From the NCBI GenBank assembly GCA_902519945.1, contig CABYLY010000006.1, positions 1 to 61,595 of the forward strand: a DNA stretch of 61,595 nt, in the 5' to 3' direction. The notes under the pieces are model-generated. The model did not search any database. It saw only the letters and a program-made list of their open reading frames with translations, and had not been told where the DNA came from. Shown here one piece after another: positions 1 to 61,595 of the stretch. How positions within the stretch are numbered: the first letter of the stretch is position 1; each line of letters begins with the position of its first letter. Made by a program: the position numbers and the translations under genes. Origin of the DNA: an uncultured Pelagibacteraceae bacterium. Lineage in GTDB: Bacteria; Pseudomonadota; Alphaproteobacteria; Pelagibacterales; Pelagibacteraceae.

Positions 1-107
1 CGCTTGATTACAAGAAAAAAAAATCAAATTTTATAATTAAAAATGACTTTAATAAAGTAACAATTCAAAAATATGTTAAAGATATCTCCAAAGAAATATT
101 AAGATGA
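1..107 (+). CDS. coaE: C-terminal end of a probable dephospho-CoA kinase (partial)
   Basis: Frame 3 is open from base 3 to a TGA at 105-107 and encodes the last 34 residues of a protein that starts before the window. The tail ends in KDISKEILR and has the alternating hydrophobic/basic look of the C-terminal helix of CoaE, the last enzyme of coenzyme A synthesis. The stop overlaps the dnaQ start (ATGA), so the two are probably translationally coupled. The coaE-dnaQ order is common in alphaproteobacteria. Assignment rests mainly on that context, because no kinase motif lies in the visible part. Confidence 0.5.
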   Translation, partial: LDYKKKKSNFIIKNDFNKVTIQKYVKDISKEILR

Positions 108-769
108 AAGAAATCGTTTTAGATACAGAAACAACTGGTTTATCTACTAAAGATGGACATAGAATAGTTGAAATTGGTTGCCTAGAATTGGATAATTTGG
201 TACCGACTAAAAAAACTTTTCATTGTTACCTTAACCCAGAGAGAAAAGTATCTGAAAAGGCTTTAGAGGTTCATGGCTACACTGATGAATTTTTATCTGA
301 CAAAAAAAAATTTAATGAAGTCGTTGAAGAATTTTTATTGTTTATTAAAGATAAAAGACTTGTCATCCATAATGCAGAATTTGATTTATCTCATTTAAAT
401 AACGAACTGAATTTACTTGGTAAGGAGGTTATTAAAAATGAAATTGTAGATACATTAATTTTAGCACGTGATAAATTTCCTGGATCATCTATTAGTTTAG
501 ATTCTTTATGCAAGCGATTTAGAATTGATAATTCTAAGAGGACAAAACACACTGCTTTAATAGATTGTGATCTATTATCGAAGGTATATATCAATCTGAT
601 TGATCAAAAAGAACCCACCTTGGACTTTCAAAAACAAGACAATAGTTTAAGTGGTATAAATAACTCAAAAGTTTCCTATTTCAAAAAAATTATCAAGCCC
701 TCAATTGAAGAAATAGAGAGACATAAAGCTTATCTTAAGACTCATTTAAAAAAAAATTATTTTAATTAA
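104..769 (+). CDS. dnaQ: DNA polymerase III epsilon subunit (3'-5' proofreading exonuclease)
   Basis: A 221-aa DEDDh exonuclease that would proofread for the replicative polymerase. Exo I is visible as DTETTGL with D7 and E9. Exo II is HNAEFD near residue 95. Exo III is HTALIDCD with H149 and D154. The domain fills the first 175 residues, and the remaining basic tail would be the polymerase alpha-binding segment. The length is close to the 230-240 aa usual in alphaproteobacteria. The start overlaps the preceding stop by ATGA. The 3' end overlaps the convergent secB gene by 8 bases, leaving no room for a terminator. Confidence 0.95.
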   Translation: MKEIVLDTETTGLSTKDGHRIVEIGCLELDNLVPTKKTFHCYLNPERKVSEKALEVHGYTDEFLSDKKKFNEVVEEFLLFIKDKRLVIHNAEFDLSHLNNELNLLGKEVIKNEIVDTLILARDKFPGSSISLDSLCKRFRIDNSKRTKHTALIDCDLLSKVYINLIDQKEPTLDFQKQDNSLSGINNSKVSYFKKIIKPSIEEIERHKAYLKTHLKKNYFN

Positions 770-1193
770 ATCTTTCTTTATAAAGTTTATGAAAATCGAC
801 TTTTTTTTCTAATTTTATCTCTGGGTGTCCAGAATTATGTACTAAATTTAAAAATGTTTTTTCAATTTCAGGATAAATCTTGTCTGGGACATCACACAAA
901 ATAATTTTTTCTAGGTCTTTTTTGTCTTTTATACTTTCATCAACTTTTATTACACATGCATAAACTATTTCAAAATATGATTTTTTTTGATTAGCTTCCT
1001 TGTCCTCAAATTTTAAGGTTATATAAACTTCAATCAATTTGTTTTTAAGTGCCTTTGATGTAATATCTATATTTAATTGATATTTTGATATGTGATCTTT
1101 GACAAATAAATATGTTTCTATATCAGGTGTCTCACTTGAAATATCTTTTATATATTTTGCTAGAATTTTAAATTTTTCTGTCATTATCGTCAT
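762..1193 (-). CDS. secB: Protein-export chaperone SecB
   Basis: A 143-aa SecB-like cytosolic chaperone that holds presecretory proteins unfolded and hands them to SecA. The sequence shows the family pattern: an early IKDISSETP-type segment, alternating beta strands, and a C-terminal helix pair. It is more lysine-rich and diverged than enterobacterial SecB (about 155 aa). An internal Met at 1184 is an equally plausible start. The 5' end overlaps the end of fxsA, suggesting one transcript. The Tim44-like gene on the other side of fxsA is divergently transcribed. Confidence 0.85.
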   Translation of the reverse strand: MTIMTEKFKILAKYIKDISSETPDIETYLFVKDHISKYQLNIDITSKALKNKLIEVYITLKFEDKEANQKKSYFEIVYACVIKVDESIKDKKDLEKIILCDVPDKIYPEIEKTFLNLVHNSGHPEIKLEKKVDFHKLYKERFN

Positions 1194-1593
1194 CTATATC
1201 TTCGTAAGTACCTTCTATAAAATCATTTTTATTTTCTTTTTCTCTCTTAAATTTTTTTGAAAAATTATTTAATAGTAATTTTCGAGTTAAAGGAAAAATA
1301 AGTAAGAAGCCTATAAAATCAGTTGCAAACCCTGGGACAATTAAAAGTAGTGCAGCAAAGGCTAATATAGCTCCAGATATCATCTCATAAGCTGGTATTT
1401 CATTTTTTATGAGCTGGGAGAAACCTGATCTAAGTGTGTTTAACCCTTCGTATCTTGCATAAATTACACCTATTATTGCGGTAATAAATATTAGAGATAT
1501 TGTATTAAATGCTCCAATTTGAGACCCTATTTTTATAAATAGATAAATTTCTAATATTGGAACTAAAATTATAGTCAAAATAACTGTGTTCAT
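1168..1593 (-). CDS. fxsA: FxsA family membrane protein
   Basis: A 141-aa integral membrane protein of the FxsA family. Hydrophobic segments cover residues 2-22, 28-46 and about 73-98, followed by a charged cytoplasmic tail of lysine and then acidic residues. The family pattern (PILEIYLFIKIGSQIGA near the start, then an ISGAILAFAALLLIVPGF segment) is clear. E. coli FxsA is linked to phage exclusion, but the role of the alphaproteobacterial members is unknown. It shares an overlap of about 26 bases with secB. Confidence 0.85.
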   Translation of the reverse strand: MNTVILTIILVPILEIYLFIKIGSQIGAFNTISLIFITAIIGVIYARYEGLNTLRSGFSQLIKNEIPAYEMISGAILAFAALLLIVPGFATDFIGFLLIFPLTRKLLLNNFSKKFKREKENKNDFIEGTYEDIDDDNDRKI

Positions 1594-1652
1594 TTGTCTT
1601 TAATGTAATTGTTAGTTGAAATTATTCAACATAGTAATTAGATTAATATTAT

Positions 1653-2249
1653 ATGAGTTATAGTTTTGAATACATTGACATAATACTTCTTGCAATGATT
1701 GCGGGTTTTATTTTTCTAAGATTAAGAGGTATCTTGGGCAAAAGAACTGGTTACGAGGGCAAAACTAATCCACAGTTTCAAGAAATAATTGAAAAAATAA
1801 ATACTGATGTCAAAGAGAAATTAAACGACAACTTTGATGAAACTGCTCAAAAGGAATTTTTAAAAGGAGCAAAGATTGCTTATGAAACTATAATTACGGA
1901 CTTTAGTGATGACGATAATAAACTTATAAAAAGCAAACCACTATTGAGCAAAAAAATTTATGACCAATTTAATCAAGCGCTAAAAGAGAGAAGTAACAGA
2001 GGACACTATGCGGAAATTACTTTCATAGGAGTAAATTCTGCAGATGTTAAAGAGCATAAAAAAACAAATAGTATTTTAAAAGTCACAGTAGATTTTGTTG
2101 GCGAGGTAATTACATGTATCAAAGATAAAGATAAAAAGATTATATCTGGTGACCCAGAAAAAATTAAGAAAATTTATGACACCTGGGTTTTTTCAAGAGA
2201 TACGAGATCAACAAATCCAAACTGGCAGTTGGTAGATATTTTAACCTAA
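1653..2249 (+). CDS. Tim44-like domain protein
   Basis: A 198-aa protein with one N-terminal transmembrane segment (residues 8-23), a short basic linker, and a C-terminal Tim44-like/NTF2-type domain (about residues 60-198) ending in the characteristic TWVFSRDTRSTNPNWQLV block. Alphaproteobacterial relatives (TimA) are membrane-anchored and are thought to be the ancestral form of the mitochondrial import factor Tim44. The gene is divergent from fxsA-secB and abuts the Smr gene with no gap. Confidence 0.85.
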   Translation: MSYSFEYIDIILLAMIAGFIFLRLRGILGKRTGYEGKTNPQFQEIIEKINTDVKEKLNDNFDETAQKEFLKGAKIAYETIITDFSDDDNKLIKSKPLLSKKIYDQFNQALKERSNRGHYAEITFIGVNSADVKEHKKTNSILKVTVDFVGEVITCIKDKDKKIISGDPEKIKKIYDTWVFSRDTRSTNPNWQLVDILT

Positions 2250-2663
2250 TTGAGTGATAAACTTTCAGATAAAGACAAAAAAGATTGGGAAAATTTTTTA
2301 TCTAATAAGGAAGTATTAAAAGACAAAGATTCATTAGAATTAAAAGAGAAAGTAATCAAAACTCAATCTTTCGATTTACACGGTTTTACTCTTGATGAAG
2401 CAAACAAGGAAATTGATCATTTAATAAGACAGTCTTACGAAAATGGTACAAGCAAATTGATTATTGTAACAGGTAAAGGACTGCACTCAGAACATGAAAA
2501 AGACCCTTATGTCTCTAAAGATTTGGGAATTTTAAGATACTCTGTGCCGGAATACATCAAAAATAATAATGAACTTATGAGTATGATTTATGAGATTAAA
2601 ACGGCAGATGTCGAAGATGGAGGTAGTGGAGCCCTTTATATTTTTTTGAAAAAAAAATTATAA
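2250..2663 (+). CDS. Smr domain protein
   Basis: A 137-aa protein with a C-terminal Smr domain, as found at the end of MutS2 and in stand-alone nicking or RNA-cleaving proteins. The family motifs are seen: LHGFTLDEA (about residues 45-53) and VTGKGLHS (about 73-80). The N-terminal 40 residues are charged and probably flexible. The start is TTG directly after the stop of the Tim44-like gene. In many alphaproteobacteria an mltA gene stands between these two; it is absent here. The 3' end overlaps convergent hslU by 6 bases. Confidence 0.85.
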
Positions 2664-4034
2664 AATAAATTTAGATAAATCAGTATCTTTAACCAAGTTA
2701 TCTAAGTTTTTATTTATATAATCTTTATTAATTACAATTTTTTCACCTGATCTATCTGTAGCTGTGAAACTTATATCATCTAGAATTTTTTCTATTATGG
2801 TATGCAATCTTCTTGCACCAATATTTTCAACTGTTGCATTAACTTCAGAGGCTATTTTTGCAATTGTTTCAATCCCATCTTCAGAAAACTCCAAATCTAC
2901 ATTTTCAGTTTTTAACAAAGCTATGTATTGCTTGATTAAACTAAAGTCAGGCTCTTTTAATATTCTCTTAAAATCATCACTAGTTAGTGCCTCTAATTCT
3001 ACACGAATAGGAAGTCTTCCTTGTAATTCTGGCAGTAAGTCAGATGGTTTTGCAAGTTGAAATGCGCCAGAGGCAATAAATAGGATATGATCTGTTTTAA
3101 TTGGACCATATTTTGTATTTACTGTTGTTCCTTCAATTAAAGGCAACAAGTCTCTTTGAACTCCTTCTCTAGATACATCACCACCAACTCTATCAGTTCT
3201 TCCAGATATTTTGTCTATTTCGTCTAAAAAAACTATACCATTGTTTTCTGTTGAAATTTTTGCAGACTTTATAATTTTATCCTGCTCAATTAATTTATCT
3301 GATTCATCATTAATTAAAATTTCATGAGACTCTTTCACAGTCATTTTCTTTTTTTTCTCTTTACTACCCATTGATTTTCCTAGCATCTCACCAATGTTTA
3401 TCATACCTACGTTTGCTCCAGGCATTCCTGGTATTTCAAATGATGTACCACTAGTTCCACCTGTGTCATTTACTGATATTTCAATTTCATTATCGTCTAA
3501 ATCACCGTTTCTTAGTCTTTTTCTGAAACTTTCTCTTGTAGCTAAGCTTGCTTTTTTACCAACAAGAGCATCTAAAACTTTTTCTTCAGCTGATTTTTGA
3601 GCTTGAGCATAAACTTCTTTTCTTTTTTTAATTTTTTCCATTGAAATAGCAATTTCGATTAGGTCCCTCACAATTTGTTCGACATCTCTTCCTACGTATC
3701 CAACCTCAGTGAATCTTGTTGCTTCGACTTTTACAAATGGAGCTTCGGCTAATTTAGATAACCTTCTTGATATTTCAGTTTTTCCTACACCAGTTGGTCC
3801 TATCATCAGTATATTTTTTGGTAAAACTTCATTTTTCATTTCACCTTTAAGTGCTTGTCTTCTCCATCTATTTCGAAGAGCTACAGCGACTGCTTTTTTG
3901 GCTTTATTTTGACCAACAACAAATCTATCTAATTCAGAAACAATTTCCCTCGGAGATAACGAGCTAACTAAATTTTCATTTTCTTCAGAGCCTTTATCTT
4001 TAGGCATTAGTTTGGTCACGTTTGATTTTTCCAT
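2658..4034 (-). CDS. hslU: HslUV protease ATPase subunit HslU
   Basis: A 458-aa AAA+ unfoldase that feeds substrates to the HslV peptidase. Visible landmarks: Walker A GPTGVGKT at residues 79-86, the pore-loop region [10 protein letters not shown], Walker [11 protein letters not shown], an intermediate I domain rich in charged residues (about 130-260), and the sensor-2 GARRLHT segment. The C terminus ends in SKFIL, the kind of hydrophobic tail that docks into HslV. It is slightly longer than E. coli HslU (443 aa) because of a 20-residue polar N-terminal extension. It overlaps the end of hslV by one base. Confidence 0.97.
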
Positions 4035-4549
4035 TATATCTTTTCAACCTTAATATTATTGTTTGTAAAAACACAAATTTCAGATGCAACTTCAATCGCT
4101 TTTTTTGCTACTTCTTCTGCACTCATATCTGTACTCATTAAAACCTTACCAGCTGCTAAAGCATAGTTGCCACCGGAACCTATTCCAATTACATCACCCT
4201 CAGGTTCTAGCACGTCACCTGTGCCTGAAATAATATAGCTGTTATCTTTATCTCCAATTGCCATTAATGCCTCAAGTCGTCTTAAATATTTATCAGTTCT
4301 CCAATCTTTTGCTAATTCAACAGCTGCTCTTGATAAATTTCCAGCATGTTTTTCTATTTTTGCCTCTAATCTTTCAAATAGAGTTAAAGCGTCAGCTGTC
4401 GATCCAGCAAAGCCAGCTACAACATCTCTTTTATCAATTTTTCTTACTTTAGAAGCAGTGCTTTTCACAACCGTATTTCCCATACTTACTTGGCCATCAC
4501 CTGCGACTACTACTTCATTGTTTTTTCTAACTAATACAATCGTTGTCAT
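4034..4549 (-). CDS. hslV: HslUV protease peptidase subunit HslV
   Basis: A 171-aa proteasome-like threonine peptidase. The N terminus MTTIVLVRK exposes Thr2 as nucleophile once the Met is removed, and the conserved AGDGQVS block follows at residues 17-23. The length is typical of the family (about 175 aa). It lies immediately upstream of hslU, with a start/stop overlap, in the usual hslVU order. The region between this start and divergent hisB (91 bases) must hold both promoters. Confidence 0.97.
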
Positions 4550-4600
4550 AGCTTATAAATGGATATTAATTTTGATACTTCAAGCCCAGGTTTAGTATTA

Positions 4601-4640
4601 TTGCCATAATTGAATAATATATGTATACCTCTTTTTAATT
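4601..4640 (+). promoter_or_regulatory. Possible promoter for the his operon
   Basis: TTGCCA at 4601-4606 and TATACC at 4624-4629 are separated by 17 bases, a sigma70-like arrangement 11 bases before the hisB ATG at 4641. If real, the mRNA leader would be only a few bases long. In DNA this AT-rich, chance matches are frequent, so this is weak evidence. Confidence 0.28.
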
Positions 4641-5231
4641 ATGAAACGTAAAGGCAAAATTAGTAGAAAAACTAAAGAGACCAGCATCAGTGTCGACTTG
4701 AATATTGACGGTAAAGGTAAATACAAAATTGATACTGGAATAGGTTTTTTAAATCATATGTTGGAACAGCTATCTAAGCATTCTTCAATTGATATGAATA
4801 TTAAAGCCAAAGGTGATACTCATATTGATTTACACCACACAACTGAAGATACAGGAATTGCTATCGGTGAAGCTTTAAAAAAAGCTTTGAAAAAATCTAT
4901 CGGCATAAGAAGATACGCACACGCAATGATACCTATGGATGAAACTTTATCACGTGTTGCAATTGATATATCAAATAGGCCATATTTAATTTGGAAAGTA
5001 AATCTGAAAGTGGAAAAACTTGGAGAGATGGATACAGAACTATTTAAAGAATGGTTCCAAGCTTTTTCTCAAGCAGCTGGAATTACTTTGCACGTTGAAA
5101 ATATTTATGGTGATAATAGTCACCACATTATTGAGTCTTGTTTTAAAGGATTAGCGAGATCATTAAGAGCTGCTTTAGAAATTGATCCAAGGAATAGTAA
5201 ATCAATTCCATCGACTAAAGGCTCTTTATAA
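4641..5231 (+). CDS. hisB: Imidazoleglycerol-phosphate dehydratase
   Basis: A 196-aa stand-alone HisB dehydratase (no phosphatase domain) that converts imidazole glycerol phosphate to imidazole acetol phosphate. The metal-binding histidine motifs are visible: [12 protein letters not shown] (about residues 36-47), [12 protein letters not shown] (about 63-74) and the C-terminal [12 protein letters not shown]. Length is as expected for the monofunctional enzyme. It is the first his gene in the local operon, followed after 5 bases by hisH. Confidence 0.96.
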
Positions 5232-5236
5232 GTTTA

Positions 5237-5863
5237 ATGAAGGTTACAATTGTTGATTATAATTCGGGCAATATTAGCTCGGTAATAAACTCTTTTAAAG
5301 AGGTTGCCAAAGATAAAGTAAGTATCGAAGTTACTTCAGATTTAAATAAAATTAAATCAAGTGATAAGTTAGTTTTGCCTGGGCAGGGCTCATTTAAAAG
5401 CTGTGTAGATGCCTTGAATAAAATTAATGGTCTTATTGATACTCTTAATGAATTCGCGATAAGTAGAAAAAAACCACTTCTTGGAATTTGTGTTGGATTA
5501 CAAATGTTTGCTGACATCGGCTATGAGGAAAGAGAAACAAAAGGATTAGGTTGGATTTCAGGTAAAGTCTCAAAAATAGACAATCAAAATGGCAAATATA
5601 AACTTCCTCATATTGGTTGGAATCAAATCAAAATTATTAAAGATAGTAAAATTTTTAAAGATATAGAAAATAATTCCCACATGTATTTTGTTCACAGTTA
5701 TGAGTTTGTTCCAGAAGATACAAATGTAGTTTCGGCAACAACGGACTATTCATCAAATATTGTTTGTTCTGTTGAAAAAGAAAATATTTTTGGAACTCAA
5801 TTTCATCCTGAAAAAAGTGATAAAATAGGTCTTAAAGTAATTCAAAATTTTATAGATTTGTAA
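5237..5863 (+). CDS. hisH: Imidazole glycerol phosphate synthase, glutaminase subunit HisH
   Basis: A 208-aa class I glutamine amidotransferase that supplies ammonia to HisF. The nucleophile is C85 in GICVGLQMF, and the His/Glu of the triad lie in FGTQFHPEKSD near the C terminus. The early PGQGSF block is also conserved. In related genomes hisA would be expected directly downstream. Here about 3.5 kb of methyltransferase and nuclease genes intervene. Confidence 0.95.
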   Translation: MKVTIVDYNSGNISSVINSFKEVAKDKVSIEVTSDLNKIKSSDKLVLPGQGSFKSCVDALNKINGLIDTLNEFAISRKKPLLGICVGLQMFADIGYEERETKGLGWISGKVSKIDNQNGKYKLPHIGWNQIKIIKDSKIFKDIENNSHMYFVHSYEFVPEDTNVVSATTDYSSNIVCSVEKENIFGTQFHPEKSDKIGLKVIQNFIDL

Positions 5864-5894
5864 TATTAAGTACTTCTAAGGTTTATTTAAATTT

Positions 5895-7109
5895 ATGAAA
5901 TCAAATTTTACATTTATCGACTTATTCGCAGGTTGTGGTGGTTTATCGGAAGGTTTTTATAAACAAAAATTTATACCCTTGGCTCATGTTGAAAACGATT
6001 ATTATTCTTGTGAGAGTTTGAAAAAAAGAATGAGTTATTATGGGTTCAATGATATAAAAAATGCAGTCATACATAAAGACATTAAAGACAAGAATATAAT
6101 AGATACCATAAGCAAAGTTACAAAAAATAAAAAAATTGATATTATTTTAGGCGGTCCACCTTGTCAGAGTTTTTCATCTTTAGGTCGTGCTAAAGATAAA
6201 AATTCAATGAAAAATGATCCTAGAAATTATTTATTTGAAAATTACGAAAAAATTTTAAATTATTTTACACCAAGCATATTTCTTTTTGAAAATGTAACAG
6301 GTTTGTTAACTGCGAAATTTAAAAATAAAAAAGTAGTTGATGTAATAAAAAGTAAACTTGGAAAAAAATATAATATTTTAAGCAACGTCAAAGAAATTGT
6401 GTTAAATTCTTGTGAGTATGGTGTTCCACAAATCAGAAAGAGAGTTTTTCTAATTGGTATAAGAAATGATATTAGTTATGAAGTTGAAAAGATCTTTAAA
6501 AATATAGTTAAGTCTCATTATGTGCCATTTTCTGATAGTGAAGATAGAAAAGGTAAAAAAAAATTTATTTCTGTAAAAGAGGCAATTTTTGATCTACCAA
6601 AAATTAAGCCCGGTGAAGGTAAAGTAATTTGTAATTTTAAAAGTAAAATTAGTAATGAATATATAAGAAAAATTCGATCTAATTATGAGACAAAATTAAA
6701 TGATCATGTTTCAAGAACTCACAACAAATTAGATAGGATGAGATTTAAAGAAATGAGTAAAAATAAGTGGACATATGAGGAATTATTAAAAAAAAAACCA
6801 AATCTAAATCACAAAAAACAAAGAGTTTTTAAAAATAGCTATGTTGTACAATTTTGGGACCAACCTTCTAGAACTATAATTTCTCATCTATATAAAGATG
6901 GAAATCAATTTATCCATCCTGATCACAAGCAAGAGAGAACTTTAACAGTAAGGGAGGCTGCAAGATTACAATCTTTCCCTGATAATTATTATTTTGCAGG
7001 TCCACGAACTGAACAATTCAAACAAATCGGAAATGCTGTACCACCAATTATGTCTGAGAAAATAGCAATTAGTATTAAAAAAGCACTTAAGGTTATAAAA
7101 AGTGTTTGA
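5895..7109 (+). CDS. DNA (cytosine-5) methyltransferase 1 of the RM-like cassette
   Basis: A 404-aa m5C methyltransferase. Motifs run in canonical order: I (SAM binding) FIDLFAGCGG at residues 7-16; IV GGPPCQSF with catalytic C90; VI FENVTG near 132; VIII YGVPQIRKRVFLIGIR near 175-190; then a target-recognition region; and X QIGNAVPPIMSEKIA close to the end. The SRTI block before motif IX is also seen. No fused extra domain is present. It follows hisH after 31 bases with no clear Shine-Dalgarno, and its stop overlaps the GTG start of the second methyltransferase. It is clearly distinct in sequence from that second enzyme. The recognition sequence cannot be read from the protein. Confidence 0.95.
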   Translation: MKSNFTFIDLFAGCGGLSEGFYKQKFIPLAHVENDYYSCESLKKRMSYYGFNDIKNAVIHKDIKDKNIIDTISKVTKNKKIDIILGGPPCQSFSSLGRAKDKNSMKNDPRNYLFENYEKILNYFTPSIFLFENVTGLLTAKFKNKKVVDVIKSKLGKKYNILSNVKEIVLNSCEYGVPQIRKRVFLIGIRNDISYEVEKIFKNIVKSHYVPFSDSEDRKGKKKFISVKEAIFDLPKIKPGEGKVICNFKSKISNEYIRKIRSNYETKLNDHVSRTHNKLDRMRFKEMSKNKWTYEELLKKKPNLNHKKQRVFKNSYVVQFWDQPSRTIISHLYKDGNQFIHPDHKQERTLTVREAARLQSFPDNYYFAGPRTEQFKQIGNAVPPIMSEKIAISIKKALKVIKSV

Positions 7110-8589
7110 GTTAATAAGCAATATTAAGACTAATAAAGAAAAAAAATTCTTTATAGAAAAAATAAATATTTATATAAAATTTACAAACGCAATAGCTCAA
7201 TCATTAAACCTAGAAAACAATCATTTAAATGATCAATTGACACCCAAAGTTGTTTTAGAATTAATTAATTTAAATATTTTCAAATCAAAAGGTAATTTTG
7301 AAAGTCTATATTTAAACAAAATATTAAAAAAAGAATTAAATTCAAAATTTTTATCATCCATTAATTTTAATATTAAAAATAGAAAAAAAATTGGAAACTC
7401 ACTTGATATATTCTATCCCAACAAAAAAGTGAAAAATTTTAAAAAAAATTTTTTTACAATAGCAGATTTTTTTTGTGGAGCAGGAGGATTAAGTTTTGGA
7501 TTTTCTCAAGAAAATTTTAAGATTATATTAGCTAATGATAACGATGAGGATTGTGTAGAAACATACAAATTAAATCATCCAGAAGTTACAAAAAGTAGAG
7601 TCTTCAAAGAAGATATTAAAACTTTAATAAAAAAAATTGATGTAAAATTTCACAAAAAAATTGATGTAGTCGTTGGTGGACCACCTTGTCAGGGCTTTAG
7701 CAATGTCAACCAGCAAAGAATTATAGATGATCCTAGAAATAAACTTTATAAGTATTTTGTTCAAGCGGTAAAAAAGATAAATCCTAAAATTGTTGTGATG
7801 GAGAATGTAAAAGGAATGTATCCTTATGCAGACCAAGTAAAACAAGACTTTGAAAAGATTTCTTACGCCATGACATATGATATTTTGGTTTCAGATCAAT
7901 TTGGTGTTGCACAAAAAAGACCAAGACTTTTCTTTATCGGAATCAGGGAAGATATAATTAAAAAAAAAAAAATTAAAATAAGTGATGTTTTTGCTGAAAT
8001 TAAAGAAGAAACAAAAAAACTTAAAAAACACATGTTAAAAGATGCGTTAGCTTTCATTAAACCTCTAGTTTCACCAAGAATAAAAAATATGACAGAGAGT
8101 GATGATGAAAGAACTGGAAAAAAAGTTGATATAAACCTATTTTCAGGAAATGAAAATTCTTACCTGAAGTTAATCAATCAAGGTCGAAAAATTGACTTTA
8201 TATTTAATCATAAAGCCAGGTATGCAAGCGATGTAAATTATGAAATTTTTTCAAAATTAGGTCAGGGTGAAGATGGTACAAGTAAAAAAATACAACATGT
8301 TTTTCCTTACAAACATAGAAATCATATATTTAAGGATAAGTACTTCAGATTGGATGAAAATAAACCTTCTAGAACTATAACTGCACATTTAAGAATGGAT
8401 TGTCTTTCACACATTCATCCCACGCAAATAAGAACAATTACTCCAAGAGAAGCTGCGAGAATTCAATCTTTTCCGGATGATTATTTTTTTTTAGGACCGT
8501 ATTTAAAAACTTATATGCAAATTGGTAATGCAGTTCCACCAATAATGGCAAAACATATTGCAAAAGTAATTAAAAAATATTTAAATTAA
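7102..8589 (+). CDS. DNA (cytosine-5) methyltransferase 2 of the RM-like cassette
   Basis: A 495-aa m5C methyltransferase starting at GTG inside the end of the first. It has an extra N-terminal region of about 115 residues, lysine/asparagine-rich and mainly helical, with no motif I recognise. The catalytic domain follows: motif I ADFFCGAGGLSFGF (near residue 121), motif IV GGPPCQGF with catalytic C196, motif VI MENVKG, motif VIII FGVAQKRPRLFFIGIR, and motif X QIGNAVPPIMAKHIA. All catalytic motifs are intact. Two non-identical m5C enzymes beside one nuclease is the pattern used by type II systems with asymmetric sites, where each enzyme protects one strand. Confidence 0.95.
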   Translation: MFELISNIKTNKEKKFFIEKINIYIKFTNAIAQSLNLENNHLNDQLTPKVVLELINLNIFKSKGNFESLYLNKILKKELNSKFLSSINFNIKNRKKIGNSLDIFYPNKKVKNFKKNFFTIADFFCGAGGLSFGFSQENFKIILANDNDEDCVETYKLNHPEVTKSRVFKEDIKTLIKKIDVKFHKKIDVVVGGPPCQGFSNVNQQRIIDDPRNKLYKYFVQAVKKINPKIVVMENVKGMYPYADQVKQDFEKISYAMTYDILVSDQFGVAQKRPRLFFIGIREDIIKKKKIKISDVFAEIKEETKKLKKHMLKDALAFIKPLVSPRIKNMTESDDERTGKKVDINLFSGNENSYLKLINQGRKIDFIFNHKARYASDVNYEIFSKLGQGEDGTSKKIQHVFPYKHRNHIFKDKYFRLDENKPSRTITAHLRMDCLSHIHPTQIRTITPREAARIQSFPDDYFFLGPYLKTYMQIGNAVPPIMAKHIAKVIKKYLN

Positions 8590-8592
8590 ATT

Positions 8593-9435
8593 ATGATTAA
8601 TTCATGGCGAAAAGTTTTATCAAAAACAGATATTGGTGAGGGTGGGACACATGATAAATATTTGAACATTCCTAAAAAAATTTTAGTTAATGGTGAAAAA
8701 CAGAGTCCATTCTTTGGATCAGACAAAAACCCAACAGAATTTTATAATCGTCAACCAGGAAGACCAGGAAAAGAAAATTGGGTTTTTGTAGATCATGTAG
8801 ATAAAATAACCGGAGATGTTTATAAGGCTAGATTTGAATATGCTAGAGTGAGTAAGCAGACACGTTTATATCGATTAGCAGAATGTTATAATGCAAGAAA
8901 ACCAAAAGCAGGAGATGTAATTGTTGTTGAAAAAATAGAAAGTGATGGTGAAGTTAATTTCATAGTAGATATTGAAAGAAATGGTTTATCTATAAATGTC
9001 TTAAGTCCAGCAGAAATAGAAAAGTCTTTAAAATTAAAAAAAATAATTAAAAAAAAGCCAGAAACAAATATATTTCTCAATAAAATTAACCCTAGTTTGG
9101 ATAAATATGCCAGTGGTAAAAGCAGAAAATCTACAGACATAATTAAAAGAGTACAAATTTATAAAATAATATTTACTATTAACAACAAAACATTTGTTTA
9201 TGTTGGCCAAGACTCATTATGTAGAGGTGTTAATTATTATTTTGGGTCATCAATATTAACTGGATTTTGTGAATTAGTATATGGTCGTCAAATTTTTAAA
9301 AAAGAAATTTTATTTACTTTAGAAAATATTGTTAAAAAAAAAGTCGATAAAAAGGAATGGGATTGTATTTACGAAGCAAGAAGAGAGTGTAAAAAAATGG
9401 GTTGGCACAATATAAATAGAGAAGTTCAGTTATGA
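8593..9435 (+). CDS. Probable restriction endonuclease with C-terminal GIY-YIG-like domain
   Basis: A 280-aa protein. The C-terminal part (about residues 185-280) carries a GIY-YIG-like core: QIYKI at 188-192 and YVGQ at 203-206, 12 residues apart. R211 follows, then YFGSS at 216-220 and FKKEIL at 235-240. Glutamates E244 and E261 are candidate metal ligands. Residues about 20-130 form a mixed, probably beta-rich domain (ENWVFVDHV, GDVYKARFEYARV, AGDVIVVEKI) that could be a DNA-recognition barrel; I cannot identify its family. A lysine-rich linker (140-180) joins the two. Position directly after two m5C methyltransferases supports a type II endonuclease. The TGA overlaps the hisA ATG. A homing-type nuclease is the main alternative. 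Confidence 0.7.
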   Translation: MINSWRKVLSKTDIGEGGTHDKYLNIPKKILVNGEKQSPFFGSDKNPTEFYNRQPGRPGKENWVFVDHVDKITGDVYKARFEYARVSKQTRLYRLAECYNARKPKAGDVIVVEKIESDGEVNFIVDIERNGLSINVLSPAEIEKSLKLKKIIKKKPETNIFLNKINPSLDKYASGKSRKSTDIIKRVQIYKIIFTINNKTFVYVGQDSLCRGVNYYFGSSILTGFCELVYGRQIFKKEILFTLENIVKKKVDKKEWDCIYEARRECKKMGWHNINREVQL

Positions 9436-10148
9436 AAATATTTCCAGCCATAGATATTAAAGATAAAAAGTGCGTAAGATTAATCAAAGGAGATTTTGAC
9501 AATAAAACCGAGTACAAAATGTCTCCAGTTGAACAAGCTGCTAAATATAAGGATCATGGCTTCAAAAACTTGCACATAGTTGATCTAGATGGCGCATTAA
9601 AAGGACAAACAATTAATTTAGATATTATTCAAGAAATTGTAACTAAATTTGACCTTAAAATTGAAATTGGTGGAGGTATTAGAAATTTTGAAAGTATTCA
9701 GAAATATACAGATGCTGGTGTAGAGAAAGTTATTTTAGGAAGTGCCGCTATAAAAGATAAAAATTTTTTAAAAGAAGCGTGTGAAAAATTTCCAAATAAA
9801 ATTGCTTTAGGTTTAGATGCTAAAGATGGGTACCTATCAGTGTCTGGATGGAAAGAAAATTCTAATCAATTAGCCTTAGATTATTTAAGACAAGTTAATG
9901 ATTACGGTGTAAGTAGAATAATTTATACAGATATCAATCGAGATGGTATGAAACAAAGCCCAAACTTTGAGGAAACTTTAAAAGTTGCTGAGATATCTAA
10001 TTGTCCTGTGGTTATATCTGGTGGAGTTTCGTCAATAGATGATATTAAAAAAGCAAGGAATTTAAAAAACGTTGAGGGTATAATAGTTGGTAAAGCAATT
10101 TATGACGGAGATATAAAATTAGAGGAGCTAGTAAAAGAAGATGCTTAA
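9432..10148 (+). CDS. hisA: ProFAR isomerase HisA
   Basis: A 238-aa (beta/alpha)8 barrel that isomerises phosphoribosylformimino-AICAR phosphate. The general acid/base aspartate is D8 in [14 protein letters not shown]. The phosphate-binding loops EIGGGIRN and VISGGVSS are seen. The start overlaps the stop of the nuclease gene (ATGA), so translation is likely coupled to the cassette upstream. The stop overlaps hisF by 8 bases. Confidence 0.96.
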
Positions 10149-10896
10149 AAATAGAATAATACCTTGTTTAGATGTTAAAAATGGCCGAGTTGTAAAGGGT
10201 ATTAACTTTGTTGATCTTAAAGACGCAGGAGATCCTGTAGAACAAGCAAAAATTTACAGTGATGGTGGAGCTGATGAGATTTGTTTTTTAGATATAACTG
10301 CTTCTAATGAAAATAGAGATATTATTTATGATGTTGTAGAAAAAACTTCGAGAAAGTGTTTTGTTCCTTTAACAGTAGGGGGTGGAATTAGAAGTGTAGA
10401 AGATATTAATAAATTACTTAACTGCGGTGCTGACAAAGTTTCAATAAATACGGCAGCAGTTGAAAATTCAAAAGTTGTTACTGATAGTTCGAAAAAGTTT
10501 GGATCTCAATGTATTGTAGTTGCAATTGATGCTAAAAAAAATGGAGATAAATGGGAAGTGTTTACTCACGGAGGAAGAAATAATAGTGGTATTGATGCAT
10601 TAGAGTATGCTGAGCAAATGGAAAAAAACGGTGCAGGGGAGTTATTAGTAACTTCTATGGATAGAGATGGAACCCAAGTTGGTTATGATATTGAACTAAT
10701 GTCTAAAATTTCATCCAAAGTTAATATCCCAGTAATTGCATCAGGTGGCGTTGGTAATTTAGATCATTTAGTTGATGGAATTAAGTTAGGAAATGCTAGT
10801 GCGGTTTTAGCGGCCTCAATATTTCACTATGGTAAACATTCAGTCCAAGATGCTAAGAAATATTTGGACTCTAAAGGAATCCCTGTAAGAATTTAA
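10141..10896 (+). CDS. hisF: Imidazole glycerol phosphate synthase, cyclase subunit HisF
   Basis: A 251-aa (beta/alpha)8 barrel that uses ammonia from HisH to make imidazole glycerol phosphate and AICAR. D11 in [15 protein letters not shown] is the catalytic base, and the phosphate-binding loops VGGGIRS and ASGGVGN are visible. It overlaps hisA by 8 bases and is the last gene of this his block before a convergent oxygenase gene. Confidence 0.96.
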
Positions 10897-10898
10897 TT

Positions 10899-11438
10899 TT
10901 ATCTAAATTTAGGTCCATTCATCCAAATGGCCAGTGTTGCTCTTGATCCAGAAATTATTTTTTCTACTTTGTGACTTATAAATGAGGGAAAAACAACAGC
11001 CGACCCTGGGCCAAAATTTTCAACTTTTACATCTTTATCCCTGAATAAAAATAGGTCTCCACCTTCGTAATCATTATCTGAACAATTTAAAAGACATGTT
11101 AATTTTATGTCTCTTATTGGTGATCGAACTGTTGCATCCATATGCCATGTATATTCTTCATCTTTTTGATATGTGTTATAATTTAATTTTTTACTGCCAG
11201 TTAATTGGAAAATATCAAATCCGTAATAATAAGTGTTCGAATGAATAATAAAATCTAAGAATGGTGATATTAAATGCTGAATTGCACCTAAATTTACAAA
11301 TTTTACTTGTGATGTTTTTATAGCATCAGTATTAGGTTTATCACTACCTGGAACGAAATGCTCGCTTATTGTTTTGTTAAGTTTTTTGACATGATCAATG
11401 TTAAATAATGGAGCAGTATTATAAAGAGTATCTCGCAT
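10899..11438 (-). CDS. 2-oxoglutarate/Fe(II)-dependent oxygenase-like protein
   Basis: A 179-aa protein with the double-stranded beta-helix signature of 2OG-Fe(II) oxygenases. Iron ligands H99 and D101 lie in WHMDAT, distal H156 in FISHKVEKI, and the 2-oxoglutarate-binding arginine is R166 in GSRATLAIW. The pattern (GGDLFLF, then GSAVVFPSFISHKV) is close to the prolyl-4-hydroxylase/PKHD-type group. The substrate is unknown. It sits on the opposite strand between hisF and hisE, so it interrupts the his genes but is not part of their transcript. Confidence 0.8.
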   Translation of the reverse strand: MRDTLYNTAPLFNIDHVKKLNKTISEHFVPGSDKPNTDAIKTSQVKFVNLGAIQHLISPFLDFIIHSNTYYYGFDIFQLTGSKKLNYNTYQKDEEYTWHMDATVRSPIRDIKLTCLLNCSDNDYEGGDLFLFRDKDVKVENFGPGSAVVFPSFISHKVEKIISGSRATLAIWMNGPKFR

Positions 11439-11504
11439 ATCTTTTTTTATATTAATATTCTTTTCTTATCAATGACATAAAGTTATAATTATTTTATTAT
11501 TATT

Positions 11505-11777
11505 ATGTTAAAAACTTTAGAAGATTTAATCTTGTTAGCAAGAGATAGAAAAAATAATCCAGTTGATGGATCTTATACAAATACTTTGTTGAGCGATAAA
11601 CAGTTATCGAAAAGTAAAATATTAGAGGAAATTAACGAGTTAATAGAGGCAGTAAATAAAGATTCCAATAAAATTCACGAAGCTGCAGATGTTTTTTACC
11701 ATTTGATTATGTATTTAGAGGCCAATAATATTAAGATTGAGGATGTTATAGAGGAGCTCAATAAAAGAAAAAAATGA
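11505..11777 (+). CDS. hisE: Phosphoribosyl-ATP pyrophosphatase
   Basis: A 90-aa MazG-like all-alpha pyrophosphohydrolase for the second step of histidine synthesis. The metal-binding acid residues are visible in the EEINELIEAV and HEAADVFYHLIMYL helices. Stand-alone HisE (not fused to HisI) is usual in alphaproteobacteria. Its stop overlaps the start of the HIT protein (ATGA). Confidence 0.92.
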   Translation: MLKTLEDLILLARDRKNNPVDGSYTNTLLSDKQLSKSKILEEINELIEAVNKDSNKIHEAADVFYHLIMYLEANNIKIEDVIEELNKRKK

Positions 11778-12139
11778 GTTACGATAATAATAATATTTTT
11801 GCAAAAATTTTGAGAGGTGAAATTCCCTGTAAAAAAATTTATGAAGATGAATTTATTTTATCCTTCCACGACATCAATCCGCAGAAGAAAGTACATGCAT
11901 TAGTTATTCCAAAAGGAAGTTATATTGATCTAGATGATTTTAGTACAAAAGCATCACCAGAGGAGATAGTGGGTCTTGTCAAAGGAATAAATATTGTTGC
12001 CAAAAAATTAGGTATTTCAGTTGATACAGGTAAGGGATATAGAGCCCTAGCGAATATAAATGAGCATGGAGGCCAAGAGGTGCCTCATCTTCACTTCCAT
12101 TTATTTGGAGGTGAGAGAGTTGGAAAGATGGTCGAGTGA
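11774..12139 (+). CDS. HIT family nucleotide-binding hydrolase (HINT-like)
   Basis: A 121-aa histidine-triad protein. The signature HLHFHLFGG lies at the C terminus (about residues 107-115), preceded by the conserved NINEHGGQEVPH. HINT proteins hydrolyse purine nucleoside phosphoramidates such as acyl-AMP adducts. A hisE-HIT pairing is common in alphaproteobacteria. The stop overlaps the GTG of the next gene (GTGA). Confidence 0.92.
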   Translation: MSYDNNNIFAKILRGEIPCKKIYEDEFILSFHDINPQKKVHALVIPKGSYIDLDDFSTKASPEEIVGLVKGINIVAKKLGISVDTGKGYRALANINEHGGQEVPHLHFHLFGGERVGKMVE

Positions 12140-12639
12140 GTAAAAAAATTGAGAGAAATTATTTAGAAATCAATTCTTTAAATGACTTGAAAGAAACAAG
12201 ACTTACTCAAAATGGGTTTTCATTTGAAAAAGTAGAGCCCGAAAATTTCCAAATTAATAAATTTTTCTACAAAAATGTGGGAAAAAAACATCATTGGGTT
12301 GATCGTTTAGTGTGGACAGATAAAAATTGGATTGATTATACAACAGACAACAAAGTTAAAACATTTATCGTAAAAAAGGATGATGAACTGGTAGGTTACT
12401 TTGAGCTTATTTACCATGAAGAGCAGAATGAAGTTGAGATTGCTTATTTAGGCTTGTTAGAAGAATACCATAATAAAAAAATTGGATCTTTTCTTCTATC
12501 AACTGCAATAAAAAATGCTTTTTTAGAAAAACCTCAACGTGTTTGGGTACATACTTGTTCATTAGATCATAAAAATGCTTTAAAAAATTATATTGCTAGA
12601 GGAATGAAAATTTTTAAAAAAGAAACTGTTTTTGTTTAG
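12136..12639 (+). CDS. GNAT family N-acetyltransferase
   Basis: A 167-aa GCN5-related acetyltransferase. The core beta4-alpha3 region reads VEIAYLGLLEEYHNKKIGSFLLSTAI (shown here as VEIAYLGL then a KKIGSFLL acetyl-CoA pyrophosphate loop). HTCSLDHKNALKNYIARGM matches the common N-x-A-x-x-x-Y-x-x-x-G-F-type end of the fold. The substrate is unknown. GTG start, translationally coupled to the HIT gene. It ends one base before the convergent lolA-like gene. Confidence 0.85.
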   Translation: MSKKIERNYLEINSLNDLKETRLTQNGFSFEKVEPENFQINKFFYKNVGKKHHWVDRLVWTDKNWIDYTTDNKVKTFIVKKDDELVGYFELIYHEEQNEVEIAYLGLLEEYHNKKIGSFLLSTAIKNAFLEKPQRVWVHTCSLDHKNALKNYIARGMKIFKKETVFV

Positions 12640-12640
12640 T

Positions 12641-13186
12641 TTAATCTTGTTTAGGTAATTTAAATAGGTTTTTAGTTAAATTAATATTCTTATCAATTGA
12701 TGAAAGTACAGTAGTATTTGAATTTTGATAGATATCAGTAGTTTGCCAACCTATTAAATTATAAGATTTTTTGTCAAAAAATAGACTTATTTCATTTTCA
12801 TTTTCAGTAAAACTAAAATCTATTACGTTTTTTTTAATATTTTTTCCTTTAATATTTTTAAGTTTATTTAATAAAAAACTTTTGTCTAAAATTAAATTTA
12901 GAGGTGTTTTTTCAATAGGATAAATATAAAAACTATTGACTGTTTTAATGACTAATGAATTTCCATTTGACACTAGTATTTTATTTTTTGAGTTATATTT
13001 ACAAAAAATTTTCTTTGGATATTCAACTGTACATTTTCCATTTTCAATTTTACCGTTGATATTTTGTTCAAATTCAAAAGAAATATTTTTTATATCTGAT
13101 AAATTTTTTATTATATTATCTTCAATAGACGCATAAGTGTTAGAAATAAATAATGTGAAAAAAAATATCGTTAAATATTTTTTCAT
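12641..13186 (-). CDS. lolA: LolA-like outer-membrane lipoprotein carrier
   Basis: A 181-aa secreted protein with a clear signal peptide (hydrophobic residues 4-15, cleavage probably after NTYAS). The mature part has the LolA features: an early helix, then FEFEQNINGKIENGKCTVEYP-like strands ending in a PKKIFCKY turn. LolA carries lipoproteins across the periplasm. It directly follows ftsK with a one-base overlap, the common alphaproteobacterial ftsK-lolA order, which raises confidence in this diverged sequence. Confidence 0.8.
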   Translation of the reverse strand: MKKYLTIFFFTLFISNTYASIEDNIIKNLSDIKNISFEFEQNINGKIENGKCTVEYPKKIFCKYNSKNKILVSNGNSLVIKTVNSFYIYPIEKTPLNLILDKSFLLNKLKNIKGKNIKKNVIDFSFTENENEISLFFDKKSYNLIGWQTTDIYQNSNTTVLSSIDKNINLTKNLFKLPKQD

Positions 13187-15270
13187 TAAAGGACATCTCT
13201 TTTACCAACATGATTAGCCTTACTCACAATTCCTTCTGCTTCCATCATGTCTATTATTCTTGCAGCTCTATTATAGCCTATTTGAAGTTTTCTTTGTAAA
13301 AATGATGTGGACGCCTTACCCTCTGATTTAATTATCTCTAACGCTGCTTGGTATAATTCGTCTTTATCACCCTGACTTTTGGTATTTTCACTCATTTCTT
13401 TCTCGTCAGCAAAATTAAGTATTTCGTCAACATAATCTGGTTCTGCCTGGGATCTTAAAAAATTATTTATTTCCTCAATTTCAGTATCAGAAACAAATGG
13501 AGCATGTATTCTTACAATACGATTTGCTGATGCGGATGACATATAAAGCATATCACCTTTCCCCAAAAGTTGCTCAGCACCTTGTTCACCTAATATGGTT
13601 CTGCTGTCAATTTTTGAAGTTACTTGAAATGAAATTCTCGTTGGAAAATTTGCTTTGATTGTACCAGTGATTACATCAACACTTGGTCTTTGGGTCGCCA
13701 TTATAATATGAATTCCTGCTGCTCTAGCCATTTGAGATAATTTTTGAATATAATTTTCTATTTCTTTTCCTGCAACCAACATCAGATCTGACATCTCATC
13801 TACAACAACAACTATATAAGGCATTGGAAGTTTATGTTTAGTATTGTAACTGTCTATATTTCTAACTCCCTCTCTAGTCATTAGTCTATATCTACTTTCC
13901 ATCTCTTTAACGACCCAACCCAAGACAGAGGCTGCTTTTTTTGCCTCTGTTATAACGGGACATAATAAGTGTGGCACACCTTCATAAGTAGAGAGTTCTA
14001 ACATTTTAGGATCTATTAAAATAAATTTACATCTTTCTGGTGTATGTCTAAATAAAAGAGACAAGATAATTGTATTTATACAAACAGATTTTCCTGAACC
14101 AGTAGTTCCTGCAATTAATAAATGTGGCATAGATGCCAAGTCTCCAACAATGGGTTTTCCAGAAATGCTTTTGCCTAACGCAATGGGTAATTTAATCTCT
14201 TTCTTTTTAAAGTCGGGATTATTCAATATTTCACTTAAATAAACATTTTCTCTTGATGAGTTAGGTAATTCAATACCAATGGTGTTACTACCAGGTATAG
14301 TAGAAATTCTTGCAGACTCTGAACTTGTATTTCGAGCTATGTCATCTGAAAGATTTATTATTTTTGAAACCTTCACACCTGCGGCAGGCTCAAATTCATT
14401 TAAGGTCACGACTGGACCATTACTAATTTTTTTAATATTACCACTTACGCCAAAATCTAAAAGAATTTTTTCAAGAAATTCAGGATTAGAATTTTCGTTC
14501 TTAATTATATCTACCCTTTCCTTCTTTGATGGTACTTTTAATAAATCAATTGGAGGTAACTTAAATTTTTTTTGATTATTTGATTGGGATTGATCTGCTT
14601 TTATAAATGGTAAATCTTCTTGAATTAAATTTTTTATTTCCTGCTGGGGAATGTATTCTTTGATAACTTCATTTTCTTTCTCATAATTCCTTTTATTTTT
14701 TGTAGTAAAAAAATTGATTAATGAATAAAAATTTTTGATTTGAAAATTGATGCTAAATAAAAATAAGATGAAAATTAGAATTATTAAAGAGTAATAAAAA
14801 ATATTCTCATTTATTGAGATTATATTTCCTAAAAATAATTGATTAATATAATTTCCAACAAAACCACCATTTCCATTAATATAAAGTTCAAATGCATCTA
14901 TATAATAGTAATTAAAAAAGGATGATCCAATTATTGAGTAGACAATAATAAAAAAAGTATTTTCTAAAATTAAAAAGATATTTTTTCTTTTAAAAATATT
15001 GATCCCTGTAATTAGAAAAGTTAAAGGTATGAGATAAGATATTATTCCAATCGACTGTAGAAAAAGATCTGAAATATAACTTCCTTGATAACCTAAAAAA
15101 TTATTAATTTTTGTGTTTTCACTAAAGATAAAGTTGGGGTCTTCTGGTGAATATGAGATTAAAGATACAAAAAATAAAATTCCAATAATAGATATTACGG
15201 TCCCAGTTATTTCGATTAATCTTCTTATAGTAAAATTAAGTACAGAATTAGCTAGTTTTTTTATATCCAT
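13186..15270 (-). CDS. ftsK: DNA translocase FtsK
   Basis: A 694-aa septal DNA pump. The N-terminal 170 residues contain about four transmembrane segments. A short low-complexity linker (residues 195-240) replaces the long linker of E. coli FtsK. The motor domain has Walker A IAGTTGSGKSV, a Walker B-type VVVVDEMSDLM, and the FtsK-conserved ATQRPSVDVITG. The C-terminal gamma winged helix (about 630-694) is intact (QIGYNRAARIIDMMEAEGI), so it should read KOPS-type polarity motifs. The short linker fits a streamlined genome. Confidence 0.96.
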   Translation of the reverse strand: MDIKKLANSVLNFTIRRLIEITGTVISIIGILFFVSLISYSPEDPNFIFSENTKINNFLGYQGSYISDLFLQSIGIISYLIPLTFLITGINIFKRKNIFLILENTFFIIVYSIIGSSFFNYYYIDAFELYINGNGGFVGNYINQLFLGNIISINENIFYYSLIILIFILFLFSINFQIKNFYSLINFFTTKNKRNYEKENEVIKEYIPQQEIKNLIQEDLPFIKADQSQSNNQKKFKLPPIDLLKVPSKKERVDIIKNENSNPEFLEKILLDFGVSGNIKKISNGPVVTLNEFEPAAGVKVSKIINLSDDIARNTSSESARISTIPGSNTIGIELPNSSRENVYLSEILNNPDFKKKEIKLPIALGKSISGKPIVGDLASMPHLLIAGTTGSGKSVCINTIILSLLFRHTPERCKFILIDPKMLELSTYEGVPHLLCPVITEAKKAASVLGWVVKEMESRYRLMTREGVRNIDSYNTKHKLPMPYIVVVVDEMSDLMLVAGKEIENYIQKLSQMARAAGIHIIMATQRPSVDVITGTIKANFPTRISFQVTSKIDSRTILGEQGAEQLLGKGDMLYMSSASANRIVRIHAPFVSDTEIEEINNFLRSQAEPDYVDEILNFADEKEMSENTKSQGDKDELYQAALEIIKSEGKASTSFLQRKLQIGYNRAARIIDMMEAEGIVSKANHVGKRDVL

Positions 15271-15333
15271 ATTTAATGAATCAAATTAACCACTTTGTAT
15301 CATCTAATTTTTATTGTTAAAATTAAAATTATT

Positions 15334-16404
15334 ATGAAAGTTTGTATAATTGGAGATGGATTAACAAGTTTAACTTTGGCCAAAGCCTTAGTTAATCAAG
15401 GTCTATATGTTCATATATTTACTCAGCAAAAATTAAGAAAAAAAAATAAAGGTCGCACAATAGGAATTTCAAAAAGTAATTTGGACTTTTTTAATAAAAA
15501 TATATTGAATATTGAAAAATTGTCGTGGGATATTAAAAAAATTGAAATTTATACTGAAAATTTAAAAAATGAACGATTACTTAGTTTTAAAAAAGATGAT
15601 AATACGCTTTTTTCACTTATCGAAAATGATACTCTTTACGAAAATTTATTTTTATCATTAAAAAAAAATAAATTTTTTAAATTTAAAAAAAAAATTTATA
15701 ATATAAATTTTATTGAAAAAAATTATGACTTGGCATTTATTTGCGACGTTAATAGTTTGATCTCAAAAAAATTTTTCTTTAAAAAATTGACTAAAGATTA
15801 CAATAGTTATGCTTACACTGGAATTATAGACCACAAAAAAATTGATAATTTTACTGCAAGCCAGATATTTACAAAAAAGGGACCATTTGCGTTCTTACCG
15901 ATCTCTAATAAACAGACATCAGTTGTATTTTCTGCAAGAGGTGAAAAAAATATTAATTTAAAGAAATTTGTTGAAATCTATAATAAAAGATATGACATAA
16001 CAAATTTAAGAGAAATAAATAAATTTAACCTCAAATCATATACTTTACGATCCTACCATTTCAAAAATATGTTAGCTTTTGGAGATTTGCTACATAAAAT
16101 TCATCCTTTGGCAGGCCAAGGTTTTAATATGTCCATAAGAGATATCAAAGAAGTGGTAGAATTAATTAAATTTAAAATTAATTTAGGTTTAGATCTAGAT
16201 AGTTCAGTTTGTACAGAATTTGAGAAAAAGACCAAAACTAAAAATTTTCTTTTTATGAATGGAGTTGATTTTATCTATGAACTATTTAAATTTGAGAGTG
16301 CTCTAAACCAAAAATTTTTAAGTAAATCCATGCAATTAGTCTGTCAAAATAAAGAATTAAATAAACTTTTTATAAAGTATGCAGATACAGGCTCAATATT
16401 TTAA
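15334..16404 (+). CDS. UbiH/Coq6-like FAD-dependent hydroxylase
   Basis: A 356-aa flavoprotein monooxygenase when started at the ATG at 15334, which gives the expected N-terminal Rossmann strand VCIIGDGLTSLTLAKAL. An upstream in-frame ORF extension is judged untranslated. The second FAD motif is recognisable as AFGDLLHKIHPLAGQGFN, the hallmark of the UbiH/UbiF/UbiI ubiquinone-ring hydroxylases. The middle is strongly diverged and lysine-rich. It is likely to act in ubiquinone synthesis, but position specificity cannot be assigned. Confidence 0.8.
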   Translation: MKVCIIGDGLTSLTLAKALVNQGLYVHIFTQQKLRKKNKGRTIGISKSNLDFFNKNILNIEKLSWDIKKIEIYTENLKNERLLSFKKDDNTLFSLIENDTLYENLFLSLKKNKFFKFKKKIYNINFIEKNYDLAFICDVNSLISKKFFFKKLTKDYNSYAYTGIIDHKKIDNFTASQIFTKKGPFAFLPISNKQTSVVFSARGEKNINLKKFVEIYNKRYDITNLREINKFNLKSYTLRSYHFKNMLAFGDLLHKIHPLAGQGFNMSIRDIKEVVELIKFKINLGLDLDSSVCTEFEKKTKTKNFLFMNGVDFIYELFKFESALNQKFLSKSMQLVCQNKELNKLFIKYADTGSIF

Positions 16405-16406
16405 CT

Positions 16407-17060
16407 TTATTGAATAGTATTATTATCATATTGATCATATGTATATGTTGTCAATATTTCAGCAATCTTTGTCTTTCTAAGATTAATATCTTTTGTTTCA
16501 AGTAAAATTTGTTTTTCCTCTAGAGTAAAAGGTGATGCCATTGCAAGTGCATTAATTATTTCATCTAAACTCTGTTTTTGCATTGCTGACCAATTTATTA
16601 TAAATCCTTTTCTGTCAAAAAGAGTCTTAAGATCTTTAAAAATAATTTCCAAATCAGAAAACTTTAAATTATCTTTTTTATTTTCTAAATCATTTTTGTA
16701 ATCTTCAAATGTAATTTTACATTCACGGTATTTTTTATTTGTTTGAACTTCCTCAATAATTTTAAACCTAATTAATCCTTTTAATTCGATTAAAAATCTT
16801 GCGTCTTCAGTTTCTTTAAAACTTACAATTTTTCCCATACACCCAATATTATGGAGCAGAGGGGTTTTATTTTCCCCATCTTTTGAAAATTTTGGCTGTA
16901 TCATACCTAAAAACTTATCTGATTTCATAACATCGTTTATCATGTCAACGTATCTTGGTTCAAAAATATTAAGTGGAACAGTAGTTTTTGGAAAAATTAT
17001 AAAATTGCTTAGCGGAAAAACAGGTATTATTTTTGGTAAATCTTCATTTTTCATCATCAA
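16407..17060 (-). CDS. LON substrate-binding-domain protein
   Basis: A 217-aa protein consisting of a LON N-terminal (substrate-binding) domain without ATPase or protease parts. It begins IIPVFPLSNFIIFPKTTVPLNIFEPRY-like (seen as PVFPLSN, then FPKTTVPLNIFEPRY), and continues with an IGCMGKI strand. Such stand-alone proteins are common in alphaproteobacteria and of unknown function. The exact start among three tandem Met codons is uncertain. It ends 2 bases past the UbiH-like gene on the other strand. Confidence 0.85.
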   Translation of the reverse strand: MMMKNEDLPKIIPVFPLSNFIIFPKTTVPLNIFEPRYVDMINDVMKSDKFLGMIQPKFSKDGENKTPLLHNIGCMGKIVSFKETEDARFLIELKGLIRFKIIEEVQTNKKYRECKITFEDYKNDLENKKDNLKFSDLEIIFKDLKTLFDRKGFIINWSAMQKQSLDEIINALAMASPFTLEEKQILLETKDINLRKTKIAEILTTYTYDQYDNNTIQ

Positions 17061-17153
17061 AACATAACATAATTAGGATTACTTAAATTAAAAAAAATGA
17101 CACACCATCTAATTTTTATATGAATATACTTCAGCATTAATAAATTCAAAAAA

Positions 17154-18029
17154 TTAATTAAGAAATATTAAATCAAACTCTACCTTATAGTCTAAATAAT
17201 ACTTAATATCTTCGATACCAATATCTTTTATATTTTCATGTAATAATGGACATGAAACCATTATTTTTTTAAAAAGTTTAACTTTTTTGTAGAAATTTAT
17301 TTTGTTATTTTCTGAAATATCTTTGCATTCTAAAAAGTAAATATTTATTTTTTTTAGGTTACTATCATCAATATTACAGAAAATATCTACATCATAACCT
17401 TGGCAGTCAGTTTTGAGAACTATTAATAATTTCTTATTAGAATTTGTTATTTTAAATATCTCATCATTTGCATTTAAAAATTTACAAATATGTTTAACAT
17501 TTCTTTGTCTATTTTTAATTAAACTAAGATCACCAGAATTAGAAATATTTTCATAAAAAGGATAATTTCCTTTTTTTTTGGCCCATCCATAGTTAATTTG
17601 TTTAATATTTTTTACATTTGTTAAATTTTTTTTAGCAATATTGAATAATTCTGGAAAAGGTTCGTAGGTTATAATTTTTTTTACCAAACGTATAGTGGAT
17701 ACCTGTTTTGAAATAAATCCATGATTTGAACCAACATCTATAAATAAAGTTTTCTTCTTCAGTTTTTTTTTTAGAAATTTAAACAAAAATTCATCAAACT
17801 TACCTGTTGTCAATAATTTAGGCAAAATTTGACCATCTATTTTAACACGCACAGTCTCCTTTTTTTTGATAAGAGCAGAGTTTCTAAAAAATTTCAAATC
17901 TACATAAGGGATATCACAAAACTTTTTATTAGAAATGTTATAAGATTGAAAAATCGCACTAAAGTTATTTCGAAGTCTATTAATTAAAAATTTTTTTGAT
18001 TTTTTTTGTATTAATCTTTTTAATCTCAT
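17154..18029 (-). CDS. FkbM family methyltransferase
   Basis: A 291-aa class I SAM-dependent methyltransferase of the FkbM type. Motif I is TLFIDVGSNHGFIS (about residues 94-107), motif II is ITYEPFPE, and a late LKTDCQGYD block replaces the usual LKIDVEGYE. Members usually O-methylate sugars in glycans or natural products. The N-terminal 90 residues are very basic. It lies upstream of and divergent from tRNA-Gly, with a second, different FkbM gene on the other side of the tRNA. Confidence 0.8.
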   Translation of the reverse strand: MRLKRLIQKKSKKFLINRLRNNFSAIFQSYNISNKKFCDIPYVDLKFFRNSALIKKKETVRVKIDGQILPKLLTTGKFDEFLFKFLKKKLKKKTLFIDVGSNHGFISKQVSTIRLVKKIITYEPFPELFNIAKKNLTNVKNIKQINYGWAKKKGNYPFYENISNSGDLSLIKNRQRNVKHICKFLNANDEIFKITNSNKKLLIVLKTDCQGYDVDIFCNIDDSNLKKINIYFLECKDISENNKINFYKKVKLFKKIMVSCPLLHENIKDIGIEDIKYYLDYKVEFDLIFLN

Positions 18030-18130
18030 AAGTCTAATTTATCTAATACAAGATTATATAATACAAAAAAACATATTTTGTCTCTTGCTTAATTTTTAAA
18101 AAGCTACTAATTTCGATACTTGTAGAACAA

Positions 18131-18205
18131 GCGGGCGTAGCTCAGTGGTAGAGCGTCTCGTTGCCAACGAGAAGGTCGAGGGTTCGATCCCCTTTGCCCG
18201 CTCCA
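18131..18205 (+). tRNA. tRNA-Gly (anticodon GCC)
   Basis: The cloverleaf folds completely. The acceptor stem is GCGGGCG (18131-18137) paired with TGCCCGC (18195-18201). The D arm is GCTC/GAGC and the anticodon stem is TCTCG/CGAGA. The loop TTGCCAA (18161-18167) carries GCC at 18163-18165. The T arm is GAGGG-TTCGATC-CCCTT. The CCA end is encoded (18203-18205). The next gene starts only 5 bases after the CCA. Confidence 0.98.
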
Positions 18206-18210
18206 TTAAT

Positions 18211-19119
18211 ATGTTTAAAGTAATTACTAGTATCTTCCAAAAATACATTGATGCTAGAGACATTCGTCAATTTAAAAAAAACTTTTTTTATTATATTTTT
18301 TTTAGACTTATAAGAAAGAAGCTCACATCAAAAATTAAAATTAAAATTTATGATTTTTATGTTTTTGCAAGCGCTAATAAGAAAAAAATGTCCCATTCTC
18401 TTTTAAGAAAATGTGATTTTGAGGATACTCAAGAAATAAAATTGATTGACTCAATTTCGAAAAATTTTTTAATTTATCTATTTGATTGTGGATCAAACTT
18501 TGGTTTTTATTCTCTTTATATCGCATCCAAAAATAAAGATAATAAAGTTGTGGCATTTGAAGCATCTCCAACCACTTTTTTAGAAATGCAAAAAAATATT
18601 GAAATAAATAATTTTGTTTCGATTAAAATAAATAATTTAGCTGTTTCAAACAATGAGAATTTAAAATTAACTTTTAATGAAAGTGAAAATGATTGGGAAA
18701 GTTCAATCTCTCACTCTGATTTTGAGAATAAATCTAAAATTTTCATAAAATCCACTACTTTAGATGCTGTTACTAAAAAACAAGTTTTTGATGATTACGC
18801 AGTTATCATTAAGTTAGATGTTGAAGGTCATGAAATGAATGTAATGGATGGAAGTTTATCTTTGATAAAAAAATGCTCACCATTAATAATTTTAGAATTC
18901 TCAAAATTTATTAGAAAAGATAAATTTTACAACTTTTCATATTTGGAGAACTTTTTGGTAAAGTTTGATTATGAAATCTATAATGCTAAATTTCAAATAA
19001 CTTCTTTAGAGAAGGTTCTAGGCGAAATTAACAAATTACCGAATAATATGTATGGGATTGGAAACAATTTTTTGATAAAGAAAGGATCAAAAATAGAAAA
19101 AATAATTAAAAATGTCTGA
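18211..19119 (+). CDS. FkbM family methyltransferase directly downstream of tRNA-Gly
   Basis: A 302-aa FkbM methyltransferase from the ATG at 18211; the longer open frame runs back through the tRNA and is rejected. Motif I is YLFDCGSNFGFYSLYIAS, motif II is VVAFEASP, and the late catalytic block is IIKLDVEGHEMNVMDG, close to family consensus. The N-terminal 60 residues are very basic. It is probably a glycan O-methyltransferase. The stop overlaps the phhB start by 8 bases. It has almost no 5' leader of its own and presumably depends on the tRNA promoter. Confidence 0.82.
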   Translation: MFKVITSIFQKYIDARDIRQFKKNFFYYIFFRLIRKKLTSKIKIKIYDFYVFASANKKKMSHSLLRKCDFEDTQEIKLIDSISKNFLIYLFDCGSNFGFYSLYIASKNKDNKVVAFEASPTTFLEMQKNIEINNFVSIKINNLAVSNNENLKLTFNESENDWESSISHSDFENKSKIFIKSTTLDAVTKKQVFDDYAVIIKLDVEGHEMNVMDGSLSLIKKCSPLIILEFSKFIRKDKFYNFSYLENFLVKFDYEIYNAKFQITSLEKVLGEINKLPNNMYGIGNNFLIKKGSKIEKIIKNV

Positions 19120-19456
19120 TCTTTTAAATAAAAAATGTGTTCCTTGTGAGGGTGGGGTGGCTGCATTTGACTTATCAGAAATTCATAAATATCAAAAAAA
19201 AATTGATGGATGGGAAGTCATCCATAATGAAGAAAAAATTTATTTTTTGGAAAAAAAATTTACTTTTAAAAATTTTTTAGAAAGCCAAAAATTTGTAAAC
19301 GAAGTAGGAAAAATATCTGAGGAAGAAGGACATCATCCAGATATTACTTTTGGATGGGGTTATGCAAAAATTGATATTACGACACATGCAATTAAAGGAC
19401 TGTCAGAAAATGATTTTATCTTAGCAGCTAAAATTGATAAGATTGTTAGTGCTTAA
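19112..19456 (+). CDS. phhB: Pterin-4a-carbinolamine dehydratase
   Basis: A 114-aa PCD/DCoH-like protein. The conserved block EEEGHHPDITFGWGYAKID carries the catalytic His pair, and THAIKGLSENDFILAAKID closes the fold. The enzyme regenerates tetrahydropterin after hydroxylation. No aromatic amino acid hydroxylase is present nearby, so the physiological pterin reaction is not obvious. It overlaps the end of convergent purH by 11 bases. Confidence 0.93.
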   Translation: MSDLLNKKCVPCEGGVAAFDLSEIHKYQKKIDGWEVIHNEEKIYFLEKKFTFKNFLESQKFVNEVGKISEEEGHHPDITFGWGYAKIDITTHAIKGLSENDFILAAKIDKIVSA

Positions 19457-20984
19457 AGTGACGGTTTTTAGAAAAAACTAAAATTTTGTTAGTTCTGTTT
19501 ACAAAGTTAATAATTTCTTTATCGCGAATAGAACCGGATGGTTGAATAATAGCAGTTACACCAGATTGAATTAATTTTTCAACACCATCTACAAAAGGAA
19601 AAAATGCGTCTGATGCAGCAACAACATCTTTATTGGTTTTATTAAACATCTTCATTTTATCTATTGCTATTTGACAACTATCTACTCTGCTTGGTTGTCC
19701 AGAACCAATACCGATTGTACTTAAATTTCTTGCTAAAACTATTGCATTGGATTTGACATGGCGACAAATATTAAAAGCAAATATAAGATTCTTTAATTGA
19801 TCCTTATTTGGTTTTCTTTTTGAAACAACTTTGAAATCACTAGTTTTAAATTTATTAATATTACTAGACTGAATTAACAACATATGATCCAAAGATTTAA
19901 ATTCTAATTTTTCACCAATTGAGAAATTTGAAGAGTCAATCAACCTTATATTTTTTTTTGATTTCAAAATTTTAAGTGCTTCTTTGTCAAAACCATTTGC
20001 AATTACTACTTCTAGAAATATTTTGTTAAGTAAATCTGCGAGACTTTTCTTGATTTTAAAATTAAAACTAATAATACCACCAAAAGCACTTACGGGGTCA
20101 CAATCAAAAGCTAATTTGAAGCTTTTTAAATTATTTTTATCTATTGATACTCCGCACGGGTTAGCATGCTTTACAATGACTGTTCCTATATTTCTCGGTA
20201 GTGATTTTGAAATTGTGAGAGCTGTATAAATATCGTTATAATTATTATAACTTAATTGTTTTCCATGAATTTTATTTATATCGCTGTTTTTAGTTTTTGA
20301 GTAAATTGCACTTTCTTGATGAGAATTTTCACCATATCTCAATTTTTCAATTAAATTTCCATAAATAGTTTTTTTTTGAGGAAAGTTGGTATTGGAAATT
20401 TCGTTAAAATAATTTGAAATCACTGAGTCGTAATAAGCTGTTTCTGCAAAGGCTTGTTGTGACATAATTTTTCTGAATTTAAGAGATGTTGATCCTTTAT
20501 TTTTTTTTAATTCATTTATCAGGTCGTCATAATTTTCGCTTGAAGTTAAGACAGTTACGTCATTGTAATTTTTCGCTGCCGCTCGAGCCAAAGTAGGTCC
20601 TCCAATATCTATATCTTCTATAATTTTTTTATGATCATGCACGTGTTCTAGCGTTTTTTCAAATGGATAAAAATTAACGATTACCAAATCGATATTTTCA
20701 TAATTATTTTTATTCATATCTTTTAAATGAGTTCTATCATTTCTTTTATTTAAGATCCCCGCATGAATTTTTGGATGTAAAGTTTTAACTCTTCCTTCAA
20801 GTATTTCTTTTGAATTAGTAAATTTTGAAACTTCCAAACATTCGAATTTTAATCTTTTAATTTCTTTGAAAGTGCCACCTGAGCTAATTAATTTAATACG
20901 ATATTTTCTAAGATTTTGAATTAATGATTTTAAGTTTTTTTTATCTGACACAGATATTAAAGCCGTTTTAATTCTTTTCATCAT
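19446..20984 (-). CDS. purH: Bifunctional AICAR transformylase / IMP cyclohydrolase
   Basis: A 512-aa enzyme for the last two steps of IMP synthesis. The N-terminal MGS-like IMP cyclohydrolase domain (residues 1-190) starts with TALISVSDKKNL and contains the ISSGGT loop. The transformylase domain follows, with the catalytic Lys-His pair in IVKHANPCGVS and the conserved SDAFFPFVDGVE near the C terminus. Length matches the family (about 520-530 aa). AICAR from HisF feeds this enzyme. It follows the heparinase-like gene with a 4-base overlap. Confidence 0.96.
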   Translation of the reverse strand: MMKRIKTALISVSDKKNLKSLIQNLRKYRIKLISSGGTFKEIKRLKFECLEVSKFTNSKEILEGRVKTLHPKIHAGILNKRNDRTHLKDMNKNNYENIDLVIVNFYPFEKTLEHVHDHKKIIEDIDIGGPTLARAAAKNYNDVTVLTSSENYDDLINELKKNKGSTSLKFRKIMSQQAFAETAYYDSVISNYFNEISNTNFPQKKTIYGNLIEKLRYGENSHQESAIYSKTKNSDINKIHGKQLSYNNYNDIYTALTISKSLPRNIGTVIVKHANPCGVSIDKNNLKSFKLAFDCDPVSAFGGIISFNFKIKKSLADLLNKIFLEVVIANGFDKEALKILKSKKNIRLIDSSNFSIGEKLEFKSLDHMLLIQSSNINKFKTSDFKVVSKRKPNKDQLKNLIFAFNICRHVKSNAIVLARNLSTIGIGSGQPSRVDSCQIAIDKMKMFNKTNKDVVAASDAFFPFVDGVEKLIQSGVTAIIQPSGSIRDKEIINFVNRTNKILVFSKNRHFKH

Positions 20985-22579
20985 ATTTTTTTAATATACC
21001 ATTTAATATTTTCGATTTGATTGTATGAAATTTCAGAAATAAAAATATTTTGATTACTAGTATATGAATTTTTTTTACCGAAATATAAACCATTATCAAT
21101 ATTTATATCAAAATTATCACAAGAAAATTTCCACCCTTCATTATCTAACTCGATCAAAATTGTTTTATTATCTTGAGTTTTCATTAATCTAATATTTGGT
21201 TCTACGTGAAAGCGAATATCAAACTTAAAGTTTTTATTTTTTTTCTTTTTTATAATTTTATCTGTTCCTGTAAAAGCCATCTGTTCCGGATAATATTCAA
21301 TGATTCTCTCATGAATAGAGTCATATTTTTTTAGATAACCATCATGTGCTAATTCAACTTTCCAATAATTTTTTTCAAATATAATTTTTTTTTTCAATAT
21401 TTTTAATCCTCTATGAATCATTGAAGAATTATTAATATAACTTGATGAATGATCATCAATTACTAAAGTATTATGAGTCGCACTAGATTTTGATATTTGA
21501 TTTAATTTATCGTTTTCTCTGAAATAACCACAATTAGATATCAGTTTTTTTTGATTTCTAATTATTTCAAAAGATAATGCACCAGATTGATAATTTTCTG
21601 TGAATTTTGAATTTGGCGTTGAGCCAGCGTCTAATGCGAGGCAGGTTTTTTTGTCTCTACAAATTATATATCCCCCAAAATCCTGGTTATCATTTTTAAA
21701 TTTATAACCTAATCTTTTTAAGTAATTATCAAACTCTTGATTATTAGAATTTGAATTTCCATTAAAAAATAAATCAGTATTAACATTCTGCCAAATAAAC
21801 GAATAACCCTGTCCAAGGTAATAAATTGTCTCCTCTACATTTTCGGGAACTGTTATTTGCGCTTCTTTGAACCATTCTCTTATTAGAATAAAATATTTTA
21901 AATAAAATGTTAATTGTTTGATATTTCTAGTTTTAGGAAATCCTGTATTATCAAGAGAAACTCTCGATATTTTTTTCAAAATATTTAGAGCGTTTGTTAA
22001 GTGATTTTTATCAAATTTATAACATAGACCAACAAGAATTATTGCAGCACAACCAATTAATTTATCGTCATAAACTTTTGTTTTATTTATTTCATTAATA
22101 AGGTGATTGGTTTGTTTTTGAATCATCATGTTAAATTCTTTTTTATAATTTTCATCACTACCCTCAAATGTTAAGTTATAAGATGATAACCACGCTATAA
22201 TTCTTTTAGCAGTTAAATCAAAATCCCATGTTTTAGAGTTATATTTTTTATTTATTTCAATCCAATTTGATATAATTGATCTTGTAATTTTTTTTGAAGA
22301 TTTTAAATCAAGACTAAATAACCAGTAAAAACCATTTAATTTTTTAAGTTCTTTTCTACTTACATTATTTTTTAACCACACATCTTCAAATAAGAAGTTA
22401 TCAATTTTTACTTTTTTTTTCTGATATTTGATTAAGGAAGATAGTAGATAAGGACTTGGTTTATAAAAAAAATCATTATTATTTACATTTGAAATTTTTT
22501 TGTCATAAAAATTTGAGTTTAAATAAAAGATTTCAAACTTTTTTGATATATTTGAAAAAAACCTATTTATGTAAAACAT
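20981..22579 (-). CDS. Heparinase II/III family protein
   Basis: A 532-aa protein with the heparinase II/III-like architecture. An N-terminal alpha/alpha toroid (about residues 60-270) contains a W-F-DLTAKRIIAWLSSY-like helix. A beta-sandwich (about 290-530) contains SGALSFE, SATHNTLVIDDHSSS and RIIEYYPEQMAFTGTD. No signal peptide is obvious. It lies between rpe and purH, a position kept in relatives of this lineage. The substrate is unknown and could be a cell-surface polysaccharide. Confidence 0.82.
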   Translation of the reverse strand: MFYINRFFSNISKKFEIFYLNSNFYDKKISNVNNNDFFYKPSPYLLSSLIKYQKKKVKIDNFLFEDVWLKNNVSRKELKKLNGFYWLFSLDLKSSKKITRSIISNWIEINKKYNSKTWDFDLTAKRIIAWLSSYNLTFEGSDENYKKEFNMMIQKQTNHLINEINKTKVYDDKLIGCAAIILVGLCYKFDKNHLTNALNILKKISRVSLDNTGFPKTRNIKQLTFYLKYFILIREWFKEAQITVPENVEETIYYLGQGYSFIWQNVNTDLFFNGNSNSNNQEFDNYLKRLGYKFKNDNQDFGGYIICRDKKTCLALDAGSTPNSKFTENYQSGALSFEIIRNQKKLISNCGYFRENDKLNQISKSSATHNTLVIDDHSSSYINNSSMIHRGLKILKKKIIFEKNYWKVELAHDGYLKKYDSIHERIIEYYPEQMAFTGTDKIIKKKKNKNFKFDIRFHVEPNIRLMKTQDNKTILIELDNEGWKFSCDNFDINIDNGLYFGKKNSYTSNQNIFISEISYNQIENIKWYIKKI

Positions 22580-22583
22580 AAGT

Positions 22584-23243
22584 TTACTTAGATCTTAACA
22601 ATTCAATATTTCTCTTTATATCTCCATTATTATCTTTGAATATTGTGGTACCTGAGACAAGAATATTTGCACCTGCTTTTATTGCAGCTTTTGAATTTTC
22701 AAAGTTAATCCCTCCATCTATTTCAATGTCAAATTTCATACCTTTATCCTCTTTAATAGCTGTCAAGTCTTTTACCTTAGTCAAAACTTCAGGCATGAAT
22801 TTCTGTCCACCAAATCCTGGATTCACACTCATTATGAGAACTAAATCAATTTGATCTAAAAATTTCAATATAACATCTATTTTTGTTTCTGGATTAAGAG
22901 ATAAACCAACTTTCTTATTTAAATTTTTAATCTTTAAAATTGACTCCGCCAAATTATCTGTAGCTTCAGGATGTATAGTTATAATATCAGCTCCAGCATT
23001 CGCGTAATCATCAATATATTTATGAACTGGAGAAATCATTAAATGTACATCGAAAATGAGTGATGAATATTTCTTTAAAGACTTAATAACAGGAGGACCT
23101 ATAGTTAAATTTGGAACAAAATGACCATCCATTACATCTACATGTATCATGTCAGCGCCGCATTCCTCTAATTTTTTAATCTCGGAACCTAGTTGACTAA
23201 AATCAGCAGATAATATTGATGGTGAAATTTGTATTTTTTTCAT
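22584..23243 (-). CDS. rpe: Ribulose-phosphate 3-epimerase
   Basis: A 219-aa (beta/alpha)8 enzyme interconverting ribulose-5- and xylulose-5-phosphate. The start is taken at the ATG at 23243 (KKIQISPSILSADFSQLG), not the upstream TTG at 23267. Metal and catalytic residues are in HVDVMDGHFVPNLTIG, VHLMI, MSVNPGFGGQKF and EIDGGIN. It lies 4 bases before the heparinase-like gene on the same strand. Confidence 0.95.
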   Translation of the reverse strand: MKKIQISPSILSADFSQLGSEIKKLEECGADMIHVDVMDGHFVPNLTIGPPVIKSLKKYSSLIFDVHLMISPVHKYIDDYANAGADIITIHPEATDNLAESILKIKNLNKKVGLSLNPETKIDVILKFLDQIDLVLIMSVNPGFGGQKFMPEVLTKVKDLTAIKEDKGMKFDIEIDGGINFENSKAAIKAGANILVSGTTIFKDNNGDIKRNIELLRSK

Positions 23244-23281
23244 TGAAACTAAATTTATTAGTATCAATTTTTAAAAATTAT

Positions 23282-23626
23282 TTAATTAAAAAATTGATAA
23301 ATTTGTCTAGAAATTTCACTTTCTAAAGGAAAAGATAACATTCCCATAACAGAATAGCCTAAAATCCACGGCATTAAATAAAATCTTATCATGAAGAAAA
23401 ACCAAGCAACATATAGTGGAACTATCGGTTGAATAATAAATTCGGGTGTAATTGGTTTAAAAATACGTAGTAATGGATTGGTAAATTTTACGAATACTTT
23501 CATGAAAAAAAATTGAGAGTCTTCTTTTTGGAAAATATTCATTGCAACTCTGCCAATTAATGTCCACATTATTACCCCAAGGATATAATCGATTATATAC
23601 ACCAATGGGTGAAAATTAGCTGACAT
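23282..23626 (-). CDS. YggT-like integral membrane protein
   Basis: A 114-aa membrane protein with hydrophobic segments at about residues 8-30 and 62-88. The layout (IGRVAMNIFQ..., NPLLRIFKPITP, then a second membrane hairpin) resembles YggT family proteins, whose function is poorly known. A clearer YggT member is encoded at 32849-33139. It lies upstream of rpe on the same strand. Confidence 0.6.
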   Translation of the reverse strand: MSANFHPLVYIIDYILGVIMWTLIGRVAMNIFQKEDSQFFFMKVFVKFTNPLLRIFKPITPEFIIQPIVPLYVAWFFFMIRFYLMPWILGYSVMGMLSFPLESEISRQIYQFFN

Positions 23627-23659
23627 TGATGAATTTATATTTGAAAAAGACTTGAATTA

Positions 23660-23685
23660 AAAGGGGCGAAATTAATCGCCCCTTT
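23660..23685 (-). terminator. Rho-independent terminator of the symporter operon
   Basis: A perfect 10-bp inverted repeat (AAAGGGGCGA / TCGCCCCTTT) with a 6-base loop lies 11 bases past the symporter stop at 23696. On the minus strand it is followed by a T-rich run (TTTTAATT). In a window with few GC-rich hairpins this is one of two clear terminators. Confidence 0.85.
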
Positions 23686-23695
23686 AAATAATTAT

Positions 23696-25510
23696 TTAGT
23701 GTTGTTTGCCAAGGATCGATTTACCTGATGGTACACGAACCTCATCAACCATTTTTTGCGTTGCAGCATTAGGTTCTGAAGTCATTAAACTTACAACAAC
23801 CATAGATACTAAGCTGACAAATGAACCAAAGATACCAAATGTTAACTGAGTAATACCTAGGAATCCACTTCCGCCTGTTCTTACCCAAATCAGGTAACCA
23901 GCACCAGAAATTAATCCTAAAGCCATACCAGCTATAGCACCTTCTCTATTAGCTCTCTTCCACCATACACCAAGTACAAGTGGGAAGAATAATCCAGACA
24001 TCGCAAAGTCAAAAGCCCAGATTACTGAGCCTAAGATACCTTGGATCTCCATTGCCGCAATAGTTGCTCCAGCAAAACCAATCACTACAAGAAGTACCCT
24101 TGCAACCACTAATCTTTTTGCAGTTTCTGCTTTTGGATCAATGATTTTATAGTATACGTCGTGTGAAATTGCATTAGCGATTGCTAGAATCAAACCATCA
24201 GCTGTTGACATGGCAGCAGCCATACCTCCAGCAGCAACTAGACCTGAGATTACGTATGGTAATCCAGCTATTTCTGGAGTTGCTAACACAACGGCTTTAC
24301 CACCCATGAAAAACTCATTTAACTCAAGAGTTCCATTACCGTTAAAGTCGCTTACAAACATTAAGTTTGCTTGGTTCCAGTTTTGATACCAATCTATCGC
24401 TTGAACTTCTGCAATTGATTTACCAATAATACCTGTTGATAATGTTGGATCAATCAATGACAATTTAGATAGTGTCGCTAACATTGGAGCAGAAGAGTAA
24501 AGTAGGAAAATAAAGAATAAAGACCAACCTACTGATTTTCTTGCTGCTTTTACACTTGGAGTAGTGAAATATCTCATCATCACGTGAGGCAATGAAGCTG
24601 TTCCCATCATCATCGCTAGTGCTAATGAAATAAACGCCCAAGGCGTTGCATTCACTGCTGAGTGAGCTTTAGTTATACCAGCCAAACCTTTTGGCACCTC
24701 TTTTAGATTTTCAGCAGAGTTTTTTACAAAACCAAACTGAGCTTCTAATTCAGCAATTCTTGATACTTCATCAGCTAACATAAAGTGTGGGAAGAAACCC
24801 GCACCCATTTTGTTACTGATCCAGAATACTGGTAATAAGTAAGCTATGATTAGTACAATATATTGTGCAACCTGTGTCCAAGTTACTCCTCTCATACCAC
24901 CTAACATTGAACATAGTAAGATACTTACTAATCCAACATAAACTGCGTATTGGAATGGAATATCAAGTGCAACAGATGCGATTGTACCTGTAGCGTTAAT
25001 TTGTGCAGTCACATAAGTAAACGATGCAACAGTTAAGACTACTACTGCAAGAAATCTACTTAAATTACCACCGTATCTTGTACCGATAAAATCTGGAACT
25101 GTGTAACAGCCAAATTTTCTCAAGTATGGTGCTAATAAAGATGCGACTAATACATATCCACCAGTCCAACCTACAAGTAGCGCCATATATCCGTAACCTT
25201 TGAAGTAAATACCTCCTGCCATTGCAACGAATGATGCACCAGACATCCAGTCTGCTGCAGTTGCCATTCCGTTGAATACAGTTGGCACTTGTCTTCCAGC
25301 TACGTAATAAGCGTCAGCTTGAGCTGTACGTGATAGATAACCAATTATAGCATAGATGGCTACTGTGAAAGCAACGAAACAAATTCCAATTGTTTTCGCA
25401 GTCATGCCCATCTGCTCGGCAATCGACATAATGATTATGAAAGCTAAAAAACCACCTGTATAGATTCCATAAACCTTAGGTAAATTGTCTATAAAATTAC
25501 CTTTCATCAT
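23696..25510 (-). CDS. Sodium:solute symporter, acetate/monocarboxylate type
   Basis: A 604-aa SSS-family transporter with about 13 membrane segments. Conserved blocks include AYYVAGRQVPTVFNGMATAADWMSGASF (here abbreviated by its GRQVP and ADWMS parts), TASLPHVMMRYFT and AAGGMAAAMSTADGL. It belongs to the group that works with a DUF4212 small subunit, encoded immediately upstream. A periplasmic insert holds a canonical EF-hand loop at D388-E399. With acs 1 kb away, acetate, propionate or similar acids are the likely substrates (inference). A terminator follows the gene. Confidence 0.88.
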   Translation of the reverse strand: MMKGNFIDNLPKVYGIYTGGFLAFIIIMSIAEQMGMTAKTIGICFVAFTVAIYAIIGYLSRTAQADAYYVAGRQVPTVFNGMATAADWMSGASFVAMAGGIYFKGYGYMALLVGWTGGYVLVASLLAPYLRKFGCYTVPDFIGTRYGGNLSRFLAVVVLTVASFTYVTAQINATGTIASVALDIPFQYAVYVGLVSILLCSMLGGMRGVTWTQVAQYIVLIIAYLLPVFWISNKMGAGFFPHFMLADEVSRIAELEAQFGFVKNSAENLKEVPKGLAGITKAHSAVNATPWAFISLALAMMMGTASLPHVMMRYFTTPSVKAARKSVGWSLFFIFLLYSSAPMLATLSKLSLIDPTLSTGIIGKSIAEVQAIDWYQNWNQANLMFVSDFNGNGTLELNEFFMGGKAVVLATPEIAGLPYVISGLVAAGGMAAAMSTADGLILAIANAISHDVYYKIIDPKAETAKRLVVARVLLVVIGFAGATIAAMEIQGILGSVIWAFDFAMSGLFFPLVLGVWWKRANREGAIAGMALGLISGAGYLIWVRTGGSGFLGITQLTFGIFGSFVSLVSMVVVSLMTSEPNAATQKMVDEVRVPSGKSILGKQH

Positions 25511-25771
25511 TTAGTCATCCCCTCTTTCTGAGAAGCCAAACTCCTCATCAATTTTTTCTTGTCTGTTCGCAAACCAGAAAATTAGGATTACGAAAGCACC
25601 AAGAGAACCTTGACAAGTGAACCAATAAGTTAATGGGTATCCAAATGGTCCCGTAACTTCATTCATTTCAGCCCCGAATAAGAAGATGCCAATTGAGAAA
25701 ACAAACCAGATCGCTAACGTTACTAGTAGCAGACCTCTGGATTTTTCCCAGTGTTGTGCTTGTTTTGACAT
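25511..25771 (-). CDS. DUF4212 sodium/solute symporter small subunit
   Basis: An 86-aa protein with two transmembrane helices (residues 12-32 and 49-67). The typical QHWEKSRGLLLVTLAIWF start and PLTYWFTCQGSLGAFVILIF second helix are diagnostic of DUF4212. These proteins are encoded next to SSS symporters of the acetate/monocarboxylate type. A good Shine-Dalgarno (AGAGAGG) lies about 7 bases upstream, better than most in this window. It directly precedes the large subunit with no gap. Confidence 0.92.
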   Translation of the reverse strand: MSKQAQHWEKSRGLLLVTLAIWFVFSIGIFLFGAEMNEVTGPFGYPLTYWFTCQGSLGAFVILIFWFANRQEKIDEEFGFSERGDD

Positions 25772-25896
25772 TTATACCTCTCTCTTTTTAGTTATAACTG
25801 AGCAAAACCATAACCATTATCAAGGAGATTTAAAGTGTTAAAATTGCTCAAATTTGAGTGAATTTTGGGTTATAACTACCAAAAATAGCTTAATTT
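25772..25896. promoter_or_regulatory. Divergent promoter region with three palindromes
   Basis: The 125-base gap between the symporter operon and the 207-aa gene contains AGTTATAACT (25790-25799, perfect palindrome), CTCAAATTTGAG (25847-25858, perfect palindrome) and a second GTTATAAC (25869-25876). The two GTTATAAC copies lie near the two divergent starts and include TATAAC, which could simply be -10 hexamers. The central palindrome is a candidate operator. Confidence 0.45.
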
Positions 25897-26520
25897 ATGG
25901 GAAAATATAAACTCACTTGGAGAGATCTTACTTTAAGAGACTTCAAAATTTACCTATTTGCTCTTTTTAAAGCATTTATCCCCAAAAAAAAAATAAAATC
26001 GTTAGATGAATTAGAAGATTTTATTCAAACAAAGTCAGCATGGGTATCGCAAGTCACTTTGTATGGATATTTAAAGACCAGAATGGGGACTAGATATGTG
26101 CTTCATTTTGAAAATGATGAATTTATGAAGTCAGTCAATTTAGCTAAGTGGAATATCTATGCTGTAGCCTTACAAGATCTTACTTTTTATACTTTCTCAT
26201 ATTTAAAAACAATTACGAACTATCATGAGACCAATAAGGCCAAAGAAATTTTTCTTAAAATCCTAGACGATGAAATTTCAAATAAAATGCCTTTAGATAT
26301 TATTGAAAACACAAAAAAAAACTTTGATGAAAGATTTGAAAAAATAAATTGGGATACCTATCATAGCGATCTCCCTTTTAATCCTAGCGCTTTATCTTTA
26401 TATAAGTGGGCTCCAATTGCAGAAGAATTAAAAACTTTAGATCGTAAAATAGTTTTGAATTCAGTAATACTCAAATGGGATGTTGTTAAAAAAGAATTTA
26501 AAGAAAGATTAGGCTTCTAA
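25897..26520 (+). CDS. Conserved protein of unknown function
   Basis: A 207-aa soluble protein that I do not recognise by family. It has a short hydrophobic N-terminal patch (residues 18-28, [12 protein letters not shown]), a central [17 protein letters not shown] segment, and a mostly helical remainder rich in Lys/Asp/Glu. It is expressed divergently from the symporter operon and converges on acs with a 4-base stop overlap (CTAA). Its location between two acetate-uptake genes hints at a linked role, but nothing in the sequence shows what. Confidence 0.6.
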
Positions 26521-28592
26521 GTATTTTTTCTATTGTCAACTAAGCTATCAACAACACTTGGATCAGCTAAAGTTGTGGTATCGCCTAATTGACCATGTTC
26601 ATTAGCCGCAATCTTTCTAAGAATTCTTCTCATTATTTTTCCAGATCTTGTTTTTGGAAGCCCTGGAGTAAAGTGTATTAAGTCAGGAGTTGCTAATGGA
26701 CCTATTTGTTTTCTAACCCATAATTTAAGTTCCCTTTCAAGGTCACCCGTCTCAGTCTCACCTGCATTAAGAGTTACGTAGCAATATAATCCATTTCCCT
26801 TAATGTCATGTGGATAACCAACCACAGCAGCTTCAGCGACTTTAGGATGAGCAACAAAAGCACTTTCAATTTCAGCAGTACCTAAGTTGTGTCCTGATAC
26901 AATAATCACATCATCAACTCTTCCAGTGATCCAATAATATCCATCTTTATCTCGTCTGCATCCATCTCCAGTAAAATACTTTCCATCAAATTGAGAAAAG
27001 TATGTATCTATAAATCTTTGATGATCACCATAAACTGTACGCATTTGACCTGGCCAGGATTGAGAAATACAAAGTCTTCCTTCACCAGCACCTTTGATTT
27101 CTTTGCCATCTTTATCAACGATACATGGTTTAATTCCATAAAAAGGTTTTGTTGCTGATCCAGGTTTTAACGGTATCGCTCCAGTTTGAGGTGCAATCAA
27201 AATTCCACCTGTTTCTGTTTGCCACCAAGTGTCTACAATTGGACATTTTGAATTTCCAACTGTTTTAAAATACCACATCCAAGCTTCTGGATTAATAGGT
27301 TCTCCAACGGTTCCCAATAGTTTAAGTGATTTTCTTGATGTTTTATTTACTGGGTCATCACCTTCTCTCATTAGAGCTCTGATAGCTGTTGGTGCAGTAT
27401 AAAAAGTATTTACCTTAAATTTATCAACAATTTGCCACCATCTAGAGCTATCAGGGTAATTAGGCACTCCTTCAAACATTATAGTTGTGGCTCCATTAGA
27501 TAAAGGTCCATAAATAATATAACTATGTCCAGTGACCCATCCAATGTCAGCGGTACACCAATAAATATCTTTAGGTTTATAGTTGAATATATATTGATGT
27601 GTCATAGATGCATAAACCATGTATCCACCTGTTGTATGTAGAACACCTTTTGGTTTGCCAGTTGAACCAGAAGTGTAAAGAATAAACAAAGGATCTTCTG
27701 CGTTAATTTCTTCAGGTTCGCAATGGCTTGGAACATCTTTAATTAAATCGTGGTACCAAACGTCTCTGTCGTCATCCCAATAAACATAGTTACCTGTTCT
27801 TTTAACAACAATACATTTTTTAACATCAGGACAATTACTTAATGCTTCATCAGTTGTTGCCTTTAAAGGAATTGTTTTTCCCCCTCTTACACCTTCATCA
27901 GCGGTTATAATATATTCTGATTTACAATCATTCACTCTTCCAGAAATAGACTCTGCTGAAAAACCACCGAATATAATAGAATGAATTGCACCAATTCTTG
28001 CACAGGCTAACATCAAAATAGCTAGCTCTGGTATCATTGTCAGATAAATAGTTACTCTATCACCTTTTTGTATTCCAAGTTTTTTAAGACCATTGGCTGC
28101 CTTTGAAACTTTTTGATGAAGTTGTTTATATGAAATTTTTTGGGTATCCTTAGGATCATCACCTACCCAAATAATAGCTGTTTTATCTTTTTTATCTTTT
28201 AAATGTCTATCAATACAATTTGCAGATGCATTTAAAGTTCCGTCTTCAAACCATTTTATTCGAACTTCATCTTTACTATACTTTACATCTTTAATTTTTT
28301 TATATGGTTTTATCCATGTAATTCTTTTTCCTTCTTTTTTCCAAAAAGCATTATTATTTTTGATAGAGTCTTTATATTTATTTTGATATTGAGATTTATT
28401 AATTAAACCACTTTTCACCCACTCCGGTTTTGTTTTAAAAATTAGTTCTTGAGTTGAGCCCTCTTTATTATCCTGAATTTTTTTGTTTTTACTTTTAATC
28501 TTTTTTTGTTTAGAGGTTTTTTTTCTTTTTTTTACCCTCCTTTTTGTTGAGGTTTTTTTCTTTGACTTTGTTTTTTTTCTTTTTTTAGGCAT
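26517..28592 (-). CDS. acs: Acetyl-CoA synthetase with Lys/Arg-rich N-terminal tail
   Basis: A 691-aa AMP-forming acetate:CoA ligase. Family motifs are intact: [12 protein letters not shown] (AMP loop), [10 protein letters not shown], the hinge region ITGRVDDVI, and [11 protein letters not shown], whose second Lys is the residue regulated by acetylation in other bacteria. The synthetase homology begins near residue 52. Ahead of it lies a tail in which 24 of the first 38 residues are Lys or Arg. No ATG, GTG or TTG is available between the tail and the core, so it is probably translated. It works with the adjacent symporter in acetate assimilation. Confidence 0.95.
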
Positions 28593-28603
28593 AAAAATAA
28601 TTT

Positions 28604-29017
28604 TTAAATCTTACCCATGTTATTTAAAATTTTCCAGCTTTTAGAATCTATTGGCATTACTGATAATCTGCTTTGTTTAATTAGCGATAAATGGCTTAAT
28701 TGCTTGTTTTTTTTAATATCCTCAAGAGTTACCGACTTATCCAATTTTTTTAAGAACTTAACTGTTACAGCAACAAATCGACCAGATTTATCTGTCTTGT
28801 CTAAATATGCTTCTTTAATAACTTCAACTATACCAACAATTTCCTTTCCAATATTTGAATGATAGAAAAAACATCTATCTCCTTTCTTCATCGATTTTAA
28901 ATTTTTGGCAGCCTGATAATTTCTAACTCCATCCCAAGGAGCACCTTTAAGACCAGCCTTTTTTTGTTGTTCGATTGACCAAACGTCAGGTTCTGATTTG
29001 AGTAACCAATATTGCAT
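28604..29017 (-). CDS. EVE domain protein
   Basis: A 137-aa protein that is a single EVE (PUA-like) domain, the type found in thymocyte nuclear protein 1 and in bacterial stand-alone forms. It starts [15 protein letters not shown], then [29 protein letters not shown], and ends [13 protein letters not shown] domains bind modified bases in DNA or RNA. Its stop side is followed by acs, and its start overlaps the tsaD stop by one base. Confidence 0.92.
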
Positions 29018-30090
29018 TAAAGTTTCACCCCAGCTCCTTTTAAAAATAATGCACTTTCATCCAATTGCCATCTAGGTTTTGCTGGATAATCTAATTCATT
29101 AAATTTTTTTAATTTGTACTTTTCTAAACCTACCATTGCTATCATTGCAGCATTATCCCCACATATATCTATTGGTGGAAAAATGCTTTGATAATTATTT
29201 TCTTTACATAAGTCAATTAACATAGATCTAATTTTTTTATTTGCAGCTACGCCACCTGCAACAACAAAGATTTTTTCTTGAATGTTATTTTGTTTTTCAA
29301 ATTCATCAAAAGCAATTTTTGTTTTTTTTTTTAATATTTCTTCAATTGTTTTTTGAAAAGAAGCTGCCAAATTGAATTTATCTTGCTCAGTTTTAATTGT
29401 TTTACTTATCCTCAGAATTGCAGTTTTGAGACCAGCAAATGATAAATTGCATCCACCCTTATTGATAATAGGTTTTGGTAAGTCATAAGAATTTGGATCA
29501 CCTTTTTTTGCCCAAAGTTCGATTTGGGGTCCTCCAGGAAATTCTATTCCAAGAAGTTTGGCAGTTTTATCAAAAGCTTCACCAAGCGCATCATCAATAG
29601 TTGTTCCTAGTCTTTTATATTTTCCAAGACCCTGGACTTTTAAATATTGCGAATGGCCTCCTGAAATTAATAACAATAGATATGGATAATCTAAGTTTGA
29701 AACAAATTTAGGGCTTAATGCATGCCCCTCTAAATGATTTACAGCAATGAAAGGTTTGTTAATTGAAGAAGCAAAAGCTTTTCCAAAGCTTAAACCTACT
29801 GACAAACAAACTATTAAGCCAGGGCCCGCAGTTGAAGCTACTGCATCAATTTCCTCGATTTTTTTTCCACTTTTATCTAGTGCTTTTTGCACAATTAAAT
29901 CTATTTTTTCGATATGTGATCTGGCAGCTAGTTCTGGAACTACGCCCCCAAATTCTTTGTGAACTTCAGTTTGACTAGAGATGATATTTGATAGAATTAT
30001 TGGATTCCCTTGCTCATTTTCAGTGATTACTGATGCAGCGGTTTCATCACAACTAGTCTCAATTCCAAGAATTAAGGGTTTTTTACTCAT
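29017..30090 (-). CDS. tsaD: tRNA N6-threonylcarbamoyladenosine transferase TsaD
   Basis: A 357-aa ASKHA-fold protein that transfers threonylcarbamoyl to A37 of ANN-decoding tRNAs. Seen are LGIETSCDETAAS at the N terminus, the metal site AVNHLEGHALSP, LLISGGHSQ, and the late phosphate motif VAGGVAANK. Length is standard (about 340-360 aa). It is divergent from hemC, a common alphaproteobacterial arrangement. Confidence 0.97.
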   Translation of the reverse strand: MSKKPLILGIETSCDETAASVITENEQGNPIILSNIISSQTEVHKEFGGVVPELAARSHIEKIDLIVQKALDKSGKKIEEIDAVASTAGPGLIVCLSVGLSFGKAFASSINKPFIAVNHLEGHALSPKFVSNLDYPYLLLLISGGHSQYLKVQGLGKYKRLGTTIDDALGEAFDKTAKLLGIEFPGGPQIELWAKKGDPNSYDLPKPIINKGGCNLSFAGLKTAILRISKTIKTEQDKFNLAASFQKTIEEILKKKTKIAFDEFEKQNNIQEKIFVVAGGVAANKKIRSMLIDLCKENNYQSIFPPIDICGDNAAMIAMVGLEKYKLKKFNELDYPAKPRWQLDESALFLKGAGVKL

Positions 30091-30146
30091 ACAAATAGTT
30101 TTTAATAATTGTACATTTCCAATACAAGAAAGAAATAAATTTATTT

Positions 30147-31064
30147 ATGGTCAAAAAAATTATCATAGGCTCAAGAGGTAGTAAATTAGCATTGCTGTAT
30201 GCTCAAAAAGCTAAAGATCAAATTATTAAAAAAACTAATTTGAGTAAAAATGATATTGAAATCAAATCTATCACAACAAAAGGTGATCAAGTTAAAAATA
30301 CTAGATTGTCAGATATAGGGGGCAAAGGTTTGTTCTCAACCGAAATTGAAAAAGAATTAGAAAACAAAAATATCGATATTGCAGTTCACGCATTAAAAGA
30401 TATGCCAGCAATTGAAACAAGTGGTTTGCAAACCGACACATTTTTAGAGAGAAATGATCCAAGAGAAATTTTAATTACAACTAATAAAAAAAAACTAAAT
30501 GATCTTAAACTGAAATCAATCATAGGAACATCTTCATTTAGAAGAGAATTCCAAATTAAAAAATTAAGATCTGATTTAACGTGCAAAATTATTAGAGGAA
30601 ACGTAGATACTAGAATAAAAAAACTTAAAAATGGAGATTATGATGCAATCATTTTGTCTTATGCGGGGATCAAAAATTTAAACCTTGAAAATGAGATAGC
30701 TGAAGTTTTTTCAGTACAAGAAATTATACCAAGTGCTGGACAAGGTATAATAGCACTACAGTGTCGGGAAATAGATAAAGACATAATTTCAATTTTAAAA
30801 AAAGTAAATCATGAAGAGACTTATAAAAGAGCTTATGCCGAGAGGAATGTTCTTAAAGTTTTAGAAGGAGATTGTCAAACAGCGATTGGTGTTTATTCAA
30901 AAATAGATGGAGAAGTAATTGTAGTTGAGGCAGAACTTTTTTCAATTGATGGCTCTCAAAGATTTTATGAAAAGAAATCTGATAGGATTGATAAATTTAA
31001 AGAAGTTGGAAAAGAAATTGGGCAAAATTTAAAAATTAAATCAAATAATTCTTATAAAAAATAA
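30147..31064 (+). CDS. hemC: Hydroxymethylbilane synthase
   Basis: A 305-aa porphobilinogen deaminase that links four porphobilinogen units. It starts IIIGSRGSKLALLYAQ, continues with IDIAVHALKDMPA, TSSFRRE and IIRGNVDTRI, and ends with the dipyrromethane cofactor site GDCQTAIGV, whose Cys is conserved. The next gene is hemD, one base away, completing uroporphyrinogen III formation. Confidence 0.97.
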   Translation: MVKKIIIGSRGSKLALLYAQKAKDQIIKKTNLSKNDIEIKSITTKGDQVKNTRLSDIGGKGLFSTEIEKELENKNIDIAVHALKDMPAIETSGLQTDTFLERNDPREILITTNKKKLNDLKLKSIIGTSSFRREFQIKKLRSDLTCKIIRGNVDTRIKKLKNGDYDAIILSYAGIKNLNLENEIAEVFSVQEIIPSAGQGIIALQCREIDKDIISILKKVNHEETYKRAYAERNVLKVLEGDCQTAIGVYSKIDGEVIVVEAELFSIDGSQRFYEKKSDRIDKFKEVGKEIGQNLKIKSNNSYKK

Positions 31065-31065
31065 T

Positions 31066-31764
31066 ATGCATATTTTATTAACAAGACCACTTGAAGATTG
31101 TTCAGAAATGATTTTAAAATTTAAATCATTAGGTCATAAAGTTTCTCATATTCCATTAATTAATATTGAAAAAGTTAATTATGAGAAAATTAAATTTTCT
31201 GATTATGGAGGGATTATTTTTACTAGTGCTAATGCTGTTAAATTTTTAGATTTAACCAATGTAGATAAAAACATCAAATGTTTTTGTGTTGGAAACTCAA
31301 CTGAAAAAAAAGTCAGATCTTTAGGATTCCAAAATACAATTGCCGCAGAAGGAAATGTTTCTAATTTAAAAGAGCTAATATTACAAACTTATGAAACGAA
31401 AAATAAAAATTTACTTTATGTTAGTGGTGAAATTATATCTGCTGATTTGGATCAACAACTTATGAACGAAGGCTATGGAATAAAAAGGGTGGTTAATTAT
31501 AGGGCAAAACATAATCAAACATTTAGTGAAAATTTTGTAAAAGATTTAAAATTAAATATGCCTGACATGGTCTATGTTTATTCTAAAAATAGTGCTCAAA
31601 GTTTTTTGAATTTTATTAAAAATCAACAGCTTGAAAGCTTATGGATGGATACAAATTTATTGTGTATTGGTGAAAAAACTTCATTTATATTGAACCAAAT
31701 AAAATGGAAAAAAATATTCCTTTTTAATCCTGGAGAAGAAGAGTTTTTGTTATATAAAATTTAG
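31066..31764 (+). CDS. hemD: Uroporphyrinogen-III synthase
   Basis: A 232-aa HemD. The family is poorly conserved, but the fold pattern is recognisable: ILLTRPLEDC at the start, IIFTSANAVKFL, FCVGNSTEKKVRSLGF, and a second lobe with LLYVSGE and VYVYSKNSAQSFL. Position immediately after hemC makes the assignment secure. It precedes an MscS-type channel by 2 bases. Confidence 0.93.
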   Translation: MHILLTRPLEDCSEMILKFKSLGHKVSHIPLINIEKVNYEKIKFSDYGGIIFTSANAVKFLDLTNVDKNIKCFCVGNSTEKKVRSLGFQNTIAAEGNVSNLKELILQTYETKNKNLLYVSGEIISADLDQQLMNEGYGIKRVVNYRAKHNQTFSENFVKDLKLNMPDMVYVYSKNSAQSFLNFIKNQQLESLWMDTNLLCIGEKTSFILNQIKWKKIFLFNPGEEEFLLYKI

Positions 31765-31766
31765 AT

Positions 31767-32852
31767 ATGGATTTGTTTAAAAATTTTTCTGAAATATTTT
31801 TGTCAGTATGGAATAAAGGTATTTTAGGTGTTGATATTTTTCAAATATTAATTGGATTAGGAATTTTTCTAATTTTTTTAATATTTAGAGGTTTAATAAG
31901 TAAATTAGTAATTAAAAAGTTAGAAATTATCTCAAAAAGAACAACAAATAAATTAGATGATACTTTTGTAAAATCTTTGATTGGTCCTGCAAGATTTTTA
32001 CCTATAGTTTTAGGTTTTTTTATAGCTAGTTATTATATGACTTTTTCTATGGAGGGTCGAGAAATTGTTGATACTATAAATAGAACTTTAATTACGATAT
32101 TAATTTTTTGGGTTATTCATCAAATCATAGAACCAGTCTCTTATGTATTGAGTGGACTTGATAAACTTCTGACAAAAGAGTTAATTGGATGGATAATAAA
32201 ATCTTTAAAGATTTTAATATTTATTTTAGGTCTCGCAGCAGTCTTGGAATTATGGGGAATTAAAATTGGTCCAATTATAGCCGGGTTAGGCTTATTTGGA
32301 GTAGCAGTCGCGTTAGGTGCTCAAGATTTATTTAAAAACTTAATATCAGGAATTTTAGTTTTAGTAGAAAAGAGATTTAAAATTGGTGATTGGATTTCAG
32401 TGGACGGGATTATAGAAGGCATTGTTGAAAAAATAGGTTTTCGTTCAACAACAATAAGAAAATTTGATAAATCTTTAGCAATAATTCCAAATTTTCAATT
32501 TGCGGAAAATGCAGTAGTTAATGTGAGTGAAACATCTAACTGGTTGATAAGCTGGATAATTACTCTTCAATATGACACTACTGTTGATCAACTTAAAAAT
32601 ATTCGAGATCAAATTGAAGATCATATTAAAAAAAGTGAGGATTTTGACGTCAATATAGGAATAGCGGTTAGAGTTGATAAATTTTCAGACAGTTCAATAG
32701 ATATGTATGTACGTTGTTTTACAAAATCTGATAGTTGGAATGAATGGTTATCAGTTAAAGAAAGATTAGCTATTGCGATTAAACAAATTGTAGAAAATAA
32801 CAAGGCTTCTTTTGCTTTCCCAAGTTCTTCAATTTATATTGAAAAAAAATGA
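31767..32852 (+). CDS. Small-conductance mechanosensitive channel (MscS family)
   Basis: A 361-aa MscS-type channel. Five or so hydrophobic segments fill residues 18-180. The pore-lining TM3 is followed by the signature GLGLFGVAVALGAQDLFKNL and the beta-domain start KRFKIGDWISVDGIIEGIVE. It would release solutes during hypo-osmotic shock from the inner membrane. It is slightly longer than E. coli MscS (286 aa) because of extra N-terminal membrane helices. The stop overlaps the YggT gene by 4 bases. Confidence 0.92.
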   Translation: MDLFKNFSEIFLSVWNKGILGVDIFQILIGLGIFLIFLIFRGLISKLVIKKLEIISKRTTNKLDDTFVKSLIGPARFLPIVLGFFIASYYMTFSMEGREIVDTINRTLITILIFWVIHQIIEPVSYVLSGLDKLLTKELIGWIIKSLKILIFILGLAAVLELWGIKIGPIIAGLGLFGVAVALGAQDLFKNLISGILVLVEKRFKIGDWISVDGIIEGIVEKIGFRSTTIRKFDKSLAIIPNFQFAENAVVNVSETSNWLISWIITLQYDTTVDQLKNIRDQIEDHIKKSEDFDVNIGIAVRVDKFSDSSIDMYVRCFTKSDSWNEWLSVKERLAIAIKQIVENNKASFAFPSSSIYIEKK

Positions 32853-33139
32853 TTGCTATTTTTTATCTGGTTTTACAATTATTAAAACTTTATTCTTATG
32901 TGGTCATAGCTAATGTTATAATTAGTTGGCTAGTTGCTTTTAATGTATTAAATACTCAGAATAGATTTGTTTACGTAGTTTTAGATTTTACCTATAGATT
33001 AACCGAACCATTTTTGAGAGGAATAAGACGTTTTTTACCAAATTTGGGAGCGTTAGACATTTCTCCAATAATTTTACTGCTATTGATTTGGTTTATAGAA
33101 ATGTGTATGAAGCTCTACATTGCACCACTGATATTCTAA
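32849..33139 (+). CDS. YggT family protein
   Basis: A 96-aa membrane protein with two hydrophobic segments (residues 6-30 and 70-93) and the diagnostic RLTEPFLRGIRRFLPNLG then DISPIILLLLIWF blocks of YggT. The role is not firmly established in any bacterium. It overlaps the MscS gene by ATGA and is followed by folD. Confidence 0.92.
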   Translation: MIAIFYLVLQLLKLYSYVVIANVIISWLVAFNVLNTQNRFVYVVLDFTYRLTEPFLRGIRRFLPNLGALDISPIILLLLIWFIEMCMKLYIAPLIF

Positions 33140-33144
33140 AATTT

Positions 33145-33990
33145 ATGATTTTAATTGATGGAAAAAAAGAAGCAGCATTATTAAGAGAGCAACTTAAAAA
33201 AGAAGTATCTGAGTTAAAAATAAAACATAATAAAGTCCCTGGTTTAACTGTAATTTTAATTGGAGATTTTACTCCAAGCCAAATTTATGTCAGAAATAAA
33301 GAAAAATCAGCTAACGAAGTTGGGCTTAAATCTGAGGTAGTCAAATATCCAGACAGTGTGGATGAAAAAGTTGTTTTAGACAAAATAGATGAATTAAATA
33401 AAGATTCATCTGTGTCAGGTATTTTAGTTCAGTTACCGTTGCCAAAACATATAGACAAACAAAAAATTATTGAGGCTATTGATCCATCAAAGGATGTTGA
33501 TGGATTCCATCCTGTAAATGTGGGAAATCTCTCTTCAGGTTATGAAAGTTCGGTTCCATGCACACCACTTGGATGTTATTTATTAATCAAAAAGATAGAG
33601 CCAAACTTAAATGGTAAAAAGGCTGTAGTTGTTGGTCGATCTAACTTGAATGGCAAACCAATGACTCAACTACTTCTTAAGGAAAATTGTACAGTAACAA
33701 TAACACATTCAAAGACAAAAGATTTAAAGGCGGAGTGTTTAGAGGCAGATATTATTGTAGCAGCGGTTGGCATTCCTGAGCTAGTGAAAGGTGATTGGGT
33801 AAAAAAAAATACAATTGTTATAGATGTTGGGATAAATAAAACAGAGAAAGGCATTGTTGGGGATGTTGCATTTGATGAAGTTTCAAAAAATGCTAGAGCT
33901 CTCACACCAGTTCCAGGTGGAGTTGGACCTATGACAATAGCGTGTTTATTAAAAAATACAATTGACTGTTTCAAAAGATCGCAAGTATAG
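33145..33990 (+). CDS. folD: Methylenetetrahydrofolate dehydrogenase / methenyl-THF cyclohydrolase
   Basis: A 281-aa bifunctional FolD, starting at the ATG at 33145 (MILIDGKKEA) and not at the longer open frame that overlaps the YggT gene. Catalytic Lys lies in YVRNKEKSANEVG; other blocks are VQLPLPKHI, KDVDGFHPVN, VVGRSNLNGKP and PVPGGVGPMTIA. It oxidises methylene-THF with NADP and hydrolyses methenyl-THF, central to one-carbon oxidation in this lineage. Confidence 0.96.
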   Translation: MILIDGKKEAALLREQLKKEVSELKIKHNKVPGLTVILIGDFTPSQIYVRNKEKSANEVGLKSEVVKYPDSVDEKVVLDKIDELNKDSSVSGILVQLPLPKHIDKQKIIEAIDPSKDVDGFHPVNVGNLSSGYESSVPCTPLGCYLLIKKIEPNLNGKKAVVVGRSNLNGKPMTQLLLKENCTVTITHSKTKDLKAECLEADIIVAAVGIPELVKGDWVKKNTIVIDVGINKTEKGIVGDVAFDEVSKNARALTPVPGGVGPMTIACLLKNTIDCFKRSQV

Positions 33991-34027
33991 CATTTAATTC
34001 AACAAATTTTTTTTGATAAGATGGGTT

Positions 34028-34231
34028 ATGAAAAAACCTAAATACCATTTCAGAATTGCAATTTTAATGCTTATTCTTACCGTACCACCAATAGGAGCTA
34101 CCCAACTAGGATGGTATTTATATGATAAGCAAACTGGATTTGATTATGGTATGATCGTAGGGACATTTTCAGTAATTTATGCTGCATGGTTGATGTATGA
34201 AAAAAATTGGAGAGAGGATGACGAGGATTAA
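34028..34231 (+). CDS. Small membrane protein of unknown function
   Basis: 67 aa from the ATG at 34028 (an upstream TTG at 34013 is less likely). Two hydrophobic segments are present, about residues 10-26 and 43-57, with an acidic C terminus (REDDED). I do not recognise a family. It is followed after 3 bases by a SHOCT protein, and the pair may be co-transcribed with folD. Confidence 0.6.
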   Translation: MKKPKYHFRIAILMLILTVPPIGATQLGWYLYDKQTGFDYGMIVGTFSVIYAAWLMYEKNWREDDED

Positions 34232-34234
34232 AAT

Positions 34235-34501
34235 ATGGAAAAAATAATTTTTTTTGGATTAGTAATACCGATTTTAGCATTCGTTCTTTATTTAGGTGGA
34301 ACAGCTATCATGAAAGGGTTTGAGGCTAAGAAGGAAAATAAATCAAAAGAGGATATTGAAAATCAAGATGTAGAACAAAATTTATCCGAAAATAATGATA
34401 AGTTAACAGATGAGCTAAATAAATTAAATCAACTTCTTAAAGATGGAGTTTTAACTGAGGAAGAATTCCAAAAAGCTAAAAAGAAAATTTTAGACAATTA
34501 A
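34235..34501 (+). CDS. SHOCT domain protein with N-terminal membrane anchor
   Basis: 88 aa: a single transmembrane helix (residues 4-24), a charged linker, and a C-terminal SHOCT motif (LNQLLKDGVLTEEEFQKAKKKIL). SHOCT segments are thought to mediate oligomerisation. The stop shares TTAA with the convergent metallohydrolase gene, a 4-base overlap. Confidence 0.78.
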   Translation: MEKIIFFGLVIPILAFVLYLGGTAIMKGFEAKKENKSKEDIENQDVEQNLSENNDKLTDELNKLNQLLKDGVLTEEEFQKAKKKILDN

Positions 34502-35580
34502 TTGTAATTTAGTAATTTTTTTAATGATCCAAATTCACCTATACGATAAACGATTGCATCCTCTTTCTTAAATCCATATTTTTCAGCATTAGCTTTAAAT
34601 CTCACTGGTGGTTCCATTATAGGTTCTAAAGATAAAACAAATGTGCCCCAATGCATTCCAATTACTTTTTTACTCCTTAAATTTTTTGCAACCTCTAAAG
34701 CTTCTTCTGGATTAGTATGATAAATTGATTTATCTTTGTAAGGCATTATTGGATAAAAATTATAAGCACCAATATTAATAAATGTAAGATCGATTGGTCC
34801 ATATTTGTTTCCTATGTCCTTATAAATATTTCCTATTCCGGTATCACAACCAAACAGTAATTTTTTTCCATTATATTCAATCAAAAAATTTCCCCATAAA
34901 GTTTTATTTGTATCTGTGAGACTTCTTTTTGACCAATGAACAGCGGGCAAAAAAGTAATTTTTAAATTTTTATTTATTTCAATTTCTTCATACCAGTCCA
35001 TCTCATTTACATCTTTATAGCCATTTTTAGTAAAATATTTTCCAAGCTTCAAGGGAAGTAAAACCTTTACATTTTTAAAAGGGAATCTTCTTATTGTAGT
35101 CATATCTTGGTGATCATAATGATTATGAGTAAGTAAAAAAATATCTGTTTTAGGAATTTCATTTAATTTAAGGGCAGGTTCTGTAAATCTTTTTGGTCCA
35201 AAAATAAGTGGTCCAGCATTTTTTGAAAATACTGGATCTGTGATAATTGTTGTATTACCAAGTTTGATTAAAAATGTTGCATGACCGATCCAAGCCACAT
35301 AATCATCTTCCTGATATTTTCTTAGATCGGATAAAACTTTTTCTTTATCTATCACATGTTCTTTGGGGACAGTCATATCAAGTTTCTTTTTCTCTTGATT
35401 AAAAATTTTATATGACCACTTAAAATTTGCATCTCTTTTTGGAGAACCTTCAGGATTTCTAAAAGTACCATCTGGTAAATGGTGGTAAGGTTTTTTTTCC
35501 ATAGCTGATCCAATATGATTATATGAAACAATGCCAATTAAAAAACATAAAATTCCGATTAATTTTTTTGCATTAACCAT
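34498..35580 (-). CDS. Secreted metallo-beta-lactamase-fold hydrolase (NAPE-PLD/RomA-like)
   Basis: A 360-aa metallo-beta-lactamase-fold protein with an N-terminal signal or anchor segment (residues 6-24). The metal-binding motif is THNHYDHQD; an early HLPDGTFRNP is typical of the NAPE-PLD/RomA group; later ligands lie in AVHWSKRS, FGCDTG and GMHWGTF. Family members hydrolyse phosphodiester-type lipid substrates or remain uncharacterised. Its start overlaps the end of the sugar dehydrogenase-like gene by 22 bases, so they are likely co-transcribed. Confidence 0.85.
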   Translation of the reverse strand: MVNAKKLIGILCFLIGIVSYNHIGSAMEKKPYHHLPDGTFRNPEGSPKRDANFKWSYKIFNQEKKKLDMTVPKEHVIDKEKVLSDLRKYQEDDYVAWIGHATFLIKLGNTTIITDPVFSKNAGPLIFGPKRFTEPALKLNEIPKTDIFLLTHNHYDHQDMTTIRRFPFKNVKVLLPLKLGKYFTKNGYKDVNEMDWYEEIEINKNLKITFLPAVHWSKRSLTDTNKTLWGNFLIEYNGKKLLFGCDTGIGNIYKDIGNKYGPIDLTFINIGAYNFYPIMPYKDKSIYHTNPEEALEVAKNLRSKKVIGMHWGTFVLSLEPIMEPPVRFKANAEKYGFKKEDAIVYRIGEFGSLKKLLNYN

Positions 35581-36623
35581 AAACTATCTCCAGCTAAAAA
35601 GTAAATTTTCCCATTATTTGGATGAACCTGTATATCTCTAATTCGTCCAATTTTATCTTTAAAAATTATGTCTTCCTTTACTTTAGATTTATTATCGAAG
35701 ATTAGCTTTCTTAACGATTGATCCTTTAATGAGGTGATTAAAGCATGACCATTCCACTCTTTAAACTCTTCTCCTTTATAAATAGTGATTGCGCTTGTTG
35801 CAATCGAGGGCACCCAATATTGGATTGCTTTTGTAAAGCCTGGTTTCCACTTAGGGCCGATAGGTAAACCAGAATAATTTTTTCCACCCCATCCTAGGAT
35901 TTTCCAACCATAATTTTCACCCTTTTTAACCTCACCAAACCAATCACCACCTTTAGCTCCATGGTTACTAATATAAATTTTACCATCAAAAGATGATAAA
36001 GTTAAACCTTGAGGATTTCTGATGCCAATTTGATAAATTTCAGGAAGCCAATCTGGTTTGCCCTCGAACTTAGGATTATCATTTGGAATACTTCCATCAA
36101 GATTAATTCTAATAATGCTACCAGGATGTTTTGATGGGTCTTGGGCTATCATACCCTGGCCTCTTTCACCTGCAGATGCAAATAAATAATTATCTTTGAT
36201 CGCCAATCTTGATCCAAAATGATAACCAGAATTTATCGGTGGTTCTGCTTGGAAGATATTTTTAAAATCCAATTTTTTTTTATTGAAAGATGCTTTAGCA
36301 ATGGAGGTGCTGGTCTTCATATTACCTCTATTTTCAGTATAAGCAATATAAACAAAATTATCTTTAAAAAGAATATCTAACAAACCACCTTGTCCATGTT
36401 CTATAAAATTTAAATTATGATCAACCTCTAAGACTTCTTTTGTTATAATATTTGCAATTTTAATTTTTCCACTCTTCTCAGTAAGAATTAATTCATTATT
36501 GTTTAAAAAAGATGAACCCCATGGATCATTTAGTGTTAGTTGTTCCTCTAATGAAAAATTTTGAGCAAATGAATATACAGAATGAATTAAAAAAAATGAT
36601 ATTAAAAAAAAAATTTTCTTCAC
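35559..36623 (-). CDS. PQQ-dependent sugar dehydrogenase-like beta-propeller protein
   Basis: A 354-aa secreted protein with signal peptide (residues 1-20, ending SVYSFAQ). The glucose/sorbosone dehydrogenase signatures are seen: LNFIEHGQGGLLDI with its catalytic-type His, YHFGSRLAI, QIGIRNPQGLTLS and NYGWKILGWGG. It resembles the Asd/YliI soluble aldose dehydrogenases. Whether PQQ is available in this organism cannot be judged from the window. It is flanked by an SDR gene upstream on the same strand. Confidence 0.88.
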   Translation of the reverse strand: MKKIFFLISFFLIHSVYSFAQNFSLEEQLTLNDPWGSSFLNNNELILTEKSGKIKIANIITKEVLEVDHNLNFIEHGQGGLLDILFKDNFVYIAYTENRGNMKTSTSIAKASFNKKKLDFKNIFQAEPPINSGYHFGSRLAIKDNYLFASAGERGQGMIAQDPSKHPGSIIRINLDGSIPNDNPKFEGKPDWLPEIYQIGIRNPQGLTLSSFDGKIYISNHGAKGGDWFGEVKKGENYGWKILGWGGKNYSGLPIGPKWKPGFTKAIQYWVPSIATSAITIYKGEEFKEWNGHALITSLKDQSLRKLIFDNKSKVKEDIIFKDKIGRIRDIQVHPNNGKIYFLAGDSLWLMQKN

Positions 36624-36624
36624 T

Positions 36625-37335
36625 TTATGAAAGTTTGGATCTTCCGCCGTCTACAGCGATTATTTGACCTGTTATCCATGAGCTATCTTCTGAAATTAAA
36701 AATTTTGCTAATGAAGCGGAGTCTTTACCTTCTCCTAATCTTTTCAAAGGGTGAGCCTTTGCTATGCCATCAGCTAGCGCTTTATTTTTTAACATTGGCT
36801 CCGCAATTTTTGAATGAGTTAAGCTTGGCGCAATACAATTCACTCTAATATTTGGAGCAAATTCAGCTGCCAGAGAAACTGTTAAACCTTCCACAGCTGC
36901 TTTGGTTGACGCAATAATTGCATGGTTGGTAAACCCTCTTTGAGCAGCTACTGTTGAAAATAAAACAACAGACCCCTTATTTTTTTTTAAACTTTCTTGA
37001 TATCCCTTAATTACCTCAACAGCTGAATAAAGATTTAATTTCATACATTTAATAAAATCTTGCTCAGTAACCATTCTCACAGGTTTTAAATCAATTGAGC
37101 CGACACAATAAGCTACGCCTTTGATATCTGGAATATCGTTTTTTACTTTTTCAATAAATCCTTCTTCTAAAACATCAACAATCGTAAAAGGACAACTTAG
37201 TCTTTCCGAAATATTTTTTACCTCATTATCATTTCTACCTACTAAATGAACATCTTTTCCTGAATTCACCAATTGTTCAGCTAAACTAGATCCGATTGAA
37301 CCTGTCGCACCAAAAATAAGATATTTTTCTGACAT
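36625..37335 (-). CDS. Atypical SDR family protein lacking the catalytic Tyr
   Basis: A 236-aa Rossmann-fold short-chain dehydrogenase/reductase homologue. The nucleotide loop is GATGSIGSS (residues 9-17), S127 is in VLFSTVAAQ, and K145 is in ASTKAAVEGL. The position four before the Lys, normally the catalytic Tyr, is I141, with H138 nearby. The C-terminal RVNCIAPSLTHSKIAEP and ITGQIIAVDGG blocks are standard. A Tyr-less SDR may bind a cofactor without classic oxidoreductase chemistry. It is divergent from the photolyase gene by 27 bases. Confidence 0.85.
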   Translation of the reverse strand: MSEKYLIFGATGSIGSSLAEQLVNSGKDVHLVGRNDNEVKNISERLSCPFTIVDVLEEGFIEKVKNDIPDIKGVAYCVGSIDLKPVRMVTEQDFIKCMKLNLYSAVEVIKGYQESLKKNKGSVVLFSTVAAQRGFTNHAIIASTKAAVEGLTVSLAAEFAPNIRVNCIAPSLTHSKIAEPMLKNKALADGIAKAHPLKRLGEGKDSASLAKFLISEDSSWITGQIIAVDGGRSKLS

Positions 37336-37362
37336 AAAAAATTTAATTAGTTATATTTAATT

Positions 37363-38853
37363 ATGAAGTTATTTTTTATACTGGGCAACCAATTATTTCC
37401 ATCAAAATACATAGACCGCTTCAAAAAAGACCACCTTTTTTTTATGGCTGAAGATTATGAACTATGTACCTACGAAAAACATCATAAACAAAAAATTCTT
37501 CTTTTTTTATCATCGATGAGGTCTCATGCTGATACACTTAGAAAAGACAAATTCAAAATAGAATACTTAAAAATAGAAGATAGAGAATTTAAAGATAGTT
37601 ATTTCAAAAAACTTAAAAAAATAATTAGCTCAAAAAAAATTAAAGAAATATCGAGTTTTGAAGTTGAGGATAAGTTTTTTGAAAAAAAAATAAATCAGTT
37701 CATAAGTAAAGAAAAAATTAAATGGAATGTTATTCAAACGCCAATGTTTTTAAATTCTAGAGAAGATTTTAAAAAATATTTATCAAAGTCAAAAAAACCA
37801 TTTATGGCAAATTTTTACAAAGAGGTAAGAAGGAAATCCGGAGTATTAATGGGTTCAGATGGAAATCCAACTGGTGGTAAATGGAGCTTTGATGAGGATA
37901 ATAGAAAGAAATTACCACAAAATATTTCAATTCCAAAATTTCCAAAAATAAATGAAACTCCACATACAAAAAAGTTAAAACCTATTATTGAAAAGCTATT
38001 TAAGGATCATCCAGGCAGTACTGAAAATTTTTGGTTTGCAACAGAACATAATGATGTCTTAAAGCTCTTAAATTTTTTTATAAAAGAAAAGTCAAATTTA
38101 TTTGGTGATTACGAGGATGCAGTTGATCAAAAAGATAATATTTTATTTCACAGCGCCTTAAGTCCGTATGTAAATTTGGGAATAATCACTCCAGAATTTA
38201 TATTGAAAAAAATTTTAGATTTTCACAAAAGTAAAAAAATAAGACTAAATTCTTTGGAGGGCTATATTCGTCAAGTAATAGGTTGGCGAGAATTTATGAG
38301 GGGAATTTATCAAAGTTACTCAAATGAAATGGAGACAGGAAATTTTTTCAAACAAAATCGAAAGATGAAAAAATCTTGGTATGAAGGGACTACTGGATTG
38401 CCACCACTCGATTATGCAATCAAAAATGCTTTAAATCATGGATGGTCACATCATATTGAAAGATTAATGATTTTATCAAATATAATGAATCTTTGTGAGA
38501 TTAAACCAGTTATTGTTTACAAATGGTTTATGGAGATGTTTGTTGACTCCTCTGATTGGGTAATGGTTCCAAATGTTTATGGCATGGGATTGTTTAGTGA
38601 TGGAGGAATTTTTGCTACGAAGCCATATATTTGTGGATCAAGTTATTTTATGAAAATGATGGATTTTAAAAGAGGTGATTGGTGCAACATAATGGACGGA
38701 CTTTACTGGAGATTTATAGATCGAAACAGAAAGTTTTTTTTAAAAAATCCAAGACTTTCCATGATGGTAAGAATTTTCGATAAAATGAAATCTGATAGAA
38801 AAAAATTGATTTTATCTGCGGCTGATAAATTTATTAAACAAAATACAATTTAG
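37363..38853 (+). CDS. Cryptochrome/photolyase-related protein (FeS-BCP/CryPro-like group)
   Basis: A 496-aa member of the bacterial (6-4) photolyase-like group. The N-terminal alpha/beta domain begins LFFILGNQLFPSKYI. The FAD-binding part includes VIGWREFMRGIYQ, HHIERLMILSNIMNLCEI and SSDWVMVPNVYGMG. Three cysteines in the FeS region are C378, C424 and C441. The YCxxC pair I associate with FeS-bearing members is absent, so an intact [4Fe-4S] cluster looks unlikely. It probably repairs UV photoproducts or senses light. The DUF2256 gene follows with a one-base overlap. Confidence 0.88.
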   Translation: MKLFFILGNQLFPSKYIDRFKKDHLFFMAEDYELCTYEKHHKQKILLFLSSMRSHADTLRKDKFKIEYLKIEDREFKDSYFKKLKKIISSKKIKEISSFEVEDKFFEKKINQFISKEKIKWNVIQTPMFLNSREDFKKYLSKSKKPFMANFYKEVRRKSGVLMGSDGNPTGGKWSFDEDNRKKLPQNISIPKFPKINETPHTKKLKPIIEKLFKDHPGSTENFWFATEHNDVLKLLNFFIKEKSNLFGDYEDAVDQKDNILFHSALSPYVNLGIITPEFILKKILDFHKSKKIRLNSLEGYIRQVIGWREFMRGIYQSYSNEMETGNFFKQNRKMKKSWYEGTTGLPPLDYAIKNALNHGWSHHIERLMILSNIMNLCEIKPVIVYKWFMEMFVDSSDWVMVPNVYGMGLFSDGGIFATKPYICGSSYFMKMMDFKRGDWCNIMDGLYWRFIDRNRKFFLKNPRLSMMVRIFDKMKSDRKKLILSAADKFIKQNTI

Positions 38854-38981
38854 TGAAAAAAGAAAATTTACCAACAAAGGTTTGCCCAATATGTCAAAGA
38901 CCATTTAGATGGAGAAGAAAATGGAGATTGAATTGGGACAAAGTAAAGTATTGTTCCAAAAAATGTTCATCAAAGAATTAA
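38853..38981 (+). CDS. DUF2256 mini-protein, four-Cys zinc-binding type
   Basis: 42 aa from a GTG that overlaps the photolyase stop. The family pattern is complete: LPTKVCPICQRPFRWRRKW followed by NWDKVKYCSKKCSS, giving a CxxC...CxxxC tetrad (C11, C14, C34, C38) that probably binds zinc, around a Trp/Arg-rich basic stretch. DUF2256 genes are often neighbours of cryptochrome/photolyase genes, as here. Function unknown. Its end overlaps the start of the next gene by 19 bases in another frame. Confidence 0.88.
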   Translation: MKKENLPTKVCPICQRPFRWRRKWRLNWDKVKYCSKKCSSKN

Positions 38982-40408
38982 AAAATATTACAAAATACTT
39001 CATACTATTTTTTTTTGTAATTCTCACAAATAATACACGTGCAGAATTTTTTGAGGACTTATCAAAAATTATTGAAAATAATGAGAAAAGGCTCAGCTAT
39101 GGTATCTCAGTGACGGATTTAAATTTAGACGGAAACTATGAGTTTATAGTTACAGGATTTGGCTTTCCTAATTTGGCATTAGCTTTCCAGGATGGGAAAT
39201 TAAAGAATTTAAAACAACAAGAAATTTTTTCTGATACTTTAAGGAAGACTATAGGAGTTGCTGCTTGTGATATTGATAAAGATGGTTTTGAAGAAATCTA
39301 CTTTTTAAATACAGATACATATAGTGGAGCAAAAAGATATTCGGACAGATTATTAGATTTTGAGGAAAAAGACTATATCGATTTATTTGAATTAGAGAAA
39401 AATATTGAAAATTTAAACTTAACAGCAGGAAGGTCTGTGGTTTGTGTCGATAGGAAGGGAGATGGAGAATATGGTATATACGTAGCAAACTACGGAGGAC
39501 CAACAAGATTTTATGAGATTGAAAATGACTTAATTAGAGATAAGGCACAGAACTTGAATATTGACAATGTTACTGGAGGAAGAGCTGTGGTATCTGGACA
39601 TATTTTAACAGAAAGAACAGATATTTTTGCAGCAAATGAAAGAGGAGCAAATTTTCTTTTCAAAAATAATGACGGAAATTTTGAGGATGTAGCATTTGAT
39701 TATAGAGTAGATGATGTAATCCAAAATGGCAGAGGTACTGCTTTATCAGACATATATTATCGAGGTAGACTGGATATTTTAAGTGGTAATTGGCTTGGTT
39801 ATCACAGAGCTTATGTTTTAGAAAACAACGAATTTAAAGATATAGGAAATAAAGCTTTTGATAAACCTTCGAGAATAAGAACTATTATATCCGCAGATTT
39901 TGATAACGATGGTTTCGATGAAGTTTTTATGAATAACATTGCAGAACCTAATAAATTATTTCGTATTAAAGATAATGGAAAATTTGAACAGATAAATTTT
40001 AAAGTTGGTCTCGAACCTAGAGGATATGGTACTGGAGCTGCAGTTGCAGATATTGATAATGATGGTGTTTTAGAATTATTAGTTGCTCGTGGTGAAAGTA
40101 AAGAACAAGCACTTACACTCTACAAAGCAAAAGTAGACAAAGAAAGTAAATATATAAGAATTAAACCTTTAAACAAACATGGTGCACCAGCAAGAGGGGC
40201 TACAGTGACATTAATAACTGATCAAAGAAAACATTCAAAAACTATTGATGCTGGGTCTGGTTACTTATGTCAAATGGAGCCTGTGGCACATTATGGAATT
40301 AGAAAAAATGAAAAAAATTTTAAAGTGGAGGTTAAATGGACCAACGGATCAAAAAAATTATTAGATATAAATGAGTTAAATCAAACCATTACAATAAAGC
40401 AAAAATGA
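38963..40408 (+). CDS. Secreted FG-GAP / ASPIC-UnbV (CRTAC1-type) repeat protein
   Basis: 481 aa from the ATG at 38963, which gives a good signal peptide (FILFFFVILTNNTRA); an upstream Met at 38909 would put 18 polar residues before it. It contains integrin-like FG-GAP repeats with calcium-loop motifs: DLNLDGNYEF, DIDKDGFEEI, DFDNDGFDEV and DIDNDGVLEL. The C-terminal ASPIC/UnbV domain (about the last 85 residues) contains GAPARGATVTL. It is probably an extracytoplasmic calcium-stabilised beta-propeller. The partner is unknown. It overlaps the next gene by 4 bases. Confidence 0.85.
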   Translation: MFIKELKNITKYFILFFFVILTNNTRAEFFEDLSKIIENNEKRLSYGISVTDLNLDGNYEFIVTGFGFPNLALAFQDGKLKNLKQQEIFSDTLRKTIGVAACDIDKDGFEEIYFLNTDTYSGAKRYSDRLLDFEEKDYIDLFELEKNIENLNLTAGRSVVCVDRKGDGEYGIYVANYGGPTRFYEIENDLIRDKAQNLNIDNVTGGRAVVSGHILTERTDIFAANERGANFLFKNNDGNFEDVAFDYRVDDVIQNGRGTALSDIYYRGRLDILSGNWLGYHRAYVLENNEFKDIGNKAFDKPSRIRTIISADFDNDGFDEVFMNNIAEPNKLFRIKDNGKFEQINFKVGLEPRGYGTGAAVADIDNDGVLELLVARGESKEQALTLYKAKVDKESKYIRIKPLNKHGAPARGATVTLITDQRKHSKTIDAGSGYLCQMEPVAHYGIRKNEKNFKVEVKWTNGSKKLLDINELNQTITIKQK

Positions 40409-41094
40409 AAAAAATTTTTAATATATCTTTAATAATATTTTTATTATTATCTCAGCTAAAGTCATTTGCTGAAGATAGAAATTATCATAAAGAATTAATT
40501 ACTGATTGGTCAAGAATATTTCCAGATAAGAACAGAAATGCTGCAGGGCCGAAATTTTTTAAATATATATTAGATAAAGATATAACTTACAAAGACTTTA
40601 TTGAATTTAATAAATTATATTGTGCAGTTTCTGGATCTTTGATTGATCCAAACAGTGACTCTGAATTTTTATTTATCAAAGAAAGCAAAACTAATAGAAA
40701 AATTTGTGGGAATTACTTTAGATGTTGTGTTCCATGTTCGTGCGATCTTATGAAGTACTCTCAGGCTCAAAAAATGAAACATAAATTTAAAGATGGTTTA
40801 AAAGAATTTTATGTTTTAACAATAAAAAATCCTTGTGCAAAAAAGGATTTTCCAAATAGAGTTAATAAAGATTATTTTTGTGATGGTAAAAAAATTAATA
40901 AGTCTGAAGTGTATAATCTTAATGGTCGAATAGTAATAGGTTTGTTGCATAATGGAAAAAGTTGTGAAAAAGATGAAATAGATTTTGTCAAAAGCCATCA
41001 AGTTACTGGTAGATACTGTGAGTTAAGAAATAATACACCTTTGCAAGATTTAGATGCTGGTATGGGTGATATTTTTATAAAATTAGCAAGATAA
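40405..41094 (+). CDS. Secreted cysteine-rich protein of unknown function
   Basis: A 229-aa protein with a signal peptide (residues 1-22, ending KSFAE) and 10 cysteines in the mature part. Five of them are clustered in CGNYFRCCVPCSCD, with further cysteines in NPCAKK, YFCDGK, KSCEKD and RYCELR. It is probably disulfide-bonded or metal-binding in the periplasm. I do not recognise the family. It is translationally coupled to the FG-GAP protein (ATGA), which suggests a joint role. Confidence 0.7.
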   Translation: MKKIFNISLIIFLLLSQLKSFAEDRNYHKELITDWSRIFPDKNRNAAGPKFFKYILDKDITYKDFIEFNKLYCAVSGSLIDPNSDSEFLFIKESKTNRKICGNYFRCCVPCSCDLMKYSQAQKMKHKFKDGLKEFYVLTIKNPCAKKDFPNRVNKDYFCDGKKINKSEVYNLNGRIVIGLLHNGKSCEKDEIDFVKSHQVTGRYCELRNNTPLQDLDAGMGDIFIKLAR

Positions 41095-41121
41095 ATTTTA
41101 TATACTGATTTTCAAACTCAT

Positions 41122-41259
41122 ATGAAAAAAAAGAAAAAAAAATTGAAAAAAAAAAATCCAATAGCAAAATTATTAAGCTCACCAATGTTGAGAAATAAAA
41201 TAGTGAAAAATGAAAAAAAAATTTATAATAGAAAAAAATTTAAATTAGAGAATGAATAA
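41122..41259 (+). CDS. 45-aa basic protein resembling the ribosome-rescue factor ArfA
   Basis: A short ORF that begins with ten Lys in the first eleven residues after Met apart from one Leu. It continues NPIAKLLSSPMLRNKIVKN, then EKKIYNRKKFKLE. The SPMLRNKIVKN...YNRKK segment resembles the ALLHDPLFRQRVEKNKK...Y-RK region of E. coli ArfA, as I recall it. Small basic proteins with this NP-AK-L...R-K-V...Y-RKK pattern recur in alphaproteobacteria. It overlaps the next gene start by 8 bases. Coding status is supported by the motif; the ArfA link is a hypothesis. Confidence 0.6.
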   Translation: MKKKKKKLKKKNPIAKLLSSPMLRNKIVKNEKKIYNRKKFKLENE

Positions 41260-41473
41260 TAAAATTTTTGAGTGGGCCGGAGTCATCACAGCGATTCTAT
41301 ACTCATTGTTCGTAGCTATGAATATTGGCATAGAGTTTTTTGGTTTTTGTTTATTACTTATATCTGCAATTTTAATTGGAATTTGGGCCTATAGGGGCGG
41401 TCATAGAGGTATTTTATTTCTACAATTCTTTTATGCCACGGCAGGAATTATTGGAATGTTTAGGTGGTTTTAG
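41252..41473 (+). CDS. Small integral membrane protein
   Basis: 73 aa, almost entirely hydrophobic, with three short membrane segments at about residues 7-27, 29-47 and 53-70 separated by AYRGGHRG. The length and character resemble small NMN transporter-like fragments, but no specific family can be named. It overlaps the 45-aa gene upstream. Its TAG stop shares TTAG with the convergent photolyase-like gene. Confidence 0.6.
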   Translation: MNNKIFEWAGVITAILYSLFVAMNIGIEFFGFCLLLISAILIGIWAYRGGHRGILFLQFFYATAGIIGMFRWF

Positions 41474-42609
41474 TCGAAAGTTGTAATTATTTTAGGAATA
41501 TAGTTTTTAAAATTAAAAAAACCTTTATTACAATATTGCCAAGAATATTGATCGAGTTTTCTATATAAAAAATCTATTTTAAAATTATTTGAATTTAAAT
41601 AATCCAAGTTTTCACCAACAGTTGGATATAATGCAAGAACTTTTTCGTTTACATTTTTAACTTCACTTATATCTAATACTTCGCAATCGATAGAATTATT
41701 TTCTAATCTTTGCTTTTGATCGTTAATTAAAAGAGATTTAAATTTGATAACTTTTTCACTTAGTTTGATAGATCTATTTTCATTTTTATTTGAGATTATA
41801 TAGATTTTTTTAAACTTATAATTTTGAAAATCAGTGGTTTCAAATGATAAATTATTTTCAAAAATCAAAAGATTTTCATCATTTATATCTTTATTACTAA
41901 AATTTTGTTTAACTAATGAGTACGTTTTTTCAGAAACTTTTGGAGGAGCGTTTTCATTTAATTTAACATTATTAAATCTATTATTGGTGAATTTTCTAAT
42001 ATTCCACTCGCTCGCTAAATAGTGCTTTCCTTGTGTTTGAATTCCAGCTACCCATCTCCAACCAAGAGTATTAGACGCAGAATCTCCATCGAAAAGATGT
42101 TGCATAAAAAATTCTGCTCCTAGTTGCCAAGGTAATTCTAAAGTAAAAATCCAAATACTGGCAAACCACATTCTAGTGTGATTATGTAAATAATTATTTT
42201 CTTTAAGCTCACCTACCCAGTGATTAAAGCATTCAACATTTGTATTCCCATTAATTGCGTTTTTGTAATTTTGGTTATTTTTAAATTCTTCTCGTATTTT
42301 ATTTAATTCTAGCAAGTAATCTGTCCAAACATTTGGTCTTAATTCTAACCAACCCTTCCAATATGTCCGCCATAAAACTTCTTGAATAAATTTTTCATTT
42401 TTAGAAAAAGAAAACTTACTAAGTGATTTTTCAATCACTTCTTTCTCGTTAATTACTCCATGAGTTATATATGGAGATAAACCTGATATATTTGTTCTGT
42501 TTTCTGGACCAAAATCAAAATTTCTTAATTTGGAATACTCAGAAAGATTTTTTTCTACAAAATTATTTAATTTATCTAAGGCCGCAGCCTTTGTGGCTTC
42601 AAATTTCAT
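41470..42609 (-). CDS. Photolyase FAD-binding-domain protein with C-terminal alpha/beta domain (permuted)
   Basis: A 379-aa protein that starts at once with the helical FAD-binding domain of photolyases (residues 1-225). Visible are LSPYITHGVI, EVLWRTYWKGWLEL, NHTRMWFASIWIF, DGDSASNTLGWRWVAG and SEWNIRKFTNN. The normal N-terminal antenna-binding alpha/beta domain is missing. Residues about 245-379 show alternating strand/helix character (NLLIFENNLSF, KKIYIISNKN, CEVLDISEV, KVLALYPTVGE) like that missing domain. This suggests a circular permutation. It could be a photolyase, a flavin photoreceptor or an unrelated flavoprotein. Confidence 0.75.
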   Translation of the reverse strand: MKFEATKAAALDKLNNFVEKNLSEYSKLRNFDFGPENRTNISGLSPYITHGVINEKEVIEKSLSKFSFSKNEKFIQEVLWRTYWKGWLELRPNVWTDYLLELNKIREEFKNNQNYKNAINGNTNVECFNHWVGELKENNYLHNHTRMWFASIWIFTLELPWQLGAEFFMQHLFDGDSASNTLGWRWVAGIQTQGKHYLASEWNIRKFTNNRFNNVKLNENAPPKVSEKTYSLVKQNFSNKDINDENLLIFENNLSFETTDFQNYKFKKIYIISNKNENRSIKLSEKVIKFKSLLINDQKQRLENNSIDCEVLDISEVKNVNEKVLALYPTVGENLDYLNSNNFKIDFLYRKLDQYSWQYCNKGFFNFKNYIPKIITTFD

Positions 42610-42615
42610 GTTGAT

Positions 42616-42996
42616 TTATTTTGATTTTTTTTTCTTTAAACCAAGCTTGTCGCTATGTCTTAATCTTAAAATAACAATTGCACCAGCAATTAGGACTATG
42701 GCAATAGCTTCATAAACTAAAGCAGTAGGATCCATTTCCTTACCTTGAAGAATAATAAATCGTGCTAAGGCAGTGATTGCAATCAATAACGGAAGAGTAA
42801 TGCTAATTGATTGTTGGTTCCAAAAAACTCTTACCATTGCAAGCACTTCTAAGTAAAGAAACATCAATAACAAATCTGCTAAAGTGACAGATCTATTTTC
42901 AAACATTTTGTACATTTCTATACCTACTGCAATAACTGTACTTATTAATATGATAACCATTAATATTAGTTGTAAGTTTTTTGCTATTTTTTCCAT
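42616..42996 (-). CDS. PsiE family membrane protein (phosphate-starvation-inducible type)
   Basis: A 126-aa protein with four hydrophobic segments (about residues 8-26, 38-56, 66-84 and 90-108) and a lysine-rich tail. The TLADLLLMFLYLEVLAMVRVFW and ITALARFIILQGKEMDP blocks match the PsiE family, named for a phosphate-starvation-induced E. coli protein of unknown activity. It overlaps by one base the membrane-protein gene upstream. Confidence 0.85.
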   Translation of the reverse strand: MEKIAKNLQLILMVIILISTVIAVGIEMYKMFENRSVTLADLLLMFLYLEVLAMVRVFWNQQSISITLPLLIAITALARFIILQGKEMDPTALVYEAIAIVLIAGAIVILRLRHSDKLGLKKKKSK

Positions 42997-43448
42997 TACT
43001 TATCTTTACTAAATGGTAGCCATTTTTCAAACACTGATTTTGAAGGCCCATCGTAAGGGATTGTATATGAATTAGTATTTGTAAGAACTTCTATGCCTTT
43101 TGAAAAAACAAATATAAAAACAATTACAAAAACTATCACCATTATTTTGAAAGGATCAAAATTTTTTGTTCTAAAGACACTGCTAGACTTTTCTTCAGCT
43201 TTATGAAATTGTTTAAATGTCATGTAAACTGCAAATATAAGACCAATATGAGCTATATAAGTCCCAGCCCAACCAAAAGCAAAAGTTGTATATGAGAAAA
43301 CATATAAACTAAATACAGTAGTCCAAATAAAACTTAATACTAATAAAATTTGTAATCTAACTGCTTTTGGTAAAGATCTTAAGTCATTTTTACTATCGTC
43401 AAATAGTATGTTGGCTGAGTCCTGCATCCATTTTTTTAAACCATCCAT
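42996..43448 (-). CDS. Integral membrane protein of unknown function
   Basis: 150 aa from the ATG at 43448 (a TTG three codons upstream is possible). It has three membrane segments, about residues 33-52, 58-78 and 102-120, and a polar C terminus. No family recognised. It is coupled to the PsiE-type gene, suggesting a joint membrane function. Confidence 0.65.
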   Translation of the reverse strand: MDGLKKWMQDSANILFDDSKNDLRSLPKAVRLQILLVLSFIWTTVFSLYVFSYTTFAFGWAGTYIAHIGLIFAVYMTFKQFHKAEEKSSSVFRTKNFDPFKIMVIVFVIVFIFVFSKGIEVLTNTNSYTIPYDGPSKSVFEKWLPFSKDK

Positions 43449-43502
43449 ATAAGCCAAATTAAGTTTTTTTTAAAAATTAACAATGCTCAAAATGTCCATA
43501 AA

Positions 43503-44696
43503 TTATTGTAAATTTCTTAACTTTTTTTTATGAAAATTAATAAATTTCTCAACATTTGTTTTATTAAATGATTTATTCTCTTCGAAGGATACTTTCTTCA
43601 TCGAATAAGATTTACTGTTGGTAATTCTTGACTGGATTGACACATTACCCTTATAAAGTTTAAGCTTAATAGATCCATTAACTTTATTTTTTTTGAGATC
43701 AATAATCTTTTGAAGTTTAAATCTTTCGTTAGAATACCAATATCCATTATAAATAAGTTCTGCATATCTAGACATTATATTATCTTTTTTGTGCATTGTT
43801 TCTTTATCTAAAGTAACAGACTCAATTGCTCTGTGAGCGTGAATTAATAATGTACCACCCGGAGTTTCATAAATCCCTCTTGATTTAATTCCTAAAAATC
43901 TGTTTTCAACAAGATCAACTCTTCCTATCCCATTTCTTCCAGCTAGTTGATTCAGTTTTTGAAGTAATCTGGAAGGTTTTAATTTTTTTCCATTTATTCC
44001 GACTGGATCTCCGTTCTTAAAATTAATAGTCACAAAAGTTGATTTATTAGGAGCTTTCTCAGGTGAAACTGTTCTTTGGAAGATAAATTCTGGAGGTGAA
44101 TTTTTTGGATTTTCCAAAACTTTTCCTTCAGTTGAAGTGTGGAATAAATTATCATCAACAGAAAAAGGAGGTGCACCTTTTTTATCTTTTGGTATCTGAA
44201 TACCATGTTTTTTTGCATAATTTATCAAATCAGTTCTAGATTTTAATTTCCATATTCTCCAAGGTGCAATTATTTTTATCTTTGGACCAAAATAATGATA
44301 TCCAAGTTCGAATCTAACTTGATCATTCCCTTTTCCAGTTGCACCATGAGACACTGCATATGCATTATATTTTTTTGCTATTCTAATTTGATCTTTTGCA
44401 ATTAATGGTCTCGCAATTGATGTTCCCAGTAAATAAACACCTTCATAAATCGCATGACCTCTTATCATTGGAAAAACATAATCTTTCACAAAAATATCTT
44501 TTAAATCTTTGATAATAATATTTTTAACTCCAAATTTTTTAGCATTTGAAATAATTTTTTTTTGATTAATTTTTTGGCCAATATCAGCAGTATAACAAAT
44601 TACATCAGCATTATAATTTTCTTGAAGCCATTTAAGTATTATAGATGTGTCTAGTCCACCAGAATAAGCTAACACAATTCTTTTTTTTGATTTCAT
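43503..44696 (-). CDS. argG: Argininosuccinate synthase
   Basis: A 397-aa ligase joining citrulline and aspartate. The ATP loop is [11 protein letters not shown] at residues 8-18. [15 protein letters not shown] and [22 protein letters not shown] (seen as its NGIGRVD and ENRFLG parts) are intact. Length is standard (about 400 aa). It follows an IalB-like gene by 3 bases on the same strand. Confidence 0.97.
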
Positions 44697-44699
44697 TTA

Positions 44700-45212
44700 T
44701 CAGCTACAAGCTTTTTTTGCGGTATTATATGCCTTTGTAAAGCCGAGAAGTGAATAGTGATCAATGGTTTGGGAGCCTTTTTCGTTATATCCTGTAACCA
44801 TAATTCTTGAACCTTTTTTCATAATTTTAATCATTATATTTTCTTTTTTGTTACTCGTCATCCAAGCAAAACCTTGTTGTTTAATATCAAACTTGAATTT
44901 ATTATTTCCCGAGGTGGCTAAAACGGAGTTGTTTTTGTTAAATTCATAACCTGCCGTAGTACTAATTTCATTTGTAATTTTTTCGCCAGGTCTGAAAGTA
45001 ACAAATAATCTTGCATCTCTATTATTTTTTTTTGGAGCTTGTAAAACAGGAGTTGATTGAGCAAAACATACCTTACCAGAAGTTTCTGACATTACCATTA
45101 CCTCCCAATCTTTAAATTTTCCCATTTTTTTTAAGTTTTCTGCATAAGTTTTTGATAAAGAAATTACAAAAATCATTACACTAAAAAAAATAGTTTTTTT
45201 AATTATGGGCAT
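44700..45212 (-). CDS. Invasion-associated locus B (IalB) family periplasmic protein
   Basis: A 170-aa secreted protein with signal peptide (hydrophobic residues 5-20, cleavage after YAEN). The IalB pattern is seen: FKDWEVMVM, then VCFAQSTPV with one Cys, a beta-rich middle and a Cys near the C terminus (KACS). IalB proteins were named for an invasion locus, but free-living alphaproteobacteria have many with unknown roles. The start overlaps the end of the aldo/keto reductase gene by 10 bases. Confidence 0.85.
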   Translation of the reverse strand: MPIIKKTIFFSVMIFVISLSKTYAENLKKMGKFKDWEVMVMSETSGKVCFAQSTPVLQAPKKNNRDARLFVTFRPGEKITNEISTTAGYEFNKNNSVLATSGNNKFKFDIKQQGFAWMTSNKKENIMIKIMKKGSRIMVTGYNEKGSQTIDHYSLLGFTKAYNTAKKACS

Positions 45213-46240
45213 GGGTTTGGATAAATTTTTTGTACTTCATTAATTTCATTTATTACTTCCTCACTTAAGTTCATGTTTACACTTTCTATATCAGTTTTCA
45301 ACTGATCCATTGTCGTAGCTCCTATTATTACACTTGTCATGAAAGGTTGAAGTTCACAGAATTTCAAACTCATTTGTGCAAAATTTAATCCATATTTATT
45401 TGCAATTTGATTATATTTCACTACAGCTAATTGACCATTGTATGTTTTATATCTTACAAACTGATTTCCGAACATTTTCATTCTTGAATTTTTTGGTAAT
45501 TTGCCATTAAGATATTTTCCAGTTAAATAACCAAATGCTAAAGGTGAATAAGCTAATAAACCACTTTTTTCTCTTATGGAAACCTCTGCTAGTCCAATTT
45601 CATAGGATCTATTTAATAGACTATATGGATTTTGGACAGACATCATTCTTGGTAGATTATTCAGCTTTGAAATTTCTAAAAATTTAGAAAGACCCCAAGC
45701 CGTTTCATTTGAAAGTCCTACATATCTTATTTTTCCACTTTTTATAATTTTATCAAAAGAATTAAGAATATCTTCGAACCGGTTCCAATCGTTTTCATCT
45801 TTGTGTTGATAACCAAGTCTTCCGAAGAAGTTACTTTTTCTTTCAGGCCAATGTAATTGGTACAAATCTATGTAGTCAGTTTTTAATCTTTTTAAACTTC
45901 CATTTACTGCATCGTTGAGATTTTTTTCATCGTATTGATTTCCACCACCTCTGATCCAATCTAAACCAGGTCCAGCTACTTTTGTTGCAAGAACCACTTC
46001 AGATCTTTTTTTTGTTTTTTCAAACCAATTTCCAATGACCTCCTCAGTTTTACCATAAGTACTCTCTTTTGGGGGTATTGCATACAATTCAGCCGTATCC
46101 CAAAAATTTACACCTTGACTTAAAGCATAATCCATCTGTTCAAAACCCTCTGCTTGAGTATTTTGTTCGCCCCAGGTCATTGTACCGAGACAAATTGTAC
46201 TTACATCAATGTCGGTATTACCTAATTTTTTATAATTCAC
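45203..46240 (-). CDS. Tas-like aldo/keto reductase
   Basis: A 345-aa (beta/alpha)8 NADPH-dependent reductase close to the E. coli Tas group. The start LGNTDIDVSTICLGTMTWGEQN, the FWDTAELYAIPPKE block with catalytic Asp and Tyr, ATKVAG with Lys, and YQLHWPER with His give the complete catalytic tetrad. The physiological substrate is unknown. It is divergent from the BI-1 gene by 80 bases. Confidence 0.9.
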   Translation of the reverse strand: MNYKKLGNTDIDVSTICLGTMTWGEQNTQAEGFEQMDYALSQGVNFWDTAELYAIPPKESTYGKTEEVIGNWFEKTKKRSEVVLATKVAGPGLDWIRGGGNQYDEKNLNDAVNGSLKRLKTDYIDLYQLHWPERKSNFFGRLGYQHKDENDWNRFEDILNSFDKIIKSGKIRYVGLSNETAWGLSKFLEISKLNNLPRMMSVQNPYSLLNRSYEIGLAEVSIREKSGLLAYSPLAFGYLTGKYLNGKLPKNSRMKMFGNQFVRYKTYNGQLAVVKYNQIANKYGLNFAQMSLKFCELQPFMTSVIIGATTMDQLKTDIESVNMNLSEEVINEINEVQKIYPNPCP

Positions 46241-46320
46241 AGTAATTTTTCGTGTTAAATTTTTTTTAATCTTTTAAGGTATCTTGAATAATTAGTAAAA
46301 GACTATATATTCTGAACAAT

Positions 46321-47085
46321 ATGGAATTTGATAAAAAAGGTATCCTGGCTAGAGCAAAAGCTGCAAATCAAGAAACAGCTGTAGTAATGGATGAAGGCTT
46401 AAGAGCCTATATGCTTAAAGTATATAATTATATGGCAACAGGAATATTGCTTACAGGCATAGTTGCTTTAATAACTTTTAAAATGTCAGTAGTTACAAAT
46501 GATGCAGGATCAATAGTTGGTTTAACGCAGATAGGTAATGCCATTTATATGTCTGGTTTGAAGTGGATCGTTATGCTGGCCCCGCTAGGTATTGTTTTTT
46601 ATATGAGTTTTGGAATTAATAAAATGACTGCAGCAAAAGCTCAGACAACTTTTTGGATTTTTGCAGCTTTAATGGGCTTATCATTATCATCAATATTGTT
46701 AGTTTACACTGGAATGAGTGTAACGAGAGTTTTCTTTATTTGCTCAGCCACTTTTGGAGCTATGAGTATTTACGGATACACAACTAAAAGAGACTTAACT
46801 AAACTAGGTTCATTTTTAATGATGGGTTTAATTGGAATTATAATAGCATCAATAGTTAATATTTTTATGAAATCATCAATGATGTATTTTGTTATTTCAA
46901 TTTTAGGTGTCCTAATTTTTGTTGGTTTAACTGCATATGATACTCAAAAAATAAAAAACATGTATTCAGTTAGTGACACAGGAGAGTTGATGGGCAAAAA
47001 AGCAGTTATGGGTGCTTTAACTCTTTACCTGGATTTCATCAATCTATTTATTATGCTTTTAAGACTTTTTGGTCAAAGAAGATAA
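46321..47085 (+). CDS. Bax inhibitor-1 / YccA family membrane protein
   Basis: A 254-aa protein with seven membrane segments and a polar first 30 residues. The family motifs KVYNYMATGILLTG (helix 1), a central LSSILLVYTG and the C-terminal FVGLTAYDTQKIK with LYLDFINLFIMLLRLFG are clear. Bacterial BI-1 members act as pH-sensitive leak channels or FtsH modulators. The role here is inferred only from family. It is a single-gene unit. Confidence 0.93.
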   Translation: MEFDKKGILARAKAANQETAVVMDEGLRAYMLKVYNYMATGILLTGIVALITFKMSVVTNDAGSIVGLTQIGNAIYMSGLKWIVMLAPLGIVFYMSFGINKMTAAKAQTTFWIFAALMGLSLSSILLVYTGMSVTRVFFICSATFGAMSIYGYTTKRDLTKLGSFLMMGLIGIIIASIVNIFMKSSMMYFVISILGVLIFVGLTAYDTQKIKNMYSVSDTGELMGKKAVMGALTLYLDFINLFIMLLRLFGQRR

Positions 47086-47092
47086 TTTCATA

Positions 47093-47434
47093 TTAAATTT
47101 TTTTCCAGTTAATATCCTCTAGTAGCTTTTTTAACTCAAATGAGTTTTTGAGTATCTTTCCATTTGTATCAGTTATAAAATATTTTAAATTTTTATTTTT
47201 TGGCTTAAAATTTTTACAAATTCTATAAAGTGCATTTTCAGTTGCATTCTTAAATACATTAAAACTAACTTGTTTGTTTGATATATTAAGCCCATAATCT
47301 CTCCATGACCCCTCCGAAACCATTTTTGCGTAAAGATCTAATATAGTTTTTAATTCATCTCTCTCAAAAAAATTTTTGTCTTCAAATCGCTTGTCTTTTA
47401 TATTATTAATAACCAGTCTTAAATTTTTATTCAT
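47093..47434 (-). CDS. DUF2794 family protein
   Basis: A 113-aa soluble protein matching the alphaproteobacterial DUF2794 family: FERDELKTILDLYAKMVSEG, WRDYGLNISNKQVSFNVF, LYRICKNFKP, and FITDTNGKILK. The function is unknown. It overlaps the YciB-like gene by 8 bases and lies downstream of it, an arrangement that seems conserved in relatives. Confidence 0.85.
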   Translation of the reverse strand: MNKNLRLVINNIKDKRFEDKNFFERDELKTILDLYAKMVSEGSWRDYGLNISNKQVSFNVFKNATENALYRICKNFKPKNKNLKYFITDTNGKILKNSFELKKLLEDINWKKI

Positions 47435-47978
47435 TAGTTTTGTATTTATTAATTAATCCTATTTGAAAAGCAGTGAAAATAAAAGTTATAGGCAATAGAC
47501 CCCAAACTTTAAAATTTACCCAAAATTCTTCTGATTGGGTTCTCCAAACTATTTCATTTAGAATTGCTAACGCGAAGAAAAAAAATATCCATCTTTTATT
47601 AAGTATTTCCCAGCCTTCGTCAGTCAATGCAATGGATTTACCCATTAATTTTTTAAGAACTGGTTCATTAGTAAAATATCTGCCAAATATTAATGCTAAA
47701 CCAAATAAAATATTGATTATTGTAGGTTTAATAAAAATAAATACTGGATTATTAAAATAAATTGTCAATCCACCAAAAAAAGTAATCAATACTCCACTCA
47801 AAAGAGGAACTTTCGGCAGCTTTTTTTCCAAAAACCATACAACGGCTAACGCTAAAATTGTCGCAATAATAAATGGAGGTATAGCTATTTTTAAATCTTT
47901 ACCACTATCATAGTAGAAATAAAAAAAAATTACCAGTGGTCCAAAATCAGTAAGAAACTTCAAAAAAGATTTATTCAC
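47427..47978 (-). CDS. yciB: YciB/IspZ septation-type inner membrane protein
   Basis: A 183-aa polytopic membrane protein with five membrane segments. Conserved blocks are KFLTDFGPLVIFFYFY at the start, LSGVLITFFGGLTIYFNNPVFI in the middle, and WILNKRWIFFFFALAILNEIVWR (seen as its WEILNKRW and NEIVWR parts). The family is implicated in septation and envelope integrity. It is divergent from hspQ by 88 bases. Confidence 0.92.
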   Translation of the reverse strand: MNKSFLKFLTDFGPLVIFFYFYYDSGKDLKIAIPPFIIATILALAVVWFLEKKLPKVPLLSGVLITFFGGLTIYFNNPVFIFIKPTIINILFGLALIFGRYFTNEPVLKKLMGKSIALTDEGWEILNKRWIFFFFALAILNEIVWRTQSEEFWVNFKVWGLLPITFIFTAFQIGLINKYKTNE

Positions 47979-48066
47979 AAAAAAGATATTAACATAAATA
48001 ATATTTTAACAAAAATTATAAATTTTTCTTATTGATTTTTATTTTTAAATACCCATACTAATAATA

Positions 48067-48387
48067 ATGGCAATTCAAAAAGCAAAATTTTCAATAGGAG
48101 ATATTGTAAAACATAAACATTTTGAATTTCGTGGAGTAATCTACGATGTTGATTTCGAATTTAATAATTCAGAAGAGTGGTACCAATCAATTCCAAAAAA
48201 TGTAAGACCAAGGAAAGATCAACCTTTTTATCATCTTTTGGCTGAAAATGATGAAATTACTTACGAGGCATATGTTTCTGAACAAAACCTTTTAGTAGAC
48301 GATTCTGATGAACCTATAAAACATCCATTAATTGAGGAGATTTTTTCAGGAAAAAAGGGATCTAGTTATTTCAAACTCTCAAACTAA
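48067..48387 (+). CDS. hspQ: HspQ (YccV-like, hemimethylated-DNA-binding domain)
   Basis: A 106-aa single-domain HspQ. The complete family run is present: FSIGDIVKHKHFEFRGVIYD, EEWYQSIPKNVRPRKDQPFYH and YEAYVSEQNLL. In E. coli HspQ is a Lon specificity factor and binds hemimethylated DNA. A candidate structured RNA element follows in the gap before ccmC. Confidence 0.93.
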   Translation: MAIQKAKFSIGDIVKHKHFEFRGVIYDVDFEFNNSEEWYQSIPKNVRPRKDQPFYHLLAENDEITYEAYVSEQNLLVDDSDEPIKHPLIEEIFSGKKGSSYFKLSN

Positions 48388-48404
48388 AAAATTCACTTTT
48401 TAAA

Positions 48405-48526
48405 CACAATTAGCTCAAATCTTCGTCACAGCTAGCAATTAGAATGATCTTATTCTGGTCAAGGATGTTGAATATTTACCCTTCGTTATTATCTCCCTCT
48501 GACATTCTTGATCAGACAATTTTTTC
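48405..48526 (+). ncRNA. Candidate structured RNA or 3' element between hspQ and ccmC
   Basis: Two stems can be drawn. The first pairs AATTAGCT (48408-48415) with AGCT...AATT (48430-48440), leaving a 3-base bulge. The second pairs 48454-48467 with 48503-48516: 14 consecutive pairs, two of them G-U on the plus strand, around a 35-base loop. A run of six Ts (48520-48525) follows. The G-U pairs would be A-C mismatches on the other strand, so plus-strand RNA is favoured. It may be a small RNA, an hspQ 3' UTR with terminator, or a leader element of ccmC. Confidence 0.4.
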
Positions 48527-48565
48527 CTAATAAAATTTTGTAATTGTAATAAAATAATTCTTACT

Positions 48566-49273
48566 ATGTTTAAATATTTTGAACCATCTAAAATTTTTTC
48601 CATAACTTCGAGGGCGCCAAAGTATGTCTTGACGCTATTTATAATTGTTCTAACTATTGGGTTAGTCGAAGCTTTAATATTGTCACCTGAAGATTATAAA
48701 CAAAGTCATTCTGTGAGGATTATGTATGTACATGTACCAGCAGCATGGATAAGTATTGGTATATTTTCTACAATTACGATTTTATCTTTAATCGGGTATA
48801 TCTTTAAAATAAGAAATTTTTTTTTAATATCAAAAAGTTTAGCTCCATCAGGTTTTTTATTTACAATAATTGCCCTCGTTACAGGATCAATTTGGGGAAA
48901 GCCAACTTGGGGAACTTGGTGGGCATGGGATGCTAGAATTACATCAATGTTGATCTTAGCATTATTCTATACGATTTATCTTATTGCTTGGAGAATTTAT
49001 GATAATGACGACAAAGTTTTAAAAGTAACTACCATTATAACAATTTTAGGAATAATTAATGTACCAATTATTAAATATTCTGTTGACTGGTGGAACACTT
49101 TACATCAACCTGCCTCAATCAATATTTTATCAAAATCATCAATTCATGTATCCATGCTTTATCCATTATTAATAATGACTGCGGCATTTGCTCTATTTTC
49201 TCTGCTGATTTTTTTAATGAAATATAATACAGAACTGATAAAAATTAAAAATAAAGGCTTGGATAGATTATGA
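48566..49273 (+). CDS. ccmC: Heme exporter / holo-CcmE release protein CcmC
   Basis: A 235-aa membrane protein with six transmembrane segments. The tryptophan-rich WWD motif is visible as WGKPTWGTWWAWDARI (about residues 110-125), flanked by the conserved His residues in MYVHVPAAW and WWNTLHQP. CcmC loads heme onto CcmE for cytochrome c maturation. ccmA and ccmB, often upstream, are not present in this window. It overlaps ccmD by 4 bases. Confidence 0.95.
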   Translation: MFKYFEPSKIFSITSRAPKYVLTLFIIVLTIGLVEALILSPEDYKQSHSVRIMYVHVPAAWISIGIFSTITILSLIGYIFKIRNFFLISKSLAPSGFLFTIIALVTGSIWGKPTWGTWWAWDARITSMLILALFYTIYLIAWRIYDNDDKVLKVTTIITILGIINVPIIKYSVDWWNTLHQPASINILSKSSIHVSMLYPLLIMTAAFALFSLLIFLMKYNTELIKIKNKGLDRL

Positions 49274-49497
49274 TAAATGAATTGATTTATATGAACGGTT
49301 ATGGATCTTACGTATGGACCGCTTTCGCATTTACATTAATAAGTTTTGTATCTCTTTATGTAGTTGTTAAAGTGCAGTACATAAAAGAAAAAAATAAATT
49401 TATTACTAAATTTGGAACATTAAACTCAAAAAGAGCAGCATTTGCAAAAACTCAAAGTATCAATAAAGAAATTCTATCAAACACCTCAAATATTTAA
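49270..49497 (+). CDS. ccmD: Heme exporter protein CcmD
   Basis: A 75-aa protein with one transmembrane helix (residues 12-34) preceded by the short MNGYGSYVWTAFAFT segment typical of CcmD. A basic cytoplasmic tail is longer than in many homologues. CcmD helps release holo-CcmE from CcmABC. It starts 4 bases inside the ccmC end. Confidence 0.85.
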   Translation: MINELIYMNGYGSYVWTAFAFTLISFVSLYVVVKVQYIKEKNKFITKFGTLNSKRAAFAKTQSINKEILSNTSNI

Positions 49498-49507
49498 CTT
49501 TTGAACC

Positions 49508-49927
49508 ATGTATGGTCGTAAAGTTAAACTAAGATTTCTTTTTATATCTCTTATCTTACTTATTTTATCATTATCAGTTTTTCTAATTTTAAAATCTTTA
49601 GAAGAAAATGTAGTTTATTTTCAATCTCCAACTGAAGTAAAAGAGTTGGCTGAATTAAATAAAAATAAAATAAGAATTGGTGGGATGGTTAAAAATAACT
49701 CCATATCAATCGAAGAAAAAAAAGTAAAGTTTATAGTGACTGATTTTAAGAATGAAATTAATGTAATTTATTCAGGAGTAATTCCAAATCTTTTTGCAGA
49801 AGGAAAAGGAGTAGTCGCAGAGGGTTATCTTAATGATAGAAATTTTTTTTCTGCAACTAAAATTTTAGCAAAACATGATGAAAATTATATGCCTCCTGAA
49901 GTAAAAGCAGCGTTAGAGGAGAAATAA
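49508..49927 (+). CDS. ccmE: Cytochrome c maturation heme chaperone CcmE
   Basis: A 139-aa protein with an N-terminal signal-anchor (residues 9-27) and an OB-fold periplasmic domain. Family blocks are [44 protein letters not shown], and the heme-attachment site [11 protein letters not shown], in which the His is the covalent heme ligand. Length is normal. Confidence 0.95.
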
Positions 49928-49930
49928 ATC

Positions 49931-51808
49931 TTGGCTAGTTTGATCGGATACTATTCTTTAGTTTTTGGGCTTTGCGCTTCTTTGTTAATTGTATTTTTTT
50001 GTATAAAAAATTTTCAAAATTCTCTCATTTTTGATAATAAGGTTCTCACTTTTACTTTTTTACAATTATTTTTTGTTATTATTAGCTTCTTAGGATTGAT
50101 AATCTCATTCATTAACTCAGATTTTAGCAACGAAACAGTTTTTAACCATTCACATACGACTAAACCACTATTTTATAAAATTTCAGGTACTTGGGGGAAT
50201 CATGAGGGTAGTTTACTGCTTTGGTTGTTAGTATTAACTCTATTTATTTTTTTATTTTTATTAAAATCAAAAGATCAATCTAAGAAATATAGAATTTTAA
50301 CTTTATTATTTCAGCAAATAATAATTATTGGTTTTTTTATATTTTTAATTCAAACCTCAAATCCATTTAACTATATTTTTCCTGTTCCATCCGAGGGGCT
50401 TGGTTTAAATCCAATTTTACAGGATCCAGCTTTAGCAATACACCCACCAATTCTCTATTTAGGATACGTTGGATCTTCAATAATTTTTTCATCTACTCTT
50501 GCTGCAACCGCTTTAAATTATGTCTCAGTAGATTGGGCAAAACATATAAAGTTTTGGATATTGACATCCTGGATTTTTCTAACATTAGGAATTTTACTAG
50601 GATCAATTTGGGCTTATTATGAATTAGGCTGGGGAGGTTTTTGGTTTTGGGATCCTGTCGAAAATGTTTCCCTTATGCCATGGTTAGCATTGACCACGCT
50701 TCTTCATTGCGTTCTAATTTTAGAAAAAAAAAATTTACTGAGTTCTTGGACAATAATTCTGTCAATATCAACTTTTACATTAAGTATGTGTGGTACCTTT
50801 TTAGTTAGATCTGGTATCTTAAATTCTGTTCATACTTTTGCAAATGATCCAGAGAGAGGATTATTTATTCTTATTTTTTTATTTAGTTTGATTTTTTTAT
50901 CTCTTATTATTTTTTTCTTTTTTCACAAACAAGACAAAAAAAAATATAATTTTTTCTGGTTAAGTAAAGAAACATCAATCGTAGTAAATAATTGGTTTAT
51001 GATGTATTTTCTTACAGTTGTTTTAATTGGAACTACTTACCCAATTTTTTTAGAAGTATTAACATCAGAAAAAATATCTGTTGGTCCACCGTTTTATAAT
51101 AAATTGATAATTCCTTTTTTAATCCCCTTTTTATTTGCCATGGCTATCGGGCCAAAGTTAAAATGGATTAAATCAGACATAAAAGATAAATTCTATTTGA
51201 TTTTATTTTTGATTATTTCTTTATTACTATCAGCATTCATAATAAAAAATTTAAACATCAATTTTTTATTAAATACTGTCTTAGTTACATCCGCATTTTA
51301 TCTCTTTTTTATAACAACGAGAGATTTCTTTTCTAAAGGTTTAAAAAACTTATCCCAAAACATAGCTCATTTTGGATTCAGTCTTTTAATTTTAAGTATT
51401 CTATTAAATAATATTTTTTCCTCTGAAGTTATCACTAACTTAAAAGTGGGAGAAACTTTGCAATTGGATAAAACACAAATAAAATTTGAGAGCATAGAAA
51501 AGAAAAATATAAATAATTATGCGGCAGTAATAGGTAAATTTCAAGTTAGAGATAAAGATGGTAATACACAAATTTTAAACCCTGAATTAAGAATTTACAA
51601 TCAACCAAATATTGTAACTAGTGAAGCTGATATAAAAACTAATTTATTTACAGATAAATTTATGACAATGAATTTAGTCCAAAATCAAGATTATTTTAAT
51701 ATTAGATATCAAATTAAACCTTTTATGATTTGGATATGGATATCAGTTTTATTAATTAGTTTTGCTGGACTTACAAGTTTATTGAAAAAAAAAAACTATG
51801 AGAACTAA
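49931..51808 (+). CDS. ccmF: Cytochrome c heme lyase subunit CcmF
   Basis: A 625-aa polytopic membrane protein of the heme-handling family, starting at TTG 3 bases after ccmE. The WWD region reads YYELGWGGFWFWDPVENVS (about residues 225-243). Other conserved blocks are GTWGNHEGSLLLWLL, PPILYLGYVG and MCGTFLVRSG. It attaches heme from CcmE to apocytochrome c together with CcmH. It overlaps ccmG by 11 bases. Confidence 0.96.
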   Translation: MASLIGYYSLVFGLCASLLIVFFCIKNFQNSLIFDNKVLTFTFLQLFFVIISFLGLIISFINSDFSNETVFNHSHTTKPLFYKISGTWGNHEGSLLLWLLVLTLFIFLFLLKSKDQSKKYRILTLLFQQIIIIGFFIFLIQTSNPFNYIFPVPSEGLGLNPILQDPALAIHPPILYLGYVGSSIIFSSTLAATALNYVSVDWAKHIKFWILTSWIFLTLGILLGSIWAYYELGWGGFWFWDPVENVSLMPWLALTTLLHCVLILEKKNLLSSWTIILSISTFTLSMCGTFLVRSGILNSVHTFANDPERGLFILIFLFSLIFLSLIIFFFFHKQDKKKYNFFWLSKETSIVVNNWFMMYFLTVVLIGTTYPIFLEVLTSEKISVGPPFYNKLIIPFLIPFLFAMAIGPKLKWIKSDIKDKFYLILFLIISLLLSAFIIKNLNINFLLNTVLVTSAFYLFFITTRDFFSKGLKNLSQNIAHFGFSLLILSILLNNIFSSEVITNLKVGETLQLDKTQIKFESIEKKNINNYAAVIGKFQVRDKDGNTQILNPELRIYNQPNIVTSEADIKTNLFTDKFMTMNLVQNQDYFNIRYQIKPFMIWIWISVLLISFAGLTSLLKKKNYEN

Positions 51809-52310
51809 AACTTTATTTTCTATTTTTATAGTATTTTTTTTAGTCTTATTTTTCTTTTTTTATAAGGGATTGCAAAATCCAAATATTTATACTCCAAGTG
51901 TTGAAATTAAAAAAGATATTCCAAATTTTGAAGCAAAATTATTTAACACCAACGAACTAATATTTTCAGAAAAAGTTTTTAAAAGTGACAAATTTTATCT
52001 CATAAACATTTGGTCATCTTGGTGTGTGCCTTGTAGAGACGAACATTCTTTTTTATTAAGATTGAGAGAAAATGTTGATATTATTGGTTTGAATTACAAA
52101 GACAAAATTGTAAATGCAAAAAAATTTCTTAATGAATTCAATAGTCCGTATAGATTGATTTTGTCTGATCCTGATGGAACTATAGCAATTGAATGGGGAG
52201 CTTATGGAGTACCCGAAACTTTTTTAATCTACAATAAAAAGATTCTTAAAAAATATATTGGTCCATTAAATGAAAACTCATTACTTGAAATAAAGAGAAT
52301 GATTAAATGA
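51798..52310 (+). CDS. ccmG: Thiol:disulfide interchange protein CcmG/DsbE
   Basis: A 170-aa membrane-anchored thioredoxin-fold protein. The signal-anchor covers residues 6-23. The active site is WSSWCVPCRDEH, and the cis-proline loop is GVPETFLI, with the family glutamate. It reduces apocytochrome or CcmH disulfides before heme attachment. It overlaps ccmF by 11 bases and ccmH by 4. Confidence 0.95.
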   Translation: MRTKTLFSIFIVFFLVLFFFFYKGLQNPNIYTPSVEIKKDIPNFEAKLFNTNELIFSEKVFKSDKFYLINIWSSWCVPCRDEHSFLLRLRENVDIIGLNYKDKIVNAKKFLNEFNSPYRLILSDPDGTIAIEWGAYGVPETFLIYNKKILKKYIGPLNENSLLEIKRMIK

Positions 52311-52672
52311 AATATTTAAATTTTTTAATAATCATTATTATTGTATTCAATTCAAATTTTTTGAATGCACAAGAACAAAAATTAAAAAATGAGATTACCA
52401 AAAATTTACGTTGTTTAGTTTGTCAAGGTCAATCTGTTTACGACTCAGATACTGAATTTGCAAATAGCTTGAAAATTTTAGTAGAAAGAAAATTGGACGA
52501 AGGTCTTAGTGAAAAACAAATTTATGATTTTTTTAAAGAAAAGTATGGTGAATGGATTTTATATGACCCTCAATTCAACAAAAGTACTTATTTTCTCTGG
52601 CTATTGCCTGTATTGATGTTTTTGCTCGGTGGTGCAATAATATTTAAATTATTTATTAAAAAAAAAAACTAA
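52307..52672 (+). CDS. ccmH: Cytochrome c maturation protein CcmH
   Basis: A 121-aa periplasmic protein with signal peptide (residues 1-21), the redox motif LRCLVCQGQSVYDSD (CxxC), and a C-terminal transmembrane anchor (about residues 97-116). It keeps apocytochrome c cysteines available for heme ligation. No ccmI/TPR extension follows. The next gene encodes an outer-membrane type protein. Confidence 0.95.
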   Translation: MKYLNFLIIIIIVFNSNFLNAQEQKLKNEITKNLRCLVCQGQSVYDSDTEFANSLKILVERKLDEGLSEKQIYDFFKEKYGEWILYDPQFNKSTYFLWLLPVLMFLLGGAIIFKLFIKKKN

Positions 52673-52685
52673 GTATATTTTTATA

Positions 52686-53198
52686 ATGAAACACTTAAAA
52701 ATACATGCAATCGCTCTAATTTTATTTCTCAATAGCTCTTTGAGTATTGCGGAGGAAAATATCAAGAATAAAAATACAGAGTTTAATATTTTCACTGGAA
52801 TGTTTGATTTCAGTGATCATGGTAAAAGATCAACCTTGATAGGTTTTCAACATCAAAATGAAGATTTATATAGAGATACGTTTTTAGGAAATTTATCTCC
52901 AATTACAGGTGCAATGATTACCGCAGATAATGCAACTTACTTTTATACTGGTGTACAAGCTCAATATAAATTGGGTGCTTTAAATTTTACTCCAAGTTTC
53001 GCACCTGGATATTACAATAAAGGAGATGGAAAAGATTTAGGACATGCTTTAGAATTTAAGACTGAAATTCAGCTATCTTTGAATCTACCAAAGGAAAGTC
53101 AATTTGGATTATCATATAACCATTTATCTAATGCTAGTTTAGGAGATAAGAATCCTGGGGCAAATAGTTATATGTTTAATTTTCTTAAAACCTTTTAA
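52686..53198 (+). CDS. PagL-like acyloxyacyl hydrolase family protein, altered active site
   Basis: A 170-aa secreted beta-barrel protein with signal peptide (residues 1-22, ending SIAEE) and a C-terminal Phe, as expected for an outer-membrane barrel. The PagL-type motif reads YNHLSNASLGDKNPGANSY, giving the His and Ser of the usual His-Ser-Glu site. The position 12 after that Ser, where the catalytic Glu is expected, is Asn. PagL removes the 3-O acyl chain of lipid A. The altered residue makes activity uncertain. Confidence 0.75.
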   Translation: MKHLKIHAIALILFLNSSLSIAEENIKNKNTEFNIFTGMFDFSDHGKRSTLIGFQHQNEDLYRDTFLGNLSPITGAMITADNATYFYTGVQAQYKLGALNFTPSFAPGYYNKGDGKDLGHALEFKTEIQLSLNLPKESQFGLSYNHLSNASLGDKNPGANSYMFNFLKTF

Positions 53199-53208
53199 AA
53201 AAGGCCGG

Positions 53209-54366
53209 ATGATAACAAGATTAAAACATTGTCACAATTTTAGTGATTTTAGAAAACTTGCTAAGTTAAAACTTCCATCACCTATTTTTCATTATATTGA
53301 CGGTGCAGCTGATGATGAAATTACATACGCACGAAATACTAGTTCTTTTGACGATGTTGACTTAGTTCCTAACGTATTGAGAGGTGTTGAGAATGTTGAT
53401 TTGTCTACTACGATTTTTGGTAAAAAATTAGACTTACCATTCTATCTTTCACCAACGGCACTTCAAAGACTTTTTCATTATGATGGTGAAAGAGCTGTTG
53501 GTAAGGCAGCTAAAAAATTTAATACAATGTTTGGTGTTTCTGCGTTAGCTACAGTTAGTGTTGAAGAAATATCTTCCTTAATCGATACTCCAAAAATGTT
53601 TCAGTTTTATTTTCACAAAGACAGAGGTTTAAATGACTCTTGTTTGGAAAGAGCTAAGGCTGCAAAATTTGATGTAATGGCATTAACAGTTGATACAATA
53701 ACAGGTGGAAATCGTGAAAGAGATTTAAGAACAGGTTTTACTTCTCCACCAAAATTGACTTTATCAAGTTTGTTTAGTTTTGCGACTAAACCAATGTGGG
53801 GAATAAATTATTTAACAAAAGGAAAATTTGAACTACCTCACCTTCAAGATTTTGTAAAAGAGGGAACAAGCACAAACTCTTCAATTGGAAATTATTTTTC
53901 AACAATGTTAGATCAATCTATGAATTGGAAAGATGCAGAAAAACTTTGTTCTCAATGGGGAGGCCATTTTGCACTTAAAGGCATAATGAGTGTAGAGGAT
54001 GCTAAAAAAGCAGTTGATATTGGGTGTACTGGTATAATGGTTTCAAATCATGGTGGAAGACAACTTGATGGATCGAGAGCGCCATTTGATCAACTTGCTG
54101 AGATAGTTGATGCTGTTGGCGATAAACTTGATGTTATATGTGAAGGTGGAATTCATCGAGGAACTCACATGCTAAAGGCATTATCTTTAGGGGCCAAAGC
54201 ATGCTCAGGTGGAAGACTTTATCTTTACGCACTTGCTGCAGCGGGCCAAGCAGGTGTTGAAAGAGCTCTTGAATTATATAAATCTGAGTTAGTTAGAGAC
54301 ATGAAACTCATGGGCTGCACAAAAATAAGTGATTTAAATAGAAGTAATTTAAGATTTAGAAGATAG
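53209..54366 (+). CDS. FMN-dependent alpha-hydroxyacid dehydrogenase (LldD-like), copy 1
   Basis: A 385-aa (beta/alpha)8 flavoenzyme. Seen are FHYIDGAADDE at the start, catalytic His in VSNHGGRQLDGS, and the FMN-phosphate region. That last segment reads EGGIHRGTHMLKAL where the family usually has DGG-RRGTD, so two commonly conserved positions differ. The second-strand motif FQFYFHKDR also departs from FQLYV. The substrate could be lactate, glycolate or another 2-hydroxyacid. The stop overlaps the GTG of copy 2 by one base. Confidence 0.88.
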   Translation: MITRLKHCHNFSDFRKLAKLKLPSPIFHYIDGAADDEITYARNTSSFDDVDLVPNVLRGVENVDLSTTIFGKKLDLPFYLSPTALQRLFHYDGERAVGKAAKKFNTMFGVSALATVSVEEISSLIDTPKMFQFYFHKDRGLNDSCLERAKAAKFDVMALTVDTITGGNRERDLRTGFTSPPKLTLSSLFSFATKPMWGINYLTKGKFELPHLQDFVKEGTSTNSSIGNYFSTMLDQSMNWKDAEKLCSQWGGHFALKGIMSVEDAKKAVDIGCTGIMVSNHGGRQLDGSRAPFDQLAEIVDAVGDKLDVICEGGIHRGTHMLKALSLGAKACSGGRLYLYALAAAGQAGVERALELYKSELVRDMKLMGCTKISDLNRSNLRFRR

Positions 54367-55529
54367 TGAGTCTGAAAAATTGTTATAATTTTGAGGATTT
54401 TAGAAATTTAGCAAAAAAAAAATTACCTTCACCTATTTTTCATTATATCGATGGTGGCGCGGACGATGAGATCACCCTTAAAAGAAATACAAATTCTTTT
54501 GATGATTGTGATTTAGTTCCAAATATTCTTGCAAGTGTTGGAAAACCTGATCTTTCAACAACTTTATTTGGTAGAAAAATTGACATGCCGATTTTTCTAT
54601 CTCCAGCAGCGATGCAAAGACTTTATCATTCCGACGGCGATAAAGCCTCAGCAAGAGCAGCAGAAAAATTTGGAACTTTTTACAGTATGTCCTCTATGAG
54701 TAATAACTCGATTGAGGAAATCTCAAACATTTCAAGTGGTCCAAAATTATTTCAACTTTATGTACATAAAGATAAATCAATAACAGATGATTTAATTGAC
54801 AGATCAAGAAGATCAGGATTTGATGCAATGTGCTTAACAGTAGATACGTTAGTTGCAGGTAACAGAGAAAAAGATCATAGAACGGGTTTTACCACACCAC
54901 CAAAACTTACACTTCAAAGCCTAGCTAGTTTTGCAATGAGACCAAGCTGGGTATTTAATTACTTAACTGGAAAAAAATTTGAACTTTCAAATGTAAAAAA
55001 AAAAACAGACAAAGGTACAAATATAGCTAAGTCAGTAATTGAATATATAAATGAACAGTATGATCCATTAATGGGATGGAAAGATGCAGAATACTGTGCA
55101 AAAAAATGGAACGGTCCTTTTGCACTTAAAGGAGTTATGTCTGTTGAGGATGCTAAAAGAGCAATAGACATTGGTTGTACAGCGATTATGATCTCAAATC
55201 ATGGTGGAAGACAACTTGATGGATCAAGATCACCATTTGATCAGGTAAAAGCAATTTCAGATGCTGTAGGAGATAAACTGGAGATTATATTAGACGGAGG
55301 TGTGAGAAGAGGAACCCATGTGTTAAAAGCAATCGCTGCTGGTGCGAAAGCCTGTAGTTTTGGTAAGATGTTTTTGTTCTCTTTAGCCGCAGGGGGACAG
55401 CAAGGTGTTGAGCATTTACTTCAAAATATGCGCGATGAAATTGATAGAAATATGGTTTTAATGGGATGTAAGAATTTAAAAGAGTTGAATAGTTCAAAAT
55501 TAATTTATAGAGTTTCTCAAAAAATTTAA
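54366..55529 (+). CDS. FMN-dependent alpha-hydroxyacid dehydrogenase (LldD-like), copy 2
   Basis: A 387-aa paralogue of the upstream gene, sharing the same layout: FHYIDGGADDE, catalytic His in ISNHGGRQLDGS, and the FMN site DGGVRRGTHVLKAI. It keeps the standard Asp and double Arg at the FMN site and has the more usual FQLYVHKDK strand. The two copies differ across most loop regions, so the duplication is old and specificities have probably diverged. GTG start. Confidence 0.88.
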   Translation: MSLKNCYNFEDFRNLAKKKLPSPIFHYIDGGADDEITLKRNTNSFDDCDLVPNILASVGKPDLSTTLFGRKIDMPIFLSPAAMQRLYHSDGDKASARAAEKFGTFYSMSSMSNNSIEEISNISSGPKLFQLYVHKDKSITDDLIDRSRRSGFDAMCLTVDTLVAGNREKDHRTGFTTPPKLTLQSLASFAMRPSWVFNYLTGKKFELSNVKKKTDKGTNIAKSVIEYINEQYDPLMGWKDAEYCAKKWNGPFALKGVMSVEDAKRAIDIGCTAIMISNHGGRQLDGSRSPFDQVKAISDAVGDKLEIILDGGVRRGTHVLKAIAAGAKACSFGKMFLFSLAAGGQQGVEHLLQNMRDEIDRNMVLMGCKNLKELNSSKLIYRVSQKI

Positions 55530-55534
55530 AATTT

Positions 55535-56701
55535 ATGGAATTAGCAAAAAGTTTAAATAGATTAGGCACAGAATCAGCTTTCTCGGTTTTAGCAGAAGCA
55601 AAAAAATTAGAGGCACAAGGTAAACCAATGATTCATTTAGGTTTGGGACAACCAGACTTTAAAACTCCAAAACATGTAGTTGAAGCTGCTAAAAAAGCTT
55701 TAGATGACGGTCATCATGGATACGTAATGTCAAATGGGATACCCGAATGCAGACAAGCCGTGACAAGGTGGATTAAAAAGCGTTACAATACAGACATAGA
55801 TCCTGAGAGGATTTTAATAATGCCAGGTGGAAAACCTACAATGAGTTATGCAATCCAATGTTATGGAGAACCTGGAGTAGAAATAATTCATCCAACACCT
55901 GCATTTCCAATATATGAGTCGATGATTAATTATACAGGATCAACAGCAGTTCCTTATGATTTAACTGAGGATAAAGATCTTAAATTTGATCCAGATAAGA
56001 TTTTGTCGTTGATAACTAAAAAAACAAGATTGTTGATTTTAATAAATCCTAATAATCCAACAGGAAGTTTTGTTGAAAAGCCAGTAATAGATTATTTTGC
56101 AAAGGAACTAGAAAAACATCCTCATGTAACTATTTTAAGTGACGAAATTTATAGTAGACAAATATTTGATTATAAAGAAATGCCTTCTTTTTTTCATTAT
56201 CCAAATTTAAAAGATAGATTAATTGTATTAGAGGGTTGGAGTAAAGCTTACTCAATGACTGGATGGAGATTAGGTTGGAGTTACTGGCCTAAAGATCTTA
56301 TTGAGCACGTGAATAAACTTCTAATCAACAGTGTTTCGTGTGTTAATGCTGCTGCACAATATGCAGGTATCGCTGCATTAGATGGTCCAGATGACTCCAT
56401 CAAAGACATGTTAGATAAGTTTACTTTAAGAAGAAATTTAATTCATCAAGGTTTGAATGAACTTCCAGGTGTAGAGTGTAGTTTACCTGGAGGCGCTTTT
56501 TACGCATTCCCAAAGGTTATTGGAACAGGAATGAATGGATCTGAGTTTTGCAAGAAAGCAATGCACGAAGCGGGAGTGGCAATAGTTCCAGGAACAGCGT
56601 TTGGAAAAACTTGCAATGACTATGTTAGATTTAGTTTTGCAGCATCAAGAGATAACATTACTCAGGCACTAGAAAACATAAAGAAAATGCTTACGAAATA
56701 A
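55535..56701 (+). CDS. Class I/II PLP-dependent aminotransferase
   Basis: A 388-aa fold-type I aminotransferase. Substrate loop IHLGLGQPDFKTPKHV, the NPNNPTGS block, SDEIYSRQIF, and the PLP lysine in GWSKAYSMTGWRLGW are intact, as is the C-terminal Arg in VRFSFAASRDNI. The closest general group is aspartate/aromatic-type transaminases; specificity is not readable. Its place among hydroxyacid oxidoreductases suggests interconversion of 2-oxo acids and amino acids. Confidence 0.9.
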   Translation: MELAKSLNRLGTESAFSVLAEAKKLEAQGKPMIHLGLGQPDFKTPKHVVEAAKKALDDGHHGYVMSNGIPECRQAVTRWIKKRYNTDIDPERILIMPGGKPTMSYAIQCYGEPGVEIIHPTPAFPIYESMINYTGSTAVPYDLTEDKDLKFDPDKILSLITKKTRLLILINPNNPTGSFVEKPVIDYFAKELEKHPHVTILSDEIYSRQIFDYKEMPSFFHYPNLKDRLIVLEGWSKAYSMTGWRLGWSYWPKDLIEHVNKLLINSVSCVNAAAQYAGIAALDGPDDSIKDMLDKFTLRRNLIHQGLNELPGVECSLPGGAFYAFPKVIGTGMNGSEFCKKAMHEAGVAIVPGTAFGKTCNDYVRFSFAASRDNITQALENIKKMLTK

Positions 56702-56739
56702 GCTGTATTTTTGATAAAATTTTTATTAATATTCTTCAG

Positions 56740-58113
56740 ATGAACGATCAAATCCAAGCAGAGTTTAAAAAAATTTTTAATGGTAGATTTTCCACCTCAG
56801 AGTCAACAAGAGCCAACTATGCAAGAGGTGAAGACACATATGACCCTGTTTTATCCAAAGCCGTAGTTTTTCCTGAAACTAATGAGGAAGTTTCAAAAGT
56901 TCTAAGATTATGTAATGAGCATAAAATTCCAGTTGTGCCTTTCGGGACAGGAACATCTTTAGAGGGTAATGTTGTAGGCAACGAAAAAGGTATAACCATA
57001 TGTCTCGAGAAAATGAATAAAATTTTGAGTGTTAATGTAGAAGACTTTGATTGTAGAGTTCAGGCATGTGTAACTAAGGAACAATTAAATGATTATTTAA
57101 GAGAGGATGGAGTTTTTTTTCCAATTGATCCTGGCGCAAATGCAGCAATAGGAGGAATGGCTTCAACATCAGCCTCAGGAACGATGGCTGTAAAATATGG
57201 TACAATGAAAACTGTAATTAGCGGACTCACTGTCGTTTTGCCTAATGGCGATATTATAAATACTGGTAGTAGAACTAAAAAAACTTCTGCAGGTTATAAC
57301 CTGACTAACTTATTCATTGGCTCTGAGGGAACATTAGGAATAATTACAGAAGTTCAATTGAGATTATCACCAATACCTGAGAGCATCATGTCTGCAGTGT
57401 GTCACTTTCCAACTTTAGAAAATGCAGTTCAAACTGCGCAACAAGTTATTCAGTATGGTGTCCCTATTGCAAGAATTGAAATGCTTAATAAAGATCAAAT
57501 GGGCATAAGTATTAATTACTCAAAATTGAAAGATATTGAGGCTGTACCAACTTTATTTTTTGAATTTCATGGGTCAGAGGCATCTAATAATGAGAACATT
57601 AAAGTTGTTGAAGAAATTTCAAAAGATAATAATGGCAGCTCTTTTAAATGGGCAAAAGATTTAGAAGAGAGAAATAAGCTTTGGAAAGCACGTTGGGATG
57701 TATATTATTCTGTAAAAGCATTGATAAATAATGGAAGAGTTTATTCAACCGATGTGTGTTTACCTATCTCAAATATAACTGAGTGTGTAAATTATGCGGA
57801 AGCGCAAGCAAAGAAATTTGGATTAAGAGCTCCAATGGTAGGCCACTTAGGAGATGGAAACTTCCATGTGCTCTTACCTTTTGATCCAGAAAATAAAGAA
57901 ACGTACAAAAAAATCAGAGAATTCAACGACTTGTTAATTAATAAAGCGCTTGAATTAAAAGGCACAATAACTGGAGAACATGGTGTTGGACTTCATAAAA
58001 AAGAATATCTCTTAAAAGAACATGCTGATAATATTCCTTTAATGAAATTAATAAAAAGGAGCATTGACCAAAATAACATAATGAATCCTGGCAAGATCTT
58101 CGATTTAAACTAA
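56740..58113 (+). CDS. FAD-linked D-2-hydroxyacid dehydrogenase (GlcD/Dld-like)
   Basis: A 457-aa flavoprotein of the VAO family. The FAD_binding_4 domain covers residues 40-180 (VVPFGTGTSLEGNVVG, FFPIDPGANAAIGGMASTSA seen in part, TSAGYNLTNLFIGSEGTLG in part). The FAD-oxidase C domain follows, with VGHLGDGNFHVLLP and the ending GEHGVGLHKKEYL. It would oxidise D-lactate, glycolate or similar acids. It complements the two FMN enzymes upstream, which act on the other stereoisomer in typical relatives. Confidence 0.9.
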   Translation: MNDQIQAEFKKIFNGRFSTSESTRANYARGEDTYDPVLSKAVVFPETNEEVSKVLRLCNEHKIPVVPFGTGTSLEGNVVGNEKGITICLEKMNKILSVNVEDFDCRVQACVTKEQLNDYLREDGVFFPIDPGANAAIGGMASTSASGTMAVKYGTMKTVISGLTVVLPNGDIINTGSRTKKTSAGYNLTNLFIGSEGTLGIITEVQLRLSPIPESIMSAVCHFPTLENAVQTAQQVIQYGVPIARIEMLNKDQMGISINYSKLKDIEAVPTLFFEFHGSEASNNENIKVVEEISKDNNGSSFKWAKDLEERNKLWKARWDVYYSVKALINNGRVYSTDVCLPISNITECVNYAEAQAKKFGLRAPMVGHLGDGNFHVLLPFDPENKETYKKIREFNDLLINKALELKGTITGEHGVGLHKKEYLLKEHADNIPLMKLIKRSIDQNNIMNPGKIFDLN

Positions 58114-58128
58114 TAGGGTTTAACACCG

Positions 58129-59082
58129 ATGAAAAAAATTTTAATCACAAGAAAACTTATTAAAGAAAGCGAAGATAAAGCTAGTAAAACTTTTGATTCA
58201 ATATTTAATAATAATGATGAGTTATACTCACAGTCAAAAGTTATAGAGATGAGTCACGGGTGTGATGGAATTTTATCCTCTCTTACAGACAAAATGGATA
58301 AAGAGACTATTGATAAATTACCAAGTACCGTAAAAATTATCTCTAATTTTGCAGCTGGATTTGGAAACATCGATTTAGATGCTGCCAAAAAAAAAGGTAT
58401 AGCAGTGACAAATACCCCAGAAGTTTTATCTGATGCAACAGCTGAAATTGGGATACTTCTAATTTTAGGCGCGTGTAGAAGAGCCTCTGAGGGCATTGTT
58501 TCAGCGCAAGAAGGTGGGTGGAAGTGGTCAGCAGATTATTTAATTGGCAAACAATTGACAGGCTCACGATTAGGTATTTTAGGTATGGGTAGAATAGGAC
58601 AAAAAATTGCAAAGATTGCAAAATCTTTAGGTATGATAATTCATTACCATAACAGATCAAAGTTAAGTGATGAAAAAGAGCAAGGAGCAATTTATCATGA
58701 CAACATAAAAAGTCTTTTTTCAGTTTCTGACGTTTTATCAATTTGTTGTCCGGCGACAAAAGAAACTGAAAATATGATTAACAAAGAGACTGTTGAGTAT
58801 TTTCCTAAGGGAGCAGTAATCACTAACGTTGCTAGAGGAGATATTGTCGATGATGAAGCTTTAATTGATGCACTAAACAGAAGAAAAATTTATGCAGCTG
58901 GATTAGATGTTTATAAAAATGAACCTAACTTAAATCCGGGTTATAATAAAATTAAGTCAGCATTTATTCTTCCACATCTAGGAAGTGCTACAAAGGACAC
59001 AAGAATTGCAATGGCAAACTTAGCAATTGATAATATTGATGAGTTTTTTAAAACTGGAAATTGCAAAAATAAAGTTAATTAA
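58129..59082 (+). CDS. D-isomer 2-hydroxyacid dehydrogenase (glyoxylate/hydroxypyruvate reductase-like)
   Basis: A 317-aa NAD(P)-dependent enzyme. The nucleotide loop is LGILGMGRIGQKIAK. The following strand ends HYHNRSKLS, where Arg/Ser suggests NADP preference. Catalytic residues lie in NVARGDIVDDEAL (Arg), NEPNLNPGY (Glu) and LPHLGSAT (His). In this cluster it could convert glyoxylate or hydroxypyruvate to the hydroxyacid, or run in reverse. Confidence 0.9.
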   Translation: MKKILITRKLIKESEDKASKTFDSIFNNNDELYSQSKVIEMSHGCDGILSSLTDKMDKETIDKLPSTVKIISNFAAGFGNIDLDAAKKKGIAVTNTPEVLSDATAEIGILLILGACRRASEGIVSAQEGGWKWSADYLIGKQLTGSRLGILGMGRIGQKIAKIAKSLGMIIHYHNRSKLSDEKEQGAIYHDNIKSLFSVSDVLSICCPATKETENMINKETVEYFPKGAVITNVARGDIVDDEALIDALNRRKIYAAGLDVYKNEPNLNPGYNKIKSAFILPHLGSATKDTRIAMANLAIDNIDEFFKTGNCKNKVN

Positions 59083-59200
59083 TTCTACTCTAGATTGAAT
59101 TTAATTCAACTTATGCGACATCTACGCCTTTTTTTAGAAAGACTCTAATTAGATTCTATGTTTTAATTAATCAAGTTAATTAACTTTAATAGGAGTAATA
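59083..59200 (+). promoter_or_regulatory. Upstream region of the TRAP operon with palindrome and strong RBS
   Basis: This 118-base gap contains a perfect inverted repeat, TTGAATT-T-AATTCAA (59095-59109), a T run (59128-59136), and AGGAG (59191-59195) 5 bases before the dctP ATG, the best Shine-Dalgarno I see in the window. The palindrome is a possible operator. No confident -35/-10 pair could be chosen. Confidence 0.4.
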
Positions 59201-60358
59201 ATGACGAAAGAAAATAAATCATTGAAGATTAAAACATCTTCAAGACGTAAGTTCTTTAAAACTGCTGCTAAAGCTGGTGCTGTAGCTGCAGCTGCTGTTG
59301 CTATGCCAAACATCGCAACTGCAGGCGGTCATAAAACTTTAAAGATGCAAGCTGCATGGCCAAGTGGAGCAAACATCTTTTTTGAAATGGCCGGAGACTA
59401 CTGCAAAATGGTAGATGAAATGTCTGGTGGTACACTTAAGATTGATCTTCAACCAGTTGGAGCAGTTGTAAAGACTTCAGAAATCGGACAAGCAGTTAGT
59501 TCCGGTGTAGTAGATATGGGTCACTGGGTGACTGCATATTGGTATGGTAAAAATCCAGCTGCATCATTATTTGGAACTGGTCCTTCATACGGAATGTCAT
59601 CTCAAGAAGTTATGGGATGGATGGAGTATGGTGGAGGAAGAAAACTGTATGATGAAACTCTTGCAAAAGTAGGTTTCGATTACATTGGTTTTTTCCATAT
59701 GCCTATGCCAGCACAGCCTTTTGGTTGGTTCAAAAAGAACGTAACAAAAGTATCTGATGTTAAAGGTATGAAGTACAGAACAGTTGGTTTAGCGACTAAC
59801 GTTTTGACTGCAATGGGAATGGTAGTTAGACAGTTACCAGGTGGTGAAATTCAACCAGCTATGAAAACTGGTTTGATTGAAGCTGCTGAGTTTAACAACC
59901 CAACTTCAGACTCTCAATTTGGTATGCAAGACGTTTCTAAGCACTATCACTTAGGAAGCTTCCACCAATCTCAAGAGATGTTTGAGATTCCAGTTAACAA
60001 AAAAACATATAATAGTTTATCACCTGCGCACCAAGCGATATTGAAAAATGCTGCTTATGCTGCAAACAGTGATAACTACTTTAAAGCTTTAGTAAGATAC
60101 TCAGCAGACTTAGCTAAGTTGATGAATGAGCATAAAGTAAATGTTTACCAAACTTCAGATGAGATTTTGGCTCAACAATTAAAAGGTTGGGACAAAGTAA
60201 TTGGTGACTTTAATAAGAAAGATCCTTTCTTTAAGAAAGTTGTTGATTCTCAAAAATCTTATGCGAAGAGAGTAATGAAGTACTTGCTGATGAATCAGCC
60301 TAATTACAAACTTGCATATGAAAATGAGTTTGGTCCAATTGCAAAAGTTAAGATATAA
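59201..60358 (+). CDS. TRAP transporter substrate-binding protein (DctP family, Tat signal)
   Basis: A 385-aa periplasmic binding protein. The twin-arginine signal is SRRKFFKTAA (R15, R16) with an Ala-rich h-region ending NIATA. The DctP family blocks include GMKYRTVGLATNV with the substrate-carboxylate Arg, RQLPGGEIQPAMKTGLIEA in part, and EFNNPTSD. The pattern is close to the TakP-like group that binds 2-oxo or 2-hydroxy acids, which fits the hydroxyacid enzymes upstream. The codon use looks less AT-biased than neighbours, consistent with high expression. A terminator follows. Confidence 0.92.
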   Translation: MTKENKSLKIKTSSRRKFFKTAAKAGAVAAAAVAMPNIATAGGHKTLKMQAAWPSGANIFFEMAGDYCKMVDEMSGGTLKIDLQPVGAVVKTSEIGQAVSSGVVDMGHWVTAYWYGKNPAASLFGTGPSYGMSSQEVMGWMEYGGGRKLYDETLAKVGFDYIGFFHMPMPAQPFGWFKKNVTKVSDVKGMKYRTVGLATNVLTAMGMVVRQLPGGEIQPAMKTGLIEAAEFNNPTSDSQFGMQDVSKHYHLGSFHQSQEMFEIPVNKKTYNSLSPAHQAILKNAAYAANSDNYFKALVRYSADLAKLMNEHKVNVYQTSDEILAQQLKGWDKVIGDFNKKDPFFKKVVDSQKSYAKRVMKYLLMNQPNYKLAYENEFGPIAKVKI

Positions 60359-60380
60359 TTAACTTTTATAAATTTTAATG

Positions 60381-60404
60381 AGGGGGCTTCGGCCCCCTTT
60401 TTTG
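60381..60404 (+). terminator. Intra-operon Rho-independent terminator after dctP
   Basis: AGGGGGC-TTCG-GCCCCCT (60381-60398) is a perfect hairpin with a stable TTCG tetraloop followed by six Ts. It starts 22 bases after the dctP stop and lies before the dctQ start at 60444. It should cut transcription between the binding protein and the membrane subunits. Confidence 0.93.
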
Positions 60405-60443
60405 TTTGATTATTTAAGAACAATTCAATACAAGTTTATATCT

Positions 60444-61037
60444 ATGATGAGATCTTACATAAAATTTGCTGATCGTTTGAGTGTCTCAATGGGTAAAGCA
60501 TTCTCGTGGTGTATAGTAATTTTGATGGGTGGAACATGCTATGAAGTTTTTATGGCGTATGCTTTGAATGCCCCAACCTTGTGGAATTTCGATTTTAGTC
60601 TTCAGATGTATGGTGCAATTTTTATGATGGCAGGAGCTTATACTTTATGCACCGAAGCACATGTTAGAGGAGATGTTATATACAGATTATTTTCTCAGAG
60701 AACGCAAGCTTGGATAGATGTTGTTTTATATTTTATTTTCTTCTTCCCTGGCGTTGTTGCTTTAGCTTTTTATGGTTATGAATATGCAGCATTAGCATGG
60801 AAAATTAAAGAAACAAGTTGGAATAGCCCTGCTCAAATTCAAATTTATATGGCAAAATCTTTAATACCATTATCTGGAACACTTTTAACACTTCAAGGAA
60901 TTGGTGAGGTATTTAGATGTATCATTTGTATTCAAACAGGTAGTTGGCCTGAAAGAGGAACAGAGCGTGATGCTGAGGAAACAGAAAAAGTATTAATGAG
61001 AACTTCACAAGAAGGAAACAAAGAAGATGTTATTTAG
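60444..61037 (+). CDS. TRAP transporter small permease subunit (DctQ family)
   Basis: 197 codons from the first of two tandem ATGs at 60444 (a longer open frame begins inside the terminator hairpin and is rejected). Four membrane segments are present, about residues 17-35, 48-70, 90-110 and 130-150. The family pattern FMMAGAYTLCTEAHVRGDVIY (seen as YTLCTEAHVRGDV) is clear. It pairs with the DctM subunit encoded next, overlapping it by 11 bases. Confidence 0.92.
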   Translation: MMRSYIKFADRLSVSMGKAFSWCIVILMGGTCYEVFMAYALNAPTLWNFDFSLQMYGAIFMMAGAYTLCTEAHVRGDVIYRLFSQRTQAWIDVVLYFIFFFPGVVALAFYGYEYAALAWKIKETSWNSPAQIQIYMAKSLIPLSGTLLTLQGIGEVFRCIICIQTGSWPERGTERDAEETEKVLMRTSQEGNKEDVI

Positions 61038-61595
61038 TCTTACAAATCCAGAAGTAGCAATTATGATGATGGGTATATTTCTATTTGCCGTCTTACTAGG
61101 TTTTCCTATTGCTTTCACGCTAATGGCAATGGGTTTAGGTTTTGGATACTACGCATATTTTGATCCGACTAAGATGGAGCATCTGTTTGATAACAGGATA
61201 TTTCAACTCTTTGTCCAAAATACTTATACTGTAATGGATAACAACGTGTTAACCGCAGTCCCCCTCTTTTTATTTATGGGGTATTTAGTTGAGAGAGCTG
61301 GGATTGTTGCAAAGTTATTTTTTGCAATAAGATTAGCATCTCACAAACTTCCAGCCTCAATGGCAGTTGCTGCACTTATTACTTGTGCACTATTTTCAAC
61401 TGCTACAGGTATCATAGGAGCAGTAGTAACGTTAATGGGTCTTCTCGCTTGGCCAGCAATGATTAAAGCTGGTTATGATAAAAAATTTGCATCTGGAATT
61501 ATTTGTTCAGGAGGTTGCCTAGGAATTTTAATTCCACCTAGCATTATGTTAATTGTTTATTCAGTAATTGCCCAGTTGTCACCATTAAGATTATT
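61027..61595 (+). CDS. TRAP transporter large permease subunit (DctM family, partial)
   Basis: The first 189 codons of a DctM-type permease that runs off the window end. It starts at the ATG at 61027 inside the dctQ end. Family landmarks are AVLLGFPIAFTLMAMG (helix 1), NVLTAVPLFLFMGYL, a STATGIIGAVVTLMG loop, and CSGGCLGILIPPSI. It forms the sodium-coupled transport channel with DctQ. Confidence 0.95.
   Translation, partial: MLFSLTNPEVAIMMMGIFLFAVLLGFPIAFTLMAMGLGFGYYAYFDPTKMEHLFDNRIFQLFVQNTYTVMDNNVLTAVPLFLFMGYLVERAGIVAKLFFAIRLASHKLPASMAVAALITCALFSTATGIIGAVVTLMGLLAWPAMIKAGYDKKFASGIICSGGCLGILIPPSIMLIVYSVIAQLSPLRL

What the first reader, a model, noticed from the sequence alone, without database searches (positions are those of the whole stretch)
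5895..8589. Two dissimilar m5C methyltransferases imply an asymmetric recognition site
Both enzymes keep all catalytic motifs (C90 and C196 in PPCQ). They differ in length, in N-terminal extension (about 115 residues in the second) and in the region between motifs VIII and IX that reads the target. A palindromic site needs only one enzyme. Two suggest one per strand, as in type IIS-like systems. The combination with a GIY-YIG nuclease is not one I know.
Basis: partly seen in the sequence, partly recalled or inferred. Interest (0 to 1): 0.55.

Follow-up and report, generated by a model that had tools for sequence, protein, structure and literature searches.

The report
Two-methylase restriction cassette with GIY-YIG nuclease

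Summary
M1 (5895-7109) and M2 (7102-8589) are complete m5C methyltransferases with catalytic C90 and C196, 36% identical overall and 25% in the target-reading region. The third gene R (8593-9435) has a C-terminal GIY-YIG nuclease domain by profile comparison. The trio recurs in one other marine record with R inverted, and there both target-reading regions are as conserved as the cores.

M2 belongs to the clade of methyltransferases found in LlaJI-type cassettes; LlaJI itself reads the asymmetric site GACGC/GCGTC. All 11 M2-clade and all 6 M1-clade rows examined lie beside a second m5C methyltransferase. M2's usual partner type (9 of 11) is replaced here by an M1-type enzyme. One enzyme per strand of an asymmetric site is the best reading (about 0.8), but not compelled: a published two-5mC-methylase system reads palindromic GCGC.

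HgaI and LlaJI already show the principle. What looks new is a partner-swapped pair guarding a GIY-YIG enzyme, which may use a B3-like DNA-binding domain (marginal support only). No recognition sequence could be derived: site-avoidance tests were negative and structure prediction failed.

The parts
5895..7109 (+). M1: m5C DNA methyltransferase, 404 aa (catalytic C90)
   Evidence: PF00145 E 2.6e-61; TIGR00675; motifs; clade with L007 and L041-L044 of the same order
6603..6935 (+). M1 target recognition region (residues 237-347, between motifs VIII and IX)
   Evidence: 63% identical to L007 M1 against 59% for the core; 25% identical to M2
7102..8589 (+). M2: m5C DNA methyltransferase, 495 aa (catalytic C196), clade of LlaJI-type cassettes
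   Evidence: PF00145 E 5.1e-68; tree, 11-row clade 100/98
7102..7458 (+). M2 N-terminal extension (119 residues), no Pfam match, poorly conserved
   Evidence: 36% identity to L007 M2 against 64% for the core; almost absent in L048; no Pfam hit
8065..8430 (+). M2 target recognition region (residues 322-443)
   Evidence: 66% identical to L007 M2, 36-51% to the eight other clade members aligned
8593..9435 (+). R: putative restriction endonuclease, 280 aa; its stop overlaps the hisA start
   Evidence: 74% identical homologue beside the same two methyltransferases in L007
9157..9417 (+). R C-terminal GIY-YIG nuclease domain (Y190, Y203, E255, N275)
   Evidence: hhalign to SegH/SegD: probability 95.9, E 6.4e-9 for that one comparison, 0 of 100 shuffles; PHROG homing endonuclease E 4e-4
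8593..9057 (+). R N-terminal domain, possible EcoRII-N/B3-like DNA-binding domain (motif LSKTDIGEGGTHDKYLNIPK)
   Evidence: hhalign to EcoRII-N loci E 0.006 (HH probability 6%, 1 of 100 shuffles) and 0.004 (9%, 0 of 50); most other comparisons not significant; PF09217 itself no hit

Best explanation
A Type II (IIS/IIA-like) restriction-modification cassette placed between hisH and hisA. Shown here: two complete, divergent m5C methyltransferases and a linked protein with a GIY-YIG nuclease domain, kept together in two divergent copies (this window and L007). Inferred: R reads a short non-palindromic sequence with its N-terminal domain (perhaps B3-like) and cuts DNA there or nearby with the GIY-YIG domain. 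M1 methylates a cytosine in one strand of that sequence and M2 a cytosine in the complementary strand, so that after replication each daughter duplex keeps a methylated strand. M2 belongs with the pair enzymes of LlaJI-type cassettes and has an M1-type enzyme in place of the usual FPCQ-type partner.
For: Both enzymes complete, TRDs differ. Trio conserved in L007 with M1 61%, M2 58%, R 74% identity although R is inverted; both TRDs as conserved as the cores. M2 clade: 11 of 11 rows beside a second m5C methyltransferase; M1 clade: 6 of 6 (window and L007 count in both). In the order, 7 of 10 other genomes with an m5C match at E <= 1e-30 have two m5C methyltransferase units, one of them fused in a 743-aa protein. 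GIY-YIG assignment. Precedent: LlaJI, two 5mC MTases, GACGC/GCGTC; HgaI, M1 GmCGTC and M2 GAmCGC; review: asymmetric sites need separate M recognition domains.
Against: No methylation data. Two 5mC methyltransferases with a palindromic site are reported (RM.MhoIV), and an asymmetric site can be protected by one degenerate enzyme. Only one other record holds the trio. No candidate site is avoided in the genome: GACGC obs/exp 0.91, z -1.1. R as a whole has no significant family or PDB match, and both structure predictions failed (pLDDT 34.0 and 33.6). Restriction activity is untested.
Confidence: 0.78

Rival explanations
1. One palindromic (or degenerate palindromic) site methylated redundantly or jointly by both enzymes.
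For: RM.MhoIV is reported with two 5mC methyltransferases and palindromic GCGC. BsuM of B. subtilis (ydiO and ydiP beside ydiR/ydiS; passage) is recalled as a two-methylase system for palindromic CTCGAG; the site comes from no call.
Against: The two TRDs are only 25% identical against 36% in the core, and each is separately conserved in L007; redundant enzymes would be expected to lose one member.
Confidence: 0.1
2. Two unrelated specificities: one cognate methyltransferase for R plus one hitch-hiking or antirestriction methyltransferase.
For: Solitary m5C methyltransferases are common (general knowledge); two of the 10 order genomes show one m5C gene with no second m5C methyltransferase in the fetched 12.0 and 9.0 kb (L049, L050).
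Against: All three genes are retained together in L007 after rearrangement, and both enzymes belong to lineages that are paired in all 17 rows (15 loci) examined (and the locus listings).
Confidence: 0.08
3. R is not the partner nuclease but a modification-dependent (type IV-like) GIY-YIG enzyme or a homing-type endonuclease beside a methylase pair.
For: GIY-YIG occurs in phage homing enzymes, the nearest match found, and in the type IV enzyme CMoRE (abstract).
Against: R carries the GIY-YIG domain at its C-terminus, while CMoRE has it at the N-terminus and is single-component (abstract). R is the most conserved gene of the trio and stays with both m5C methyltransferases; an enzyme cutting 5mC DNA would be expected to harm this host.
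Confidence: 0.04

Closest known systems
HgaI / RM.MhoVI (Type IIS, two 5mC methyltransferases, one restriction enzyme)
   Same: Two separate m5C methyltransferase genes plus one restriction gene in one cassette; reported M1 GmCGTC and M2 GAmCGC (PMC12376442, abstract and passages).
   Different: No HgaI protein could be compared here, so homology of R or of the methyltransferases to HgaI is untested. The M. hominis cassette also holds an XRE regulator gene (abstract); none lies in this one.
LlaJI-type systems
   Same: M2 lies in the clade of methyltransferases of LlaJI-type cassettes. LlaJI itself: asymmetric GACGC/GCGTC and two 5mC methyltransferases (PMC1459862), site read through a B3 domain (PMC12707154 passage).
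   Different: No McrB-like R1 and no R2 here; the FPCQ-type second methyltransferase is replaced by an M1-type enzyme. The authentic pNP40 LlaJI record was not held; comparison is with an annotated plasmid cassette and look-alikes with AAA_5 genes.
GIY-YIG restriction enzymes Eco29kI, Cfr42I, Hpy188I
   Same: GIY-YIG catalytic domain in a Type II restriction enzyme (PMC4081073 passages).
   Different: Those read palindromic CCGCGG and TCNGA; Eco29kI and Hpy188I are called Type IIP there. No significant match of R to any PDB chain (none at E <= 10; one at E 1.2).
m5C-pair cassettes of the same order with HNH or PLD+B3 nucleases (L041-L044, L047, L048)
   Same: m5C methyltransferase pair plus one R protein; M1 relatives 42-44% identical in L041-L044, M2 relatives in L047 and L048.
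   Different: Nuclease domain is HNH_2 in five and NgoFVII PLD with B3-like C-terminus in one (L043).

Membership tests
Type IIS/IIA R-M with two 5mC methyltransferases (HgaI-like) | Two complete m5C methyltransferase genes with different TRDs beside a restriction gene | tested here: met
   that R restricts is inferred from its nuclease domain and linkage
Type IIS/IIA R-M with two 5mC methyltransferases (HgaI-like) | Asymmetric recognition sequence, each enzyme modifying one strand | not testable with these tools
   needs methylation calls; the site-avoidance proxy was negative
Type IIS/IIA R-M with two 5mC methyltransferases (HgaI-like) | Restriction enzyme cuts unmethylated DNA at or beside the site | not testable with these tools
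   no assay
LlaJI system | Methyltransferase of the LlaJI-cassette clade | tested here: met
   M2 in an 11-row clade 100/98 with the enzyme beside an annotated 'LlaJI family restriction endonuclease'
LlaJI system | McrB-like R1 and PD-(D/E)XK R2 | tested here: not met
   Only R (280 aa) lies between M2 and hisA; R has no such family match
GIY-YIG nuclease superfamily | Sequence similarity over the domain with the two Tyr, YIG-type Gly, Glu and Asn positions | tested here: met
   hhalign to SegH/SegD 81 columns, E 6.4e-9 (one comparison; templates picked), 0 of 100 shuffles
GIY-YIG nuclease superfamily | Match to Pfam PF01541 | tested here: not met
   no match of R at E <= 1, of its domain or the L007 domain at E <= 10, or at R in the genome search at E <= 10
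GIY-YIG nuclease superfamily | GIY-YIG fold | tested here: inconclusive
   models pLDDT 34.0 and 33.6
EcoRII-N / B3 DNA-binding domain | Match to PF09217 EcoRII-N | tested here: not met
   none in the own genome at E <= 10
EcoRII-N / B3 DNA-binding domain | N-terminal LSxxDxGxxGxHxxxxxIPK-type segment and B3-like profile | tested here: inconclusive
   local match E 0.004-0.006, HH probability 6-9% (0 of 50, 1 of 100 shuffles); LlaJI-type R1 N-termini score lower against the same EcoRII-N set (E 0.063, 2 of 50); against EcoRII-N alone the global mode gave 12 of 60; most other comparisons not significant
DISARM (DrmMII) | DrmMII-like methyltransferase with DISARM drm genes beside it | tested here: not met
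   M1's best PADLOC model is DrmMII E 1e-101, with generic MTase_II E 2e-94 next, but the neighbours are M2, R and his genes

The most novel reading that the evidence does not exclude
The cassette is the first example of a GIY-YIG restriction enzyme for an asymmetric site, a B3-like reader fused to a GIY-YIG cutter. It is guarded by a methylase pair put together from two different two-methylase lineages, so that asymmetric R-M systems evolve by swapping strand-specific half-enzymes and nuclease modules independently. This cassette and the HNH and PLD cassettes of the same order would be products of one such module-exchange pool.
Probability: 0.45. Interest if true: 0.58.

Novelty: new variant of a known kind. 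Interest (0 to 1): 0.46.

Why it matters
If right, it extends GIY-YIG restriction enzymes from palindromic to asymmetric sites. It shows a methylase pair whose two halves have other partners in other genomes, which makes the evolution of asymmetric recognition testable: M2 enzymes with either partner should methylate the same or a related half-site. Two-methylase cassettes are also the common form among the sampled order genomes that carry an m5C enzyme like these (7 of 10 with a match). Practically, it offers two strand-specific 5mC enzymes and a small (280 aa) nuclease to characterise.

Tried and rejected
Structure of R: single-sequence and two-row AlphaFold2 jobs gave pLDDT 34.0 and 33.6; no fold search was run on them because a match would be meaningless.

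More R homologues: 4 of 397 order genomes matched, the own genome and three weak hits (E 1.3e-4 to 6.2e-4) to part of R's first 150 residues inside a 1,387-aa frame; the one opened with translation (L004) is RNA polymerase beta' by Pfam, so I judged all three chance, L005 and L006 by frame length alone. 1 of 398 phylum genomes matched, the own. None in viral contigs, phages or plasmids at E <= 0.01. One in the 84,980-genome collection (a pattern-seeded search that finds close relatives only).

Target-site avoidance in 840,438 bases of the own genome: GACGC 154/169, GCCGC 173/151; CCGC, GGCC, GCGC, CCGG, CCTC, GCAGC, GGTGA, GCATC, CCCGC and CTCGAG not depleted; CCTGG/CCAGG 632/699 (z -2.5, rank 55 of 512). 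The strongest 6-mer class GGNNCC (0.61) and GAATC (0.48) are similarly low in same-family relatives (0.69, 0.50; 156,919 bases), so not cassette-linked (one search crashed after its first block and was rerun).

B3 domain of R: comparisons with N-termini of the HNH R proteins, the PLD-R B3 domain and LlaJI-type R1 N-termini were not significant (7, 15, 58, 17 and 12 of 60 shuffles; 18 and 4 of 50; 12 and 19 of 60 global, the first of these against EcoRII-N). Only EcoRII-N (local), and a comparison with a combined EcoRII-N plus HNH-R set (global 0 of 60, local 1 of 60), stood out. EcoRII-N was chosen because the motif was recalled, so this is a selected comparison.

Considered and rejected: DISARM (no drm genes beside it), LlaJI system proper (no R1/R2), CMoRE-like type IV enzyme (domain order, methylases present), GIY-YIG homing gene. 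Rows dropped: L009 (its methyltransferase stretch is identical to L008's), L014 and L015 (26% partial hits). Of 128 plasmid records matching M2 only the two best were opened; of 180 matching M1 none. The motif pattern missed the partner methyltransferases of L041-L043, L047 and L048; they were found by BLAST and read, and are not in the tree.

Papers: PMC1459862, PMC12376442 and PMC12898733: abstract and passages. PMC4267653: passages that include its abstract. PMC12707154, PMC4081073, PMC3990576, PMC11779793, PMC5737866, PMC7559349, PMC8156514: passages. PMC12923530: abstract. Others: listings. I saw no report of a GIY-YIG enzyme with two m5C methyltransferases in the listings; that is not a search of REBASE, which was not available.
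Full report
WHAT IS THERE. The window is part of a 1.0-Mb, 36-contig assembly, 78% complete. Between hisH (5237-5863) and hisA (9432-10148) lie three same-strand genes: M1 5895-7109 (404 aa), M2 7102-8589 (495 aa, GTG start) and R 8593-9435 (280 aa), overlapping or almost touching. M1 and M2 are the only two PF00145 matches in the assembly. They are 36% identical (131/368), but only 25% in the VIII-IX region.

R IS A GIY-YIG PROTEIN. Pfam, NCBIfam and PADLOC give nothing for R, nor does PF01541 at E <= 10. Its C-terminal 99 residues match a PHROG homing-endonuclease family (E 4e-4); full-length R and its L007 homologue do not reach that family. By tblastn they match T-even SegH and SegD weakly (E 0.06-0.08), the latter annotated GIY-YIG. 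A profile comparison of R and its L007 homologue with SegH/SegD gives probability 95.9 and E 6.4e-9 over 81 columns at 40% identity; none of 100 column-shuffled controls reaches it (51.0 against a maximum of 17.0). SegH and SegD had been picked as the best phage hits, so that E-value is for a selected single comparison. The aligned catalytic positions are Y190, Y203, E255 and N275, all kept in L007.

R'S N-TERMINUS. Residues 7-28 (KVLSKTDIGEGGTHDKYLNIPK) resemble the N-terminal segment of EcoRII-N domains (KRLSxNDxxAxxxHQAGxYxPK in six loci found with PF09217). The profile match is E 0.006 (HH probability 6%, 1 of 100 shuffles) and 0.004 (9%, 0 of 50). As a yardstick, LlaJI-type R1 N-termini from viral contigs score less against the same EcoRII-N set (E 0.063, 2 of 50); the review PMC12707154 says LlaJI reads its site through a B3 domain, but these particular proteins are not proved to. 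Other comparisons (HNH-R, PLD-R B3, LlaJI R1, global mode against EcoRII-N alone) were not significant, PF09217 itself does not hit, and structure prediction failed. I hold a B3-like domain at about 0.65.

THE TRIO IS A UNIT. One relative of R was found in the 84,980-genome collection: L007, a 22-kb contig titled Rhodospirillaceae bacterium isolate AG-919-G06. It holds M1 (61%), M2 (58%) and R (74%) homologues, with R convergent to the methylases and a phage-integrase-family gene next to M1. The taxon rests on the record title alone; the fetched stretch is 28% G+C, so a mobile island or a misplaced contig is possible, but the copies are clearly divergent. The TRDs are as conserved as the cores (M1 63% against 59%; M2 66% against 64%), so both specificities seem to be under selection. 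Beyond the own genome R was not found in 397 order genomes (three weak hits judged chance) or 398 phylum genomes, nor in phages, plasmids or viral contigs.

BOTH METHYLASES COME FROM PAIRED LINEAGES. A maximum-likelihood tree of 30 m5C methyltransferase rows puts M2 in an 11-row clade (100/98) with enzymes of LlaJI-type cassettes: a Treponema plasmid with an annotated LlaJI family endonuclease, a Pedobacter plasmid, five viral contigs and two genomes of the window's genus (L047, L048). Each of the 11 has a second m5C methyltransferase gene beside it; in nine this is an FPCQ-type enzyme like the one of the Treponema cassette (seven in the tree, two by BLAST), and in the window and L007 it is an M1-type enzyme. 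M1's six-row clade (98/98) has four members in other order genomes (L041-L044), each beside another m5C methyltransferase. One M2-clade gene (L047) is split into two frames. The rows were found by similarity to M1 or M2, not by being paired, but they are few and not independent. This is the main evidence for one enzyme per strand, and it shows that the M2 lineage has changed partner.

NUCLEASE MODULES ARE EXCHANGED TOO. In the order, m5C pairs stand beside R proteins with HNH_2 (L041, L042, L044, L047, L048) or NgoFVII-type PLD plus B3 (L043) domains. In viral contigs, M2-clade pairs are followed by AAA_5 (McrB-like) genes (L008, L011, L012, L013) or, in L010, by a convergent HNH gene. A profile of the HNH proteins of L010 and L011 shares part of its N-terminal region with those AAA_5 proteins (41 columns, E 2e-7, 0 of 50). 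Of the 10 other order genomes with an m5C match at E <= 1e-30 (11 of 247 including the own genome), six have two adjacent m5C genes. One (G188) has a 743-aa protein with motifs I, IV, VI, VIII and IX twice, motif X reading GNAV and GNAF. One (G198) has an m5C gene beside an N6/N4 methyltransferase gene. Two have a single m5C gene in the fetched stretch.

PRECEDENT. LlaJI: two 5mC methyltransferases, asymmetric GACGC/GCGTC (PMC1459862). HgaI and MhoVI: M1 GmCGTC, M2 GAmCGC (PMC12376442; results and discussion of that paper disagree about which motif recombinant M2 marks, and no activity of recombinant M1 was detected). The review PMC12707154 states that asymmetric sites need separate M recognition domains and that LlaJI has two methyltransferases for this. 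Against necessity: RM.MhoIV has two 5mC methyltransferases for palindromic GCGC, and M.NgoAVII/M.CglI protect asymmetric GCCGC with one GCSGC enzyme. The GIY-YIG restriction enzymes named in the Type II review passages, Eco29kI, Cfr42I and Hpy188I, read palindromic sites.

NO SITE. 840,438 bases of the own genome show no avoidance of GACGC or most other sites tried (CCWGG slightly low, 0.90). The depleted classes (GAATC 0.48, GGNNCC 0.61) are also low in pieces of same-family relatives (0.50 and 0.69; 156,919 bases), in which R was either not found or not sought, so they do not point to this cassette.

PLACE. Of 18 same-genus relatives searched, 16 gave a hisA locus: 7 have hisH and hisA adjacent, 8 hold another single open frame between them and one could not be judged; all 11 loci from the other family of the order have them adjacent. 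The cassette sits at a variable spot of the lineage.

VERDICT. Observation confirmed. Asymmetric, one enzyme per strand, is the best reading (0.78) but is not proved. The kind is known (HgaI, LlaJI); the partner-swapped pair with a GIY-YIG enzyme is a new variant as far as I could search.

Noticed in passing
window 5863-9432 (hisH-hisA junction); L053-L068: The hisH-hisA junction is an insertion hot spot in this genus: empty in 7 of 16 relatives, holding another single open frame in 8 (read by eye: two alike secreted-looking proteins in L056 and L062, FkbM-like methyltransferases, a pilin-like protein and others), undetermined in 1.
   Followed up: partly
L051 1755-3986: A single 743-aa protein with two sets of m5C methyltransferase motifs (motif X reads GNAV and GNAF), apparently a natural fusion of two cytosine methylases in the window's genus.
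   Followed up: partly
own genome (840 kb read) and relatives: GAATC/GATTC is depleted about two-fold while GACTC is not (obs/exp 0.48 against 1.24); the GAATC depletion is also seen in same-family relatives. GANTC is the CcrM site (recalled).
   Followed up: no
own genome (840 kb read) and relatives: All 16 GGNNCC 6-mers are under-represented (0.45-0.75, together 0.61); similar in same-family relatives (0.69) but not in the other family of the order (1.10, 63,730 bases).
   Followed up: partly
L043 8014-9018: A methylase pair of the window's genus stands beside an NgoFVII-type PLD plus B3 nuclease, while closely similar pairs (L041, L042) have an HNH nuclease: a nuclease swap within related cassettes.
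   Followed up: partly
L047 5095-6270: The M2-type gene of this cassette is split into two reading frames while its partner methylase and HNH nuclease genes are open.
   Followed up: no
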